Below, in pieces: positions 1-64,000 of a stretch of DNA of 64,000 bases. Location of the stretch: contig CACXQV010000002.1 in assembly GCA_902769875.1 (NCBI GenBank), positions 91,252 through 155,251 on the forward strand. The letters are read 5' to 3'. The position numbers were made by a program, and so were the translations under genes. The stretch's first letter is position 1; each line of letters opens with the position of its first letter. The notes beneath the pieces are model-generated. The model made no database searches, had not been told where the DNA came from, and saw only the letters and a program-made list of their open reading frames with translations. This DNA is from an uncultured Bacteroidia bacterium. Lineage in GTDB: Bacteria > Bacteroidota > Bacteroidia > Bacteroidales > F082.

Positions 1-1450
1 TTCTGCTCAACCAAACATATTGTGGAATCATTTTCACACCATTGATTTCCAATGTTCTATGTTTTTCATCCGATAAAGAAGAACCACCTCTAATGAACAC
101 TTTGTGTGTCGCTTTTTTGGGAAAATTTGGTGCTTCTTGGTAACTACCCGACTTATTTATTATCCAATTCCCGTTCCTATCTGTATTTCTTATTATCAAT
201 AATTTCTTATTAATGATTAAGTTACGAACATCTTCCCATAAAGGTTTTACGTTTTCTTCAATAAATGATTCATCAAAGTATACACGCTTAAAACCATCGA
301 AAACAACAGTATCAATCCCTCCTCCTTTTTCCGAATGATGATAAACAATAAACAAAAAATGATGACTGGCAAAATATTCATAAAGCTCAGAATCTTCGAA
401 TTCTGTTTCATGAGTCCACTCCATCAAATTGGGAAGAAACAACTTCATATCTTCCTTGCCTTTCCCGCTGGCCAATAATGGAACGCTCTTCGCAATAATG
501 CCAATTTTGGCAAAATCCTCTATATCGTTCAGTTTTGTAGCTTTTCCTCCAAACATTCTGATAACAGCAATTTCAGCAAAGTTCTTGACATTCAAGTTGC
601 TATCAATTTGCAATTCCGATGCAATTTGAGCAAAAGACTTGCCCGCAAATTTTAGCGTCAATTTCGTGCATTTGTAATCTATCTCAGAATAGCGTGTAAA
701 AGAAGACTCAAGTTTTTCAAATCTTTTCTTTGAAAATAGTTGGTCAGCAATTACTGTAGCAAACGACCGTTTCAGCCGAAAACGCGGACTGTTCGGATAT
801 TTTGGAGCAGTATCGATAAGCATCAACTGACCACGCAACTCGTGAGACAGACGCGGATATTGTTGCTCTCTTTCTTTTGGGGATGGAAAATCCCTATGAA
901 TCACAATGAGAAAGTTTCGAACCAACAACCAATCTTGCTTCAAAAGTAAGCGGTCATCTTCGTTGAATTCATAAAACTGAAAGCCAAGGATTGGGAAATT
1001 TTTGTAGCCTTCGAGTGTTACGGTTGAAGGGGATTTGTACCAATAATAGACCCAAAGCATGTGAGCCAATTTGTGCCAAAAATTCGAGTCTTCGAAACTC
1101 TTCTCATTAACAATGACAGGAATTGAAACTGCGGTAATGCTGACAGGTTCTTTACATTCGAATTTGTAAGGAGAATCCTTGCTTTTTGGTTCGATTAATC
1201 CAGTTGTTTTGATTTCCGTTTTCACGCCATCAACAAGAATGTCTGGTTCCTGCTTGGAATCTTTTTCACAGCCCAAAACGGAAACTTCAATAATGTCACC
1301 CGCTATGCCTTTTACCTTTTCTCGGCCTTGATGATGGATGAAAAGCCCTGCCTTGTCAACTTGTTCAAGTGTTTTTCCTGTTGATTCGTCAAGCAGTAAT
1401 TCAATTTGATTGCGGGTAAAAATCCTTGTTGGTGATATTCCTTTGCTCAT
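1..1450 (-). CDS. Sau3AI/MutH-family restriction endonuclease (C-terminus off the edge)
   Basis: Probable type II restriction enzyme that cuts DNA, by family GATC sites. The frame is open from an ATG at 1450 to the window edge, giving 483 residues; Sau3AI is about 490, so only the tail is missing. The N-terminal half carries E55 (GDIIEVSVLG), D70 (QEPDILVDG) and E79-x-K81 (TEIKTTG), matching the spacing of the MutH catalytic set E56/D70/E77/K79. The second half, roughly residues 240-480, lacks such a set, as expected for the regulatory MutH-like copy in Sau3AI. It lies 32 bp downstream of a 111-residue ORF in the same direction and is A/T-richer than the core genes beside it, which suggests transfer. 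No methyltransferase adjoins it in the visible part; the nearest is at 4951. GATC specificity is inferred from the family only. Confidence 0.85.
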   Translation of the reverse strand, partial: MSKGISPTRIFTRNQIELLLDESTGKTLEQVDKAGLFIHHQGREKVKGIAGDIIEVSVLGCEKDSKQEPDILVDGVKTEIKTTGLIEPKSKDSPYKFECKEPVSITAVSIPVIVNEKSFEDSNFWHKLAHMLWVYYWYKSPSTVTLEGYKNFPILGFQFYEFNEDDRLLLKQDWLLVRNFLIVIHRDFPSPKEREQQYPRLSHELRGQLMLIDTAPKYPNSPRFRLKRSFATVIADQLFSKKRFEKLESSFTRYSEIDYKCTKLTLKFAGKSFAQIASELQIDSNLNVKNFAEIAVIRMFGGKATKLNDIEDFAKIGIIAKSVPLLASGKGKEDMKLFLPNLMEWTHETEFEDSELYEYFASHHFLFIVYHHSEKGGGIDTVVFDGFKRVYFDESFIEENVKPLWEDVRNLIINKKLLIIRNTDRNGNWIINKSGSYQEAPNFPKKATHKVFIRGGSSLSDEKHRTLEINGVKMIPQYVWLSR

Positions 1451-1482
1451 TGCTTTCAAATTTGCAGCAAAAACGGTTGCTT

Positions 1483-1818
1483 CTATTCTTCACATAATAA
1501 TCTCAACCTTGATATAGTTCTGAAAATGTGGTCTTTGGAATAATTACTTTCTTCAAAATGCTTCTCCTCGGCTTTCCACAAATAGTCCAACAATGCCTTT
1601 AGGTCTTGTTTGTTTTCATTAGAAAGTATTTGTTGAACAAAGGCGTTTTCAACAACAAAACCAATTTCTTCAAGCCAAGGATTCTCTTTTTTCAAAAGAC
1701 TTTTGGCTTGTTCCTTATTCTCTGCTTGTATACGCCCCAATAGTTGATGGTTTTCAATGTCAATGTGTTCAGGCGATTCCGTGAATCCTTCTGCTGTATA
1801 AATCAGATACTCGTTCAT
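1483..1818 (-). CDS. small protein upstream of the restriction enzyme, unknown function
   Basis: Encodes 111 residues from the ATG at 1818, starting MNEYLIYTAEGFTESP. The longer frame further upstream runs into truB and is not used. There is no signal peptide or membrane segment. The N-terminal 60 residues (YLIYTAEGFTESP, LLGRIQAEN, ENPWLEEIGF) look like a compact alpha/beta domain, and the last 50 are charged and helical. It starts 22 bp after truB and ends 32 bp before the restriction gene, so it is probably cotranscribed with the latter. By position it may be a control or accessory protein of the restriction system, but I recognise no DNA-binding motif. Function is unassigned. Confidence 0.7.
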   Translation of the reverse strand: MNEYLIYTAEGFTESPEHIDIENHQLLGRIQAENKEQAKSLLKKENPWLEEIGFVVENAFVQQILSNENKQDLKALLDYLWKAEEKHFEESNYSKDHIFRTISRLRLLCEE

Positions 1819-1840
1819 TTTTGTAATTAATCGATTTAAA

Positions 1841-2614
1841 TCACAACTTCTCTTTTTCCTGTTCCCTCTTCCACTCCTTAAACGCCTCTCCCGTGTCAAC
1901 GATATGCTGCCTGAACTTCTCCAACGGCCAAGCATCTTCGACGCGGAAGTCGCCGATGCGGGTGCGGCGCAGCGAGGTGAGGCAGGCGCCGTTGCCCAAG
2001 GCTTTGCCGAAGTCGTTGGCGAGGCTGCGGATGTAGGTGCCTTTGCTGCAAGTGACTTCGAAGTCGAGTTCGGGGAAGCGGTCGAGGCTGATTTTGAAGT
2101 CGTCGATGTGGATGTCGCGGGCTTTCAGTTCGATTTCCTCGTCGGAGCGGGCGTAGTCGAAAGCGCGTTTCCCCTTGATTTTGATGGCGGAATACTTGGG
2201 CGGGTATTGCTTGATGTCGCCGATGAATTTCATTCGCGCGGCTTCTATTTGCTCTGGAGTGATGCCATCCGTTGGGAAAACCGCATCAGGCTCGCTCTCC
2301 AAGTCGAAGGTCGGGGTGGTTTGGCCGAGAAGAATGGTGCCCGTATAGGTTTTCACTTGCGCTTGGTAGGTGTCGATTTGCTTGGTCATCTTGCCTGTGC
2401 AGATGATGAGCAAGCCTGTAGCCAACGGGTCCAAAGTGCCGGCGTGGCCAACTTTCAGCTTGCGGATGCCGTAGCAACGGTTGACCAACGACCGGATGAA
2501 GTTGACTGTGTCGAATGATGTCCAGTCCAAGGGCTTGTCGATGAGGATGACCTCGCCGCTTTCAAAGTCGAACAGCCCTGCGTCCCGAAGTCCCGAAGTC
2601 CCGGAGTCCATCAT
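1841..2614 (-). CDS. truB: tRNA pseudouridine(55) synthase TruB
   Basis: Isomerises U55 in the T-loop of tRNAs to pseudouridine. The TruB core is clear: [15 protein letters not shown] near residues 21-35, the catalytic loop [14 protein letters not shown] with the nucleophile D62, and [13 protein letters not shown], a TruB motif for substrate binding. At 257 residues it is the short bacterial form. The start overlaps the uppP stop in an ATGA junction (2611-2614), so translation is probably coupled; ATG at 2611 is equally possible. The first 15 or so residues ([16 protein letters not shown]) come from a GGGACTTC-like DNA repeat and are absent from ordinary TruB proteins. Confidence 0.95.
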
Positions 2615-3441
2615 AACACGTTGGGCAGAACAATGGCCAGCAGGCCCACGATGGTGCAATACACGGCAAACCAAATCAGCTTGCCCTTCTTCACGATGTT
2701 GATCATCCACTTGCAGGCGAAGCATCCCGCGATGAAGGCCGCCATGAAGCCGACGATGGCCGCAACGGGCGAAATGCCGCTCATGGCCTCGCTGAAACCG
2801 ACCTCGAAAATGTCCTTGATGTCCAAAAGCGCCTCACCCAAGATGGGCGGAATGACCATTAGGAAGGAGAATTGGGCCAGCTTTTCCTTTTTGTTGCCGA
2901 GGAGCAAACCGGTGGCAATCGTCGAGCCTGAGCGCGACAAGCCCGGCATCACGGCGCAGGCCTGGGCAATGCCGATGATGAAGGCGTGCACGGGGCTGAT
3001 GTTTTCCTTTTGGCGTGGCTTGGCGAAGTAGGAGAAGGCGAGCAGCGAAGCTGTCAGAAGGAGCATGATGCCCACGATGAGCAGCCCCGATCCGAAAACC
3101 GTTTCCACCTTGTCCTTGAGGAAAAAGCCCACGATGGCCACGGGAATCATCGAAATGAGGATGTTGATGGCGTATTTTGTGCCATCGTTGAGGCCGGCGT
3201 AGTTTTTCCATGACTGTTTGGCGAACAAGTCCTTGAAAATCCATACGATTTCCTTCCAGAGGATGACCAAAGTGCTGAGCACGGTGGCCACATGGAGCAA
3301 GACCGTGAAAGCGAGGTTGGATTCGCCGTCTTCGAGACCGAAAAGCGCCTGACCGATGGCCAAATGGCCACTGCTGCTGACGGGAAGGTATTCCGTCAGG
3401 CCTTGGATGATACCGAGTAATAATGCTTGTAACCAGTTCAT
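2611..3441 (-). CDS. uppP: undecaprenyl-diphosphatase UppP (BacA)
   Basis: Integral membrane phosphatase that recycles undecaprenyl diphosphate to the monophosphate carrier for peptidoglycan and O-antigen synthesis; the family confers bacitracin tolerance. The two signature motifs are present: [14 protein letters not shown] near residues 14-28 and [10 protein letters not shown] near 166-175, each in a re-entrant loop. The protein is 276 residues with about eight hydrophobic segments, the usual size. Its stop codon overlaps the truB start. The order ftsX, DUF3098, uppP, truB on one strand is a familiar Bacteroidota arrangement and suggests an operon, although 153 bp separate it from DUF3098. 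Confidence 0.95.
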
Positions 3442-3594
3442 AATATGTTTTTGTTTGTAACAAAACTTACAAGACCCTTCAAAACTTTTCCTTGGTGTAG
3501 GCGGCGCCCCAGCCGGTGGCAGCCTGAAAGCAGCCGGTTGGCGTGCTTTGCCTGTCTGTTTCTTTGGGTCTTGCTCGTTTTGTTGGTTTTGTGA

Positions 3595-3864
3595 TTATTT
3601 TTTCCCTTTCCAGAATATTGCTACGATTTCGACCACAAAACCCGCCAAAATCAGGATGGTCGACAGGGTGATGTGCTGAAAATCAAACATTTTCTCGTTG
3701 AAGACATCGGGGTCTGACGAGCCGCCGCCGAGCATAAAGAGGAAGCCCGCCACGATGAGCGCGATGCCGATGAGGACGATGACGTAATTCTTCTTGCCAA
3801 AAGGCATTACCTGCTGGTTGTCAAGTGTTTCGGATGCAGGGTTTTTTGTTGTTTCCTTTGCCAT
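3595..3864 (-). CDS. DUF3098 small membrane protein
   Basis: An 89-residue protein with two membrane segments, roughly residues 27-46 and 65-85, joined by a short loop (GGGSSDPDVFNEKMFDFQH) and ending in the basic WKGKK. The pattern matches DUF3098, a family confined to Bacteroidota and usually found between ftsX and uppP, as here. Its function is not known. The gene order suggests a role tied to cell division or lipid-carrier recycling, but that is inference. Seventy-four bp separate it from ftsX upstream. Confidence 0.85.
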   Translation of the reverse strand: MAKETTKNPASETLDNQQVMPFGKKNYVIVLIGIALIVAGFLFMLGGGSSDPDVFNEKMFDFQHITLSTILILAGFVVEIVAIFWKGKK

Positions 3865-3938
3865 GTTATGTAGTTTAATTGTTTGTCGTTTGATTGTTTG
3901 GTTGTTTGTTAGGTCGCTTCGATGGGCTCAGCGCCCGG

Positions 3939-4817
3939 TCAGGCGTATAGTCGGTCGACATCGGCTCGGAGGTATTTCCGCAAGGCGAATCGTGTGGAGA
4001 GTCCGCCAAGGAGCATCCCTAAGACGATGATGCCGGCAAATATGCATATAATGGTTTTAAAGTCTTGGATGATGGCGAGTTCGGGCAGGCGATTGGTGAG
4101 GCCATAGAGCAGCAAAGCCAAAAACACGTCGGCAAGCAAGGCCCCGAAGAAGCCTTGCGAGATGCCGCTGCGCACGAAGGGCCGGCGCACATACGAAGCC
4201 GAGGCGCCTACCAGCAACATGCTGCGCACGAGGAAGCGTTTGGAATAGATGGAGAGCCGCAACGTGTAGCGAATCAGCGCGATGGCGATGAAAAGCAGCA
4301 CCACGCTGGCTCCAATCAGCCAAATCCCTATGCGGTTGACGTTTTGGTTGACGAGGTCGACGAGCGATTTCTGGTAATAGATTTCCTTCACATTGGGGTT
4401 TTTCAGCAGTTGCGCCTCGATGACGCTGATGCTGTCGTTGTTGGCGTAGTCGGCGTTGAAGCGCACGTCGATGGAGGGGAGGAGCGGGTTTTCCTCGCTG
4501 CCGAGCCATTTCAGGAAGTCCTCGCCGAGGTCCTCGCTAAGGCGGCGTATGGCTTCGTCCTTGGTGATGTATTCCGTCGACTTCACGGCTGGCATGGCCT
4601 CGAGTTCCTTTTGCAGCCCCAAAATCTTGGCCTCCTTCACGTTGCTGTTCATCACCACTTCGAAACCGATGTTCTCCTTGAGATGGTCGGAGAGTTTTTG
4701 CGCATGCATCATCAGCAGGGCAAACACGCCCAAGAGGAAGAGTACCAGCGCGATACTCATCATCGACATGAAATACGACCCTGCAACTCGGCGTTTGCTT
4801 GAACTCTTTTCTGACAT
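3939..4817 (-). CDS. ftsX: cell division permease FtsX
   Basis: Membrane partner of the FtsE ATPase, which activates peptidoglycan hydrolases during division. The 292-residue protein has an N-terminal membrane segment near residues 15-38, a periplasmic loop of about 120 residues (GFEVVMNSNVKEAKIL onward), and three further membrane segments in the C-terminal third: the FtsX layout. The start is MSEKSSSKRR at 4817; the upstream in-frame codons lie on top of the promoter (TATCTTTG, minus, 4844-4851) and are excluded. No ftsE is adjacent, which is normal for Bacteroidota. Confidence 0.9.
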   Translation of the reverse strand: MSEKSSSKRRVAGSYFMSMMSIALVLFLLGVFALLMMHAQKLSDHLKENIGFEVVMNSNVKEAKILGLQKELEAMPAVKSTEYITKDEAIRRLSEDLGEDFLKWLGSEENPLLPSIDVRFNADYANNDSISVIEAQLLKNPNVKEIYYQKSLVDLVNQNVNRIGIWLIGASVVLLFIAIALIRYTLRLSIYSKRFLVRSMLLVGASASYVRRPFVRSGISQGFFGALLADVFLALLLYGLTNRLPELAIIQDFKTIICIFAGIIVLGMLLGGLSTRFALRKYLRADVDRLYA

Positions 4818-4843
4818 CCTCTCGAACCAAAGGTTTGAAACGG

Positions 4844-4851
4844 CAAAGATA
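4844..4851 (-). promoter_or_regulatory. -7 element of ftsX
   Basis: TATCTTTG on the minus strand matches the Bacteroidota -7 consensus TAnnTTTG and lies 26 nt before the ftsX ATG. No convincing -33 TTG at the usual spacing was seen. Confidence 0.55.
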
Positions 4852-4920
4852 GTTATTTTTCGATAATTGGAGCATGACCACAAAAAATTGGCTTTTGTTC
4901 GTTTGCCACGCAGAAATCCT

Positions 4921-4928
4921 TATTTTTG
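4921..4928 (+). promoter_or_regulatory. -7 element of the methyltransferase gene
   Basis: TATTTTTG matches TAnnTTTG. A transcript from here would begin near 4933, which excludes the earlier in-frame codons at 4867 and 4930 and supports the ATG at 4951. It is divergent from the ftsX promoter. Confidence 0.6.
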
Positions 4929-4950
4929 CATGCCAATTGGACAATGTAGT

Positions 4951-6231
4951 ATGCAGACGAGGACAAACGAATTTTACACCTTGGACGAAGTGGCCCAAAA
5001 GCTGTCGCTTTCTGTCAAGTCGGTTAGGAGATATGTGGCTGCCGGCCAACTGGCTGCGGTGAAGTTGAACAATGCTTACAGGGTGCCAAGCTCTGCATTG
5101 GAAGATTTTGTCAATCAACGTATTGTAGGCGACCAAAGCAGCAACTGCGACTTGTTCGGGAAACCCATTCCCGCCAAGAAGGCCAAGCCAATGGACAAGG
5201 GCCAAAACAGCAGCCAAGTCAATTGGGCTGACATTTCAGGGGCGTGGAATCATCCGTCGCAATCCGAGATGACCTTTGTAGACCTGTTTTGTGGTGCAGG
5301 AGGGCTTTCGAAAGGCTTGGAAATGGCTGGCCTTCAAGGGGTTTGCGGCTTGGACTGGTTTGACGAGGCCGGAATGACCTACCGAAGGAACTTCGACCAT
5401 CCTTTTGTGAATGGCGACATCAAACTGCCTGAAAAGAAAAAGGAGTTTTACGACACGGTCAAAGGGCAACTGAAGGGGAGGAGGCTGAGCGTGGTGGCGG
5501 GTGGCTTTCCGTGCCAAGGCTTTTCGATGGCGGGAAACCGCATCGTCGACGACCCAAGGAATTCGTTGTATCTTGAAATGCTTGAGATTGTGAAAACCTT
5601 GCAGCCCGACTTCGTGTTGTGCGAGAACGTGAAAGGGCTGCGAAGCATGCTGCACGGCGAGGTGGAACGGAAAATCATCAATGACTACAGGGCGATAGGC
5701 TATGAGATGAACGTCGAAACGCTTTGTGCCGCCGATTATTACACGCCGCAGAAGAGAGAGAGGGTCATTTTCATCGGCAATAGGATAGGGGCAACGAACT
5801 ATCATCCCAAACCGATGTTGACGCCAGACAGTTACGTCACCACGGGGCAAGCCATCGGCGATTTGGTCACGCATCCCGAAGACCCAGGGTTTAACCATGT
5901 GCCGACCAAGCATTCGGAGAAGATGAAGCAAAGGATGCTTGAATGCCCTGAAGGCGAAAGCCTATACAAAGGCTATTCCGATGCTTGGAAGAAATGCCCT
6001 TGGGACGAGGCTTCATGCACCATCAAAGAGAATCATGGTGGCGTCAACGTCCACCCGAAGCTGCCAAGGGTGCTGACCGCCCGCGAAATGGCCCGACTGC
6101 AATCCTTTCCCGACGATTTCATTTTTGAAGGGAAAAAAGCCAAGCAATTGGTGCAAATAGGCAATGCCGTACCGCCCTTGTTGGGGAAGGCCATCGGATT
6201 GGCCATCAGATATGCCAATGAAGATTTATAG
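4951..6231 (+). CDS. DNA cytosine-5 methyltransferase with N-terminal helix-turn-helix
   Basis: Transfers a methyl group from S-adenosylmethionine to C5 of cytosine in a specific DNA site. Of 426 residues, the first 60 form an excisionase/MerR-type helix-turn-helix ([20 protein letters not shown]), followed by a short linker. The methyltransferase domain shows motif I ([19 protein letters not shown]), motif IV with the catalytic C188 (GGFPCQGFS), the ENV of motif VI (LCENVKG), motif VIII ([10 protein letters not shown]), and motifs IX-X ([31 protein letters not shown]). The target-recognition stretch includes [10 protein letters not shown]. The HTH fusion may let the enzyme repress its own gene, as in SsoII-type enzymes. 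It may protect against the Sau3AI-like enzyme 3.5 kb away; that pairing is inference. Confidence 0.92.
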
Positions 6232-6268
6232 TTTTCCGGTTTTTTTTCTTTGATTTGAGAGAAATGCC

Positions 6269-6276
6269 TATTTTTG
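6269..6276 (+). promoter_or_regulatory. -7 element of the carboxylase gene
   Basis: TATTTTTG lies 20 nt before the ATG at 6297, with a TTG at 6250-6252 (16 nt spacing) as a possible -33 element. It supports the start at 6297 over the earlier codon at 6255. Confidence 0.5.
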
Positions 6277-6296
6277 TGCATTCAATCTCTCACAAT

Positions 6297-7904
6297 ATGC
6301 AAGTCCTGAAATCCAACATACGCACCGACTCAGAGGAGTTCAAGCAGAACGAGAAGAACTTCCTTGCGCTGATGGCGCAATACCGCGAGGCGATGTCGGC
6401 CTCGATGCAAGGCGGCGGCGAAAGTGCCGTAGCCAAGCACAAGAAACGCAACAAACTCCTTGCCCGCGAGCGCATCGACCTGCTCATCGACCCGAACACG
6501 CCGTTCCTCGAACTTTCGCCGATGGCGGCCTACGACACCTATAACAATGACTTCCCCTCGGCGGGCATCATCACCGGCATCGGGGTGATTCAAGGCCGCG
6601 AAGCGATGATTGTGGCCAACGACGCCACTGTGAAAGGCGGTACCTACATGCAATACACCGTGAAGAAACACCTTCGCGCCCAAGAGATTGCGATGGAAAA
6701 CCACTTGCCTTGCGTCTATATGGTCGATAGCGGCGGCGCGTTCCTGCCCGAGCAGGATACGGTCTTCCCCGACCGCGACCACTTCGGGCGTTTTTTCTAC
6801 AACCAAGCCCGCATGTCGGCCTTGGGCATCCCACAAATCGCCATCGTGATGGGCATGTGTACGGCTGGGGGCGCCTACGTTCCGGCCATGAGCGACGAAA
6901 CCATCATCGTGCGCAACCAAGGCACGATTTACCTTGGCGGACCGCCCTTGGTGAAAGCCGCCACGGGTGAGGTGGTCACGGCGGAGGAGTTGGGCGGCGG
7001 CGAGATGCACACCTCCATCTCAGGTGTGGCCGACCACTTGGCCGAAAACGACCAACACGCCTTGCAGATTTGCCGCAATATCTTCAAGACCTTGGAGAAG
7101 TCGCACCGCCAAAAGTTGGACATGCTGCCCGTTGAGGCGCCTCTCTACGACCCTCACGACCTTTACGGCCTCGCACCCATCGACTTCCACAAATTGGTGG
7201 ACCCTCGTGAGATTATCGCGAGAATCGTGGACGGCAGCCGTTTTCAGGAGTTCAAGTCGAGGTATGCCACCACGCTCGTTTGCGGTTTCGCGCATTTGAT
7301 GGGCTTCCCCGTGGGCATCCTTGCCAATTACGGCGTATTGTTCTCAGAATCAGCACTTAAAGCCACGCACTTCATCGAACTTTGCTGCCAAAGGAACATC
7401 CCGTTGGTGTTTTTGCAGAACATCACGGGTTTTATGGTGGGCAAGCAGTACGAGCAGGGCGGCATCGCCAAGGACGGTGCCAAGATGGTTCATGCGGTGA
7501 GCAATGCCAACGTGCCCAAGTTCACGGTCATTTTTGGCGGCTCATTTGGTGCGGGCAATTATGGCATGGCGGGTCGCGCCTACAGTCCGAGGCTGCTCTT
7601 TATGTGGCCTAATGCCAAAATCTCCGTCATGGGCGGCGAGCAGGCGGCCAGCGTACTTGCCACAGTGAAGGAAGACCAATACAAATACAAAGGCCTTGAA
7701 GTGCCGAAGGACGAAATCGCGCAACTGAAGAAGGAAATCTTGGCCAAATACGACTACGAAGGCTCGGCGTTCTACAGCACCGCCCGACTCTGGGACGACG
7801 GCATCATCGACCCTATCGACACGCGCAAAATCCTCGCCTTAGGCATCGCGGCCTCCTTGAACCAACCCTTCCCACCGCAGCAGTTTGGGGTGTTCAGGAT
7901 GTAG
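6297..7904 (+). CDS. acyl-CoA carboxylase beta subunit (carboxyltransferase)
   Basis: Carboxyltransferase half of a biotin-dependent acyl-CoA carboxylase, moving CO2 from carboxybiotin to an acyl-CoA. The protein is 535 residues, the usual length. The N-terminal crotonase-fold half contains [19 protein letters not shown] and the oxyanion-forming [17 protein letters not shown]; the C-terminal half has [16 protein letters not shown] and the second oxyanion region [32 protein letters not shown] and the GVADH motif place it nearer methylcrotonyl-CoA carboxylase beta subunits than propionyl-CoA ones, but substrate cannot be fixed from sequence alone. No biotin carboxylase or biotin carrier gene adjoins it, so its partners are encoded elsewhere. 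Confidence 0.9.
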
Positions 7905-7966
7905 GTTTGGGCTTTCGAGAATGACAATAGAGAAATATTTTGGCAATAATTAAACTGACATATTTT

Positions 7967-9199
7967 ATGAATTACTTCATCAAAAACATCCACATCAATA
8001 AGTTGTTCCACTTAGAGAACATAGACATTCCAATAGCCGATGAGAAGTATCCGCATCTTATTATTACGGGAAAGAACGGAAGCGGAAAGACGGTGTTGTT
8101 GAATGCGATAGCAACTTTCTTTGATAATATAAAAGAGGATATAAGTCTTAGCTTTTTGAAAGCAGATTCTTATGTGGGATTATGGGAAAACAAATTGCGA
8201 GAGAGTTTTGCTGAATCAGATAAAGCACATGCCAGAATGATGCTTAAACAAGCTCAAGAAAGAGTTGAATGGTTGTTCGAAAAAGTGAATGTTCAGTTTT
8301 ATAATGTTGGAGATATTATCGAAAAGTACAATCGTCACGGTTTTATCATTGCGTTTTATCAAGCGGATAGAAAGGTAAAGTTGTCTGAACCAAATAGCCC
8401 TACTAAACCTATATTTCAGTATAGAAATGTTAGAGATACATCTACATTTCAATTTCTGAATTTTATGTCTGACTTGAAAATCCAAGAAGCCTTGGCTCGA
8501 AACGAAAAGCAGTTTGATGATGCGGATGAAATCAATGCTTGGTTTGTCGATTTTGAAGGATTATTGAAACAGATTTATCAAGATGACAATTTGAAGCTCG
8601 AATTCAATTATAAGGATTATAGTTTCAAGATTTGTACGGAAGGTAAGAAGTTTAAATTCACAGAATTGTCGGATGGTTTTGCCGCCGTGTTGGATATTGT
8701 TGCGGACTTGATTTTGAAAATGCAAGATAAGGATTCTTTGACAAGAGCGTATGAGAAAGAAGGCATAGTATTAATTGATGAAATCGAGACTCATCTGCAT
8801 TTAGGTTTGCAAAAAATCATTATGCCATTGCTGACCCAAGTTTTCCCAAATATTCAGTTTATTGTTACAACACATTCTCCATTTGTGTTGAGTTCGATGC
8901 CGAATGCCGTGGCGTATGATTTGGAACATCGAGAAGTTTTGGACGATTTGACTGAATACTCATACGAATCATTGGCGGAAGGGTATTTTGGCGTAAAAAC
9001 GCAATCAAGTTATGCTGAAATGCAGTTGAATACGTTGAAAGAGTTGCTTGGGAAAGAAGTTTGGACAGAAGCGGACAAGGTGGAAATCAAACAATTGAAG
9101 TCCGATTTTGAGAAAATACCTGAAACCATCTCTCCATTAATTGTTGGCGAGTTCCGTCAAATCGTGATTCAAAATGCCGAAAAACTCAAGAACTTGTAA
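7967..9199 (+). CDS. Septu-like defence ATPase (PtuA type)
   Basis: Predicted ATPase of a two-gene anti-phage module. The 410 residues show a Walker A GKNGSGKT at 35-42, an ABC-type signature region (FTELSDGFAAVLDIV), a Walker B IVLIDEIETHLH near 267-278 and the switch histidine in TTHSPF near 302, the pattern of OLD/SMC-like AAA ATPases. The next gene, 2 bp away, encodes an HNH nuclease; this ATPase-HNH pairing defines Septu (PtuAB). The start is ATG 7967, since the alternative TTG at 7940 is unneeded. The pair is distinctly A/T-rich beside G/C-richer neighbours, a sign of transfer. Related ATPases also occur in retron and other systems; no reverse transcriptase is present here. Confidence 0.8.
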   Translation: MNYFIKNIHINKLFHLENIDIPIADEKYPHLIITGKNGSGKTVLLNAIATFFDNIKEDISLSFLKADSYVGLWENKLRESFAESDKAHARMMLKQAQERVEWLFEKVNVQFYNVGDIIEKYNRHGFIIAFYQADRKVKLSEPNSPTKPIFQYRNVRDTSTFQFLNFMSDLKIQEALARNEKQFDDADEINAWFVDFEGLLKQIYQDDNLKLEFNYKDYSFKICTEGKKFKFTELSDGFAAVLDIVADLILKMQDKDSLTRAYEKEGIVLIDEIETHLHLGLQKIIMPLLTQVFPNIQFIVTTHSPFVLSSMPNAVAYDLEHREVLDDLTEYSYESLAEGYFGVKTQSSYAEMQLNTLKELLGKEVWTEADKVEIKQLKSDFEKIPETISPLIVGEFRQIVIQNAEKLKNL

Positions 9200-9201
9200 A
9201 T

Positions 9202-9846
9202 ATGATTAGAGTATTTAAAAGTCCTAATGTCCCATCTTCTTTGACCACAACTTCAAGATATGATGGAGAAGATGTAAAGAAACAATTGTCGTCAGACCAA
9301 CACGACAAGTGCTATTTGTGTGAAAGAAATCGTGACACTGATTTTGAAATAGAGCATCATAAAAGCGAACACAATTACCCCAAACTGATTCAGGATTGGG
9401 AAAATCTCTATATGGGATGTGGCTATTGCAACAGAAAGAAATCCGACTCTTTTGACAACACTTTGCTCCCGAAAGATGTTAACATAGAAGATGAGATTGA
9501 GCAATGTATGGACTTATCAAATAATAAAGCCGTTTTTGCATTAAAAGTTGATGATGAACAACATAAAGAAACCGAAAAATTGTTGAACAGAATCTATAAT
9601 GGAACCAGAATTGGTCGTAATTTTAAGGAAAAGCGATTTTTCCAACAAGCATTAGGAGTTTACAATAGATTCACCGATTTGATTAAAGCGTATCAGGAAA
9701 ATCCGAACCCAGAAAATGAAAAAGCCATAAGAAACGAACTGTCCATAGACAAGGAATTGTTAGGCTTCAAATATTGGATTATCAAAAAAGACGAGGTGTT
9801 GAGCCAAGTCTTTGCAAATGACATAATTTGGAACAAAACAGCATAA
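9202..9846 (+). CDS. Septu-like HNH endonuclease (PtuB type)
   Basis: Predicted nuclease effector paired with the upstream ATPase. Over 214 residues the first third carries an HNH fold: zinc-binding C37xxC40, the E51-H52-H53 core (DFEIEHHKSE), N68 within DWENLY, and C73xxC76-N77 (MGCGYCNRKK). The rest (residues 95-214) is helical and probably contacts the ATPase. Two bp separate the genes, so they are cotranscribed and likely translated together. The size and the order ATPase then HNH match PtuB. What triggers it, and whether it cuts DNA or RNA, cannot be read from sequence. Confidence 0.8.
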   Translation: MIRVFKSPNVPSSLTTTSRYDGEDVKKQLSSDQHDKCYLCERNRDTDFEIEHHKSEHNYPKLIQDWENLYMGCGYCNRKKSDSFDNTLLPKDVNIEDEIEQCMDLSNNKAVFALKVDDEQHKETEKLLNRIYNGTRIGRNFKEKRFFQQALGVYNRFTDLIKAYQENPNPENEKAIRNELSIDKELLGFKYWIIKKDEVLSQVFANDIIWNKTA

Positions 9847-9879
9847 ACTCGATAAATAGTTTCACAATTTAACGCATAA

Positions 9880-12255
<2,376 letters not shown>

Positions 12256-12259
12256 TTCT

Positions 12260-12340
12260 GTAGAGACGGTGCATGCACCGTCTCATTCCCCCCAAAAGAC
12301 GATATGATACGATTGGAGACGGTGCGTGCACCGTCTCTAC
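12260..12340. repeat. paired palindromes between GH97 and rlmN, likely a two-way terminator
   Basis: Two 22-bp palindromes, GAGACGGTGC followed by an A or G and its inverse, at 12263-12284 (perfect) and 12316-12337 (near-perfect). The flanking GTA at 12260-12262 and TAC at 12338-12340 show that the two copies are inverted relative to each other. They fill the gap between convergent genes and would form strong hairpins on both strands. A related GTAGAGA...TCTCTAC palindrome lies inside the gene at 58617. Confidence 0.8.
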
Positions 12341-12345
12341 AATTT

Positions 12346-13362
12346 TCATAACAGGTTTTTCGTTGATAACAGTCCGCAAGCCGCGTCGATGTCCTGTCCG
12401 CGCGAGGCGCGGATGGTGGCGATGATGCCCTTTTCGTTCAGCGCGTCGCGGAACCATGTCATGGTGGCCATGTCGGGGCTTTTCAGCGGGATGTTAGGCA
12501 CGGAGTGATACCTTATTAAATTAATGCGGCAACGGGTGCTGCCGAGCAGCCTTGCGATTTCCTTGATGTGTTCCTTGCTCGCGTTGAGGTCCTTGAAGAC
12601 GATGTATTCAAACGACAGGCGGCGTTGTCCGTGCCAGTCGTGTTGCCTGACGGCGTGAATCACCTCCTTGATGGGATAGGTCTTCTCGACGGGCATCAGT
12701 TTGAGGCGCTCGTCGTGGAAGGGGCTGTGCATCGAGACGGCAAGGTTGCATTTCGACTCTTCGAGGAAACGTTTCATGTTGGGAATGAGGCCGCAGGTGG
12801 AGACGGTGATGCGCGTGGGGCTCCAGCCGAGCGCCCATTCTTGCGTGAGGATGTCCAACGAGCGCATCAGGTTGTCGTAGTTGGCCAAAGGCTCGCCCAT
12901 GCCCATGAATACGATGTTGGTGAGCGTGTCGAACTCGGGCAGGCTGAGGATTTGGTTCATGATTTCGGCCACGGAGAGGTTCTTCTGGAAGCCCTGCTTG
13001 CCCGTGGCGCAAAAGAGGCAGTCCATCTGGCAGCCCACTTGCGTGCTGACGCATAAGGTGGCGCGTTCCCTGTCGGGGATGTAGGCCGCCTCCACGAAAT
13101 GCTCGCCGGCGGGGAAGAGGTACTTCTTCGTGCCGTCGGTCGACAACTGTTCCTTGACGGGAGCCTTCAATCCTGTTTCATAATGTTCCGACAGCAAGGC
13201 TCTTGCACTCTTGCTGAGGTTGGTCATGCCGTCAAACGAGGCGCAACGCTTAAGGTAAATCCAGTCCACCAACTGTTTGCCCGCGAACTTGGGCAGTTCC
13301 ATTTTCTCGACCACCTCTTGGATCTCGGCGGGGGTCTTGCCTAAAAGTATCTGTTTTTCCAT
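12346..13362 (-). CDS. rlmN: 23S rRNA/tRNA adenine-C2 methyltransferase RlmN
   Basis: Radical-SAM enzyme that methylates C2 of A2503 in 23S rRNA and A37 in some tRNAs. At 338 residues it has the iron-sulphur motif C111-x3-C115-x2-C118 (GCQMDCLFCATG), the GMGEPLANYDN motif, and two cysteines that should correspond to the methyl-carrying and resolving pair: C104 (LCVSTQ) and C329 (DIDAACGLL). The -7 box TACTTTTG (minus, 13367-13374) ends only 4 nt before the ATG, so the mRNA may be leaderless. It converges on the GH97 gene across a palindromic repeat. Confidence 0.95.
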   Translation of the reverse strand: MEKQILLGKTPAEIQEVVEKMELPKFAGKQLVDWIYLKRCASFDGMTNLSKSARALLSEHYETGLKAPVKEQLSTDGTKKYLFPAGEHFVEAAYIPDRERATLCVSTQVGCQMDCLFCATGKQGFQKNLSVAEIMNQILSLPEFDTLTNIVFMGMGEPLANYDNLMRSLDILTQEWALGWSPTRITVSTCGLIPNMKRFLEESKCNLAVSMHSPFHDERLKLMPVEKTYPIKEVIHAVRQHDWHGQRRLSFEYIVFKDLNASKEHIKEIARLLGSTRCRINLIRYHSVPNIPLKSPDMATMTWFRDALNEKGIIATIRASRGQDIDAACGLLSTKNLL

Positions 13363-13366
13363 GCCG

Positions 13367-13374
13367 CAAAAGTA
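13367..13374 (-). promoter_or_regulatory. -7 element directly against the rlmN start
   Basis: TACTTTTG on the minus strand, 4 nt before the rlmN ATG. Transcription would begin at or next to the A of the start codon, implying little or no 5' leader. Confidence 0.5.
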
Positions 13375-13413
13375 GGAAATTATTCATTATTGGGGTTTTT
13401 TAAAGAAAATTTC

Positions 13414-13442
13414 TTGCGTGGATTGGATTTTTCGTATTTTTG
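13414..13442 (+). promoter_or_regulatory. promoter of the 13.8-kb surface-protein operon
   Basis: TTG (13414-13416), 18 nt, then TATTTTTG (13435-13442): a good match to the Bacteroidota promoter. The first annotated gene begins at 13787, so the leader would be about 340 nt. Confidence 0.65.
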
Positions 13443-13462
13443 CGCCCTGTTTCACAAGGGGT

Positions 13463-13660
13463 ATGAATTGTATTTGCTTGAAATATAATCCAATAAATTA
13501 TGTTTTGTCGGTTTCGGCAAAAGATTATGCCATTACCCCCCCCATCAATATATCTGATAATCAACAAGTTACGATTTTTATTGCACAACATACGGGCATT
13601 TGGCCAAAAGCCGGATGCCTTATGGGCTTGTGCCTTGAATCATTTTTCAAAACAACATAA
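13463..13660 (+). CDS. possible 65-residue leader ORF
   Basis: A short frame starting with the first ATG after the promoter at 13414-13442 and ending 126 bp before the next gene. The product begins MNCICLKYNPINYV, has no signal peptide and matches nothing I know. It includes an eight-C run at 13536-13543, where slippage would change the frame. It may be a leader peptide controlling the downstream operon, a real small protein, or chance. The remaining leader (13661-13786) is A/T-rich with no other features. Confidence 0.3.
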   Translation: MNCICLKYNPINYVLSVSAKDYAITPPINISDNQQVTIFIAQHTGIWPKAGCLMGLCLESFFKTT

Positions 13661-13786
13661 GGGCATTTCTATAAATTGCCTGCAATTTTTATCTTAAATT
13701 CAATAAAATTCATATAATCAACAAATTAGAAAATTCTTAAATTCTCAAATTCTTGATAATTAGAAATCCCTATAACAACAATTAAA

Positions 13787-14119
13787 ATGAAGAAATTCAA
13801 ACATTTGAAGAAATCGTTGATGTTTTCGCTTGGGCTGGCTGCACTGATGCTTCAGGCCGCTCCCGTGAACGCCCAAGTCATCAACCACGGGCTGCTGAAG
13901 AATCCTTACAAGGAGCAAAACGGCACTGGCGCAATGTTGAAGCACCGCTCGCAAGGCGGCTACAGCGTCGCGACCGAACAGTTTGGCAGCGGCACAAGCG
14001 GAGCCTACAACATTGGCACCGAGCAATTCGGAAACGACGCCCCGCTTGGCGGCGGTCTATTCATCATGGCAGCGGCTGGCGCTGCATACGCATTTAAAAA
14101 ACGGAAAATGAACAAGTAA
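13787..14119 (+). CDS. small secreted protein with PLGxG / membrane / KR-rich C-terminal tail
   Basis: A 110-residue protein with a signal peptide (about residues 1-29, ending VNAQ). The mature part has two near-repeats, SVATEQFGSG and NIGTEQFGND, and it ends in APLGGGLFIMAAAGAAYAF followed by KKRKMNK. A short motif, one hydrophobic segment and a basic end form a tripartite tail, like known C-terminal sorting signals (LPXTG, PEP-CTERM, GlyGly-CTERM). The protein at 37500 carries the same tail type. It lies 15 bp upstream of a fimbrillin-like lipoprotein gene and is probably cotranscribed with it. I do not recognise a named family. Confidence 0.75.
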   Translation: MKKFKHLKKSLMFSLGLAALMLQAAPVNAQVINHGLLKNPYKEQNGTGAMLKHRSQGGYSVATEQFGSGTSGAYNIGTEQFGNDAPLGGGLFIMAAAGAAYAFKKRKMNK

Positions 14120-14134
14120 AATGACACTATCAAA

Positions 14135-15628
14135 ATGAAAAAACTTAACGCAATCATCATCGCAATGGCACTCGTGCTCTCTCTGGGCCAGTGCAAGAAA
14201 CAGGAAACACCCGCCACGCCCAACGCCAATGACGGAATGGTCTACATCACCGTGAACGTGGATAACGGCAGTGGTCGTCATCATATCGAACCCGGCGTGG
14301 GAGCATACGTTTTCACCAATGAAGACATTCTGTATGTGGGCAACGACGGCCAATTTGTCGGCACATTGACCTATAATAATGGTGCTTTCACCGGTGGCAT
14401 CCAATCGCCCAGCACCAGCGACTACCTGCACTTCTATTTCTTGGGCGGCAAGGGTCCGCAATCGCCTGCGGTTGGAACTGTATCGTTCACCGTCAGCATT
14501 GCCGACCAAAGCAGCAATCTGCCCGTGCTTTCCTACGGACGCTCAACAGATAAATATACCGATGGCAGCGCCACCTATTCCACCACATTGAGGAACAAGT
14601 GCGCCTTGGTGAAGTTTGGCCTCACGGATGCCACAACTGATGCCGTTACCATATCGAATATGTTGACCACTGCCACCGTCGATTTTGAAACGCCTGGCAT
14701 CACTCCAGTGACAAACACCAATGGTGCCATCACCCTCTATTCGGAGAGCGGGACCGAAAAATGGGCCATCCTGCTGCCGCAAAATGATGCCATTGAAGGT
14801 TTCACTGTCAACATTGGCGACAAATCATACAATGTTGCTGGTTCCTATAGCATTACAAACAATGGTTATATCAATAGTGGAATTGAGGTTGAAAACAGCG
14901 CTGCCGTTGATCTTGCTAACATTGATGGAAACTCCTATACAGCGCAGGACGGTGACGTGCTTACAGGAACCCTTACACACAATTTGCAGATTTCTATTGC
15001 CGATGGTGCCCAAGTGACATTGAGGAATGTAAACATCAATGGCAATGGTACTTGGAGTTACTTTGGATATGCTGGTATCACGTGCGAGGGTGATGCTACC
15101 ATCATCCTTGAAGGCGCAAACACTGTGAAAGGATTCGAATGTGATTATCCGGGTGTTTACGTTCCCGTAGGAAAAACATTGATTATCAGTGGTGAAGGCT
15201 CTCTTAACGCAAGCACTATTCCTGGATATAGTGGAGATTGGAGTGGTGCTGGCATTGGTGGCTCTGCTTATCAATCATGTGGTAATATCCAGATTGAAAG
15301 TGGCACGATTACTGCTACTGGTGGACGTAATTCTGCTGGCATTGGAGGTGGAGAAGACACTAGTTTTGGTAATATATGGATTAAAGGTGGCACGGTTACC
15401 GCTACAGGTGGAGGATATGCTGCTGGCATCGGTGGCGGCTATGACTCCTATGGAGAAACCACTGGTGGTAACATTACCATTGATAATACAGTGACTCGTG
15501 TAACAGCTACGAGAGGCGCGAATGCTCCCTATAGCATCGGTCCTGGCAAGAATGGCACTTGCGGCACGGTGACCATCGGCGGCACTGTAGGCTACATCAG
15601 CCAAAGCCCGTACACCTATGAGCCATAA
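14135..15628 (+). CDS. fimbrillin-like lipoprotein with Gly-rich AGIGGG repeats
   Basis: Surface-type lipoprotein of 497 residues. The signal peptide ends in lipobox SLGQC (C20). Residues about 30-245 resemble the beta-rich fimbrillin-like domain of Bacteroidales pili and adhesins (NKCALVKFGL, WAILLPQND). From about residue 265 a parallel beta-helix-like part repeats AGIGGS/AGIGGG and GTITATGG/GTVTATGG units, typical of Bacteroidota surface proteins annotated as carbohydrate-binding-domain containing. It follows the small tailed protein by 15 bp and a hairpin terminator follows it at 15658. A role in adhesion is inferred from domains only. Confidence 0.75.
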   Translation: MKKLNAIIIAMALVLSLGQCKKQETPATPNANDGMVYITVNVDNGSGRHHIEPGVGAYVFTNEDILYVGNDGQFVGTLTYNNGAFTGGIQSPSTSDYLHFYFLGGKGPQSPAVGTVSFTVSIADQSSNLPVLSYGRSTDKYTDGSATYSTTLRNKCALVKFGLTDATTDAVTISNMLTTATVDFETPGITPVTNTNGAITLYSESGTEKWAILLPQNDAIEGFTVNIGDKSYNVAGSYSITNNGYINSGIEVENSAAVDLANIDGNSYTAQDGDVLTGTLTHNLQISIADGAQVTLRNVNINGNGTWSYFGYAGITCEGDATIILEGANTVKGFECDYPGVYVPVGKTLIISGEGSLNASTIPGYSGDWSGAGIGGSAYQSCGNIQIESGTITATGGRNSAGIGGGEDTSFGNIWIKGGTVTATGGGYAAGIGGGYDSYGETTGGNITIDNTVTRVTATRGANAPYSIGPGKNGTCGTVTIGGTVGYISQSPYTYEP

Positions 15629-15657
15629 AAACCGGCAATACGTTCAACCCATACGAC

Positions 15658-15692
15658 AAGGCGGCCTTCATTTTTGAGGGCCGTCTTTTTTT
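15658..15692 (+). terminator. rho-independent terminator
   Basis: Stem AAGGCGGCCTTC pairing with GAGGGCCGTCTT through G-U wobbles over a short loop, followed by a T run, 30 bp after the lipoprotein stop. Confidence 0.75.
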
Positions 15693-15719
15693 TGTGTTTT
15701 GGCGTGTTGCGTCTGCCAC

Positions 15720-16115
15720 GTTGCTTCGGCAGGCTCAGCAACCATGCGACAGCCATATAGGGTTGGGTTTGTAGGGCTGTCGCATTGCGGCAGCCGAATG
15801 ATCGTATTGCGGCAGCCGCGTAAGATGTCCGTATGCCTGTCGGGGTGCTGCCAGTCGGGGTGCTGCCGTAGGTCGCGACCTACGGATAATGGAGTATGAC
15901 CCCGTTGGGGTCGCCCCTCATCCCACGCGACTCTCATTGCGGGCGAACCCTCATTCCGCGAAAGCGGAACCCTCATTCCGCGAAAGCGGAACCTTCATTG
16001 CGGGCGAAGACCCGCAATCTCTCGTTCATAAACCGTGAATATCAGCATTTGCAATGCGGGAATGAACGATAATCGGCAGGGATGTGTCTTTTCGGCAGGG
16101 GTTTCGTTTGTTTTT
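15720..16115. repeat. cluster of palindromic and tandem repeats
   Basis: No credible gene. In order: a TTCGGCAGGCTCAGC string (15724); an imperfect palindrome of the GGCTGCCGCA/TGCGACAGCCCT family, right arm at 15773-15796, with an extra half-copy at 15804-15818; a 20-bp perfect palindrome CCGTAGGTCG/CGACCTACGG at 15866-15885; GACCCC-GTT-GGGGTC at 15898-15912; and a 22-bp tandem unit containing CCGCGAAAGCGG at 15946-15967 and 15968-15989, with a partial third copy. All would form hairpins. The first family also occurs inside comB at 29638. Confidence 0.8.
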
Positions 16116-16239
16116 GGCAGGGGTTTCATTGCATTCCACCCCTGCCTAATATCCACCGTCACTCCGTGACTTTGTTTGGCACGCGGGGAACCCCGATGGG
16201 GTGACGGCAATGCAGGCAGGCGGTGTGAACCCCTGCCGA
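16116..16239. repeat. 124-bp repeat, left copy (flanks the Abi/HEPN gene)
   Basis: Begins GGCAGGGGTT and ends AACCCCTGCC, a 10-bp terminal inverted repeat, with inner hairpins GTCAC-TCC-GTGAC and ACCCCG/CGGGGT. The copy at 17258-17381 is the same length, in the same orientation, with about five differences. Weaker similarity continues about 45 bp to the left of both copies. It looks like a small non-autonomous element (MITE-like). The stretch 16240-16414 up to the next gene holds one more GCGGCAGCCG half-site and nothing else I can name. Confidence 0.85.
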
Positions 16240-16414
16240 TGTGTTGGTATGCGTCAGCCACGTTTCACGTCGTCGAATCTCACTATTTGCGGCAGCCGTA
16301 TGGTCATACGCTGTGAGTGATGTCGCCTGCTTACTGATATGCCGTCCCAAGGGATGGGGCGGTGCTGGGGAAATCCTAAATAGAAAGAAAAAGCTGTTGT
16401 TTTGTCGTTTTGTT

Positions 16415-16422
16415 TAATTTTG
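16415..16422 (+). promoter_or_regulatory. -7 element of the Abi/HEPN gene
   Basis: TAATTTTG matches TAnnTTTG and ends 21 nt before the ATG at 16444. A TTG at 16397-16399 is only 15 nt upstream, so the -33 element is weak. Confidence 0.5.
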
Positions 16423-16443
16423 CCGTGCTTAAAAATGCTTAGG

Positions 16444-17133
16444 ATGAAGTATGGCGAATTTGTGGATGTAATTTCTCCTGAACGGATGTGCCGTTATGTC
16501 TCGGCGTGTGCGAACAACACCAAACGAGCCATGGCGTTGTATCGCTACAACATAAAGCTGTCGCAAGAAATGTATGCGATAATCAGTTGTTTTGAGGTGA
16601 CATTGAGAAACAAGATCAATAAGGAGATGAAGGCTAATTTTGGGAATGATTGGCTACGCGATTTCGTGTTGCCCGGTGGACGGTTTGATACCGATCCTCG
16701 AGTGGAGGGTACTCGGAAAATCATCAAAAAGGGATACGAAGGGTTGGTTCGGTGTCAGAGATATAGCCATACCAAGTTGCTGGCTGAGATGGAGTTTGGC
16801 GTTTGGAAATTCATGTTCAATAATGTTCAATACAGATTGTCAGGGCGTTGCTTGCTAAACATATTTCCGAACAAGCCGACTTCGACCCCGCAATTCCAAT
16901 ATGATAATGCATTTGTTTTTAATGCGTTGGATGTCATTAACAATATGCGTAATAGAATTGCACATCACGAACCAATATGCTTTGGTAATGACGGAAAGAT
17001 TGATACACAAAGTGTTATGTTTTGCTATATGCGTATTATGCAACTCTTCCAATGGATGAATGTTGATGCCAATGCGTTGCTTTATGGAATGAATCATGTG
17101 GTTGAGGTCAGCAACAAAGTCATGAAAATCTGA
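16444..17133 (+). CDS. Abi-family abortive infection protein with HEPN motif
   Basis: Predicted RNA-targeting defence or toxin protein of the Abi (AbiD/AbiF-like, Abi_2) family. The N-terminal part, MKYGEFVDVISPERMCRYVS, with RAMALYRYNIKLSQEMY and ISCFEVTLRNKI, is typical of Bacteroidota members. Near the C-terminus MRNRIAHHEPI contains R169-x4-H174, the RNase motif of HEPN domains. Length 229 residues; the ATG at 16435 would add three. It is A/T-rich and flanked in direct orientation by two nearly identical 124-bp repeats, so the gene may have moved as a cassette. Abi proteins of this type often act alone. Confidence 0.8.
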   Translation: MKYGEFVDVISPERMCRYVSACANNTKRAMALYRYNIKLSQEMYAIISCFEVTLRNKINKEMKANFGNDWLRDFVLPGGRFDTDPRVEGTRKIIKKGYEGLVRCQRYSHTKLLAEMEFGVWKFMFNNVQYRLSGRCLLNIFPNKPTSTPQFQYDNAFVFNALDVINNMRNRIAHHEPICFGNDGKIDTQSVMFCYMRIMQLFQWMNVDANALLYGMNHVVEVSNKVMKI

Positions 17134-17151
17134 TTTTTTCTTGGGAAGCTC

Positions 17152-17180
17152 TTGCACTTTCAAAAAAGTTTGTATTTTTG
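17152..17180 (+). promoter_or_regulatory. orphan promoter downstream of the Abi gene
   Basis: TTG (17152-17154), 18 nt, TATTTTTG (17173-17180): one of the best promoter matches in the window, yet no gene starts in the next 480 bp and ykuD has its own promoter at 17616. It may drive a small RNA through the right-hand repeat, or be a relic. Confidence 0.5.
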
Positions 17181-17257
17181 CATCGTTAAGTCCCGACAGT
17201 CCCTGAGCAATCAAACTGCCGGGTATTGTTTTTTTCGGTAGGGTTTCGCTTTTTGTC

Positions 17258-17381
17258 GGCAGGGGTTTCATTGCATTCCACCCCTGCCTAATTTCCTGCG
17301 TCACTCCGTGACTTTGTTTGGCACGCGGTGAACCCCGACGGGGTGACGGCAATGCAGGCAGGCGGTGTGAACCCCTGCCGA
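17258..17381. repeat. 124-bp repeat, right copy
   Basis: Second copy of the GGCAGGGGTT...AACCCCTGCC element, direct orientation, about five mismatches to 16116-16239. After it, 17382-17615 holds no gene; it contains TTCGTGGCCATTCGTG and A/T-rich filler typical of Bacteroidota intergenic repeats. Confidence 0.85.
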
Positions 17382-17615
17382 AAAAAACGGTGTGTAACGA
17401 TATCGCCAATGCATTTGCGGGGACGCAAATGCCGACAATGCATTCTGCCGATGCCAAAAATTAATGGAAATTTGTGGTTCATTCGTGGCCATTCGTGTAA
17501 AAACAAATCTCCGATTCTGCGTAAGCCAATCTTCGATTTCGTTTAATTCGCATAATTCGACGTTGTATATTCGTATTCGCCGATGTTTATCCGCCGCAAT
17601 CCACGGCGATAATTG

Positions 17616-17645
17616 TTGCCGTGTCGGTGAAAATCACTATTTTTG
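17616..17645 (+). promoter_or_regulatory. promoter of the L,D-transpeptidase gene
   Basis: TTG (17616-17618), 19 nt, TATTTTTG (17638-17645), ending 19 nt before the ATG. Confidence 0.65.
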
Positions 17646-17664
17646 CACACCGTTTTGAAATACC

Positions 17665-18282
17665 ATGAAAGAAATGACCATCATATTCAGTCTGTTGGCG
17701 GCCCTGTTCATCGCGCCGTCGTGTGGCTCATCAGGGCAGCAAAAAGAGAATGCGCCCATTAGTGCTCCCATTGAAACCTGTGCAACCGACACCATCATCA
17801 CCGACACTGCCGTGATTTATTCCGAAGTTGTTGACAAAAAGAACTGTTTCATCCTCATTTCCAAGCCTGAATATCGGCTTTATGTTTGCGAGGTGGTAGA
17901 TGGCGATACGGTTCGTCGCGTGCATTACCCCGTTTGCGTCGCGCTCAACAAGGGCCAGAAGCAGAAGAAAGGCGACATGCGCACGCCTGAGTGTACTCCC
18001 GACAATCCGTTTGTCATCACTGAGATTGTGGACGCTTCCAATTGGCATCACGACTTCGGCGACGGGCGTGGCTCCATCTTGTCGTATGGCAATTGGTTCA
18101 TGCGCCTCAAGACGCCCGGATTCACGGGCATCGGCATCCACGGTAGCACCAACAACGAGAGCTCGGTGCCGGGGCGCGGCAGCGAGGGATGCATCCGCCT
18201 GCGCAACAACGACTTGGACGACCTGAAGGAAAACTATGCCTTCGTCGGGATGCGGGTGGTCATCCTCCCCGATGTGGAATAG
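17665..18282 (+). CDS. L,D-transpeptidase (YkuD) lipoprotein
   Basis: Envelope enzyme of the YkuD family, which forms 3-3 peptidoglycan cross-links or attaches proteins through a catalytic cysteine. It has 205 residues, with a lipoprotein signal ending APSC (lipobox cysteine at about residue 20). The YkuD signature is intact: H159 in GIGIHGST, then a Gly/Ser-rich loop, and S-E-G-C176-I-R178. The leading domain (residues about 50-120) includes YRLYVCEVVDGDTV, the usual first strands of the fold. It has its own promoter and is followed tail-to-tail by the GT-C gene 8 bp away. Confidence 0.9.
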   Translation: MKEMTIIFSLLAALFIAPSCGSSGQQKENAPISAPIETCATDTIITDTAVIYSEVVDKKNCFILISKPEYRLYVCEVVDGDTVRRVHYPVCVALNKGQKQKKGDMRTPECTPDNPFVITEIVDASNWHHDFGDGRGSILSYGNWFMRLKTPGFTGIGIHGSTNNESSVPGRGSEGCIRLRNNDLDDLKENYAFVGMRVVILPDVE

Positions 18283-18290
18283 GGGAGCGT

Positions 18291-19877
18291 TCATTCCAAT
18301 GGGTAGAAAAACTGCCAGTCCACTTGGTAAATCCAGTTGTTGGTCGGGGTGCAAACGCTGATGCCTTTGTTGCCTCCGATTTTCTTCAGCTTCGAGAGCA
18401 GCTCGCGGCGCGTTTCGAGGTATTTCGTGAATTTCCCGTTTTCGATGACGATGTAGTCATAGTCCCAAGTGAAGGCTTTTTTGAGCAGTTCCTCGTCGTC
18501 CGTCATCACCGTGAAGCCTTTGCGCCCCATTTGGATGAAAGGCCCGTTTTGGGCAAAGCCGTAGAGGCAGAGTATTTTGGCGTCTCGTGGTATGTTGAGC
18601 GAGTCCAAAAGCAGGTCGGAGTCCTTGTAGTTGAGGTATGAGATGAGGCCGTCGTATTCAACCTTGCGCCGTTCCTCTTGCGTCGTCCTGACCCCTTGAA
18701 ACCATGTAATGCAAAGGACTGTTGCAGCAACCAAGCCTGCAACCTTGGCCGTAAGGTGGCGCAGGGTGATGGCCCTGAGCAACAGCATGGCCGCCATCAG
18801 CACGGGCAGGAAGAACGTGTCCAGAAGGTAATAGTCGTGGAAAGGCATTTGCTGCATCATCGCTATGCCGAAAAGCAAGCAGCCAAAGGCGTAAACGGCC
18901 ACCAACCACCAGTATGACAAGGGCTTTTTGCCCTCACTTTCGGAAGGTTTTTTCCTGTTTCGGGAGCCACACCAAAGCGCCAAAGCCATCATGACGGCGA
19001 AAATCACATATTGGCTGCGTTGGAAATAGTGGAAAGTCCATTTGTGGTAGGTGTCGGCGATGAGCTCTTTGGCATCCTGAAAGTCTTCCGGCGGCAAAAG
19101 CTGACTCAGGAAAATGGTGCCGTACATATCGCGAAGATGTTGGTTCCAAATGAAATAGGCGATGAATGCGCCTGCCGAAAGCGTCACTGCGGGCAGCTTG
19201 TCGACGAAGGTGCTCTCTTTGCGGAAAATGCGCAACAACTCGAAGCAAAGGATGGCGATGAGCTCGATGGCGAAGGTGGTGCGTATCAGCATCGAAAGGG
19301 TCAGGAAGGCGATGGCCTTGTTGAAGCGTTTGCGTTGTCCGGTTTGGGCAAACAGGAGATAATGCCAAAGCCCAACCACACCCAAGGCGAAGGCTGGAAT
19401 GCTGGGCAGGAAACCGTTGCTATAGTAGGCAAAGACGGGCGAACATAAAGCCAAAAAACTGACAAGCAGTGATTTGGAAAAACTATGGGTGAGCAACCAA
19501 GCCGTTCTGTAGACGAACATCAGCCCTATCAGGCCCCAAAGCAGCGTCCATAGGCGGAAGACCCAAGGCGAGGTGGTGCCAAGAAGTTGCATCAGCAGGG
19601 CGGTAGTGTATTCATGTATGGGGAAGTCGGCTGCGGTAATGGTGCTTTCGGAGGGTTCTTTCCAGTAGCCCGGAAATTGTTTGTTGTAAATCATCGTTTC
19701 GGGATGGAACAGGTCGAAGCCGTTGTTGATGAAACCGAGCGCAAGGGCATAATGGTCTTGTGAGGCCCAAGCGTGAATATGGGTGGGGTATTCGTCCATA
19801 TATTTGCGCTGGAGGAAAAACAAAGCCAAACCAATGACAATCAATGCGATAGGGATTCTTATCCGGAATTGTCTCAT
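18291..19877 (-). CDS. GT-C membrane glycosyltransferase-like protein (ArnT/PMT type)
   Basis: A 528-residue membrane protein with about ten to twelve hydrophobic segments up to residue 410 and a soluble C-terminal domain. An acidic stretch after the first membrane segment (MDEYPTHIHAWASQDHY) is consistent with the catalytic first loop of GT-C enzymes, which use lipid-linked sugars, and the PMT/ArnT superfamily is the best fit. The C-terminal part (YDYIVIENGKFTKYLETRR) is soluble and probably periplasmic. Likely role: glycosylation of an envelope component; acceptor and sugar unknown. The gene follows the Ig-like lipoprotein by 12 bp and they are probably one operon. Confidence 0.65.
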   Translation of the reverse strand: MRQFRIRIPIALIVIGLALFFLQRKYMDEYPTHIHAWASQDHYALALGFINNGFDLFHPETMIYNKQFPGYWKEPSESTITAADFPIHEYTTALLMQLLGTTSPWVFRLWTLLWGLIGLMFVYRTAWLLTHSFSKSLLVSFLALCSPVFAYYSNGFLPSIPAFALGVVGLWHYLLFAQTGQRKRFNKAIAFLTLSMLIRTTFAIELIAILCFELLRIFRKESTFVDKLPAVTLSAGAFIAYFIWNQHLRDMYGTIFLSQLLPPEDFQDAKELIADTYHKWTFHYFQRSQYVIFAVMMALALWCGSRNRKKPSESEGKKPLSYWWLVAVYAFGCLLFGIAMMQQMPFHDYYLLDTFFLPVLMAAMLLLRAITLRHLTAKVAGLVAATVLCITWFQGVRTTQEERRKVEYDGLISYLNYKDSDLLLDSLNIPRDAKILCLYGFAQNGPFIQMGRKGFTVMTDDEELLKKAFTWDYDYIVIENGKFTKYLETRRELLSKLKKIGGNKGISVCTPTNNWIYQVDWQFFYPLE

Positions 19878-19889
19878 GGCTTGTTCGGT

Positions 19890-21728
19890 TTACAGTTCCC
19901 AGGCTTCATCCAAGTCGATGTCCCAGCCGGCCTTGATTTCCAAGGGGTCTTTGTAATCGATGATGGTTTCGGGCAGCGTGCGCCAATGGTAGTTGCCCGT
20001 GCTCCATTTGCCGTTGCCGTCGGCATCGAGGATGGCGCGGAGTTTGTATTTGGCGGGCATCAGGTAGTCGAACATCACCTCTTGTCTTTTCGTAATGGTT
20101 TCTTGCTTCAGCACTTTGCCGCTCTCGTTGGTGAGTTGCACGATGACTTGTCTGATGCCTTCGGGCGGGACCACGGTGATGTAGATGTTGCCGTATTCGT
20201 CGTCTTTCAAGATGTGGAAGTCAGCCTTGATACGCTCATTCGTGCGGCCTCGGATGCCGAAAAACACCGAGTCGGGAATCTCGAAACCGTAGTTGGTGTC
20301 GACCGCAATAGGGTTCACCAACCGGTATTCCAGTCCTTCTTCGTCGACTTTCTCGAAAGCAAGTTCGTTGTAGTGTGCAATCGAGTCGCGTTTGAAGACT
20401 GCCGAATCGCGCATTTGGTAGTCGACGATGGGCTCGGAGAATACCAAAGTGAGGTATTGGCCGGGAATCAATCCTGTCTGGCCAACCAAATTGTTCTTGA
20501 CTTTCAGTTTTTCGGGCTCGCGTTTCCGTCTTCTGTTTCCCCCCGACTCCTTGAATTTCAAGCTGTAGCGCGAGGAATCGTTGATCAATGTGTCGTGTTT
20601 CACATGCACCCAAAGGCTGTCTTTCACGTTGGGTGTGAAATACCATCTGATCGTGTCGTGGTCGGGCGAGTGCAGCGAGACGAGATTGAAAGTGTCGGGC
20701 AGCATTTCGGGGGTCATCACGACGGCTTCCTTGGCGGGATGGCGGAACACGAATCGCAGCAATCCTTCTTCGACGAGCTTCTTCTCCAAAAGCACCTGCG
20801 TAGAGTCAACCTCCGTGAACATATAAAGCGTGAGGTTCAAGGCGTTTTGGTCGAAAATGCGCTGGGGCACTGTGTCTTTCTGAATGATGATGGCGGAATC
20901 GGGTCTCAGTTGAGCGGTATCATTAATCAATAAGGAGTCATTAAATAATAACAAGCTATCATTAATCAATAAAATGCTATCCGTTGCCATCGTATCCACC
21001 ACTTGCGGCCTCGAAGTTTGCGGATAGGAGGCTGGCACCAACGAATCCAAAAACGCCACTTCTTCATTCGGCAAATCGAAGAAAAGGTTGGAGTTCACAT
21101 CTTTGAGGGCGAAAACCAGATACCTCTTGTCGGCCAATCCATTGAGGCGGAAATGGCCTTCCTTGTCGGTCTTGGTGATGTAGTTAGGCTTGGTGCTCAA
21201 AGGCAACGAATCAAGGTTGTCGCGGTCGGCGGCATAGAGCGAAACGTAAGCACCTTCAACGGGCTTCTTGTCCTCGGCAGTGAGCAGTTTTCCCGCGATT
21301 TGGAGCGTGTCGATGTGGTCGCCGGTCGAAAAGCTGTACACATAATCCTTGAATTGGTTGCCTTCGTGCAAGTCCTTGATGGCCGCGCCGAAGTTGATGG
21401 TGTAGGTCGTGTTAGACGCTAAAGTCTCCTTGAACTTTATGATTACGGTCTTGTTCTTCAGTTTGATGTCGGGTTTCTCGCTCAATGGTGGCGAAATCAT
21501 CACGTTCTGATTGGCGTTTTCCAAGGTGACATATTCGTCGAAAGTGATTTCAATCTTCTTCCCGATGAAATTGATGCTATGGTTTTCGGGCACAGCTTCC
21601 ACAACCACGGGAGGCGTGGTATCCTGAGGTCCACCCGTGGGAGCCACCGCATTGGCGCAACGCTGCGCGAGGAAGGCCGTGAGCAGCATCGCGAGGCAAA
21701 AAAGCAGATATTTCAGTTTCCGAATCAC
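19890..21728 (-). CDS. Ig-like (Big_5) domain lipoprotein
   Basis: A 612-residue exported protein from a GTG at 21728. The signal peptide ends LAQRC (C24), giving a lipoprotein. Residues about 35-135 form an SbsA-type Ig-like domain (TPPVVVEAVPENHSINF, KKIEITFDEYV, TYTINFGAAIKD), followed by a transthyretin-like domain near 145-215 (IAGKLLTAEDKKPVEGAYV) and a long beta-rich remainder. This protein type is widespread in Bacteroidota, of unknown function. Residues about 249-268 (LLINDSLLLFNDSLLINDT) are encoded by an A/T-rich tandem repeat at 20915-20985 unlike the rest of the gene. The -7 box TACCTTTG sits 5 nt before the GTG, so the transcript may be leaderless. Confidence 0.8.
   Translation of the reverse strand: MIRKLKYLLFCLAMLLTAFLAQRCANAVAPTGGPQDTTPPVVVEAVPENHSINFIGKKIEITFDEYVTLENANQNVMISPPLSEKPDIKLKNKTVIIKFKETLASNTTYTINFGAAIKDLHEGNQFKDYVYSFSTGDHIDTLQIAGKLLTAEDKKPVEGAYVSLYAADRDNLDSLPLSTKPNYITKTDKEGHFRLNGLADKRYLVFALKDVNSNLFFDLPNEEVAFLDSLVPASYPQTSRPQVVDTMATDSILLINDSLLLFNDSLLINDTAQLRPDSAIIIQKDTVPQRIFDQNALNLTLYMFTEVDSTQVLLEKKLVEEGLLRFVFRHPAKEAVVMTPEMLPDTFNLVSLHSPDHDTIRWYFTPNVKDSLWVHVKHDTLINDSSRYSLKFKESGGNRRRKREPEKLKVKNNLVGQTGLIPGQYLTLVFSEPIVDYQMRDSAVFKRDSIAHYNELAFEKVDEEGLEYRLVNPIAVDTNYGFEIPDSVFFGIRGRTNERIKADFHILKDDEYGNIYITVVPPEGIRQVIVQLTNESGKVLKQETITKRQEVMFDYLMPAKYKLRAILDADGNGKWSTGNYHWRTLPETIIDYKDPLEIKAGWDIDLDEAWEL
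20915..20985. repeat. ATTAATCAATAA tandem repeat within the Ig-like lipoprotein gene
   Basis: Plus-strand units ATCATTAATCAATAA, ATTAAATAATAA and ATCATTAATCAATAA, about 27-30 bp apart. They stay in frame and encode repeated LLINDS/LLFNDS. Base composition drops sharply compared with the surrounding gene. Confidence 0.7.
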
Positions 21729-21733
21729 GGCTG

Positions 21734-21741
21734 CAAAGGTA
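21734..21741 (-). promoter_or_regulatory. -7 element against the GTG start of the Ig-like lipoprotein
   Basis: TACCTTTG on the minus strand, 5 nt from the GTG codon; predicts a leaderless or near-leaderless mRNA. Confidence 0.5.
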
Positions 21742-22049
21742 AGAAATTGTTTAATTGTTGAGTTGTTTTAATGTTGAATTGTTGGAACGATAATTCCCAA
21801 GATTTTCAATTGTTTTTTCCCAAGATTTTCAATTTTATTTCGGCGAGATAAGTAACGGATCACGAACTACATTTTTAAACGGGACATATCTATTATTATT
21901 GAACATCGGAAGAAACGGAAGAGACGAAAAATGTATTTCCGAGTTTTCTGGGTTTTTCGATGTTGATAATATGTAAACTCAATTTGCTCAAGTGTTTACA
22001 AAAAAACACTCCTTTACGACAATCCAAAAGGATTATCAATTCTTGCAAA
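21742..22049. other. intergenic stretch with GTTGAATTGTTG repeats
   Basis: No gene. 21750-21785 has the TTTAATTGTTGAGTTG / GTTGAATTGTTGG repeat also found in GH97 and upstream of glyA. CCCAAGATTTTCAATT occurs twice (21798 and 21822). The remainder is A/T-rich; no clear promoter or terminator hairpin was found. Confidence 0.6.
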
Positions 22050-23741
22050 TCATTTCACCACCGCCTTCATTGCCCTTTCGCCGACTTTCACTACATAAAG
22101 GCCTGATTTGAGGCAAAACTCGCTATGCAAAACCTGCCTCTTTTGTGCCACAGCACGACCGAGCATATCGTAGACCACAATATCAGCAGGCTCATCACAT
22201 TCGACGGCCAAACCGCCTTCGATGTTGAAAACACGAGCGGGGGAACTGGATGCTTCGGGAAGGTTTTCATAATGCTTGGAATAATACAATGCCACGTCTG
22301 CATTAACAGGCGAGATGATGTCGGGCAAATTGGGGTCGCTGAACCTCCAAACCCCTGATTCCCATTTGTGATGAATCGGGAAATGGTCGTTTGTCCAATA
22401 ATATGGATTGCCGTCGAGTACCATACGGAATTCGTGGTCGGTCATAAAACCAATGAAATCATTCCAAGCCCTTTCCAGCCCTAATATGTTGTCAGACGGT
22501 GTGTTATAGTCAAAACCCTGTCTGAAATAGAAATCCAAATAGTTCTGAAAATAATAGTCCTGATAAACTTCCCATTCTGAAACCAAGTTTCCTTGGTCGT
22601 CAAACTCATATTCCACATAGGAATCGCCCAACAACGCCCCATCGATCATACTGTATCTTTTGCAGCGCTTCATAGCAACGCGGCCTTGTTCGTCATAAGT
22701 GTTTTCGTACCTGAAGCGAGGCTGTTGTCCACTCGCCCAATTGTCGTAACAGGTTTCTGCAACGATGCGGTCTTGCTCGTCACGCTCATATTCGTATAGC
22801 ACAGGATGGTCTATCGCGGCGCCATTGTGATGGGTGAAGTTCTCCAATTTCCAAACGAGGCTGTCGTGTTCATTATAAGCAAATTCGATGGTGTCTTGCT
22901 CCCAGATGAAATCAGGAAGCGTGATACGGCGGTAATAATACCAAATGGGATTGTTGCGCTCATCATAAAGATATTTTGTTTCGGTCTCGGTTTCTATGCC
23001 GTTTGTGTTTGAAAATTCAAATTTCCTCAACAGCAAGCCGTCCGTGTTGTATTCATATTCGGAAGTGCTCTCTCCCGAATCCCAACTGCCCGTGTTGGCG
23101 TTCCAAAGGAAATATTCCTCCAAAACCAATCGGTGCTGGTCGTCGTAGGTGTAAACCAGTTTGCTAAAGGGCTTCCAGTTGTTGCCCTCGGTAAAGTCAC
23201 GGAATTCTATCGTCAAACAGCCCAGTTCGTCATATTCCCATCTCAATCGTTCGTAAGGTACCCAAGTCGTGTCAGACTCGCTACGGCTGTATGCTCTATA
23301 CTCAACGCACTTGTTGTTTTCATAATCATATTCCAATCGGTTATAAGAATGTCCTGCTCCGATTTCAGCGCACCGAAATTCAGATACGAAAACGCAGTTG
23401 CCCGCATTGTCGAAAACGCTGTCCGTCTTCTGATGGAGAAACCAGTCGTTGTTTTCCCAATTCCAGTAGGAAAAGGAAAGGCAGCGATTGTTGTCATCGT
23501 AGTCGTAGTGCCATTTTTCGGAATAATGCAAGTCGGTGGAGAACTCTTCCACTTTCGAGAAAATGACTTGGTTCAGGCGTTTGTTGCCGTCGTAACCATA
23601 GTTGAATTTGGCCCTTACAAAACCACCGTCAATATCAGTAACGACAAGGCTGTCCAAGGCTTCTGTAAGTTCGGCTGTTTGTTGCGCCATCAATGTAATT
23701 GTCGCAAAAGCCATAATGAAAACAAAGATGATTTTCTTCAT
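22050..23741 (-). CDS. secreted YD-repeat-like protein with T9SS sorting domain
   Basis: A 563-residue protein beginning MKKIIFVFIMAF with a signal peptide ending near residue 19 (LMAQ). The upstream part of the open frame crosses the promoter and is excluded. From about residue 40 to 400 it carries degenerate YD/RHS-like repeats of 20-45 residues: WHYDYDDNNRCLSFSY, YDYENNKCVEY, YTYDDQHRLVLEEY, YEYNTDGLLLRKF, YEFDDQGNLVSEW. The last 70 residues (VYDMLGRAVAQKR, LKSGLYVVKVGERAMKAVV) form a type A T9SS sorting domain, so the protein is exported and probably attached to the surface. There is no toxin domain, unlike classical RHS proteins. The -7 box TATCTTTG is at 23772-23779. Confidence 0.8.
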   Translation of the reverse strand: MKKIIFVFIMAFATITLMAQQTAELTEALDSLVVTDIDGGFVRAKFNYGYDGNKRLNQVIFSKVEEFSTDLHYSEKWHYDYDDNNRCLSFSYWNWENNDWFLHQKTDSVFDNAGNCVFVSEFRCAEIGAGHSYNRLEYDYENNKCVEYRAYSRSESDTTWVPYERLRWEYDELGCLTIEFRDFTEGNNWKPFSKLVYTYDDQHRLVLEEYFLWNANTGSWDSGESTSEYEYNTDGLLLRKFEFSNTNGIETETETKYLYDERNNPIWYYYRRITLPDFIWEQDTIEFAYNEHDSLVWKLENFTHHNGAAIDHPVLYEYERDEQDRIVAETCYDNWASGQQPRFRYENTYDEQGRVAMKRCKRYSMIDGALLGDSYVEYEFDDQGNLVSEWEVYQDYYFQNYLDFYFRQGFDYNTPSDNILGLERAWNDFIGFMTDHEFRMVLDGNPYYWTNDHFPIHHKWESGVWRFSDPNLPDIISPVNADVALYYSKHYENLPEASSSPARVFNIEGGLAVECDEPADIVVYDMLGRAVAQKRQVLHSEFCLKSGLYVVKVGERAMKAVVK

Positions 23742-23802
23742 AATTGATGGTTGTTTTAGGTGATTAGGCGGCAAAGATAATGAAATAATCAATGTGATTC
23801 TG

Positions 23803-23830
23803 TTGTGTTCCAGAATAGTTATTACCTTTG
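23803..23830 (+). promoter_or_regulatory. promoter of hicAB
   Basis: TTG (23803-23805), 17 nt, TACCTTTG (23823-23830), ending 21 nt before the hicA ATG. It is divergent from TATCTTTG (minus, 23772-23779) of the YD-repeat gene. Confidence 0.55.
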
Positions 23831-23851
23831 CAACCGAAAAACAGTTGCACA

Positions 23852-24109
23852 ATGACCAAAAAGGAAAAACTGATAGAGAGGATGTGCCGCCTGCCCAAGG
23901 ACTTCACTTTCGCCGAATTGGAAACCGTCCTTCTTCAACTTGGTTTTGAGAAAGATGACAAAGGAAAAACATCAGGATCGAGAGTGAGGTTCTATAACAA
24001 AGATAAGCAATTACAATATTTGGCACACAAACCTCATCCTGCCAACATCGTCAAGGAAAAAGCCTTGAAAGACATCGTGAACTATCTGACAGAAAACAAA
24101 CTCATATAA
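23852..24109 (+). CDS. hicA: HicA-family toxin
   Basis: Predicted mRNA interferase of a type II toxin-antitoxin pair. At 85 residues it has the HicA double-stranded-RNA-binding-like fold: an N-terminal helix, FTFAELETVLLQLGFEKDD, a Gly-Ser turn (KTSGSRVRFYN) and HKPHPANIVKEKALKDIVNYL. In canonical HicA the turn reads GSH, with the histidine catalytic; here it is GSR, a variant I associate with Bacteroidota members, so activity or mechanism may differ. Two bp separate it from hicB, and the toxin comes first, the usual order. The start is ATG 23852, since the upstream codons overlap the promoter. Confidence 0.85.
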   Translation: MTKKEKLIERMCRLPKDFTFAELETVLLQLGFEKDDKGKTSGSRVRFYNKDKQLQYLAHKPHPANIVKEKALKDIVNYLTENKLI

Positions 24110-24111
24110 AA

Positions 24112-24447
24112 ATGGATACACTAAAATACAAAGGATTCATTGGAAGCATAGAGGCCGAACTCGATAGCGACACCCTCTATGGAAAAGTGCTCGGTTTGGA
24201 CAAGGGAACTTTGGTGACCTACGAAGGCAGCACACTCGCCGAATTGAAGAAAGACTTCATCGATGCCGTGGAAGACTATATCGCTTTCTGCAAAGAGAAG
24301 GGACTTCCCCTACATAAGTCATACACAGGCAGTTTCAACATCCGCATTCCCATTGAACTCCACGCAAAAGTTGCAGCCAAAGCCCAAGAAGAAGGCATTT
24401 CGCTCAACGCTTTTGTGAAAGAAAGTCTTATGCAAGCCGTAGTTTGA
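24112..24447 (+). CDS. hicB: HicB-family antitoxin
   Basis: Antitoxin partner of HicA, 111 residues. The N-terminal partial RNase H-like domain (KYKGFIGSIEAELDSDTLYGKVLGL) is followed by FIDAVEDYIAFCKEKG, and the C-terminal third (FNIRIPIELHAKVAAKAQEEGISLNAFVKESL) is a ribbon-helix-helix DNA-binding domain. The protein should bind and block HicA and repress the promoter at 23803-23830. It starts 2 bp after hicA, so the two are translated together. Confidence 0.88.
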   Translation: MDTLKYKGFIGSIEAELDSDTLYGKVLGLDKGTLVTYEGSTLAELKKDFIDAVEDYIAFCKEKGLPLHKSYTGSFNIRIPIELHAKVAAKAQEEGISLNAFVKESLMQAVV

Positions 24448-24468
24448 AAATTAGGATTGTTTTTTTAC

Positions 24469-24476
24469 TACTTTTG
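24469..24476 (+). promoter_or_regulatory. -7 element of aspS
   Basis: TACTTTTG, with TTTG at 24443-24446 (22 nt spacing) as a possible -33 element. The leader to the ATG at 24538 is about 55 nt and contains repeated AAATCTT. Confidence 0.5.
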
Positions 24477-24537
24477 CAGTTCCGTTCATTAGACAAATCT
24501 TTAAATCTTGAAATAATAAATCTTTAAATCAGAGAAT

Positions 24538-26292
24538 ATGTACAGAACGCATACTTGTGGCGAACTTCGTCTTGCCGACGCCGGCAAGCAAGTGACATTG
24601 GCCGGCTGGGTGCAGCGCACCCGCGACAAAGGCTCCCTCGTTTGGATTGACCTCCGCGACCGTTACGGCATCACCCAACTCTTCTTGGATGGCAGCAGCG
24701 ACCCGAAACTCCTCGAACAAGCCCGCTCCTTCGGGCGCGAGTTCGTGATTCAGGCCCAAGGCACCGTCATTGAACGTGAATCGAAAAACCCGAATATGCC
24801 AACGGGAGAAATTGAACTGAAAGTCAGCGAGTTCAAACTGCTCAACGGCAGCAAGACCCCGCCCTTCACCATTGAGGACGTCAGCGACGGCGGCGACGAC
24901 CTTCGTATGAAATACCGCTATTTGGATATTCGCCGTAATCCCGTGCGCCAAAACCTTGAATTGCGCCATCGTATGGCGATGCTTGTGCGCAACTATTTGA
25001 GCAATCTCAACTTCCTTGAAATCGAGACCCCGATGCTCATCAAGAGCACGCCTGAAGGTGCCCGCGACTTCGTGGTGCCAAGCCGTATGAATCCTGGCGA
25101 GTTTTACGCCCTGCCACAAAGCCCGCAGCAATACAAGCAACTGCTGATGGTGGCCGGTATGGACCGCTACTTCCAAATTGTGCGTTGCTTCCGCGATGAG
25201 GACCTTCGCGCCGACCGTCAGCCCGAGTTCACGCAAATCGACTGCGAGATGTCGTTTGTGGAACAAGAGGATGTTTTGAACACTTTTGAGGGCTTGGCCA
25301 AGCACCTTTTCAAGGAGATGAAAGGCCTCGAGTTCGACCAATTCCCGCGTATGACCTGGCACGACGCGATGAAATACTACGGCTCCGACAAGCCCGACAT
25401 CCGCTTTGGGATGAAGTTCGTGGAACTCAACGACGTGGTGAAAGGCAAGGGATTCGGCCTCTTCGACAATGCTGAATTGGTTGTCGGTATCAATGCCGAA
25501 GGCTGCTCGGAATACACCCGCAAGCAACTTGACGCGCTCACCGAGTTTGTGAAGCGTCCACAGGTGGGTGCTGGCGGTATGGTGTATATCAAATACAACT
25601 CGGATGGCACGTTCAAGTCGTCTGTGGATAAGTTCTACACGCCTGAAGACTTGAAAGTTATCGCCGACAAGTTCGGTGCCAAGCCTGGCGACCTGATGCT
25701 CATCCTTTGCGGCGAGGCTATGAAGACCCGCACACAACTCAACGCTTTGCGACTTGAGATGGGCAACCAACTCGGCCTGCGCAAGCCCGATGAATACGCA
25801 CCGCTGTGGGTCATCGACTTCCCGCTTTTGGAATGGGACGAGGAAACGCAACGCTATTATGCTATGCACCATCCCTTCACCGCACCGAAACCCGAAGATG
25901 AGGCCTTGCTTGACGACCCGACGAAGTGGGGCGACATCCGCGCCAACGCCTACGACATCGTAATGAATGGTGTGGAGGTCGGTGGTGGCTCCATCCGTAT
26001 CCACGACCGCACTTTGCAGAACAAGATGTTCCACACGCTCGGCTTCACCGACGAGAAGGCGCAGGAGCAGTTCGGCTTCCTGATGGGTGCCTTCGAGTAT
26101 GGCGCACCGCCTCACGCTGGCCTGGCCTTCGGCTTCGACCGTCTCTGCTCGCTCTTCGGTGGTGCTGACAGCATCCGCGACTTCATCGCTTTCCCGAAGA
26201 ACAACGCCGGCCGCGACGTGATGAGCGGCTCGCCCGCTCCGATTGCTCAGGAGCAGTTGGATGAATTGCAGATTGCTTTGAATTTGAAATAG
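24538..26292 (+). CDS. aspS: aspartyl-tRNA synthetase
   Basis: Class II synthetase that charges tRNA-Asp. At 584 residues it is the full bacterial type: an N-terminal OB-fold anticodon-binding domain ([23 protein letters not shown]), motif 1 around residues 135-165, motif 2 ([24 protein letters not shown]), the bacterial GAD insertion (about 290-420) and motif 3 ([15 protein letters not shown]). The two small DUF genes downstream are close but functionally unrelated. Confidence 0.97.
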
Positions 26293-26313
26293 AAGGCAAC
26301 AATCAGATTGGTT

Positions 26314-26610
26314 ATGGGACAATTGGCATTCTTGAAAACGTTCATTTTGGTGGCTATCTCGCTTGATGCGAACGACAATCGCAGACACATCCATGTGTTT
26401 AAGAAGGGGAAACGCCACCAAACGTCCCTTGCCAAGATTTGGATAGAGTCTGAAGGAAAACAATGTGTAGAGATTGCCGAGTCAACCCTTTCGACAAAGG
26501 AAAACGAGATGATAGTGGCAGCAATAAATCGTCACTGGGATTTTATCAATAAGCAGGTAACCAAGGCATTCAACGGAGAAAAAACCGTTTCAATCAACAT
26601 AGAAAAGTAA
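26314..26610 (+). CDS. DUF4160-family protein, putative half of a TA-like pair
   Basis: A 98-residue protein from the ATG at 26314. It has the HIHVFKKG element typical of DUF4160 (usually PPHVHV), then AKIWIESEGKQCVEI and a helical end (IVAAINRHWDFINKQV). DUF4160 and DUF2442 genes often sit side by side, as here with 18 bp between them, and are suspected toxin-antitoxin pairs; biochemical evidence is lacking as far as I know. The N-terminal residues (MGQLAFLKTFILVAISLDAND) differ from the common DUF4160 start and look hydrophobic. Confidence 0.7.
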   Translation: MGQLAFLKTFILVAISLDANDNRRHIHVFKKGKRHQTSLAKIWIESEGKQCVEIAESTLSTKENEMIVAAINRHWDFINKQVTKAFNGEKTVSINIEK

Positions 26611-26628
26611 CAATTGGAGGACAAAGCC

Positions 26629-26871
26629 ATGTGTAAGATGAAAAATGTAACCATCGGCATCAAAGATTTGGATTTCACCACCTATCGTGGTAAGATGATG
26701 GTAAGACTGACCGACGGAAGAGCCATCATCATTCCTGTTTCGTTCTTCCCCGACATCAAGCAAATGCCGGTAAAAGAACGCGAGAAGTGGATGGTGCTCG
26801 ACGACCAGTATTTTACGTTTGAGAATATGACAAGGGTGTATTCCATACTTGATTTGCTGAAAGTGGCATAA
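26629..26871 (+). CDS. DUF2442-family protein, putative partner of DUF4160
   Basis: An 80-residue protein; ATG at 26629 is chosen, and 26638 is also possible. The DUF2442 pattern is visible: TYRGKMMVRLTDGRAIIIPVS, FFPDIKQMPVKEREKW and a C-terminal DQYFTFENM. It is a compact beta-rich fold without membrane segments. It lies directly after the DUF4160 gene and probably in the same transcript. The usual guess for this family is an antitoxin-like role, which remains inference. Confidence 0.72.
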   Translation: MCKMKNVTIGIKDLDFTTYRGKMMVRLTDGRAIIIPVSFFPDIKQMPVKEREKWMVLDDQYFTFENMTRVYSILDLLKVA

Positions 26872-26910
26872 CTGAAGATTTACAATTGTGATAAATAAAT
26901 ACCTAAAACT

Positions 26911-27366
26911 ATGAAAACATTAAAAACCTACCTCATCGTCCTCTTGGGAGCACTCGTTTTAAGCTCCTGCTCAACGGACAAGACTATGATTGCCAAAGGC
27001 GTGAACCTCAACAAGTATGAGTACGCTTCATTGGTTCAAGCCAAAAACGGTTTCGGCACAACGACTGACATCGAAATCGAGCCGGGCATTTACGATGCCA
27101 TCGAATCAACGCGCTTGCAAATGGTAGGCTCGCAACGCATCAACGACCTGACGAGCGAGCAAAAAGGGAAACTCCTTCTGGCAAAGTATTCCGCCACCTC
27201 CACCGAAAAAGAATCCGTGCTCAGCGTCAGTTTCGAGGACTATATGACGGGCAAGACCGTGGTCTCGTGCCGTTCCTCAAACCGTGGTGCTTGGACCCGC
27301 CAAAGGGATGTGGATCGTGCCATCAGCAAATTGGCTGGCCGCATCAAACGAGTTTGGGGAAGATAA
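26911..27366 (+). CDS. small lipoprotein, unknown function
   Basis: A 151-residue lipoprotein: signal MKTLKTYLIVLLGALVLSS, lipobox LSSC at C20. The mature part is mixed alpha/beta with RQRDVDRAISKLAGRIKRVW at the end, reminiscent of the small Bacteroidota lipoproteins grouped near DUF4136, but the match is loose. It precedes another exported protein by 10 bp and the two likely form an operon. No enzyme motif seen. Confidence 0.7.
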   Translation: MKTLKTYLIVLLGALVLSSCSTDKTMIAKGVNLNKYEYASLVQAKNGFGTTTDIEIEPGIYDAIESTRLQMVGSQRINDLTSEQKGKLLLAKYSATSTEKESVLSVSFEDYMTGKTVVSCRSSNRGAWTRQRDVDRAISKLAGRIKRVWGR

Positions 27367-27376
27367 CCAAAAAACC

Positions 27377-27928
27377 ATGAAAAAACCATTGTTTTTCGCT
27401 CTATTCATCCTCCTTGCCACGACTTCCTACGCCCAAAAGGTGGTGGAGTTTATGGGCATTCCCATCGACGGAACCAAGGCGGAAATGTTCGCGAGACTGA
27501 AGGAAAAAGGATTTCGGGAGACGGATGCCCCCAATGTATTGGAAGGTTTGTTCGAAGACCTTCCCGTCAAGGTGGTCGTTTTGGATAATAGTCGAGACAA
27601 GGTGTATGAGATGGACCTCTGGCACGAGATGGGGAGTGACGAAGCTCTTGCCATTAAGCGATACAACAGCCTTCTCCTCAAGTTCAGGAACGACCCGAAA
27701 TACAACGATTCCTATTCCGAGTTAATCCCTGAAGGCGAACCGATTGGCGAAAAGTTGAGATCGGATACACACTTATATTCAGCTTGCTTCGCTCAAGTCG
27801 GAACGAATGGTTATGTGCGTGTCGAATTACTTAAATCGCACAATTGGAAAGATGATGAGAAATACAAGATGGCGACTTTTGTCATTGCGATGGAATTTGT
27901 CAACGCAGTCAATTCGCCTAATGGTTAA
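27377..27928 (+). CDS. small secreted protein, unknown function
   Basis: A 183-residue exported protein with a signal peptide ending TSYAQ near residue 19. The mature sequence starts VVEFMGIPIDGTKAEMFARL and looks like one alpha/beta domain of the kind common in Bacteroidota genomes. The start at 27377 puts the signal peptide at the N-terminus; the longer frame overlaps the previous gene and encodes no signal. It follows the lipoprotein by 10 bp. Function not known. Confidence 0.72.
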   Translation: MKKPLFFALFILLATTSYAQKVVEFMGIPIDGTKAEMFARLKEKGFRETDAPNVLEGLFEDLPVKVVVLDNSRDKVYEMDLWHEMGSDEALAIKRYNSLLLKFRNDPKYNDSYSELIPEGEPIGEKLRSDTHLYSACFAQVGTNGYVRVELLKSHNWKDDEKYKMATFVIAMEFVNAVNSPNG

Positions 27929-27976
27929 ATTTTTGAATTTTGAATTTTAAATCTTGAATTAAATTACACATTGAAT

Positions 27977-29071
27977 ATGAAAAGACTACTTGTTTTAACC
28001 GGTGGCGGCGACTGCCCAGGCCTCAACGCCGTGCTCCGCGCCATCGTCAAGAGAGCCGCCCAAGAGAAGGATTGGGAGGTTCTCGGCAGCATCCAAGCCT
28101 ACAATGGCATCCTTTGGGAGCCTACCGAAGTCGTCAGGTTGACGCCAGAGTCCGTGCGCGGCATCCATTTCCGTGGCGGCACCATCATCGAAACCACCAA
28201 CAAGGGCGGCCCATTCAACTGGCCTGTCAAGAATGCCGACGGCACTTGGAGCACCGTCGACCGTAGCGATGAGATGATTCGCAAACTGCAATACATGGGC
28301 ATCGATGCGGTCATCAGCATTGGCGGCGACGGCTCGCAACGCATCTCGCAAAAGCTCTACGAGAAGGGCCTGAACATCATCGGCGTGCCCAAGACCATCG
28401 ACAACGACCTTTCGATGACCGAATGCACCTTTGGTTTCCAAACCGCAGTGCAAATCGCGACAGAGGCTGTCGATAAGCTCGTCACTACGGCAGCTTCGCA
28501 CAACCGCGTTTTCGTCCTCGAAGTGATGGGTCGCGATGCTGGCTGGATTGCCTTGCATTCAGCTATTGCCGGAGGCGCCGAGGTTTGCCTCTTGCCTGAA
28601 TTCCCCTACGACATCAATGTGGTGAAGGCCCGTTTGGAGCAGCGTTTCAACCACGATCGTGGCTTTGCCGTGGTGGTGGCATCGGAAGGCGCTCGCCCGA
28701 AAGACGGCCAGCAGGTGTTTGAAATCAGCAAGGAGGTGGGCTACGAAAACAAGAAATTGGGCGGCATCGGTCGGCGTTTCATCGAGGAGATGAAGGCGGC
28801 TGGCTTCACCCACGACATGCGCGAAACCACCCTTGGCCACTTGCAACGCGGCGGCGTGCCGATTGCATACGACCGCGTTTTGTCGGCTGAGTTTGGCGTG
28901 AAGGCTTTCGAAATGGTCCTTAACGGGCAGTTCGGCCAGATGGTGGCTTACCATCACCCGAATCTGATTGCCGTGCCGCTCAAGGAGGCCGTCTCCAAGC
29001 CCAACCTCGTCACGATCGACAGCGACTTGGTCCGCACGGCTCAGGGACTGAACATTTCTTTGGGAATTTGA
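27977..29071 (+). CDS. pfkA: 6-phosphofructokinase, mixed-type active site
   Basis: Phosphorylates fructose 6-phosphate in glycolysis. The 364-residue protein has the phosphate-donor loop GGGDCPGLN at the start, GGDGS (G119, equivalent to G104 of the E. coli enzyme, an ATP-type residue) and PKTIDND with K139 (equivalent to position 124, lysine in PPi-type enzymes). This G/K combination marks the mixed-substrate group III found in actinobacteria and others, where both ATP and PPi users exist, so donor cannot be fixed. GRDAGWIALHSA and ETTLGHLQRGG are also typical. ATG 27977 gives MKRLLVLTGG. Confidence 0.92.
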   Translation: MKRLLVLTGGGDCPGLNAVLRAIVKRAAQEKDWEVLGSIQAYNGILWEPTEVVRLTPESVRGIHFRGGTIIETTNKGGPFNWPVKNADGTWSTVDRSDEMIRKLQYMGIDAVISIGGDGSQRISQKLYEKGLNIIGVPKTIDNDLSMTECTFGFQTAVQIATEAVDKLVTTAASHNRVFVLEVMGRDAGWIALHSAIAGGAEVCLLPEFPYDINVVKARLEQRFNHDRGFAVVVASEGARPKDGQQVFEISKEVGYENKKLGGIGRRFIEEMKAAGFTHDMRETTLGHLQRGGVPIAYDRVLSAEFGVKAFEMVLNGQFGQMVAYHHPNLIAVPLKEAVSKPNLVTIDSDLVRTAQGLNISLGI

Positions 29072-29232
29072 TGTTTATGGATTGTTTCGCAAGAAATACG
29101 CAGTATTCAACGTAGTTAAATCTATCAAAATCTGGAATTATAATCCAATGAAAATCAACGATAGATATTTGGTTTTGAAATAAGAGTTTTGGTAGATTTC
29201 TTGTTTGAAGGACAATCCCAGAAGAATGAATC

Positions 29233-30000
29233 ATGAAAATCAGTGTCATTCCCACCGCCCAACAAGCCCAAGGTGCCGATTTCAGCGGCCAAACTGCCGT
29301 TGTGATTGATGTACTGCGGGCCACGAGTGTCATTACAACGGCCTTGGTCAATGGTGCGTGCGAAGTCATCCCAGTGAAAACCGTCGAGGAGGCACAAAGC
29401 GTTTATGCTCAATGCGATGCGGCCAAAACCCTTCGCGGCGGCGAACGCAACGCGCTGAAGATTGCCGGCTTCGATATGGGTAACTCGCCGTTGGAATACA
29501 CGGAAGATAAAGTAAGTGGGAAAACCGTCATTTTGACCACCACCAACGGCACTGTTGCAATGAATAACGTGAAAGGTGCCGAAGGGGTGGTTTTGGCGTG
29601 TTTCAGGAATGCGGAGGCGGTTTCGGATTACATTTTTCGGCTGCCGCAATGCGACAGCCCTGCACCTGATCTTGTAGGGCTGTCGCACTATGGCAGCCGC
29701 GATGTTGCCATCGTCTGCGCCGGCACCGAAGGCCGTTTTTCCTTGGACGACGGCCTATGTGCCGGAATGCTGATAGCATCGTTAGGCCAGAAAACCGAAG
29801 TCGAGACCGATGATTTGGGCTGTTTGTTAAGTCGATTTTACTCCCAAAACAAGGATTGTCTTTGCGAAGCGCTTTCGGGTTGTTTCCATTTGAAACGTTT
29901 GGTTTCGTTGGGGTTTGGTGACGATGTACGGTTCTGTCTTGAAACAAATCGTGTCGCAAAAGTTCCCGTTTTTGACGGCGGGAGAATTGTTGTCCGATAA
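29233..30000 (+). CDS. comB: ComB-like 2-phosphosulfolactate phosphatase with an inserted palindrome
   Basis: The family removes phosphate from 2-phosphosulfolactate; in methanogens this is a coenzyme M step, whereas in Bacteroidota the role is unclear and may lie in sulpholactate-type metabolism. The 255 residues include VVIDVLRATSVITTAL, GGERNALKIAGFDMGNSP, VILTTTNGT and VCAGTEGRFSLDDGLCAG, all family motifs. Between SDYI and RDVAIVC, residues about 136-156 are an extra segment encoded by a 62-bp palindromic repeat (29638-29699) that is also present between genes at 15773. The gene stays open. Its stop overlaps the next start by 1 bp. Confidence 0.85.
   Translation: MKISVIPTAQQAQGADFSGQTAVVIDVLRATSVITTALVNGACEVIPVKTVEEAQSVYAQCDAAKTLRGGERNALKIAGFDMGNSPLEYTEDKVSGKTVILTTTNGTVAMNNVKGAEGVVLACFRNAEAVSDYIFRLPQCDSPAPDLVGLSHYGSRDVAIVCAGTEGRFSLDDGLCAGMLIASLGQKTEVETDDLGCLLSRFYSQNKDCLCEALSGCFHLKRLVSLGFGDDVRFCLETNRVAKVPVFDGGRIVVR
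29638..29699. repeat. in-frame 62-bp palindromic element inside comB
   Basis: Left arm 29638-29661, 14-nt loop, right arm 29676-29699; the arms are 24 bp and pair at 22 positions. The core is GGCTGCCGCA...TGCGACAGCCCT and its inverse. The right arm differs from the intergenic copy at 15773-15796 at two bases. It encodes RLPQCDSPAPDLVGLSHYGS without a stop codon. Confidence 0.9.
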
Positions 30001-30641
30001 TGAACGATGGCTTTATGAAAGGATTTTGGTTTTTGACGGCTTCGCTTGTGGTTTTAGCCGCTTGCGCGAAAAAAGATTCGCCCCAAGGTGTTGAGCCTCA
30101 CATACCTTATCAGCCGACTTACGAAATTGGTGATGTCTTCGAAAACGATACTTTGAAAGGGGTCGTGTTTTATACCTATGGTGCTTATAACGGACTGATG
30201 GTCAGTCTTGAAGATACCGTTTTGCCTTGGTGTGTGCACAGCTATACCCTTATCGAGACGGGAGCCACCAACCCTTACGAAGGCTGGAACAACACCAACA
30301 TAGTGATGGCGAATTATGACCTTGATTATTTTCCGGCCATCCAATGGACCCACATGAAAAACACTTGGCATTTCATCTATTATTCCTATCGGTTGATTAA
30401 TCATAGGCAATGGTATCTGCCTTCGACCACTGAGATGCGCTATCTTCTTATGAACCAAGATGCTGTGAATGCCACTCTGGATTCGTTAGGCTACCCGATC
30501 TTGGAAGGCAAAACCTATTGGTCGAGCACCGAAACGGGCACACGAGGCGCAGCTGCCGTACGCTTGCAGGACGGCGAAATCGTTATCAGCGACTCGGTGA
30601 AAGACAACGAGTTCTTTGTTAGGGCAATTCGAGCTTACTGA
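30000..30641 (+). CDS. lipoprotein with Lcl/DUF1566-like C-terminal domain
   Basis: A 213-residue lipoprotein; signal MKGFWFLTASLVVLAAC, so the true start may be ATG 30015 rather than 30000. The 30000 ATG overlaps the comB stop by one base and suggests coupled translation. The C-terminal half (WYLPSTTEMRYLL, YWSSTETGTRGAAAVRLQDG, FFVRAIRAY) matches the C-type-lectin-like Lcl/DUF1566 fold of surface and phage-tail-like proteins. The first half is beta-rich and unassigned. Surface location is inferred. Confidence 0.7.
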   Translation: MNDGFMKGFWFLTASLVVLAACAKKDSPQGVEPHIPYQPTYEIGDVFENDTLKGVVFYTYGAYNGLMVSLEDTVLPWCVHSYTLIETGATNPYEGWNNTNIVMANYDLDYFPAIQWTHMKNTWHFIYYSYRLINHRQWYLPSTTEMRYLLMNQDAVNATLDSLGYPILEGKTYWSSTETGTRGAAAVRLQDGEIVISDSVKDNEFFVRAIRAY

Positions 30642-30651
30642 AATTGTATCA

Positions 30652-30765
30652 CGCAGAACCCGCAGAAATCGCAGAAGCGCAAATCAACGAGATTTGTAGC
30701 CGGATGGTTCATTTAATTCTGCGATTTCTGCGTGAGAAAAAAGCGATTTCTGCGTGAGAAAAACC
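30652..30765. repeat. CGCAGAAATCGCAG inverted repeat between convergent genes
   Basis: CACGCAGAACCCGCAGAAATCGCAG at its left end pairs with CTGCGATTTCTGCGTG at 30719-30734, and a second GCGATTTCTGCGTG follows. This is a common Bacteroidota intergenic repeat and probably acts as a two-way terminator here. Confidence 0.7.
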
Positions 30766-30766
30766 A

Positions 30767-32266
30767 TTATTTCTTCGCAACAGGGTCGCAAGTCAAGTCG
30801 ATGCCGAGCTTTTTGAAGATTTTTTGGTCTACCTCACTTAACATTACCGTGCTATGCACCTGACATCCATCGAGTTGAGGCAAGCAGGCAAGGGCTTTCT
30901 TGCAGTTTTCGTCCCAAAGGCTGAGCATCGAAATGGCGACCAACACCTCATCGGTGTGCAAACGCGGGTTGTTGCCATGGAGGAAGTTGACCTTGGTCTT
31001 TTGGATGGGCTCAATCATGGCTTGTGGGATGAGTTTCACGTCGTGGTCGATGCCTGCCAGATGCTTGGTGGCGTTGAGCAAGAGGGCCGCACTGGGGCCG
31101 AGCAAGGCGCTGGAATGTGCCGTGATGATGGTGCCGTCGGCCAATTCGATGGCTGCCGCCGCCGCGTCTTCCTTGAGCTTGCGTTCCTTGGCAGCGATGG
31201 TGGTCTTGCGGAGTTCCGTGGTAATCTTGGCTTGCTTCATCAGCAGGGCGATTTTGTTCACCTCGTTTTCGGAACCCTTGCCCTTGGCCAGATTACAAAG
31301 AGCTGTATAATAACGCCTTATGATTTCCTGTTTTGAGGCTTCGCAACATATTTCGTTGTCGCTGAGGCAATAGCCTACCATATTGACCCCCATATCGGTC
31401 GGCGACTTGTACGGGTTTTCGCCGTAGATGGACTCGAAAATCGCGTTGAGCACGGGGAAGATTTCGATGTCGCGGTTGTAGTTGATGGCGGTTTCGCCGT
31501 AAGCCTCCAAATGGAAGGGGTCAATCATGTTGACGTCGTTGAGGTCGGCGGTGGCGGCTTCGTAGGCCACGTTGACGGGGTGTTTCAACGGAAGGTTCCA
31601 AACGGGGAAGGTCTCAAACTTGGCGTAGCCGGCCTTGATGCCGCGTTTGTGTTCCTGATAGAGCTGGCTGAGGCAGACGGCCATCTTGCCGCTGCCCGGC
31701 CCTGGGGCGGTGACGACGACCAAGGGGCGAGTGGTCTCCACATAATCGTTGCGCCCGAACCCGTCGTCGGAGTCGATGAGGGCCACGTTGTTGGGATAGC
31801 CTTCGATGATGCGGTGATAATAGACCTTGATGCCCATGCGTTCCAGACGTTGGCGATAGGCGTCGGCGCTGGCTTGACCGTTGTAGTGGGTGATGACCAC
31901 CGAGTTGACCATGAAGCCACGCTCCATAAACACATCGCGGAGGCGCAAGACATCGACGTCGTAGGTGATGCCGAGGTCGCCGCGCACCTTGTTCTTTTCA
32001 ATGTCGATCGCACTGATGACGATGATGATTTCCGCAACATCAATCAGTTGCGACAACATTCTCAATTTGCTGTCGGGTTGGAAACCGGGCAGCACACGGC
32101 TGGCATGGAAGTCGTCGAAGAGTTTCCCGCCAAATTCGAGATAGAGTTTGTCGCCGAATTTCGCGATGCGGTCCTTGATGTGTTCTGATTGGATTTTGAG
32201 GTACTTTTCGTTGTCGAATCCGTATTTTGCTGCAGTAGTCGCTGAGCTTGTCGAAGCGTTTTTCAT
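30767..32266 (-). CDS. DUF1846 family protein
   Basis: A 499-residue cytosolic protein with the full DUF1846 pattern: KYLKIQSEHIKDRI, LYLEFGGKLFDDFHA, RVLPGFQPDSKLRML and a central P-loop-like TAPGPGSGKMAVCLSQ, then a C-terminal domain with NPRLHTDEVLVAISML. Structures of the family show linked Rossmann-like domains; no reaction is established. The first dozen residues (NASTSSATTAAKYG) come from DNA containing CTTCGACAAGCTCAGC, a repeat also seen at 35203, and are not typical of the family. Promoter TACTTTTG (minus) at 32295-32302. Confidence 0.88.
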   Translation of the reverse strand: MKNASTSSATTAAKYGFDNEKYLKIQSEHIKDRIAKFGDKLYLEFGGKLFDDFHASRVLPGFQPDSKLRMLSQLIDVAEIIIVISAIDIEKNKVRGDLGITYDVDVLRLRDVFMERGFMVNSVVITHYNGQASADAYRQRLERMGIKVYYHRIIEGYPNNVALIDSDDGFGRNDYVETTRPLVVVTAPGPGSGKMAVCLSQLYQEHKRGIKAGYAKFETFPVWNLPLKHPVNVAYEAATADLNDVNMIDPFHLEAYGETAINYNRDIEIFPVLNAIFESIYGENPYKSPTDMGVNMVGYCLSDNEICCEASKQEIIRRYYTALCNLAKGKGSENEVNKIALLMKQAKITTELRKTTIAAKERKLKEDAAAAAIELADGTIITAHSSALLGPSAALLLNATKHLAGIDHDVKLIPQAMIEPIQKTKVNFLHGNNPRLHTDEVLVAISMLSLWDENCKKALACLPQLDGCQVHSTVMLSEVDQKIFKKLGIDLTCDPVAKK

Positions 32267-32294
32267 AGTGCTTAAAAATTAAAAATACGGGATG

Positions 32295-32302
32295 CAAAAG
32301 TA
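32295..32302 (-). promoter_or_regulatory. -7 element of the DUF1846 gene
   Basis: TACTTTTG on the minus strand, 28 nt before the ATG at 32266. The sequence beyond it (32310-32394) carries repeated AGACTTTC/AGTCTA units that pair with each other and could form an operator or hairpin. Confidence 0.5.
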
Positions 32303-32394
32303 CGAAAAAGAACTATCAATAGTCTATTTTAATTGAAAAAAAGACTTTCTATAGTCTAAATTTTGATTAAAAAAGACTTTTCGAAGTCTAAAAA

Positions 32395-32419
32395 TGGTCG
32401 CCCCGCGATGGAGCGACCA
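32395..32419 (-). terminator. terminator of glyA
   Basis: GGTCGC...GCGACC hairpin on the minus strand, 27 bp past the glyA stop, followed by a T-rich run (AAAAGACTTTT on the other strand). Confidence 0.65.
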
Positions 32420-32445
32420 TTAATAATTTAAGGTGTCAATCGGAT

Positions 32446-33744
32446 TTACCAAGCGAACAGCGGATAGTCCTTCATCATCTTGTTCACCTCGGCGCGGACG
32501 GCGGCAATCTTGGCCTCCGAAGCGGTCTTGGTTTCGGGGTTGATGTCGGCAATGACGTCGTCAATCATGTCGACGATGAGCGGCATCTTGTCTTCCTTCA
32601 GGCCACGGGTGGTGATGGCGGGCGTGCCGACGCGCAGACCGGAGGTCAGGAAAGGCGAGCGGCTGTCGAAGGGCACCATGTTCTTGTTGACGGTGATGTC
32701 GGCAAGGACGAGGGTGTTTTCGACCATCTTACCGGTGATTTCCGGGAACTTGCCGCGCAGGTCGATAAGCATCGAGTGGTTGTCGGTACCGCCGCTGATG
32801 ACTTGATAACCTTTGTTGACAAAGGCATCAGCCATCACGCTGGCGTTCTTCTTCACTTGGAGGATGTATTCCTTGTACTCGTCGCTGAGGGCTTCGCCGA
32901 AAGCAACGGCCTTGGAAGCGATGACGTGCTCGAGCGGACCGCCTTGGATGCCCGGGAACACAGCACTGTTGATGAGGGCTGACATCATCTTCACTTCGCC
33001 CTTCGGGGTCTTGCGGCCACGCGGGTCTTCAAAGTCGTGACGGATGAGGATCATGCCGCCGCGAGGTCCACGCAGGGTCTTGTGGGTCGTGGTGGTGATG
33101 ATGTGGCAATACTCCAACGGGTCGTTCAAGAGGCCCTTGGCGATGAGGCCGGCAGGGTGGCTGACGTCGGCCATGAGGACGGCGCCCACTTGGTCGGCGA
33201 TGGCGCGCATGCGCTTGTAGTCCCAGTCGCGGCTGTAGGCCGACGCACCGGCAATGATGAGTTTGGGCTTGCACTCAAGGGCAATCTTCTCCATCTCGTC
33301 GTAGTCGACACGGCCGGTTTCCTTGGCGACGTGGTAGGCGACGGGCTTGTAGAGCATACCCGAAGCGTTGACCGGGCTGCCGTGCGAAAGGTGACCGCCG
33401 TGCGAGAGGTCGAGGCCCATGAAGGTGTCGCCGGGTTCAAGCAGGGCTTGCATCACAGCCATATTGGCCTGTGCGCCCGAGTGGGGCTGCACGTTGGCGA
33501 AGGTGGCATTGAACAGTTGGCAGGCGCGGTCGATGGCGATTTGCTCGCTCTGGTCGACGATTTGGCAGCCGCCGTAGTAACGTTTGCCGGGATAACCCTC
33601 GGCGTATTTGTTGGTCATGACAGAACCCATAGCCTCCAGAACTTGCTCACTGACAAAGTTTTCCGAAGCGATGAGTTCGATTCCGTGCATCTGACGCTCT
33701 TTCTCTTGGCGAATCAGATCAAAGATTTTTTCGTCTCTTTTCAT
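32446..33744 (-). CDS. glyA: serine hydroxymethyltransferase
   Basis: PLP enzyme that interconverts serine and glycine while charging tetrahydrofolate with a one-carbon unit. The 432-residue protein contains [27 protein letters not shown], the PLP-binding D193 in MADVSHPAG and the Schiff-base lysine K222 in [14 protein letters not shown]. It has full length for the family. It is transcribed away from DUF4143, and the upstream DNA (33745-33850) carries GTTGAATTGTTGA and ATTCCGCGTTCCGC repeats. Confidence 0.97.
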
Positions 33745-33900
33745 ATTTGTTGAATTGTTGACTGTTGAATCGTTTAATTGTTGACGCGATACTGCGGGAC
33801 GTGATGCGTGTGACTTATTCCGCGTTCCGCATTCCTAATTCTGTATTTATTTCCGCTGCAAAGTTGCGAAAAATTTGTGAGGTATGGAAAAAATAAGTGG
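33745..33900. repeat. repeat-bearing gap upstream of glyA
   Basis: GTTGAATTGTTGACTGTTG at 33749-33767 belongs to the repeat family inside GH97, and TTATTCCGCGTTCCGCATTCC at 33814-33834 belongs to the family at 55320-55394. No gene fits here. Confidence 0.65.
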
Positions 33901-33915
33901 TTTATTTTTGTTACG

Positions 33916-35070
33916 TTACATCAAGTTTTGCATATTCTTGAAATTCAACAGTTTTATTTTGGCTGCTGTGTTTTCATAGTCACCAGCATAGATGATTGCT
34001 TTTTCCGCAATCTTGGATTCCAATTCGGGTGATGCAGATTTCAGCCCTTTCTCAAACTCGCTATTGTAGGTTTGTGCCGACTTGATTTCAATTGCTGTGT
34101 AACTGCCTCCTTTAGCCACAAGCAGGTCGATTTCATTGCCGTTGCTGTCTCGGTAAAACGATAAATTGTCACTTCTCCCTTTATTGTAAGCATTTTTCAC
34201 AAACTCCATAACTACCATATTCTCAAACAGATGCCCCTTCATTTTGTCATGAGCGAGTTGCTGTTCGTTTTCGATACTTAACAAATAGGCTGCCAATCCT
34301 GTATCGTAGAAATAGAGTTTTGGTGTTTTGGTCAGGCGTTTTCTCGAGTTTTCAAAATAAGGTGGCAATAGGGTCACGATGTATGATGCCTGCAACAACG
34401 ACAACCACGATTTGATGGTGTTGACAGCCACTCCAACCTCATTCGATAATTCCGAACTATTGAACAAACTACCTATGCGGCCTGCGCAAAGCCTCAAAAA
34501 AATTTGAAAGGCTCTCATATCCTTGATTTGCAGCAATTGCCTTACATCCCTTTCCAAATAAGTCTTCGTGTAGGCTTGGTAAAACAGTTTTGACACATTT
34601 TTTCCGGCATGGATAGCGGGATAGAAGCCGTTGAAAATGAGGCTATCGGCACTCTGACTTGGCAATGAATCCTTTATTTCGTTGAGCGAAAGGGGCAGAA
34701 GTTCCAAAACCGCACTCCTGCCCGCCAAAGACTGGGTTATGCTGTTCATCAAACTGAATTGGGCACTACCCGAAAGAATAAATCTCCTTTCGGGATGCTC
34801 GTCAACGATTCCCTGAATATACGACATCAGATGTGGCGTATTCTGCACCTCATCCAATATCATCCCTTGATGGTCTTGATTCAGGAAACCAATTGGATCA
34901 TTGGACGCAAAATCTTGGTTGTCAATGTTTTCCATCGAATAATAGGACAAATCCTTAAACACCTCTCGAATAAGGGTGGTCTTGCCCGACTGCCTTGGTC
35001 CTGTCAAAGTAATGACTGGAAAATACTTGTAATTTTCCAATATTGCATCCTTTAAATCTCTATAAATCAT
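33916..35070 (-). CDS. AAA-type ATPase with DUF4143 domain
   Basis: A 384-residue protein of the AAA_14/DUF4143 family, frequent in Bacteroidota accessory regions. Walker A GPRQSGKT at residues 24-31, a Walker B GMILDEVQNTPHL near 69-81, and FILSGSAQFSLM follow the family. The C-terminal part NEIDLLVAKGGSYTAIEIK has the D...ExK spacing of PD-(D/E)XK nucleases. Its function is unclear; related genes are thought to be transferred or defence-linked. It is A/T-rich beside tyrS and glyA. No partner gene adjoins it. Confidence 0.82.
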   Translation of the reverse strand: MIYRDLKDAILENYKYFPVITLTGPRQSGKTTLIREVFKDLSYYSMENIDNQDFASNDPIGFLNQDHQGMILDEVQNTPHLMSYIQGIVDEHPERRFILSGSAQFSLMNSITQSLAGRSAVLELLPLSLNEIKDSLPSQSADSLIFNGFYPAIHAGKNVSKLFYQAYTKTYLERDVRQLLQIKDMRAFQIFLRLCAGRIGSLFNSSELSNEVGVAVNTIKSWLSLLQASYIVTLLPPYFENSRKRLTKTPKLYFYDTGLAAYLLSIENEQQLAHDKMKGHLFENMVVMEFVKNAYNKGRSDNLSFYRDSNGNEIDLLVAKGGSYTAIEIKSAQTYNSEFEKGLKSASPELESKIAEKAIIYAGDYENTAAKIKLLNFKNMQNLM

Positions 35071-35178
35071 ATTTATACGTTACTTTATGCAAATTTTCAA
35101 TACAACTGCAAAATTACATAAATTCTGAAAATACACAATGTTTTTTCGGTCTACTCCACAAAAAGCCCAAAATCTTCG

Positions 35179-35186
35179 TAAATTTG
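35179..35186 (+). promoter_or_regulatory. -7 element of tyrS
   Basis: TAAATTTG, 44 nt before the tyrS ATG. The leader contains TTCGACAAGCTCAATAACC at 35202-35220, a repeat string also found inside the start of the DUF1846 gene. Confidence 0.45.
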
Positions 35187-35230
35187 CACCCAAATTATTA
35201 TTTCGACAAGCTCAATAACCATAGCAGACA

Positions 35231-36529
35231 ATGAAGAATTTTGTTGAAGAACTCCGCTGGCGCGGAATGTTGGCACAGATGATGCCAGGAACGGAAGAAC
35301 TCCTCCAGAAAGAAATGGTGACGGCATACCTCGGCACCGACCCGACCGCCGACTCACTGCATATCGGTCACTTATGCGGCATAATGATGCTGCGCCACCT
35401 GCAACGCTGCGGCCACAAGCCCATCATCCTCGTGGGCGGCGCAACAGGCATGATTGGCGACCCTTCGGGCAAGAGCCAAGAGCGTAACTTGCTCAACGAA
35501 GAGACCTTGCGCCACAACCAAGAGTGCATCAAAAGGCAAGTGGCCAAGTTCCTCGATTTCGAATCGAAGGAGCCGAATGCCGCTGAAATGGTGAACAACT
35601 ACGACTGGATGAAGGATTTCACCTTCCTCGACTTCGCCCGCGAGGTGGGCAAGCACATCACCGTGAACTACATGATGGCCAAGGACAGCGTGCAACAACG
35701 TCTCAACGGCACCGCCCGCGACGGACTGAGCTTCACCGAATTCACCTACCAGCTGCTGCAAGGCTACGACTTCCTCTGGCTCTACCAACACAAGAACTGC
35801 AAGCTGCAACTCGGCGGCAACGACCAATGGGGCAACATCACCACAGGCACAGAATTGATTCGCAGAACGTTGGGCTTCGAAAACGAGGCCTTCGCCCTCA
35901 CCTGTCCGCTCATCACCAAGGCCGATGGCAAGAAGTTCGGCAAGACCGAGAGTGGCAACATTTGGCTCGACCCAAAGCGCACCACGCCCTACAAGTTCTA
36001 CCAGTTCTGGCTCAACGTGAGCGACGAGGACGCAGAGCGTTACATCAAGATTTTCACCTCATTGGAGAAGGATGTCATCGATGCACTCGTTGAGGAGCAC
36101 AAGAAAGACCCGGGAATGCGTGTGCTGCAAAAGCGTTTGGCCCAAGAAGTCACCGTGATGGTACACTCGCAGGAAGCCTTGGATGCCGCCATCGAAGCGT
36201 CCAACATCCTCTTCGGTAAATCGACCAAGGAAGGCTTGGAAAAACTTGATGAGCAGACTTTCCTTGATGTTTTCGACGGCGTTCCGCAAGAGCACCTCAG
36301 CCGCACCGAGCTTGAAGCCGGCATCCCGATAGTCGACTTCATAGCCGTGAACACGCAGATTTTCCCCTCGAAGAACGAGGCCCGCAAGATGACCCAGGCC
36401 AACGGCGTGAGCGTCAACAAGGAAAAGGTCACTTTGGACAAAGTGATGAGCCTCGACGACCTGATTGACGGCAAGTACATCCTTGTGCAGAAAGGCAAGA
36501 AGAACTATTATTTGGTGGTGGTGGAGTAA
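35231..36529 (+). CDS. tyrS: tyrosyl-tRNA synthetase
   Basis: Class I synthetase that charges tRNA-Tyr. The 432-residue protein has the HIGH motif at residues 44-47 ([10 protein letters not shown]), TyrS-specific [14 protein letters not shown] and [12 protein letters not shown], and KFGKT near 235 in place of KMSKS, as in many TyrS enzymes. The last 70 residues form an S4 RNA-binding domain ([20 protein letters not shown]). A DUF6922/AbiEii pair follows 2 bp later, but looks like a rider rather than a functional partner. Confidence 0.97.
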
Positions 36530-36531
36530 TC

Positions 36532-36837
36532 ATGGAAAACACGGATAAGTTACACGGACTCAACCCATACCTGTTTTGGGACTTCGATACGACCCAGTTC
36601 GACATCGACAAGAACGCCGCATGGCTTATCCAAAGGGTGCTGGAATATGGGCAGATGAGCGATTGGAATATCATCGAAAAGTATTACGGTGTGGACAAAA
36701 TCGTTTCATACGCACTGAATTTCAGGACGTTGAATCCAATGGCACGCTCGTTTCTATGCTTCATTTCTGGTGCTAAAAAGGAGGATTTCAGATGTTATCG
36801 TTTCGCACAATCGAGCCCCACACTCTGGAACTCTTAA
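36532..36837 (+). CDS. DUF6922-like protein, putative antitoxin of AbiEii
   Basis: A 101-residue protein: LNPYLFWDFDTTQFDIDKN, a helical middle (WNIIEKYYGVDKIVSYAL) and RSFLCFISGAKKEDFRCY. This matches small Bacteroidota proteins placed just upstream of AbiEii-type nucleotidyltransferase genes. The last 46 bp overlap the next gene in another frame, implying coupled translation. By analogy with AbiEi it may be the antitoxin, although it lacks the AbiEi wHTH. Inference only. Confidence 0.7.
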   Translation: MENTDKLHGLNPYLFWDFDTTQFDIDKNAAWLIQRVLEYGQMSDWNIIEKYYGVDKIVSYALNFRTLNPMARSFLCFISGAKKEDFRCYRFAQSSPTLWNS

Positions 36838-37418
36838 GGTACCTGATGGCAGAACCCTATTTGAAGGATTGCCGTCTGGTGGGTGGCACGGCCTTGGCAT
36901 TGCAATACGGACATCGCTCGTCGGTGGACTTGGATGTTTTCGGTGTGGTTCCCGACAATGATGCAGCTTTGCAAGATATTTTGGAAGGCTTCGGACAAAT
37001 TCAGGGTCAAATGACCTCCAAATACATCAAATCATTCCTTGTTGAGGGGATTAAGGTGGATTTTGTCAATTACTCCCGCTATCCATGGATTGACGAGGCA
37101 GTTGTTGAGGACGGATTGAGGTTGGCTTCACCAAAAGACATTGCCGCAATGAAGTCTTACGCCATCCAGAACAGAGGCTCGCGAAAGGATTTCATCGATA
37201 TGTATTTCCTTTTGCAGCATTTCTCGCTTGAAGAAATTCTGGGATTTTATGCGCAAAAATATCCCAACTATTCTATGTTCAGGACAAGAATGGCCTTGAC
37301 CTATTTTGAGGACGCGGAAAACAAAGAATGCCCCCCTATGTTCATCAAAGTTGATTGGAAGGACATTAAGTCATTCATCTCTCAGAAAGTAAGGGAACTT
37401 GACTGGAGAAAGTATTGA
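36792..37418 (+). CDS. AbiEii/AbiGii-family nucleotidyltransferase toxin
   Basis: A 208-residue protein of the type IV toxin-antitoxin/abortive infection class. The nucleotidyltransferase core reads LVGGTALALQYGHRSSVDLDVFG, with GG-T, then D-x-D (DLD) for metal; VEGIKVDFVNY supplies the third acidic residue, and RGSRKDFIDMYFLLQHF is the typical AbiEii helix. Known relatives transfer nucleotides to tRNA or other targets; the substrate here is not known. It overlaps the DUF6922-like gene by 46 bp and is followed by a hairpin terminator. Confidence 0.85.
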   Translation: MLSFRTIEPHTLELLRYLMAEPYLKDCRLVGGTALALQYGHRSSVDLDVFGVVPDNDAALQDILEGFGQIQGQMTSKYIKSFLVEGIKVDFVNYSRYPWIDEAVVEDGLRLASPKDIAAMKSYAIQNRGSRKDFIDMYFLLQHFSLEEILGFYAQKYPNYSMFRTRMALTYFEDAENKECPPMFIKVDWKDIKSFISQKVRELDWRKY

Positions 37419-37440
37419 TGAAAATTCCCAAAAACACCCC

Positions 37441-37472
37441 GCCCCGCTTCGTCCTTTTGGATGAGGCGGGGC
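37441..37472. terminator. two-way terminator hairpin
   Basis: Stem GCCCCGCTTCGTCC (37441-37454), TTTT loop, GGATGAGGCGGGGC (37459-37472): 14 pairs with two wobbles between convergent genes. Confidence 0.8.
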
Positions 37473-37499
37473 GGTCTCTTTCAGCGAACTCAGAGCAGG

Positions 37500-37781
37500 T
37501 TACTCGTCATCTTTCTTGCGGCGTTTGCCCAAAAGATAGGCTCCGGCAAGTCCACCCAACAGCCAAATGCCGTTGCCGAGTGGCGTGAACACGTCCCATG
37601 TCTCGTTATGGTTGGGAAAGTCTGGGATGATGAATCCATCAGGGAGATTCTCATCGTGACAACGTAAATTGGCATATTCCTCCTCCTCCGTGATGAAAAT
37701 TTGCGCCTTTGCTTGGTTGGCACCCATCATGCCAAATGCCAAAACCATAAGAACCAATTTGATGATGCTTCTTCTTTTCAT
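37500..37781 (-). CDS. small secreted protein with PLGxG / membrane / KR-rich C-terminal tail
   Basis: A 93-residue protein with signal peptide MKRRSIIKLVLMVLAFG ending near NQAKAQ (about residue 25). The short mature part is acidic (FITEEEEYANL) and ends TPLGNGIWLLGGLAGAYLLG then KRRKKDDE, a tail like that of the protein at 13787. It begins 17 bp after the giant surface-protein gene, so they share a transcript. The start at 37781 is chosen because earlier in-frame codons lie inside the giant gene. No named family recognised. The role may be in anchoring or displaying the giant protein, but that is inference. Confidence 0.75.
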   Translation of the reverse strand: MKRRSIIKLVLMVLAFGMMGANQAKAQIFITEEEEYANLRCHDENLPDGFIIPDFPNHNETWDVFTPLGNGIWLLGGLAGAYLLGKRRKKDDE

Positions 37782-37798
37782 TGCCTTACCCTTTCTCT

Positions 37799-40700
37799 TT
37801 AGATGACCATTTTCTGTATCTTCACTTTCTTGTTGTTCGTCAAACGTAGCAGGTACACGCCTTTGGCCACGCTCTGAAGCCGGTGACTGCTTTGTGTGCC
37901 GATGGCTTCCGTCTCCAAAAGACAACGGCCTTGTATGTCGAACACCTGCAACAGACCCTCTCCGTTGACTATCAACTCGTCCTCGAAAAAGAAGGCGAAA
38001 TGATCATCGTCGTCCTCCTCGGGGTCATCGGGTTCGTCGGGGTCGTCAGGTTCTTCGTTGTTTTCGCACCTGAACACAAGTTTGAAGCGCGACTTGTAGT
38101 CGGTCGTCTTGCTTTCAAACTTGTACTCGTCGTTGGTCAGGCAGTCGACGTCCACGCCTGCTATGTTGTCGATGAGGTGGAGGTAGCTGAACTCGCCGTG
38201 GCGGGTGTTCCAGTTCAGGGTGAACACGCCGTCCTCGTTGGGCACGAAGCGCACGGGCACCACATTGATGCCCACGGGCGTGAACAGCGTCTGGAAACTC
38301 TCGTTCTCAAGGTGGGCATAAATCAAGCCCTTGCTCTCGTGCAGCTTCTCCATCTTGTGGCCGCCTCCAAACTCGGGACGGTTCACCTCAACCGTCGTCA
38401 GGTCGCGTTTGCCGTCCTCGTCGAAACAAAGCAGGTTCACCAAAGGATAGTTCACATTGCCTCGGTAGGGTGAGATGACATTATTTTCTTCTTTATTGTT
38501 GACATTATTGATAATGATCTTTCCAGCCACGCGCATATTATCCGTGAATGTAAGATTTCCAGTACTGGCAGCTTTCACAAAGAAGCCTTGGTGTGGATGG
38601 ATGTATCGGCTGGCTGTGTAAGGCCAATTATAGGATTGGTTATGAACATAATAGATGTAACGGTATTCCTGATCGGGTCCCTGACTGTCATCGGCAACAG
38701 CGTATTCATCTAATGCCAGTTTCGCGCCGTTTGTTGCCGTTGTTGTCGACCCCGTTCCATTAACTTCGACAAACTTGTCGAAATCCAAGTAACTCTGGTA
38801 AGGGTTGCCTATCATATTGAGAGTGCGCCAATCCACAGTATAGTTATAAGAGCCGTGCCCGTGGGGAGGCAGATTCCAGCCTATGGGCGTATTGGTCACC
38901 TTGGCAGGGATAGTGCCTGTGTTCAGTATGCCGTCGGCCATCATCATCGACTCTGAGGAAAGCGCCATCAGGTAGCCCTTGCCGGCTGGCATAGTCACAT
39001 CGTTGAAATACCTCTCGTTGCCTGACTTGTCGTAGCCAATCCTGTAATGCAGATCGGTTCTAAAATCCACATCCCAGTGCCAGTGGTCTTGAATGGCATT
39101 TGTACCCTCGCGCTTGTAGTTGATCCAGTGGTAGTAATACTCATTGTACTCGTACAGGTCGAAGAAGCCGGCCACGCCTTGGCTGTTCGCAATGTTCGAG
39201 TCCCTCCATCTACCATACGGAGTGTTGGTGGGGAAGTAGCCTATTTTGTCCGGTCTGTAACTTCCGTCTTGTCCCGTCGGTGACGGCGACGTATTGTCAG
39301 ACTGATACCATTTGGTTACCGGCGGATCCCATATAGTTCTATCAATCCAAGTGTTATGTTTATGGCTGGAATGTTGTTCTTGTTCTCCATCTGGCCATAC
39401 AATTGTATCAACGTATTCTCTATCTGTCGATGTAAGGTACTCTATCCCAATGGGAACATCCTGTATCGCCGAGGAGAACAAGTGCCAGTTCGGGTCGTCC
39501 GTTTGGTCAGTAGCGCCCTTCCTTGCGTTCCTGATGGTCACTCCAGCACGGGCGGTCAATTCGGCACCGGCAGGCTGGGTGATGCCTATGTCCTCGTGGA
39601 TATGGAGCGGCACATTGACGTTGCCGGTAATTCTGACAGCATCGTAGACAGCTGGACTTTGATCTGTCGCGGGCGTTATTACAGGCTGCACATCATACAA
39701 GTACATGGCGGAGCGGGGTGTGTACTTATTACTTATAGTGTCAAATCTCTTCGCTGTCCACATGTCGTTGATGTTGTCCTCATACAACAGATAGATTTCG
39801 TCTTTCGAACCTACACTGTTGAAGGTCTTGTTTCCGATTTTGTTCATTGTGTCAAGCATGGGCACGGGATAGTCGTCGTTGATATGGCTGGCCATGGTGC
39901 GTGTCCATTTTGCATAGGAGGGCGTGGTCTTGTTTGCTGTGTCCACCCAATGGTTCAGTGCATTCATCAGGCCGCCAATCAAGGTGTCGTTGGTTTTGGC
40001 ATCAACATATTTTGTATAGTCTGACTCTACAAGAGTTCCGTCTGATTTATGCATCTTATGGTCGCGGTGCTTGAAGCCGTACTTGCCGCTGTAGCGTATA
40101 GTGGCTGTATAAGTGCCATGGCCAATGGGATCAGTGCCAGCTTTGATGTACTTGCCTCCATCGGTAACACTAGGAGAATCCATCTTTTCCTTGGCTCCGT
40201 AGCAATACTTGATGTTAGCGTCAGTGTTGTTCGTTCCAGCCAACCAGCCGAAGATGCTCTGATTGGAACTGTTTTTTGGCTCGCTGCCTTGCAAACGGCT
40301 ATAGCAGTTCTCCACCAAGCCGTTGTTCACACCCACGAGGCCGCCAAAAAAGATTACTGTGTCTTTAACCGCCTCTGGAGATGATGGAACCCATGTTTGT
40401 GTTTCTTCATTATAAGTACAACTGGTCCAAATCGTATCGCTGTTGTCATAACTAATGTCGGGGAACTTCGGGTTACTGAAACTGTTGACGAGAGTGTCGG
40501 AGGCACCTAAATAACCCACAAGACCGCCAATGTGTCTGACCGTACCCTTTATTTCTGGCATAGCCATGGAAGAATGGATGATTGCAGGGTTTGTAGCAGT
40601 GCCTTTGACTTGACCGGCAAGGCCGCCCACATACGAAGTGGCTTTGTTGGCTCTCGCAAGGTCGACAACAAAACGTGCCTCGCTGGCCCTGACCGTTGAA

Positions 40701-43700
40701 CCGCCCTCCATAAGGCCGGCAATTCCGCCTATATGGTACTGTTTCGAATTGTCGTTCGTCCTGAACGAGGATGCGTCCACAAAAGTGTTCTCCACCACGG
40801 CCCCTTCTTCAAGGTCGCCGAACAATCCGTATTTCAGCATGCCGGAGATGTAGCGGCAGTCGAGGCCCGTGATGAGATGGCCTTGGCCATTGAATTTGCC
40901 CCTGAAGCCTAAATTGTCGCCAGCGTTTTCTGGATTCGTGTCATCAATATCCCTGAAGATGGTGTTGACCCCGGTCTGCCTTTCGCGCACCGAGCCAATG
41001 GGCACCCAAAGGTATTCGGTCATGTCGAGGTCGGCTTCCAAGACGGCTTCAAGCTCTGCATAACTGTCGTCAGAATATTGGTCTCTTGTGCCGTTCAGCC
41101 TGTTCACATGGGCCGAGAACCAAGCCAAGCCTTTTTCGTCCTTGATGTGCCAAAGGCCATCACCATCAACGACATAGTGTGAATCGTCACGCTCTGGAAG
41201 TTCGTGTCCGTACACGTCATAAAGGGCAGGGTCGTATTTCACGATGGGCGTGGTCCAGCAGTCCCAAAGGTAGATGAAGTCGAACCTGAACGGGTCGTCG
41301 TCTTCACGGGCATGGATGGCAATGTAGGCGCGAGCATCGTCGAAGATGGAGGCATTCGACGAAGCTGAGTTCATGTTGTCGGTAATGGCATACATCCAGT
41401 CCTCAGTGTTTATTGCTTGTCCTTCAATAGTATCTCTATACACGCCGAAATTCTTAAAGGAAAACGCCTCATCTATCTTTCTTGAGGTGGTTACGACTGG
41501 TATCTTGCCTTTGGTCACACTGAAGCCGAGGCTCGAATACACCTTGTCCCCTTCATTGGAAATATCGGACAGCAGAGCAATGACGCGAGTCAGATTGTTG
41601 TTGGCTGTGCTACTGTCCGCAGGGTTCAAGCCTTGATTGTCGGTGTAATCCTTATAAGCATCAAAATATTTGGGGTTTTCCTTGTTGGTGGGATAGGGCA
41701 AAAACACGTTGTTGCGTGAGTAGTATAGTTGGTCGTAATCGCCATGCTCGTATTCCGCTTCTGTGAAGTTCGTCATGGCATAGTTGCGGTTCACAAAGAG
41801 GTGGTGTGTACCCAAAGTGTCGTCGATGTTGTCGCCTATATACAGCTTGCCATCGAGATAGATGCCGGCACCACCGCCAACGATTGTGTCCTTGTCCGTG
41901 CCATTACTGGCCGGAACCAAGTTGAAGTCGGGCGTGTGGTTGCCGTTCACCTCACAGCTTCCCTTCATGTGCATGATGGAGCCTTCTTCAAGGTAGATGC
42001 CACCGCCGTTGCCACCTACTCCCTCAATGTCCTTTGCCTCATTCAAGTTGATGTTGCCGCTGGAGAACCTGATTTTGCCACCACTTGCGATATAAATGCC
42101 GCCGCCGTTTTTGGCATTGTTGTGATTGACGGAGGGCAAGCATTCGTAATCAACGTATGAGCGGTTGGTGAATGTTTGGACATTGCCGAAACCAAACGTA
42201 AGGTTGCTGTTGTTGGAAGCGTAGGTTCGGATATAGCAGGTGTCGTTGTCTGTCAAGTTCAAGCCAGACAAATCCAAGTCCTTGCTGTATTGCGTACCCA
42301 CTGCTGGAACAGGAGTAATCGGGACGAATACACCCGGATTGTCTGAGGCATTATAATCAGCCCCGACTTTGCTGTACCAAATGCCAGCTGCGGTAAGGTC
42401 ATTGGAGCCTTGTTTCAACACTGTGCCGCTAACGGTGGCACCTGTAGCAGTAATGTTGGTCAAGGCATGGGTGGCTACAGAAGGATTTTCGTAAATAAAG
42501 TTGCGAATTTCGCCGAAGCCGTAGGTGGTTCCGCTATTGTTGGTGGCATAGGCGCGGATGTAATAGGTCTTGTCTGTTTCAATGCTAAGGTCAACGGAAA
42601 AAGCAGTATTAATATCAGGTATTGAAGCTGCCGGAACAAAGCTACCCGGATTGCTTGTGGCATCATAATCGGGGCCAACGGTGCTGTACCAAATGCCCGC
42701 CTCAGTAAGCTCGTCTGAACCTGCATTGGTCACGGTGCCGCCTGCGGTGACCTCAGTGGCCGAAATGTTGGTCAAGGCATGGGTGGCTACAGTAGGATTT
42801 TCGTAAATGAAGTTGCGAACTTCGCCGAAGCCGTAGGTGGTTCCGTCATTGTTGGTGGCATAGGCACGGATGTAATAGATCATGTCTGTTTCAACGCTAA
42901 GGCTAACGTAAAATGCAGTATTAATTTCAGGTATTGAAGCTGCCGAAACAAAGCTACCCGCGTTGTTTGTGGCATCATAATCGGGGCCAACGGTGCTGTA
43001 CCAAATGCCCGCCTCAGTAAGCCCTGAAGAACCTGCATCGGTCACGGTGCCATTGACGGTAAGGTCCAATACCGCCCCAGACATGGTGTAAGCCATATTC
43101 TCGCCTGTGGTCACGGTAGGCTCGCCGTCGCGGTTGTCAAACTCCTCGTCCCAGTCCCAAGGCTCGCGGGCGGGGGCGGGATAGATGTCGCGCGGGCCGG
43201 AGGTGGTTCCTCCTCTGCCAAAGTTAGCCACCAGATTGCGGTCGCTATTGGCTGTAAAGGTATAGGAAGCAGACGTGGAAACCTCCGTTCCGCCTTCCGT
43301 CCAATTCGTAAACGTGTAACCTGTATTGGCCGTGGCGGTCACAGTGACATTAGCACCATAGGTATATGTGCCGCTGCCCGTAACCGTGCCGCCTTCCTCT
43401 GGGTTGGCAATTGCGGAAATCGTATAATTGTTGATTTCGAAATTAGCCACATAATTGGCGTTGTCTGTTACAGTGATGGTGTAATTGTCTTCGCCTGATA
43501 CAACACTGCCGTTCAGTGTCCAGTTGACGAAACTATAGCCGGTGTTAGCCGTGGCTGTCAAGGTGACCTCCGTGCCATAGTTGTAAGTGCCACCTCCTGT
43601 CACCGTGCCGTAGCCTGTTGGATTGGCAGCGACCTCAATCGTATAGGTGTTAATCGTGAAGTTGGCCTGCAAAGTACGGTCGGTAGTGACATTGAAAGAG

Positions 43701-46700
43701 TAAGAGGCATCTGTGGATAATACGCTACTATCCTCGGTCCAATTTGTGAAGGTGTATCCCACGTTGGGAGTGGCAACGGCGGTGTAGTGGCTGCTCTCAA
43801 GGCTTGCATAACTTCCGCTAACTGCGCCGCCAGCGGTGGGATTGGCCACCAAAGTCACACTGTGTTCCCTCGTGCTGAACGTAGTGTCGGCACCGTAAGC
43901 GATATTGCCTTCGCTGTTGATGGAATAGGCACGATAATGGTAAGCGGTGTTTTGCGAAAGCCCTGTTGCCGTCAGGTTGAAATCGAATGTGTTGGCATTG
44001 GTGGTGTTGATGGTTTGCTCCACATAGTTGGTGGCGCCGCCTTGTCCCCTCGTGGGGTTTGCCGATGCGCCCCAGCACACGCCGTACAAGCCGTTGGGGT
44101 TTGTGTTGCTGGGGTCATGCACGAGGTGGCCTTCCGAGTCGCGGCTGCCGATTCTGCCAGAGAGCGTGGCAGCATTGTGTAAAGTGGCAGTCGCTCCTCT
44201 GGTGAACATAATGGGCAGGGTGATGAAACTCGCCTCGTCACTGTAGACGATGTCGTTGAGGGAGTAAACCCCGTTGACGGTGTCGTCGACGGCCGTGGCG
44301 GTGCTGGCGTAGGCTCTCACATAGTATTTCGTGTTGCTGTGTATTTGCGTGATGTATGTGTTGCAAGCAACAGCCGTATTCCCCGAAATTGGAGGTGCAG
44401 GCGTATCGCAATCCTTGAAATCGGTGTTTGACACATCGGACTTGCGCCGGGAAGGTTCGTGCAAAACGCTCCAGCACACGCCGTAGGTGTCCACTCGATC
44501 CGTAGTGTCGGCTGAATGTGGAGTGACCTCGAAGTTGACGCGCGCCCTGAAGATGTAGTCATTATGGCTTTGGTCGACAATGATGAATTTCACACTGTCA
44601 ATGGAAGTGATTGTATCGGCAGGCTTGTCGTACTCGGTCATGAATGTCACTACTTGGCAAATGTGTGTGCCTTCTGAATTGGTGGCGTATGCATTCACCC
44701 AATATCTCTGGTGTGGAATCAAATTTGTAATGGTAATGGTGTCAATGCCATTAATCAACGTGTCGCCGTCGATTTGGATGCTATCTGTCAGTGCGCCATT
44801 TGCAGCAATTCTGCCGTACCTGATGCCATAGTCGCTAATGACGCCGCCGCCATCGTTTACTATTCTGTAAACCACGTCCACCTTATTATATGTGACACTA
44901 TCAGGCACAACGTATGGCTCAATATAATACCTGATTTCCGATACCTCCACGTTGGGCTGCGTGATAGGCAGCGCGGTGAAGTTGTAGTCGTTGCCGTATG
45001 AATACTTGGTGACATTGTTTTCGACATAGGTAGCATAGGCTTTCAGATAGTAGGTGGTTCCAGGGGTTAAGCCACTCAAATCCACCGTGTATATGCCATT
45101 CGAGTAGTTATTGGATGAAATGTATGTATCCGTGTTTTCCAAATGGACACCATAGTCTGTCGTGTTTTCATATCCGCTGTAAATCTCGCAGTGGATGGTG
45201 GCCGAGTTTTGGGTGATGCCCGTAATCCTGAAGGCACGCACCACAGGGGCACCATTAAGATAAGGTGTGTAGTGCGGTGTAGGCGTGGTTATGCTGTAGT
45301 CGGTAATATCCGAAGCACTCGTCACATTGTTTTCGACATAAGTGGCATAGGCACGAACATAAGCGCAGATGTTTTGGCGTGCACCGCGATACGAAGCGGT
45401 GAAGGTGAGATTGTCACTTCCAAGTGTTCCAGGGGTGGTATGGTCAGAAATGAGCTCTGGGTCGTCATCGGTGCTCCAAACGAAGCCATAGCCTTTGATG
45501 TAATTGTTCCCTGTTGAATCAGTGAGATTTGATCCTGGGGGCATGGTGAACCTCGCAGTTACAACAATAATGCTATCATTTTCGATATAATGCGATACAA
45601 TTACAGGATTGGTTCCCATGTAAGGTGTGTTCTTCAGCGTAGTGAACTCAACCTCGTTGCCTTCCGATGTGCCACTGCTATTAGTGGCGTAGGCGCAAGC
45701 ATAGTATTTTTGGTTAGGAAGAAGCTGGGTTGCGCCGTTGGCGGGGTCTCTAAGGCTGTCGACGGTGAAGAAGTTGGTGGTGATTGTGGAAGGGATATAC
45801 AAAGGTGCAGGGGGAGTGGACTCTCCATGGATTGTGTCTCTCCAAATCTTCACGCCTCTCGCGGTGATGGCTGAGGTACCCGGGTCCATGATTTTTCCGC
45901 TGCCTTGTACGCTGGTGCTGGTGATATTACTCACCGCACCCGATAACACCAAAGGCTTGGCGGAATAGGTGACGAACTCCATTTCTTCGCTGTAGCCCCT
46001 CTTGGTTATGGTATCGTTCTCGTCGTTCTTGTATTGGTACTCGAAGAAGGCCTTCACTTGGTAGATTGTGTCGGGTTCTATGCCTTGGGGAATGGTGTCG
46101 TTTTTGGAGGGTATCGTGATTCTTTCGCAGGCTGGTTCGCCTTGGCTGGAAACGTAGTTTGATGGGGTTTCGCCAAAGTAGACCGTATCGGCTTCGGCTT
46201 CATGCTGTTTTTTCCACCAGATGATGCCGCGCTTGACGCTGTTTTCCACAATGTCTGAATACTTGCCTTGGTCCACGAGGTGGTAGTGGACGGTGGCGTG
46301 TTGTCCGGCGCCTTCTCCTATGATGATGTTTCCGACGGAATCGGTGTTTCTTTTCACTTCCGCGTCAACGAGGAGGACGATGGGGTCGGGGTTTTCTTCG
46401 CGTTCGTGGATGTCGAACACGCCGCCGCCGCTGTACACGCCGCCGCCGTTGCCCAACGTGGCGCTGTTCAGCTCGATTTTGCCGCCGTTCAAGGTGATGT
46501 TGCCGTTGGCGATGTAAACGCCGCCGCCGTCGCCGTTGAGTGCTTGGTTGCTGGCGATGCGGTCGCCGTTGAGGTCGATGTTGCCCTTTTGGTTGTTGAT
46601 GCCGCCGCCGTTGCGGTGTGCGCTGTTGTTTTCGATGACGGTGATTTTCGCGCCCATGGGGGGTTCCCTTTTGGTGCTGGGGCCGGTGGTGATGTTGCCT

Positions 46701-49700
46701 TCAAAGGTATAGATGCCGCCGCCGTCGAGTTCCACGGCGCGGTTGCCTTTCACTTCGCAGCCGTAGAGGAGGATGTTGCCTTGGTGGTTGTTGATGCCAC
46801 CGCCGTTGATGTTGGCTTCGTTGTCGCGGATGTTGGAGTAGTGGGCGTAGATGTTGCCGTATTTCAGGTAGATGCCTCCGCCGCGTCCTGTGGGGTCGGC
46901 AGCGGTGCCGTCTTGTCCACGGGTCTTGTTTTGCACCACGTCAGAGCTAAGCAGGCGGATGGTGTAGCCCAAGCCTTTGTTGTCGTTGGCGTGGGGGCCT
47001 TCGCAGAAGATGCCGCCGCCGTTGCCTAAGGTGGCGGTGTTGTTGTAGATGGTGGCGTGGCGCACGTCCACACGTCCCGTATGGTTGTTGAAGGCACCGC
47101 CGTTTATCTTGGCGATGTTGTTGAACACCTTGGTGCCCTCGTTGAGGGTGACGTTGTCGAGTTTGGTGGAGGGGAACTGGAACAGGTCGATGTCGCCCAC
47201 GAAAGTGTAGGCGCCGCCGCCGTGGCCTTCGAGGGCGCTGTTGTTGGTGAGGATGCCGCCGTGCAGGATGATGTCGCCGGCGTGGTTGTTGAGGCCGCCG
47301 CCGTTCTCGTTGGCCGTGTTGTCGTGGATGAGGGCGTTGTAGGTGATGATGGTGCCCGAGTTGGCATAGAGGCCGCCGCCTTTCTTGGCCGTGTTGAAGG
47401 CGATTTCGATTTGGTCGTCCATCTCTTTCTTGTTCACCCAAATGGTGCCCGTGCGGGTGTCGGCGCCGCCACCGTTGACGGCAGCCGTGTTGTGCGTGAT
47501 TTTCGACTCGATGCGCTGTATGTTGCCTGCGGTTACCACATAGTCCTCGATGTCGATGTCGCCTTGGTTGGTGTAGATGCCGCCGCCGCTGTTGCCGGCT
47601 TGGTTGCCCTTGCCCTCGGCACCGCCGATGAGACAGCCGTTCACGTCGATGTTACCACTGTGGTTGTTGATGCCGCCGCCGTTGTATTGGGCCTTGTTGC
47701 CTTGTATGGCCACGTCGGTGACGGTGATGACGCCTTGCTGCAAATAAATACCGCCGCCGCTGCCCATGGTCACGTTGTTGACGGGAGAGCCGTTGCCTTT
47801 CGCCTCATTATTGAAAAGGTCGACATGGGTCATGGTGATGTATTCCGCTTCGGCAGAGCTGCCCATGCAGAAGGTGCCGCCGCCGCTGCCCATTCCACCG
47901 TCGCCGGCCACGTTGCCGATAATCTGGATGCGGTCGTTTTTGCTCTTGCCGCGCACGGTGATGAAGCCGCTGTGGGTGTTGAGGCCGCCGCCGTTCAGTT
48001 TGGCCTTGTTGCCGTTGATTCTTGAGGGTTGGCGCTCTTCGCCCGTGATGTTGATGTCGATGTCGCCTAAGTTGGTGTAGATGCCGCCGCCGCCGCCGTT
48101 GGCTGTGTTGCTGAGCAGCCATCCATTGATGATGGAAACTTTACCTTGGTACAAATAGATGCCGCCGCCGTGGTTTCCAGAAGTGTTTCCTTCGAGTCTG
48201 ACGCGGCGCATGCGGATGTCGTAGGCTGATGAGGTGGTGTCGCCCTTGCAGTAGATGCCGCCGCCATCGCCGTTAGTGGTAGAGTTCCCGGAGATTTGCA
48301 CGCGATAGGTGCTGTCGCCGTCGAAAGCGCCAAAGGCCACCACTTTTCCGGCCCAGTCGTAGATGCCGCCGCCATTGCCTTTTGCCGTGTTGTAGTTGAT
48401 CTGCGAAGGGGTGCCCGTCGATTGTTCCTTGTGGTTGATGAGCACGTCGCCCGAATTCACATAGATGCCGCCGCCGTCGCCGTTGGCTTGGTTGTAAGAA
48501 ACCTTGGAGCTCAGCATGGTGACCGTACCCATGTTCACGTAGACGCCGCCGCCCGAATCACCGGCTTTGTTGCCCTTAATGATGGTATCGAGGCCAATGG
48601 TGGCGCCTTTCATATCGATGTTGCCCCGATTGAGGAACACACCGCCGCCGTCGCCGTTGGAAGCGGAATTCCTTTGGAAGGTAGGCGAGTACGAACCCTC
48701 TTTGAAAATGCTTACCGTTCCGGTTTCAACATAGAGGCCGCCGCCATCAATTTTTGCAATGTTGTTGTCGATGTTGGAATGGTCGTACACGGTGGTGGTA
48801 ACCTGTGAGGTCACTCCATTGTAATTGAGGGGGTAGGCTTCCACATAGATGCCGCCGCCGTAGTCGGCTGAGTCATTCTGGATGAGCATTTCTTCGTTGC
48901 CTCCCGCAACGCCGATGATGACGTCGACGTTTTGTGGCTTGACACGATTAGGATAAGAAGTCATTTCAAGTGGTAAGGATACACTATCAGGGGTGTAGAT
49001 GGCCACGCCGCCACCCTTGCCCTTGATAATGGTATCGTTGGAAGTGACTTTGACTTTGTTGCCGGAGATTTCGCCTTTGTCGAGCAGGCACTCAACCCTG
49101 AAGTAGGTCGTTTGTTCGTTTCTCGTGATAAACACACCACCGCCTAAACCAACTGCTTTCGGGTTTGAGGGCAAGTAGAAATCGTTTGGAAGGTCGAACC
49201 CTAAGGCCGTGTTGTTGATGACTTTGGCACCACCAAGCTGGAACTTGAGAGTGAAAGCGGTGCTGTCGGGGGCGAACCAAATGTAACCATTAGGGCCGTT
49301 GGGATCCTGTGGCTCGCTAATATAACGGTTTTGCATCCTGATGCCGTCGATGGCCACGCCGCCGCCGTTTTTTAGAGCCACATTGTTGGAAATGATGGTG
49401 CCGGGGTCTAAGTCAAGGACGCTATGTTCGGGAACCAAATCAGGGGTGCCATCTCCGAAATCGGTATAGGTGGAAAGATAGATGCCGCCTCCATCGCCCT
49501 GCGTGCGGTTGTTTCGTATGATGCTATTTCTTACTTCGGCTGGGCCTTTCAGCAGCAGGCCCCCACCGCCTTTCACATTGTTATCGAGGCAGGTGAAATT
49601 CCTTTCAATGAGGCAACTGTCAACCTTTAGTTTACTGCTGGTCGAGGCACCATGCCAGCGCACGGGGCATCCATAGTTGTGTTTCATGTGTGTTTTCTTG

Positions 49701-50758
49701 ATGGCAAGGGTTACCTTGTTGTTGCCGACGGTTCTGATGGCACCTTGGGCGCCGTTGATGACTACGGTGTTCCCAACTGCAAGGTTATAGGCACTGTAAG
49801 TGTTCTCGATTTTGCAGTTTTGGATGATGGCATCGCGGTTCAAGTTGCCGACACTGGTGGTCCTCGAATCGGCCTGCATTCTGAGGACAGGCGATCCGGT
49901 GCTGCTCTTGCCGCCGATATGGTTGAAATGGCAATGGTCGAACTTGAGGTAGAGAGCCACGGTTTTATTTACAGAATTACTACCAGCGTTGAGATACACT
50001 TGTGCCATGCATGCGTTGCCATACGAGGAGCTGAATTTTTGCACGGTGACGTTCTCCAAAGTCAGCGATCCATGCTGCAACCTGAACATGCCGTTGCCTA
50101 CCACTTGGCCGCCTGTTGCTGTCACTTTGGGATATAGGGTAACGCTATCATCAACAGCTGTTAACGTGGGGCCGCTGCCATCGATGACGAAGTTGTTGCT
50201 GAAGTCGTAAATGAAGTCCGCTATGTTTTCATTGGTTCCAGTAGATGGCGCATTTCCACGGATGGTGATGGTGTGCTCTTCTCTATTGGGATTGTCCTGT
50301 ACGGGAATATAGAAAGCCATGCGTTGGCCATTGGCGGACGGAATGTCACCGATTCTCAAGGTCGGGTTGAGGGAATCGTGGGCAACAGTTCCCGAAGGGG
50401 GGGTCCCAAGTTCCATGATCAGGTGTGCCTGTACTCCGTCATTGGCATTCAAATAAATCTGGCCCGTCATGTTGATGGTTCTCGTATTCTCGAAAATAAT
50501 CTTGTAAGTGCCGCTGGTAATCGAGAATTGACCAATCGATGTCCGGTTCGTTGCAACTGCACCCGTAGTTCCATCTTTGTAAACGTCGAAGTTGTTGCCT
50601 GTTGTTCCCCTTGAACGCAGGCGGTAGGTGCCTGACCCGTTGGGTGTCCAAGGCCCTGACGCTTGTCCCCAGGCCATGTTGGCGCCAAGGAGCATCAAGG
50701 CAAGCACCAAGAATTGCTTCATTCTGTTTCTGTAGTTTTGCGTCGTAGCGTATTTCAT
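37799..50758 (-). CDS. giant 4,319-residue T9SS-exported beta-helix surface protein
   Basis: Very large exported adhesin-like protein. Order by approximate residue: signal peptide 1-31 (an alternative start at M13); a long parallel beta-helix to about 1450 with some 31 Pmp-like GGGIY/GGGVF/GGGLN motifs; fibronectin-type beta modules 1590-2290; three Listeria/Bacteroides-type repeats 2294-2520 (GYTFTNWTEGG, ANTGYSFVNWTLNG); three 104-residue repeats 2556-2869 (LTEAGIWYSTVGPDYDAT); a short second beta-helix 2880-2960; a GLUG-like part 3210-3515; beta-rich domains; an acidic Pro/Asp/Glu linker 4233-4252; and a T9SS type A sorting domain 4253-4319 (GLLQVFDIQGRCLLE, KGVYLLRLTNNKKVKIQKMV). Probably displayed on the cell surface. 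Its promoter is at 51068-51097; the tailed protein at 37500 follows. Confidence 0.88.
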   Translation of the reverse strand: MKYATTQNYRNRMKQFLVLALMLLGANMAWGQASGPWTPNGSGTYRLRSRGTTGNNFDVYKDGTTGAVATNRTSIGQFSITSGTYKIIFENTRTINMTGQIYLNANDGVQAHLIMELGTPPSGTVAHDSLNPTLRIGDIPSANGQRMAFYIPVQDNPNREEHTITIRGNAPSTGTNENIADFIYDFSNNFVIDGSGPTLTAVDDSVTLYPKVTATGGQVVGNGMFRLQHGSLTLENVTVQKFSSSYGNACMAQVYLNAGSNSVNKTVALYLKFDHCHFNHIGGKSSTGSPVLRMQADSRTTSVGNLNRDAIIQNCKIENTYSAYNLAVGNTVVINGAQGAIRTVGNNKVTLAIKKTHMKHNYGCPVRWHGASTSSKLKVDSCLIERNFTCLDNNVKGGGGLLLKGPAEVRNSIIRNNRTQGDGGGIYLSTYTDFGDGTPDLVPEHSVLDLDPGTIISNNVALKNGGGVAIDGIRMQNRYISEPQDPNGPNGYIWFAPDSTAFTLKFQLGGAKVINNTALGFDLPNDFYLPSNPKAVGLGGGVFITRNEQTTYFRVECLLDKGEISGNKVKVTSNDTIIKGKGGGVAIYTPDSVSLPLEMTSYPNRVKPQNVDVIIGVAGGNEEMLIQNDSADYGGGIYVEAYPLNYNGVTSQVTTTVYDHSNIDNNIAKIDGGGLYVETGTVSIFKEGSYSPTFQRNSASNGDGGGVFLNRGNIDMKGATIGLDTIIKGNKAGDSGGGVYVNMGTVTMLSSKVSYNQANGDGGGIYVNSGDVLINHKEQSTGTPSQINYNTAKGNGGGIYDWAGKVVAFGAFDGDSTYRVQISGNSTTNGDGGGIYCKGDTTSSAYDIRMRRVRLEGNTSGNHGGGIYLYQGKVSIINGWLLSNTANGGGGGIYTNLGDIDINITGEERQPSRINGNKAKLNGGGLNTHSGFITVRGKSKNDRIQIIGNVAGDGGMGSGGGTFCMGSSAEAEYITMTHVDLFNNEAKGNGSPVNNVTMGSGGGIYLQQGVITVTDVAIQGNKAQYNGGGINNHSGNIDVNGCLIGGAEGKGNQAGNSGGGIYTNQGDIDIEDYVVTAGNIQRIESKITHNTAAVNGGGADTRTGTIWVNKKEMDDQIEIAFNTAKKGGGLYANSGTIITYNALIHDNTANENGGGLNNHAGDIILHGGILTNNSALEGHGGGAYTFVGDIDLFQFPSTKLDNVTLNEGTKVFNNIAKINGGAFNNHTGRVDVRHATIYNNTATLGNGGGIFCEGPHANDNKGLGYTIRLLSSDVVQNKTRGQDGTAADPTGRGGGIYLKYGNIYAHYSNIRDNEANINGGGINNHQGNILLYGCEVKGNRAVELDGGGIYTFEGNITTGPSTKREPPMGAKITVIENNSAHRNGGGINNQKGNIDLNGDRIASNQALNGDGGGVYIANGNITLNGGKIELNSATLGNGGGVYSGGGVFDIHEREENPDPIVLLVDAEVKRNTDSVGNIIIGEGAGQHATVHYHLVDQGKYSDIVENSVKRGIIWWKKQHEAEADTVYFGETPSNYVSSQGEPACERITIPSKNDTIPQGIEPDTIYQVKAFFEYQYKNDENDTITKRGYSEEMEFVTYSAKPLVLSGAVSNITSTSVQGSGKIMDPGTSAITARGVKIWRDTIHGESTPPAPLYIPSTITTNFFTVDSLRDPANGATQLLPNQKYYACAYATNSSGTSEGNEVEFTTLKNTPYMGTNPVIVSHYIENDSIIVVTARFTMPPGSNLTDSTGNNYIKGYGFVWSTDDDPELISDHTTPGTLGSDNLTFTASYRGARQNICAYVRAYATYVENNVTSASDITDYSITTPTPHYTPYLNGAPVVRAFRITGITQNSATIHCEIYSGYENTTDYGVHLENTDTYISSNNYSNGIYTVDLSGLTPGTTYYLKAYATYVENNVTKYSYGNDYNFTALPITQPNVEVSEIRYYIEPYVVPDSVTYNKVDVVYRIVNDGGGVISDYGIRYGRIAANGALTDSIQIDGDTLINGIDTITITNLIPHQRYWVNAYATNSEGTHICQVVTFMTEYDKPADTITSIDSVKFIIVDQSHNDYIFRARVNFEVTPHSADTTDRVDTYGVCWSVLHEPSRRKSDVSNTDFKDCDTPAPPISGNTAVACNTYITQIHSNTKYYVRAYASTATAVDDTVNGVYSLNDIVYSDEASFITLPIMFTRGATATLHNAATLSGRIGSRDSEGHLVHDPSNTNPNGLYGVCWGASANPTRGQGGATNYVEQTINTTNANTFDFNLTATGLSQNTAYHYRAYSINSEGNIAYGADTTFSTREHSVTLVANPTAGGAVSGSYASLESSHYTAVATPNVGYTFTNWTEDSSVLSTDASYSFNVTTDRTLQANFTINTYTIEVAANPTGYGTVTGGGTYNYGTEVTLTATANTGYSFVNWTLNGSVVSGEDNYTITVTDNANYVANFEINNYTISAIANPEEGGTVTGSGTYTYGANVTVTATANTGYTFTNWTEGGTEVSTSASYTFTANSDRNLVANFGRGGTTSGPRDIYPAPAREPWDWDEEFDNRDGEPTVTTGENMAYTMSGAVLDLTVNGTVTDAGSSGLTEAGIWYSTVGPDYDATNNAGSFVSAASIPEINTAFYVSLSVETDMIYYIRAYATNNDGTTYGFGEVRNFIYENPTVATHALTNISATEVTAGGTVTNAGSDELTEAGIWYSTVGPDYDATSNPGSFVPAASIPDINTAFSVDLSIETDKTYYIRAYATNNSGTTYGFGEIRNFIYENPSVATHALTNITATGATVSGTVLKQGSNDLTAAGIWYSKVGADYNASDNPGVFVPITPVPAVGTQYSKDLDLSGLNLTDNDTCYIRTYASNNSNLTFGFGNVQTFTNRSYVDYECLPSVNHNNAKNGGGIYIASGGKIRFSSGNINLNEAKDIEGVGGNGGGIYLEEGSIMHMKGSCEVNGNHTPDFNLVPASNGTDKDTIVGGGAGIYLDGKLYIGDNIDDTLGTHHLFVNRNYAMTNFTEAEYEHGDYDQLYYSRNNVFLPYPTNKENPKYFDAYKDYTDNQGLNPADSSTANNNLTRVIALLSDISNEGDKVYSSLGFSVTKGKIPVVTTSRKIDEAFSFKNFGVYRDTIEGQAINTEDWMYAITDNMNSASSNASIFDDARAYIAIHAREDDDPFRFDFIYLWDCWTTPIVKYDPALYDVYGHELPERDDSHYVVDGDGLWHIKDEKGLAWFSAHVNRLNGTRDQYSDDSYAELEAVLEADLDMTEYLWVPIGSVRERQTGVNTIFRDIDDTNPENAGDNLGFRGKFNGQGHLITGLDCRYISGMLKYGLFGDLEEGAVVENTFVDASSFRTNDNSKQYHIGGIAGLMEGGSTVRASEARFVVDLARANKATSYVGGLAGQVKGTATNPAIIHSSMAMPEIKGTVRHIGGLVGYLGASDTLVNSFSNPKFPDISYDNSDTIWTSCTYNEETQTWVPSSPEAVKDTVIFFGGLVGVNNGLVENCYSRLQGSEPKNSSNQSIFGWLAGTNNTDANIKYCYGAKEKMDSPSVTDGGKYIKAGTDPIGHGTYTATIRYSGKYGFKHRDHKMHKSDGTLVESDYTKYVDAKTNDTLIGGLMNALNHWVDTANKTTPSYAKWTRTMASHINDDYPVPMLDTMNKIGNKTFNSVGSKDEIYLLYEDNINDMWTAKRFDTISNKYTPRSAMYLYDVQPVITPATDQSPAVYDAVRITGNVNVPLHIHEDIGITQPAGAELTARAGVTIRNARKGATDQTDDPNWHLFSSAIQDVPIGIEYLTSTDREYVDTIVWPDGEQEQHSSHKHNTWIDRTIWDPPVTKWYQSDNTSPSPTGQDGSYRPDKIGYFPTNTPYGRWRDSNIANSQGVAGFFDLYEYNEYYYHWINYKREGTNAIQDHWHWDVDFRTDLHYRIGYDKSGNERYFNDVTMPAGKGYLMALSSESMMMADGILNTGTIPAKVTNTPIGWNLPPHGHGSYNYTVDWRTLNMIGNPYQSYLDFDKFVEVNGTGSTTTATNGAKLALDEYAVADDSQGPDQEYRYIYYVHNQSYNWPYTASRYIHPHQGFFVKAASTGNLTFTDNMRVAGKIIINNVNNKEENNVISPYRGNVNYPLVNLLCFDEDGKRDLTTVEVNRPEFGGGHKMEKLHESKGLIYAHLENESFQTLFTPVGINVVPVRFVPNEDGVFTLNWNTRHGEFSYLHLIDNIAGVDVDCLTNDEYKFESKTTDYKSRFKLVFRCENNEEPDDPDEPDDPEEDDDDHFAFFFEDELIVNGEGLLQVFDIQGRCLLETEAIGTQSSHRLQSVAKGVYLLRLTNNKKVKIQKMVI
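42461..43055. repeat. 312-bp tandem repeat inside the giant gene
   Basis: Copies begin CAAGGCATGGGTGGCTAC at 42461 and 42773 (period 312 bp) and are nearly identical at DNA level over long stretches; a third, diverged copy lies at 42150-42460. They encode the 104-residue LTEAGIWYSTVG modules. High DNA identity points to recent duplication. Confidence 0.85.
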
Positions 50759-51067
50759 CTTCTTTTCTTATTTGTTTCTGTTGGATGTTGTTGGATTATT
50801 GTTTATCGTGTGGAGTTCGGCTAAGCTCATTGCCTGACACACAAATTCGGCTGGCCACCGACGTGGGCGGACAGCTCGTGAAGGTCAGGCTGGTGTTGCC
50901 TTCTGCCTTGCATTGCGTGCAGCTCGGCTGGGGCAGGTTCGAAATTGGGACTTGTCGTAGTCGGGTTGTAGTAATGTAACGCATTCATTTCGCGCATGAT
51001 AAAAAAATGAAAAAACATATTTCCGCCCCTTGCGCCTCACGGCAGAATAGGGGTTCGGAATAGCGGG
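50759..51067. other. long leader of the giant-protein operon with competing short ORFs
   Basis: A transcript from the promoter at 51068-51097 would have about 300 nt before the ATG at 50758. Two minus-strand short frames overlap: 50827-50988 (53 residues, MNALHYYNPTTTSPNFEP) and 50796-50984 (62 residues, with QPSCTQCKAEG, TSLTFTSCPP and four cysteines). The second has the more gene-like codons (AGC, ACC, GGC). Neither is recognised. The leader may be regulatory. Confidence 0.4.
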
Positions 51068-51097
51068 CAAAAATACACATTTTTGCCTCTCATTCAA
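51068..51097 (-). promoter_or_regulatory. promoter of the giant surface-protein gene
   Basis: On the minus strand TTG (51097-51095), 19 nt, TATTTTTG (51075-51068): a strong Bacteroidota-type match. Confidence 0.65.
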
Positions 51098-51202
51098 TGG
51101 CTTATGTTGAAATTTTTCACCAATTGTCCAAAAAAGGGTTCAAGCCGCTGAATTTCAGTTTGGAATGGAAAAGGATGGTGCTGGCCAACCCGTTGTGTCA
51201 GG

Positions 51203-52354
51203 TCAGGGGTTGGTTTTGGGGAACGAAACGATGAAGGCATCCGAAAAGCCCAAGGCGCGCACTTCGTTCAGCCGCTGCGAGGCTTCGGCCTTGCTCGCGA
51301 AACGCCCCGTGACGTAGCGGTAGGCCCCCCGGTGCTCATGGATTTCGATTTCTTTTATGCCCTTAAACGCTTGGTCGTCGACGGGGATTCGCCTGCTGAT
51401 GGTCGAAAACTGGACCGAGTAATAGACGTCGCCGGTTGCCTTGCCCGCCGTTTCGCTTTGGGTGGTCGAAGCCCGTTGGTTGGTTTGTGCCGGTTGGGTC
51501 GACGATGCCCTCTGTGAGGCCGTTTCGCGTTGGCTGGCCGTTTCGCGGGGCTTGGCTTTCTTGGAGCCACGGTTTTCGTATTCGAACTCGCGTTTGTATT
51601 CCTCGAAGGCCCGGTAGAGCGCAAGGGCCATCTGGCTCTGCCCCTTCTCCGACTTGAGGAACCGCTCGTCCTTCATGTTGTTGATGAAGCCCAACTCGAC
51701 CAAGATGCTCGGCATGGAGGTTTTCCACAGCACGAGGAAGCCGGCCTGCTGCACGCCTCTGTCGTTGCGTCCCAGCTTGTTGGCGAACTGCTTCTGCACC
51801 TTGTCGGCCAACTTCAGGCTTTGGGCTTGGTAGAGGCTTTGGCTGAGCGAGAAGATGATGTAGGCTTCGGTGCTGTTGGGGTCGAAGTTGTCGTAGGCAT
51901 CGGTGTTTTCCTCGAACAAGATGGAGGCGTTTTCCTTCATGGCTACGGCGAGGTTCTTCTGGGTTTTCGACTCACCCATCACGAAGGTCTCGGTGCCGCT
52001 GGCTGTGGTGGAGCCTTCGGTGGAGTTGCAGTGGATGGAGATGAACACGTCGGCATCGTTGCGGTTGGCGATGTCGGCCCGCTCGCTCAGTTCGACGAAC
52101 TTGTCGGTCTTGCGCGTGTAAATCACCTTCACGTCGGGAAGATTTTCTTCGATGTAGGCGCCAAATTTCAAGGCGATGGCCAAATTGAGTGACTTCTCGG
52201 TGGTCGACTTGCCCAAGGCGCCCACGTCACGGCCGCCGTGCCCGGGGTCGATCACGACGGTTTGTATCTTTTCGCCTTTCTGGCCAAAGCTCCATAAAGG
52301 CATCAAAAAAATCAAGGCCAAAACACCAAATCTGAAAATCTTTCGTTCTATCAT
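51203..52354 (-). CDS. N-acetylmuramoyl-L-alanine amidase with C-terminal SPOR-like domain
   Basis: Periplasmic zinc amidase that splits stem peptides from glycan in daughter-cell separation. The 383-residue protein has a signal peptide (about 1-24), an Amidase_3 domain with VVIDPGHGGRDVGALG, HCNSTEGSTTASGTE and ILVELGFINN (the catalytic-glutamate region), a Ser/Thr/Gln-rich linker with RETASQ/RASSTQ repeats near 270-305, and a C-terminal SPOR-like part (YSVQFSTISRRIPVD, GRFASKAEASQRLNEVRALG), which in the family binds denuded septal glycan. It is divergent from lptD across 81 bp. ftsX in this window belongs to the same process. Confidence 0.92.
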   Translation of the reverse strand: MIERKIFRFGVLALIFLMPLWSFGQKGEKIQTVVIDPGHGGRDVGALGKSTTEKSLNLAIALKFGAYIEENLPDVKVIYTRKTDKFVELSERADIANRNDADVFISIHCNSTEGSTTASGTETFVMGESKTQKNLAVAMKENASILFEENTDAYDNFDPNSTEAYIIFSLSQSLYQAQSLKLADKVQKQFANKLGRNDRGVQQAGFLVLWKTSMPSILVELGFINNMKDERFLKSEKGQSQMALALYRAFEEYKREFEYENRGSKKAKPRETASQRETASQRASSTQPAQTNQRASTTQSETAGKATGDVYYSVQFSTISRRIPVDDQAFKGIKEIEIHEHRGAYRYVTGRFASKAEASQRLNEVRALGFSDAFIVSFPKTNP

Positions 52355-52390
52355 TTCGAGTCCGTTTATTTATATGCGCGAAGAAAAAAC

Positions 52391-52398
52391 TATCTTTG
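52391..52398 (+). promoter_or_regulatory. -7 element of lptD
   Basis: TATCTTTG in the 81-bp divergent gap with the amidase gene. With a start near 52403, the TTG at 52436 is the first sensible initiator. Confidence 0.55.
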
Positions 52399-52435
52399 CA
52401 GCGAATTTCAGCGTACAAAAATAATTGTTTTCGCA

Positions 52436-55318
52436 TTGACAGAGACCACTACATACAAAAAATATTTCTCGCGGTTGGCTTTTTCGTTGCTTGCCGCGAT
52501 GGCCGTAGTGTCGTTTGGATGCAAGCAAATGTCTCATATAGAGAAAGATAAGCACGATTTGGAAATGTTTTCCGACACGCTCGAAGTGGATTCGGTTTCC
52601 AAACCTGAACGATGGGTCGACACCATTGCGATGGCGGTTGACAGCCTTCCGGCAGACAGCGTTGCGATGATGGTGGCCGACACGTTGGCTTTGCCCGCCG
52701 ACAGCATCAGCCCGCTTGACAGCTTGGCCATCGACAGCGTTGCCGTGGCCGACACGTTGCCTTCAGGCACGCCACGACAAGCCCGGCGCGCCCGTTTCAA
52801 GCCGCCCCGCTCAGGCTCGGCCATCGAGGTGCAGGTGGTTTGCTCGGCCTCCGATTCGGTGTATCGCGACATGAACCAGAAGAAAATCTACTATTACGGC
52901 AATGCCGAGGCCAAGTACGACGAAATCACCATCAAGGCCCATTGCTTGGAGTTCGACCTCGAAAACAGCACCTGCAAGGCATACGGCGTGCAGGACTCGG
53001 TGGGCAGATGGCAGGGGAGGCCCGTGTTCACGCAAGGCGAGTCGACGTTTGAGGCCATAGAGATGCTGTATAACTTCAGGACGAAGAAAGGCATTATTAG
53101 TAAGGTGTGGACCGAGGAGCAGGGCGGCTACCTGCACGGCGAGCGCGTCAAGCGGATGGACGACAACAGCATCAACATACGCTGGGGCGGCTACACCACC
53201 TGCGAACTGAAGGACCACCCGCACTACCAGTTCAGGTTCACCAAGGCCAAGGTCATCCCCGACGACAAGATCGTGACCGGCCCCATTTATATGACCATCG
53301 CCGACGTGCCCCTGCCGCTCGCGCTGCCCTTCTCGATGATCCCGAACACCAAAGGAAAGAAGTCGGGGCTCATCATCCCCACCTACGGCGAGTCGGCCAA
53401 CCGTGGATTCTACTTGGAAAACGGCGGCTACTATTGGGCCATCAACGACTACTACGACCTGCAAGTGCTTGGCGACATCTACACCCGTGGCTCGTGGGGC
53501 ATCAAGCCGACTTTCCGCTACAACAAACGCTACAAGCACAACGGCTCGATGGCTTTGAGCTTCAACGTGAACAAGATAGGCACCAAGGGCGCCGCCGACT
53601 ACCAGGAAAGCAACGACTTCAAGATACAGTGGACCCACCGGCAGGACACCAAGGCCCACCCCAAGCGCAGCTTCTCGGCCAACGTGAACATCGTCAGCTC
53701 CAACTTCAACAAATACAACGCCCAAACCGCCTCCGACCAGCTGAGCAACACCTTCCAGTCGAGCATCAGCTACCAAACCAATTTCTGGAGCAAGGTTTAC
53801 CTCACCCTCAATGCCAATCACAGCCAAAACACGATGACGCACCAACTGACCGCCTCGCTGCCCGAGCTCACCCTCAGCGTGAACACCTTCTATCCCTTGC
53901 AGAAGGTGGGCAAGGCAGGCAAGAAACGCTGGTACCAAAGCCTCAGCATGAGCTACACGATGAACGGCAAGGCCTATATCAACGATGTGGACACCGTCTT
54001 GTTCAAGGGCTTCAGCGACGACATGGGCGCGTGGGCGCGAAACACGCTGCGCAGCCGCGTACAAACCGGCGTCAAACACACCGTTCCCATCAGCGCGACC
54101 ATCAAGCTGCTGAAGCACTTTTCGTGGACCAACACCTTGGGCTTGAACGACTACATGTATTTCAACCGTTACGAGAAGCAGTGGATTCGCGACACCGACT
54201 CGACGGGGCATGTACAAACCGACACCATCTTCGGCTTCCGCAACTTGGTCGACTTTAGCGCGTCCACCAAAATCACCACCAAGATTTATGGCATGAAGCA
54301 CTTCAGCGGAGGCCCCATCCGCGCCATCAGGCACGTCATCACGCCTGAGATCGGATTCACCTACCGCCCCGACTTCAGCGACCCGAAATGGGGCGTCTAC
54401 GGCACTTACATCGACGGCAACGGCGAGGAACAAACCTACAACAAGTTTGACCGCGCCCTTTACGGGACGCCTTCGCAAGCCCAGTCCGGATTGCTGACCT
54501 ACAACCTCGGCAACAACTTGGAAATCAAGGTGCCATCGAGTAGCGACACCATCACGGGCGTGAAGAAGGTGCCCATTCTGGAGTCGTTCAGCATTTCGGG
54601 CAACTACGACATCACCAAAGACTCGGTGCGCCTCTCGCCCGTTTCCATCACCGGACGCACCACCTTGTTCAAGAAGTTGGGCGTCAACTACCGCAGTTCG
54701 TGGGACCCTTACGCCGCCGACTCGATGGGCCGTCGTGTGAACCGCTTCGAGGCAGTCGACAACGGAAGGCTGTTCCGCAAGACCGGCTCGTCGTGGAGCT
54801 TCAGCCTCAGCTATTCGTTCAACCAAAACGACATCAAGAAGTGGAGAGGGGAGAAGGGAAGCCAGCAGTTGCGCGACGAAATCAACGAAAACGCCCGGAA
54901 GTCGGGCCTGTTCGACCCCGACGAGCTCAACGAAATCCTCGGCAACCCCAACGCCTACATCGATTGGACTACGCCTTGGTCGCTGTCCATCAGCTACAAC
55001 CTGACTTATACCACCTCGATAGCTTACGCCGCCTTCATGGGCATCGCCACCAACACACACGTCCACACCATCGGGCTCAACGGCGACATCAGCATCACGC
55101 CCAAGTGGAAAGTCACCTTCTCCACCGGCTGGGACTTCGTGAACAACAACATCACCTACACCAACATCAGCGTCTACCGCGACCTGCACTGCTGGGAGAT
55201 GCGCTTCAACTGGATTCCCATCGGCAGCTACAAGAGCTGGAACTTCACCATCAACGTGAAGGCTCAAGCCTTGAAAGACTTGAAGTATGAGAAGAAGAAG
55301 GATTACCGCGACAATTAA
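52436..55318 (+). CDS. lptD: LPS-assembly protein LptD (OstA-like)
   Basis: Outer-membrane barrel that inserts lipopolysaccharide into the outer leaflet. 960 residues, longer than the Escherichia protein but normal for Bacteroidota. The signal region is followed by an acidic Asp/Ser-rich segment with repeated DSLPADS/DSLAIDS, an OstA/LptA-like jellyroll (KKIYYYGNAEAKYDEITI, GESTFEAIEMLYNFRTKKG) and a barrel from about residue 290 (LPLALPFSMIPNTKGKKSGL, YYWAINDYYDLQVLGD). No ATG lies at the N-terminus; TTG 52436 keeps the exported N-terminus (SRLAFSLLAAMAVVSFGC) and fits the promoter at 52391. The C in FGC could make it a lipoprotein. Confidence 0.88.
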   Translation: MTETTTYKKYFSRLAFSLLAAMAVVSFGCKQMSHIEKDKHDLEMFSDTLEVDSVSKPERWVDTIAMAVDSLPADSVAMMVADTLALPADSISPLDSLAIDSVAVADTLPSGTPRQARRARFKPPRSGSAIEVQVVCSASDSVYRDMNQKKIYYYGNAEAKYDEITIKAHCLEFDLENSTCKAYGVQDSVGRWQGRPVFTQGESTFEAIEMLYNFRTKKGIISKVWTEEQGGYLHGERVKRMDDNSINIRWGGYTTCELKDHPHYQFRFTKAKVIPDDKIVTGPIYMTIADVPLPLALPFSMIPNTKGKKSGLIIPTYGESANRGFYLENGGYYWAINDYYDLQVLGDIYTRGSWGIKPTFRYNKRYKHNGSMALSFNVNKIGTKGAADYQESNDFKIQWTHRQDTKAHPKRSFSANVNIVSSNFNKYNAQTASDQLSNTFQSSISYQTNFWSKVYLTLNANHSQNTMTHQLTASLPELTLSVNTFYPLQKVGKAGKKRWYQSLSMSYTMNGKAYINDVDTVLFKGFSDDMGAWARNTLRSRVQTGVKHTVPISATIKLLKHFSWTNTLGLNDYMYFNRYEKQWIRDTDSTGHVQTDTIFGFRNLVDFSASTKITTKIYGMKHFSGGPIRAIRHVITPEIGFTYRPDFSDPKWGVYGTYIDGNGEEQTYNKFDRALYGTPSQAQSGLLTYNLGNNLEIKVPSSSDTITGVKKVPILESFSISGNYDITKDSVRLSPVSITGRTTLFKKLGVNYRSSWDPYAADSMGRRVNRFEAVDNGRLFRKTGSSWSFSLSYSFNQNDIKKWRGEKGSQQLRDEINENARKSGLFDPDELNEILGNPNAYIDWTTPWSLSISYNLTYTTSIAYAAFMGIATNTHVHTIGLNGDISITPKWKVTFSTGWDFVNNNITYTNISVYRDLHCWEMRFNWIPIGSYKSWNFTINVKAQALKDLKYEKKKDYRDN

Positions 55319-55319
55319 T

Positions 55320-55394
55320 GCGGAACACGGAATGAGGAGTGCGGAATAAGCCTATCGGATGAAAATATTCCGCGTTCCGCATTCTGCATTCCGA
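55320..55394. repeat. GCGGAAT inverted repeat upstream of the thioredoxin-fold gene
   Basis: Left arm GCGGAACACGGAATGAGGAG (55321-55340, continuing to about 55348), right arm ATTCCGCGTTCCGCATTC (55368-55385, continuing to about 55394). A half-copy is at 33814-33834. It sits just before the promoter TATCTTTG at 55404. Confidence 0.7.
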
Positions 55395-55403
55395 ATTTCT
55401 TAT

Positions 55404-55411
55404 TATCTTTG
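55404..55411 (+). promoter_or_regulatory. -7 element of the thioredoxin-fold T9SS gene
   Basis: TATCTTTG, 29 nt before the ATG at 55441. Confidence 0.5.
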
Positions 55412-55440
55412 CCCCACTCAAACCTTTTAATTAATACACA

Positions 55441-57279
55441 ATGAAAAAACTTGTTACCCTTTTCCTCGCGCTGGCCATCGGTTTCGGCCTGAAAGCGCAA
55501 TGTCCGCTCACGCAAGCCGTCGACTTCACGGCTACTGACGTTCACGGCACAGAAGTCCACCTGTTCGACATCCTCGACGGCGGCCAGTATGTGCTCATCG
55601 ACTTCTTCTTCACCACCTGCGGCCCCTGCCAGCAGGCAACCCCGAAAGTGGTGGAATCCTACTACTTGATGGGCTGCAACATGCACGATGTGTTCTACAT
55701 GGAAATCGCCACGGGCGACAGCGATGCCGCCTGCCTCAACTGGGTGAACACTTACGGCGTGGAGTATCCCACCATTAGCGGGCAGGCTGGTGGCACCAAC
55801 ATTTGCAGCCAGTACCAAATCGGTGCCTATCCCACGCTCATCGTTATCGCCCCCGACCGCTCCATCGTCGTCCAAGACCTGTGGCCCATCAACAACGCCC
55901 AAACGGTTGTCAACACCTTGGAAGGCTTAGGCCTGCAACAGCACGACTGCAACACGCCGAGCTACAACCCGCAAGTGAGCATCACGGTGGACCAAGTGCT
56001 TGAAACCGAGGTGACGGCCACCTTTACGCCTAATGCCGACTGCGCCTCCTACGGCTATATGATGGCCACCGAGGCCGAAATCGAGGAATGGATGGCCTTG
56101 GCCGGCCTCGACCTTCCCGAATACCTTTGGACATACGGCATGCCCGGTTCGGGAGTCATCTCCAACACCTTCAGCGACCTGACGCCCAACACGGAATACA
56201 ACATCTACGCCGTGCCCGCCGACATTGACGGCAACCTTGGCGAAGTCGTTGTCGAGCCTGTCACCACCACACCCGGCGGCGGCAGCGACATCATGCCCGA
56301 CTTCACCGCCACCGACATCGAGGGCAACACCATCCACCTCTACGACATCCTCGACGCGGGCCAAGCCGTGCTCATCAATTTCTTCCTCACCGGCGACCCG
56401 TACAGCGAGCAACCCATGCAAGATGTCATCGAAGCTTACCGCCTCTATGGCTGCAACGCGCATGATGTGTTCTTCATGGAGATTTCGCCCAATGGCCACG
56501 ACGATGCCTGCCAAGCCTGGGTCGACCAGTTTGGCGTGAAATATCCTACCATCAGCCGCGACGGTGGCGGCAACGACATCGCCCAAGCCATCCCCGTGGG
56601 CTACTATCCCACCATCATGCTCATCCGCCCCGACCACACCTTTGCCAACCGTGACATCTATCCGCCCACGCTGGATTACATCATCGATGCCATGAATGGT
56701 GAGGGCTATGAGCAACACGAGTGCCCATACGACGAAACGCTGACTTTCAGTATGGATACGGTTATATTGCCTTGGTGCGAAATAACTTGGGTTACGGTAT
56801 ACAACAACACCGCTGAAGAAGCCACCATTGTGAAAATCTGTGATGATCGCTATGAATTGGGTTTCTACATTGGTTCAGACGCGATTCTTTCTTGCAATGA
56901 AACAGAGATTACCATTCCACAAGGCGGTTCCATTGAACTTGGCATCGTGTGCTGTGTGACTGGCAAGAGCATCGTCCCCGACCTTGTCACCATTACAAGC
57001 AACCTGCCTGACGCACATTTCACGGTCATGGTTGACGACACTTGGTCGGTGGATGAAAACGAGGCTTCCTTTACCCTCTTCCCGAATCCCGCCAATGAAA
57101 GCGTGACCTTGAAGGGCGAAAACCTCGGCACGGTGCGTGTCTACAATGCCCTTGGCCAGAAGATTGACGAATTCGAGGCCAACGGCGACGAACTCCGCAT
57201 CAACACGAGCGGCTATGAAAGCGGTGTTTATGTCGTCAAAACTGGCGAAAAAATGATGAAATTTGTGGTGAAACATTGA
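55441..57279 (+). CDS. two-domain thioredoxin-fold protein with T9SS sorting domain
   Basis: A 612-residue exported protein with a signal peptide to about residue 20 (LKAQ). Domain 1 (about 25-160) is a TlpA/AhpC-like redoxin with an intact CGPC (DFFFTTCGPCQQATPK). A fibronectin-like part follows (180-275). Domain 2 (about 280-425) repeats the fold (TATDIEGNTIHLYDILDAG, AYRLYGCNAHDVFFMEI) but the active-site cysteines are replaced by the sequence NFFLTGDPYSEQP. The last 75 residues (FTLFPNPANESVTLKG, VRVYNALGQKIDEFEANG, VYVVKTGEKMMKFVV) are a T9SS type A sorting domain. The protein is secreted and may perform redox or binding work at the surface. Confidence 0.85.
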   Translation: MKKLVTLFLALAIGFGLKAQCPLTQAVDFTATDVHGTEVHLFDILDGGQYVLIDFFFTTCGPCQQATPKVVESYYLMGCNMHDVFYMEIATGDSDAACLNWVNTYGVEYPTISGQAGGTNICSQYQIGAYPTLIVIAPDRSIVVQDLWPINNAQTVVNTLEGLGLQQHDCNTPSYNPQVSITVDQVLETEVTATFTPNADCASYGYMMATEAEIEEWMALAGLDLPEYLWTYGMPGSGVISNTFSDLTPNTEYNIYAVPADIDGNLGEVVVEPVTTTPGGGSDIMPDFTATDIEGNTIHLYDILDAGQAVLINFFLTGDPYSEQPMQDVIEAYRLYGCNAHDVFFMEISPNGHDDACQAWVDQFGVKYPTISRDGGGNDIAQAIPVGYYPTIMLIRPDHTFANRDIYPPTLDYIIDAMNGEGYEQHECPYDETLTFSMDTVILPWCEITWVTVYNNTAEEATIVKICDDRYELGFYIGSDAILSCNETEITIPQGGSIELGIVCCVTGKSIVPDLVTITSNLPDAHFTVMVDDTWSVDENEASFTLFPNPANESVTLKGENLGTVRVYNALGQKIDEFEANGDELRINTSGYESGVYVVKTGEKMMKFVVKH

Positions 57280-57300
57280 TAAAAAACACCGAAAATCGAC

Positions 57301-57335
57301 AAAAACCGCTTCTTTTTGAGGCGGTTTTTGTTTTA
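57301..57335 (+). terminator. rho-independent terminator
   Basis: AAAAACCGC (57301-57309) pairs with GCGGTTTTT (57321-57329) around an 11-nt loop, followed by GTTTT. Confidence 0.8.
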
Positions 57336-57383
57336 AAAACGCAAAAAATTCACTGTTTTTGAAAAAAATTATTGCTTAATGTG

Positions 57384-57412
57384 TTGATTTATTGAAAAAA
57401 GATGTATTTTTG
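57384..57412 (+). promoter_or_regulatory. promoter of the ATPase gene at 57464
   Basis: TTG (57384-57386), 18 nt, TATTTTTG (57405-57412). Confidence 0.65.
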
Positions 57413-57463
57413 CATTACGGAAAAGTTGTAACGAAAATCCTGTAACGGATAATATGGAATACG

Positions 57464-58603
57464 ATGATGAAGAAACTACCCAATCCTTTCCTATACCAAG
57501 GCTATGAAAGCCCCGAATATTTCTGCGACCGCGTTGCGGAAACCGAGCAATTGGCCGCGCACCTTCGTAATGGGCGCAACGTCACCTTGATTTCTCCCCG
57601 AAGAATCGGCAAGACCGGCTTGATCCAAAACACTTTTTACCGCATCAAGGAGCAAGACAAAGACGCCATTTGCCTTTACCTCGACATTTTCCCGACCAAA
57701 AGCCAGGCCGAAATGGTGCGTATGTTGGGCAACGCCGTCATCAACGAAGTGATGTCGAAAAACAAGTCGCTGAAAAAGAAAGCATTGGATTATTTCAGCG
57801 CATGGAAACCCGTGCTCGGCATGGACCCGCTGACGGGCTTTCCCACGCTGTCCATCAACATAGCGCCGAAGCAATCCGAAATCACCCTGAAAGGCATCTT
57901 CGACTACCTGACCTCGTTGAGCAAAGAAGTATTTATCGCCATCGACGAGTTCCAGCAGGTGGCCGAATATCCCGAAACCGGTACCGAGGCATTGTTGCGT
58001 TCGCATATCCAATTTGCGCAGAATGTGCATTTCGTTTTTTCGGGCAGCAAGCAGCATCTGATGGCCGAAATGTTCGGCTCGCCGCAACGGCCTTTCTACC
58101 AAAGCACCGAAACGATGGGGCTGCTCCCTTTGGACGAAGACGTCTATTACGATTTCGCCAACCGTTTCTTCACCGAAAAGAAAGGCCTCCTCGACCGGCA
58201 GGTTTTTCACGATCTGTATGAGCGGTTCGATGGCTACACATGGTACATCCAATCCGTCTTGAACCGCCTCTATGAGGAAAACCGCAAGGTGACGACTTCG
58301 GGCCAGCTTCTCGACGCCATCCGCTTGGTGATGTTAGGCAAGGCCACCCAATACGAGAACATCATCCAATTCCTGACGGACAACCAGTTCTCGCTCCTCA
58401 AGGCCATCGCGCAAGAAAGGAAAGTCGGTCGGCCAACAGCGCAGGAATTCATCCAAAAATACAGCCTTTCGGGCGCAAGCAGCGTGCAAAGCGCCTTGGA
58501 AACCCTTGTCAACAAGGAACTTGTGTATTTCCTTCCCGACGGATACATCATCTACGACCGTTTCTTCGACTTATGGCTTCAACGATTCCCGAACATCTAT
58601 TGA
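57464..58603 (+). CDS. AAA ATPase of the archaeal-ATPase-like family
   Basis: A 379-residue cytosolic P-loop ATPase. Walker A is SPRRIGKTGL near residues 44-53 (a PRRIGKT variant typical of the family), Walker B is VFIAIDEFQQV near 150-160, with sensor-type FVFSGSKQHLM near 189-199. The C-terminal 90 residues look like a winged helix (FSLLKAIAQERKVGRPTAQEF, SSVQSALETLVNKELVYF). This kind is common in Bacteroidota, often in transferred regions; cellular function unknown. The ATG at 57467 is equally possible. The next gene starts 13 bp later. Confidence 0.82.
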   Translation: MMKKLPNPFLYQGYESPEYFCDRVAETEQLAAHLRNGRNVTLISPRRIGKTGLIQNTFYRIKEQDKDAICLYLDIFPTKSQAEMVRMLGNAVINEVMSKNKSLKKKALDYFSAWKPVLGMDPLTGFPTLSINIAPKQSEITLKGIFDYLTSLSKEVFIAIDEFQQVAEYPETGTEALLRSHIQFAQNVHFVFSGSKQHLMAEMFGSPQRPFYQSTETMGLLPLDEDVYYDFANRFFTEKKGLLDRQVFHDLYERFDGYTWYIQSVLNRLYEENRKVTTSGQLLDAIRLVMLGKATQYENIIQFLTDNQFSLLKAIAQERKVGRPTAQEFIQKYSLSGASSVQSALETLVNKELVYFLPDGYIIYDRFFDLWLQRFPNIY

Positions 58604-58616
58604 AAACCCTTGAAAA

Positions 58617-59867
58617 ATGAAAATAACCATTCTCCGTTCCTCGTTCCAAACCGACGAATTCGTCAGGACAGAATATGCCGACCTGATTGAAAGGCTTGAA
58701 AATGAATGCCGTGCCGAAATCAGCATTGTTGGCGATGAAAACACGAAAACGCCGACCGCGCAAATATTGCCCGATGTCTTTATGATTGCCACTGGCGGCG
58801 TGGAAAATCTGTTCAAACGCATTTGGGAGGCCGTCGATGTGGAAATGATGTGCAGTCCGCATCAACCGAAAACCGTCACGATGATTGCCGACGGGCGCAA
58901 CAATTCTTTGGCCGCCTCTTTGGAAATACTGACCTATTTGGGAAATGTCGGGGTGGAAGGGAAGATTTTGCACGGGACGAATGATGAAATCGTATCGGCC
59001 CTTGTAGAGAGGCACGGCCGTGATTCTCTACGGGGACGAATCGGGTTGTTCGGCCAGCCATCGGACTGGCTGATTGCCAGTGGCGTGGACCGCGATTTCC
59101 TCCGCCAGCGTTACGGCATCGAAACCATCGACATCGACCTGAAACTTGTCGAGGAAGGCATCAGGAACGCTTCGAAGGACGAGGCCGAAAAGATCGCGCA
59201 AACCCTGCTGGAACGCGCCAAGGCCGTGCGCGAGCCTTCCCCTGCCGATTTGTTGGAAGCCGCCAAGGCTTATCTTGCCATCAAACAAATCTGCCAAGAG
59301 GAACGCTTGGATGCCCTGACCATCCGCTGCTTCGACATCGTGAAGGCCTGCGGCACGACGAGCTGTTTGGCCTTGGCTATGCTCAACGACGAAGGCATCG
59401 TGGCTGGCTGCGAGGGCGACATGCAAACGCTGATGAGTATGTTTTTGGTCAAGCGGATTTGTGGCGAAACGGCCTTCATGGCCAACCCGTCGCAACTCAC
59501 CGACAAGAGTTCCATGCTGGCGCATTGCACCATCCCGCTCTCGATGTGCGACGAAACCATCGTCCGCTCGCATTTCGAGTCGGGCATTGGCGTGGCTGTG
59601 CAAGGCTTGCTGCCTTTGGCCGACTACACCTTATTTAAATGGGGCGGCCCGCAGTTGGACCGTTATTTCGTCGCCGAGGCGCAAGCCGTCGAAACGCCCT
59701 ACAGCGACCATTTCTGCCGCACGCAAATCACGCTCAACGTGAACCTGAAGCCTTACCTGCTGCAACACAGCATCGGCAATCACCACGTCATCATCCGTGG
59801 GCGGCACGCCGGTGAAATTCGCCGGTTTATGCTGAAGAACGGGGCTTCAGAACGTGTAGCCGAATGA
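58617..59867 (+). CDS. L-fucose/L-arabinose isomerase-like protein
   Basis: A 416-residue protein resembling the fucose isomerase superfamily: a Rossmann-like N-terminal part (residues 1-150) and a C-terminal fucose-isomerase-type domain with FDIVKACGTTSCLALAMLND, EGIVAGCEGDMQTLMSMFL, MANPSQL and AHCTIPLSM. True L-fucose isomerases are about 590 residues, so this is the short uncharacterised branch; substrate unknown. A GTAGAGA...TCTCTAC palindrome (59007-59034) encodes LVERHGRDSL in frame. The end overlaps the patatin gene tail-to-tail by 21 bp. It follows the ATPase by 13 bp, with no obvious functional link. Confidence 0.75.
   Translation: MKITILRSSFQTDEFVRTEYADLIERLENECRAEISIVGDENTKTPTAQILPDVFMIATGGVENLFKRIWEAVDVEMMCSPHQPKTVTMIADGRNNSLAASLEILTYLGNVGVEGKILHGTNDEIVSALVERHGRDSLRGRIGLFGQPSDWLIASGVDRDFLRQRYGIETIDIDLKLVEEGIRNASKDEAEKIAQTLLERAKAVREPSPADLLEAAKAYLAIKQICQEERLDALTIRCFDIVKACGTTSCLALAMLNDEGIVAGCEGDMQTLMSMFLVKRICGETAFMANPSQLTDKSSMLAHCTIPLSMCDETIVRSHFESGIGVAVQGLLPLADYTLFKWGGPQLDRYFVAEAQAVETPYSDHFCRTQITLNVNLKPYLLQHSIGNHHVIIRGRHAGEIRRFMLKNGASERVAE
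59007..59034. repeat. GTAGAGA palindrome inside the isomerase-like gene
   Basis: GTAGAGA, then CACGGCCGTG in the centre, then TCTCTAC: an imperfect 28-bp palindrome, related in its ends to the intergenic palindromes at 12260-12340. It keeps the frame open. Confidence 0.65.
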
Positions 59868-62153
59868 GAAATAAACCCCAAAGTGAGAGTAGTAAAGATT
59901 AGACCACTGGGCCGTCAGTGAGATGGGGCCCAGCAGGCTATTGTAGGAATACCTCAACCCCGTTCCGTGGCAAATGGATTTCAGCCAAAAGTTTCCGCCA
60001 AATTTGAGATCGTCCCAAAACGAGACCAGATTGTACATGGCGGTCAGATAATGCTTTCCGTAGAAATTGTATCGCAGGTCGCAGCGCAATATGCTGGTGT
60101 TGTAGTCTAATGACACCACTGAAGTTCTGCCAATGAAAGGCATTTGGCTGTCGAAATGCACCCCGGGTGTATCGCCTCCACAAATGTTGTATAGGTTGAA
60201 ATACGATCCACCACCTTCATATATATAGCGTCCATAAACCTGGGGAATGATGGTAAACCTGCCATTGTTCGGCGTGATGTAGGATTGGAAATCATAGCAG
60301 ATGTCTAAATACCTGCCTGTCGAGTATTCATCATGGTGTGAATCATAATAGAAATGGCTGCTTAAATGCGCCGCGATGCCGTGTTTGGCGAAATAGGCGT
60401 CGTCGAGGTTGTCGTATTCAAAGTTGACGAAAGGCGAGAGCAGCCTGTTTTGTGCAAAAATGACAGAATCCCAATAAGATTCACCATCGATTCCGGTCGG
60501 GTCGTAAGTAGTGCTGATATACGACACGCCAACGGCAGTGCTGAAGTTGAGCAAATGGAACTGCGAGACGTAGCCACTGAGTTTTTGCTGCCTGTAATGG
60601 AAGTTTATGGACTTGCCGTCGGTATTCAATATCCTGAAATGCTCGTTCCTATAGTCGTAGGCGAAGTTGAAATTGGCCAACGACGGTTGGGAATAGGTAT
60701 AGGTAAGATTAATCTTGGGGTTGTAGCTCAGTTTTACGCCGAGATTGAGTTTCGAGCCGCCAAACTTCTTCTCGTTCAAGCCAAAGTTGAGCAATAAGGC
60801 GGCACCATCCTCGGTGTCGTAGCGCAAGCCCAAGCCCACCACATGTGGCTTTGCGGGAGTGACACGAATGTTCAGGTCGTATGAATCGGAGAGCTCGTTC
60901 TTGTCGTGGATGGAGTCGCTTTCCTTGATGTTGTAGGTGATTTCGTCGTAGCAGCCGGTGCCACGGAAAATGCTGACGGCGTGTTCGATGTCGTCCTTCG
61001 TATAGCGTTTCCCCACCTCGAGGCCGCTCTTGCGCACCAGCCAACGGCTATCGCTCTCGCTCACATTGCTGAATTTGATGGAGCGGATTAGCACATCGTT
61101 TTCCAATAAGTTATAAGCCTTATGGGCAAGAAGTTCCTTTTTGACGGGATGGCCGGCCTCTTTTTCGATGTATTGCTTGATGGCCACGAATTGGTCGTGA
61201 TATTGCTGCGCTTTTTTGTAGCCTCTGCCCACCAACGTGTCGATGGCCGCTGGCGTGAAGCTGAGCATGCCAAAACCTTGAATGTCGGGGACGATGCGCA
61301 CATCGCAAAGCATGCGGTTTTCCTCGCGCTTGCCGCTGGTGCTGTTGGTGACCAAGCGTCCGAGCAGTTGCGGCAACGACTGGATGTCGTCGCGGGTGAT
61401 TTTCTTCTCGCTGGTGACCTCCACGCCGATGATGATGTCGGCGCCCATCTTGCGAAGCACGTCGGCGGGAAAGTTGTTGACCAAGCCGCCGTCGACGAGC
61501 AGCATGTCGCCAATGGCGACGGGCGAAAACACGCCCGGAATGGCCATGCTGGCCCGCATTGCGGTGGGAACGCTGCCGTTGCGCAACACGACTTCCTCAC
61601 CCGTGATGATGTTGGTGGCCACGCAAGCAAAGGGAATGGGCATGTCGTTGAAGTCCATTTCCTCCTGATAGCCAACGCACAGGTCATTGAACAGGTTGAC
61701 CAGCGAATTGTTGTTGACGTAAGCGCTCGGCAGGCTGTTGATGAACTTGGAATTGGGGTCGTTGTCGATTAAGCTCGACAAGCTGAACGGGACATTGACC
61801 AACGTGGTGCTGTTGCGTTTGCGGCTTTCCGTTGACATGGTCGAGCGGTCGAGTTGGTTGCCAATGTATTCGCCCCAATTGATGCCGGCGATGAGTCTCT
61901 GCATTTCGTCGGGCGAGTAGCCCATGGCATAAAGGCCGCCGAGGATGGAGCCCATGCTGGTGCCTGCCACATAATCGACGGGGATGCCCATTTCTTCTAT
62001 GTATTTCAGCACACCGATGTGGGAAGCGCCTTTGGCGCCGCCGCCGCCGAGCACTAAGCCCACCTTGGGGCGTGATGTATGTTTGGCATTGTTTTGGGCT
62101 TGCAGCGTTCCAAACGCCGACAAAATGGCGATGAGTAAGCAGAGTCTCTTCAT
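59847..62153 (-). CDS. patatin-like phospholipase with outer-membrane barrel (PlpD/type Vd-like)
   Basis: A 768-residue outer-membrane protein. Start MKRLCLLIAI at 62153 gives a signal peptide ending LQAQ near residue 20; earlier codons run into the promoter. The patatin domain (about 30-310) has the oxyanion loop GGGGAKG, the nucleophile S66 in GTSMG and the dyad D221 in VDGGLVNNFP. A POTRA-like domain follows (about 365-440), then a 16-strand-type Omp85/BamA-like barrel to the end (VYFSFGYTF). This is the PlpD layout, in which the lipase is displayed or secreted by its own barrel. Likely lipid A1-type phospholipase activity; target unknown. Promoter TACTTTTG (minus) at 62176-62183. Confidence 0.88.
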   Translation of the reverse strand: MKRLCLLIAILSAFGTLQAQNNAKHTSRPKVGLVLGGGGAKGASHIGVLKYIEEMGIPVDYVAGTSMGSILGGLYAMGYSPDEMQRLIAGINWGEYIGNQLDRSTMSTESRKRNSTTLVNVPFSLSSLIDNDPNSKFINSLPSAYVNNNSLVNLFNDLCVGYQEEMDFNDMPIPFACVATNIITGEEVVLRNGSVPTAMRASMAIPGVFSPVAIGDMLLVDGGLVNNFPADVLRKMGADIIIGVEVTSEKKITRDDIQSLPQLLGRLVTNSTSGKREENRMLCDVRIVPDIQGFGMLSFTPAAIDTLVGRGYKKAQQYHDQFVAIKQYIEKEAGHPVKKELLAHKAYNLLENDVLIRSIKFSNVSESDSRWLVRKSGLEVGKRYTKDDIEHAVSIFRGTGCYDEITYNIKESDSIHDKNELSDSYDLNIRVTPAKPHVVGLGLRYDTEDGAALLLNFGLNEKKFGGSKLNLGVKLSYNPKINLTYTYSQPSLANFNFAYDYRNEHFRILNTDGKSINFHYRQQKLSGYVSQFHLLNFSTAVGVSYISTTYDPTGIDGESYWDSVIFAQNRLLSPFVNFEYDNLDDAYFAKHGIAAHLSSHFYYDSHHDEYSTGRYLDICYDFQSYITPNNGRFTIIPQVYGRYIYEGGGSYFNLYNICGGDTPGVHFDSQMPFIGRTSVVSLDYNTSILRCDLRYNFYGKHYLTAMYNLVSFWDDLKFGGNFWLKSICHGTGLRYSYNSLLGPISLTAQWSNLYYSHFGVYFSFGYTF

Positions 62154-62175
62154 TTTTGTTGAATTTTTGAACGCA

Positions 62176-62183
62176 CAAAAGTA
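62176..62183 (-). promoter_or_regulatory. -7 element of the patatin gene
   Basis: TACTTTTG on the minus strand, 22 nt before the ATG at 62153. Confidence 0.5.
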
Positions 62184-62213
62184 CGTTTTTTTCGGCAAAA
62201 TATCCCAAATGGG

Positions 62214-62247
62214 CAAAAAAAGAAGGACTGCCCACTGCGGACAGCCC
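62214..62247 (-). terminator. terminator of the 62286 lipoprotein gene
   Basis: On the minus strand GGGCTGTCC, loop GCAGT, GGGCAGTCC (nine pairs, two wobbles), followed by a T-rich tract. Confidence 0.75.
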
Positions 62248-62285
62248 CTCTTACCCCATTAGTCCAATGGCATTAAGCCAAAGGA

Positions 62286-62717
62286 TTACTTTTTCAGTTT
62301 GCCCAAGCGGGCGGTCACCTTATAGGTGGTCTTCGAATAAATGTCGGTGCCGAGAATCGGGGCGTGACGGTGGGCTTCCACTTGAGGGTAGATCACCACA
62401 TCGTAGCCGGGGTTCTTCTGCATCAGGTTGAACAGGGCGTAGTTGGCACCCATAGGAATCGTCAATCCAATGTAAGGAACCATTGTGCCAACGCTTTCGG
62501 TATCACCAATTTCCTTGGTGCCGAAGAGGTGGGCCCAGTCGATTCCGATTACTCTGACGACGGTGGCTTCACCAGTCACTTGGTCTGAAAGGGTGAAGTC
62601 GTCAGCATGGTACTCAACGTAGGAGTTGGGGGTCTTCATGCTGTGTGTGTAGGTGTGGCAGCTGCTCAAGAAAAGGGCAGCGATGGCGCAAACCAAAACG
62701 AGTCTGAATTTCTTCAT
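62286..62717 (-). CDS. small lipoprotein, unknown function
   Basis: A 143-residue lipoprotein: signal MKKFRLVLVCAIAALFL, lipobox LSSC near C20. The mature part includes YVEYHADDFTLSDQVTGEA, GIDWAHLFGTKE and a conserved-looking YPQVEAHRHAP. It resembles small Bacteroidota lipoproteins of unknown role; I cannot place it in a named family. It is separated by 65 bp from the next upstream gene, and the two may be cotranscribed. Confidence 0.72.
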   Translation of the reverse strand: MKKFRLVLVCAIAALFLSSCHTYTHSMKTPNSYVEYHADDFTLSDQVTGEATVVRVIGIDWAHLFGTKEIGDTESVGTMVPYIGLTIPMGANYALFNLMQKNPGYDVVIYPQVEAHRHAPILGTDIYSKTTYKVTARLGKLKK

Positions 62718-62782
62718 GATGCTTAGATTTTAATTGATAGATTAGTTATGTGTTTGATTCTTGTTGTGGGGTCGATGTCTGG

Positions 62783-63352
62783 TCATTTAGCATTTCCCGA
62801 AAAGCTGATGGTGCCGTACAAGGCATGGCTGGTGGCCATCGCGCCGATTTCGAGGAATTCGAAAGGCCTGACCATCAAGCCAACGCCATAGTTGAAATGG
62901 TTGTCGATGCGGTCGCGCACATAGTCGTGATAAATCCTGTGGTTTTCCGAATCCACTCCGATGGTGTTGCCGAGGGTTTTCCCGAAAGTCTCGTTGCTGT
63001 AGCCAATCACTGGCGTCAAAAACAACCAGTGCAGCACGGGGATTTGGTAGCCCACATTGATGGTGAGCGCGGTTTGGTCGGGGTAGGATTGTTGGGTGAT
63101 TGTCCTGTCGTAGCGGTGTTGCGGATTTTGGTAGAGGAAATCCATATACAGGCCCATGATCGAGAAGTTGATGCCCCAACCTAAATCGGCGATGTTTTTG
63201 TCAAGGCCTTGCGGAGTGAGGTCGTAGCCGACCACGCCCAGATTGAGGCCTATCGAGGCACGGCGGTTGTTTGAGAAGTCGAACCATTGTGCATGGGCGT
63301 TACCTACGAAAATCGCCAACAATGCGATGAGAATGATGGATTTTTTCTTCAT
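62783..63352 (-). CDS. small outer-membrane barrel-like protein, unknown function
   Basis: A 189-residue exported protein with a signal peptide ending NAHAQ near residue 22. The mature part alternates polar and hydrophobic residues with aromatic girdles (WFDFSNNRRASIGLNLGVVG, INFSIMGLYMDFLYQ, LFLTPVIGY) like an eight-stranded outer-membrane barrel. It ends SFSGNAK rather than in the classical aromatic residue. Unknown function. Promoter TATTTTTG (minus) at 63378-63385. Confidence 0.7.
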   Translation of the reverse strand: MKKKSIILIALLAIFVGNAHAQWFDFSNNRRASIGLNLGVVGYDLTPQGLDKNIADLGWGINFSIMGLYMDFLYQNPQHRYDRTITQQSYPDQTALTINVGYQIPVLHWLFLTPVIGYSNETFGKTLGNTIGVDSENHRIYHDYVRDRIDNHFNYGVGLMVRPFEFLEIGAMATSHALYGTISFSGNAK

Positions 63353-63377
63353 GATGATTTAAAATTGTTTGTGGCGG

Positions 63378-63385
63378 CAAAAATA
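63378..63385 (-). promoter_or_regulatory. -7 element of the 63352 gene
   Basis: TATTTTTG on the minus strand, 25 nt before the ATG. Confidence 0.5.
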
Positions 63386-63425
63386 CGTTTTTTTTTGTTT
63401 CGCCGCTTATTTTTTCGATTCCAAA

Positions 63426-63459
63426 ATAGAGGATGTGTCAAAACAGGCACATCCTCTAT
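63426..63459 (-). terminator. terminator of the decarboxylase gene
   Basis: A perfect 12-bp stem ATAGAGGATGTG / CACATCCTCTAT with a 10-nt loop, 25 bp after the stop, leading into ATTTTGG on the minus strand. Confidence 0.8.
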
Positions 63460-63483
63460 TGCATTAATATAATAAGGTGTAAA

Positions 63484-64000
63484 TTACATCATCAGGAACG
63501 ACATCATCACACCAGCTGCCACTGCCGAGCCGATAACGCCGGAGACATTCGGGGCCATGGCGTGCATGAGCAGGTGGTTCGACGGGTCGTACTTCTGACC
63601 TTCCACTTCGACGACACGGGCGCTGTCGGGCACAGCCGAAACGCCAGCGGCACCAATCATCGGGTTGATCTTCTCCTTCAGGAATAGGTTCATCAACTTG
63701 GCACCGAGCAATCCGCCAGCGGTAGCCACGCAGAACGAAGCAGCACCGAGGATGAAAATCTTGATGGAGCTCGAAGTCAAGAACACGGAGGCCTGGGTGG
63801 AGGCACCCACGGTGAGGCCGAGGACGATGGTCACAATGTCAATCAACGGGTTGGAGGCGGTGTTCTGTAAACGCTTCACCACGCCCGACTCCTTGATGAT
63901 GTTGCCGAAGAACAGCATACCCAACAGCGGCAGGGCCGTGGGGCTGATGAAGGTGGTCAGGATGAGGCCGACGATGGGGAACATGATCTTTTCGGTCTTG
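63484..64000 (-). CDS. Na+-translocating decarboxylase beta subunit, C-terminal part (start off the edge)
   Basis: Membrane subunit that couples decarboxylation (of oxaloacetate, methylmalonyl-CoA or glutaconyl-CoA) to sodium export. The last 171 or so residues are visible and open to the window edge; a full protein would be near 380-430. The visible part shows several membrane segments, GLTVGASTQASVFLT, AGGLLGAKLMNLF and INPMIGAAGVSAVPDSARV, plus HLLMHAMAPNVSGVIGSAVAAG, diagnostic of OadB/MmdB/GcdB. Which substrate depends on alpha and gamma genes that would lie upstream, beyond the window. A strong terminator follows it. Confidence 0.93.
   Translation of the reverse strand, partial: KTEKIMFPIVGLILTTFISPTALPLLGMLFFGNIIKESGVVKRLQNTASNPLIDIVTIVLGLTVGASTQASVFLTSSSIKIFILGAASFCVATAGGLLGAKLMNLFLKEKINPMIGAAGVSAVPDSARVVEVEGQKYDPSNHLLMHAMAPNVSGVIGSAVAAGVMMSFLMM

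Follow-up and report, generated by a model that had tools for sequence, protein, structure and literature searches.

The comB gene of this uncultured Bacteroidales genome carries a palindromic DNA element within its reading frame, which raises the questions of what the element is, how it came to lie inside a protein-coding gene, and what has become of it in related species. We pursued these questions in the window, here the whole 64,000-nucleotide stretch of DNA analysed, and in the genomes of relatives. Our joint reading, which we hold to be very probable, is that the element is a TT dimer (REPIN-like) of GTAG REPs belonging to a RAYT/REP system that resembles subclass 2.4 (group 4), that it was copied into comB by a RAYT, and that in-frame losses followed.

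The host gene is a recognisable member of its family, as its product matches Pfam PF04029 (2-ph_phosp, ComB) at 2.6e-72, PDB 1vr0 at 4.2e-44 and NCBIfam NF002054 at 2.8e-73, the last with a score of 246.3 bits that lies below the model cut-off of 330. The initial annotation described an in-frame insertion, and the open frame at 29233-30000 does continue through the whole hairpin element, which is read as ComB residues 136-156 (peptide RLPQCDSPAPDLVGLSHYGSR, from which the tryptic peptide LPQCDSPAPDLVGLSHYGSR derives). Two properties would have kept the frame open: a net change in length divisible by three, and units free of stops in the register used. The number of added residues proved smaller than the roughly 21 first proposed, amounting to a net gain of about 17-18: the phmmer gap against 1vr0 spans 17 residues, and the site holds 22 residues in our assembly (G000) versus 4 in the empty congener G014. 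In an alignment-based structure model of ComB (mean pLDDT 91.5), values below 50 occur only at residues 141-154, between helix 124-135 and strand 157-162, and the insert is predicted to form a disordered loop. Nineteen columns are invariant across 29 aligned ComB proteins, G000 included. ComB with the insert is likely still to work, and the peptide contributed by the insert is probably not essential to it.

At the DNA level the element is a hairpin, as was initially reported, with arms of 27 rather than 24 nt (29638-29664 and 29673-29699, 85% complementary, 8 nt loop). Its fold as DNA reaches -26.7 kcal/mol (z -7.5), with equally stable shuffles in 0 of 200. Both arms are inverted copies of a 25-nt GTAG-tagged REP, GTAGGGCTGTCRYAYYRYGGCAGCC, which alone forms a hairpin comprising a GTAG foot, nine stem pairs and a three-base loop; the foot of the left comB unit is GCAG, not GTAG (Table 1). 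The same arm had been noted between genes at 15773-15796, and a unit of the same family is indeed found there together with a degenerate second arm, the hairpin of this unit (15772-15796) folding at -9.2 kcal/mol. A 14-nt arm core, picked after the element had been seen, has 4 matches in the window at up to 2 mismatches, compared with a shuffle mean of 0.37, and 4 was reached in 0 of 100 shuffles. Just downstream of the intergenic unit, 15834-15990 contains short direct repeats and the further palindromes GTAGGTCGCGACCTAC and CCTCATTCCGCGAAAGCGGAA, and an ORF downstream of this REP-rich region (16402-17133) matches Pfam Abi_2 (Abi-like protein) at 1e-8. The minus strand of the window also holds a single open frame of 4319 codons at 37799-50758.

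Table 1. Positions of the comB gene, its REP dimer and the related intergenic repeat within the window.
Feature	Position in window	Strand	Basis
comB (2-phosphosulfolactate phosphatase family), 255 aa, host of the insert	29233..30000	+	ORF and Pfam PF04029
REP dimer, GTAG feet inward ("TT" dimer, naming of PMC3733652)	29638..29699		inverted repeat, fold, comparison with relatives
Left REP unit GCAGGGCTGTCGCATTGCGGCAGCC, 1 mismatch to family pattern, read RLPQCDSPA	29639..29663 (G000:C2:120890-120914)	-	pattern search
Dimer spacer, 10 nt	29664..29673		distance between units
Right REP unit GTAGGGCTGTCGCACTATGGCAGCC, 0 mismatches to degenerate pattern, read VGLSHYGSR	29674..29698 (G000:C2:120925-120949)	+	pattern search
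Intergenic unit belonging to this REP family, GTAGGGCTGTCGCATTGCGGCAGCC, 0 mismatches to degenerate pattern	15771..15795 (G000:C2:107022-107046)	+	pattern search
Truncated partner arm of the intergenic unit, giving a degenerate TT dimer	15744..15757	-	inverted repeat

The unit belongs to a dispersed family. Its stem is formed by pairs 5-25 to 13-17; position 10-20 is a T-G pair in all but 5 of the 95 units. The two top stem pairs covary: both are Watson-Crick in 85 of 95 units, whereas 10000 shuffles gave 31.4 on average and never more than 47. These 95 units, found in our own assembly at up to 3 mismatches (reversed-pattern control, 0), occupy 65 sites, comprising 37 single, 26 double and 2 triple occurrences. 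Neighbouring units are arranged with feet outward (HH) in 21 cases (in one of them, both neighbours are the same palindromic unit, scored once per strand), with feet inward (TT) in 6 and in the same orientation in 3. Most sites lie outside coding genes, with 9-10 of the 65 inside verified genes.

Within the genus, the unit is present at up to 1 mismatch in 54 of 99 genomes (control 0 in each), and 42 of the 99, here called REP-rich, have at least 6 units. When a 76-base element was used as the query, 19 of 60 genomes (own included) matched at E 0.001, representing 2 of 25 genera. The exact unit also occurs in at least 119 stretches of named genome contigs; neighbouring units among the 119 stretches listed are feet-outward in 41 cases, feet-inward in 11 and same-orientation in 2. 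Titles among the matches listed (80 of at least 119) read Bacteroidales, Bacteroidia, Bacteroidetes, Paludibacteraceae and bacterium F082, with many rumen or ruminant-gut names.

A transposase associated with this family was recognised by reading the REP sites with spanning ORFs. The RAYT of our own assembly (L066, C30:24163-24444) is represented by its N-terminal part only, which includes the HuH motif and has its broken end at a REP unit, and a second REP unit lies just upstream of the gene; a full-length RAYT of this clade was not found in this assembly, which is 83% complete. Using tblastn, RAYT relatives were found in six named loci (L204, L207, L219, L240, L264 and L286), all chosen solely for containing a REP unit. 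The full-length RAYTs among them read NH[IV]H, WQ and a Y...NP motif, and REPs lie in frame after the HuH motif in five of the six, all but L240.

The link between the REP family and one RAYT clade extends across the genus. Some RAYT match is present in 69 of 99 genomes, and the search returned 30 loci, which we divided by best local identity to the query into 22 at 52% or above and 8 below, a cut that was set post hoc. A REP unit lies inside or near the RAYT gene at 21 of the 22 closer loci, L448 being the exception, versus 0 of the 8 more distant ones (P about 1.5e-6). The genomes of all 22 closer loci are among the 42 REP-rich ones, an overlap confounded by kinship. If units inside the gene are disregarded and only the 700 bp searched around it are considered, the counts are 19 of 22 versus 0 of 8, and moving L445 (50%, no unit) to the closer group gives 21 of 23 versus 0 of 7; in all these comparisons the query includes REP-coded residues, which slightly raise the identity of carriers. 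Another RAYT group, found with L154 as query, is present in 19 of 99 genomes, each of which is REP-positive. Because this second group is likewise confined to REP-positive genomes, co-occurrence alone cannot single out the cognate enzyme.

Motifs and fold further characterise the enzyme. The query is annotated as a REP-associated tyrosine transposase in NCBIfam (E 7e-14), with scores for the RAYT model NF047646 of 51.9 and 59.3 bits that do not pass the curated cut-off of 80, and its Pfam Y1_Tnp match is just over its cut-off. Its structure model is of modest quality (mean pLDDT 69, with a low-scoring linker), and the first fold match is PDB 4er8, a RAYT bound to a REP hairpin (E 8.1e-6). NH[IFV]H and WQ motifs are present in 18 of 18 rows of the RAYT alignment, and the Y motif of the 12 closest rows reads YIQNNP in 4, YVQNNP in 3, YIQHNP in 4 and YIQSNP in 1, the last three being one residue off YIxNNP. 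REP units lie inside the gene between HuH and Y at L428 and L430-L436, and REP-coded peptide is visible in the RAYTs of L204, L207 and L219 and in the first 8 alignment rows. The enzyme is thus RAYT-like by motif, fold and REP link, and stands outside the equivalog model NF047646.

Several other transposase candidates were set aside. The six PF01797 matches of our own assembly have no comB-type unit (up to 3 mismatches) at any locus, and the five shorter ones among the six, L118-L122, have other palindromes nearby. The next search, in 36 genomes of the genus with our own included, brought the total to 55 loci (L118-L172), and a comB-type unit was found at only L131, L153 and L155, on both sides of the gene in none. 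The RAYT group of L154 was also rejected as the cognate enzyme, the three loci examined carrying other palindromes around the gene. These loci have features of their own. The five Y1_Tnp genes at L118-L122 (C22, C4, C7, C49 and C64) each lie among other palindromic repeat families, and several of those palindromes yield, when translated, repeated peptides within the transposase or next to it. L123 (C39:1161-1337) is a weak Y1_Tnp match in a 1026-aa frame that, by eye, resembles a large DNA methylase or restriction protein, and long frames similar to it, with a Y1_Tnp match, occur in G007 and G018. A third GTAG family, TGTAGGGACACACCGCGTGTGTCCGCCG, is found near the sole PF01797 match of G022 (L154:2716-2807).

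The comB insertion is one of several in-frame insertions in the genome. Of the 65 REP sites in our assembly, 25 fall within ORFs that are 110 aa or longer and extend 25 aa beyond both sides, and the longest spanning ORF per site was compared with Pfam. For nine of them the unit falls inside a gene with a family match, a tenth is the broken RAYT (NCBIfam E 4.9e-5) and 14 have no Pfam match; an abhydrolase ORF (L407) was left uncounted as an insertion, its unit lying upstream of the likely start. The nine genes are comB, DUF2851, mfd, nqrF, a polyprenyl synthetase on each of two contigs, an outer membrane efflux protein and two secreted C-terminal-sorting-domain proteins, one of which scores 25.6 bits against a cut-off of 27. 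Comparison with solved structures places a gap at the insert in NqrF, in one polyprenyl synthetase and in the IleRS of named locus L228, and the Mfd insert falls in a stretch that has no alignment to a solved structure. Among the named loci, the insert occurs in ileS (L228, L280), nqrF (L184, L205), DUF2851 (L217) and polyprenyl synthetase (L228, L265). One reading register is shared by 13 of the 14 units in the nine own genes, giving VGLSxxGSR forward or RLPxCDSPT in reverse, and the RAYT-internal REPs are read in the same register. The two polyprenyl synthetase genes (L394 on C114, L408 on C2) are diverged from one another and have a REP dimer after ELMQGS in both; C114 may derive from another strain or species in the bin, for which 5.7% contamination is estimated.

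To follow the comB site itself, we searched the 99 genomes of the genus and found comB at E 1e-20 in 16, our own included, which were aligned with 13 genes from other families of the order. The ComB match of G028 amounts to a translated REP within an open frame of 78 aa and was not counted as ComB, and second ComB-like matches of G041 and G049 stayed outside the alignment. Reading frames are open in all aligned genes, and occupancy of the site is graded. The TT dimer is present in G000, G022 and G071, the right unit alone in G018, G101, G098 and G095 and, decayed, in G094, and the left unit alone in G121. The site is empty in the congeners G014, G088, G113 and G087 and in 13 of 13 aligned genes from other families. 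The finding that would have refuted the initial annotation, the same residues in ComB homologues from distant genera, was therefore not made in these 13 genes. In a comB tree built without residues 131-161, all carriers fall into one clade of 12 rows with moderate support (93/81), and the empty congeners fall outside it. The three dimer carriers form a clade (93/89), as do four of the right-unit carriers (95/88). G118 and G030 have no recognisable unit at the site, yet both lie inside the carrier clade.

A different kind of occupant is found in G115, where ATAGAGACGTCACAATGTGGTGTTTCT lies at the position held by the REP elsewhere (L179, around base 1199). This 27-mer differs at 3 of 27 bases from GTAGAGACG units that flank a more distant RAYT, L449, on both sides. 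With the consensus derived from 12 GTAGAGACG-type units it agrees at 21 of 26 bases, where the best match in the window reaches 19 of 26 and the next 17. With the comB family it agrees at only 15 of 27 bases, a level also reached by 363 of 63973 window 27-mers. By sequence resemblance, the G115 unit probably belongs to this second, double-foot type REP family.

The simplest reading of the series is one gain at comB followed by in-frame losses. The stem subtypes complicate it: CACA is found in the left units of G022, G071 and G121 and in the single right units of G018, G101, G098, G095 and G094, and CGTA in the right units of G022 and G071. One insertion with simple loss of a half therefore fails to explain the single right units, unless the subtype changed or a second insertion occurred.

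These subtype switches between carriers, together with the G115 unit, are what the main rival explanation would account for, namely that the comB site is a repeated target which has received several independent REP entries or in-place exchanges and not one ancient insertion in decay. It would likewise fit the similarity of the eight comB right units, which differ at 0-5 of 21 fixed positions, compared with differences of 38-53% at comB 4-fold sites in 22 of 28 pairs. The 21 positions were chosen since the remaining six vary across the whole family; at the 21, only 7 of 218 comB stretches vary as little as the units. The conservation is not clear-cut, however: when all 27 positions are used, 84 of 216 comB windows equal the units in conservation, and a test restricted to 4-fold sites is not significant, with 1093 of 20000 random sets as conserved as the unit, or 2470 of 20000 with the serine codon, such that holding of the comB units at consensus on the DNA level is favoured by one test of three. 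In other genes, too, units stay near consensus while 4-fold sites have diverged, a comparison biased by the selection of named loci for an exact unit match. The G115 unit may moreover be a decayed comB-family unit, given how many window 27-mers resemble that family equally well, and the tree fits one gain. We consider the repeated-target explanation possible but somewhat unlikely.

The same conservation could instead indicate that the element is kept for a job, either as a hairpin in comB mRNA or DNA (pausing, mRNA stability, protein binding) or as a peptide under selection. Besides the 21 fixed positions, which rank with the top 7 of 218 comB stretches, the eight right units largely retain their hairpin pairing: of 9 pairs, 6-8 are Watson-Crick, or 7-9 if GU is counted. 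This must be set against the tests on all positions and on 4-fold sites, neither of which was significant, the predicted disorder of the insert, the loss of halves in several species, the ComB proteins of four congeners and 13 other-family genomes that do without it, and the small share of family sites in verified genes, and we regard a retained function as improbable. The initial annotation had likened the element to Rickettsia palindromic elements (RPE). The likeness is apt in that both are palindromic, dispersed and in frame in several unrelated genes, but the kind is different, as the GTAG tag, the occurrence as singles and inverted dimers and the RAYT link are those of a RAYT/REP system. 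A true RPE, or a selfish repeat of RPE-like character that lacks a transposase of its own, is highly improbable in view of a tag other than CGTC, the linked RAYT clade and the Bacteroidales setting, a judgement made from these features, and as a label RPE proper is rejected on tag and transposase link. Least of all can the segment be ancestral ComB sequence, a reading to which we give almost no weight: homologues without the segment rule it out, namely four congeners, 13 other-family genomes and PDB 1vr0, and the same DNA family occurs at 64 other sites of the assembly.

Our preferred reading, a RAYT-copied REP dimer in later decay, finds close parallels in described systems. GTAG repeats, of which Di Nocera et al. 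2013 (PMC3733652) distinguish families 1-24, are short imperfect hairpins with a 5' GTAG, have stem subfamilies arising by complementary changes and occur as singles and as dimers, termed HH with GTAG outside and TT with GTAG inside; some units lie in frame in genes, including DNA repair and tRNA-related ones. The accessible text of that source places GTAG repeats in Proteobacteria, Cyanobacteria, Chloroflexi and the PVC group and names Bacteroidetes only for CGTC repeats, whereas the comB family, compared here by description, sits in rumen-type Bacteroidales. The same text counts the intragenic RPE-4 and RPE-6 as CGTC repeats, a tag that sets them apart from the GTAG-tagged comB family, and describes CGTC repeats as apparently without a dedicated transposase. 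The accessible account of RAYT subclass 2.4 (TnpA-REP, group 4; PMC6006769) agrees with our enzyme in the NH[IFV]H and WQ motifs, a variable insertion that separates HuH from Y, canonical REPs whose stem base has three G-C pairs alongside "double foot" REPs, REPs in frame inside the transposase, and occurrence in Bacteroidetes. It differs in that YIxNNP is exact in only 4 of 12 rows here, that the REP family is additionally in frame in housekeeping genes, and that the transposase of our own assembly is truncated. REPINs, as presented in the available part of Bertels and Rainey 2011 (PMC3116915), are likewise inverted REP doublets that form one hairpin and are linked to a RAYT, but are extragenic in Pseudomonas fluorescens, in contrast to the coding comB copy with its GTAG feet inside.

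RAYT/REP systems, intragenic REPs and REPs inside subclass 2.4 transposases are thus already described, at least in the accessible portions of PMC3733652 and PMC6006769. The new parts are the REP family, set apart by description, its host and the comB occupancy series. Among the literature matches listed, none concerns this REP family or an occupancy series like that of comB, and no paper reports GTAG REPs in frame in Bacteroidales housekeeping genes, in a search whose coverage leaves out most subscription journals.

In the mechanism we propose, the RAYT, a HuH/Y1 nuclease, would most likely recognise the GTAG hairpin in single-stranded DNA, by analogy with its E. coli relative, for which such recognition of the REP hairpin is stated in the accessible text of PMC6006769, and would spread REP dimers. 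One dimer may have been copied into a surface loop of ComB in the ancestor of the 12-species clade; the loop would have tolerated the insert, and later in-frame deletions would have left the left unit, the right unit or nothing. More generally, gene insertions would survive where a loop tolerates them and the frame remains open. In G115, the site would now be occupied by a unit that best fits the second REP family. What this account says of transposition, of target choice and of when the element entered comB is inference.

These observations show that uncultured ruminant-type Bacteroidales have a REP/RAYT pair whose insertions extend into the coding sequence of housekeeping genes, and one orthologous gene presents the dimer, each of its halves, probably another REP family and an empty site. 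We also entertain a more speculative and rather unlikely idea, that intragenic REP sites are docking places at which RAYTs renew or exchange units, of the same or another family, in place and nucleotide-exact, with the frame kept. If this is true, one protein loop would be rewritten repeatedly by mobile hairpins, and the comB site would be an example. Through the comB series, the entry of hairpins into proteins, their persistence and their in-place exchange become testable.
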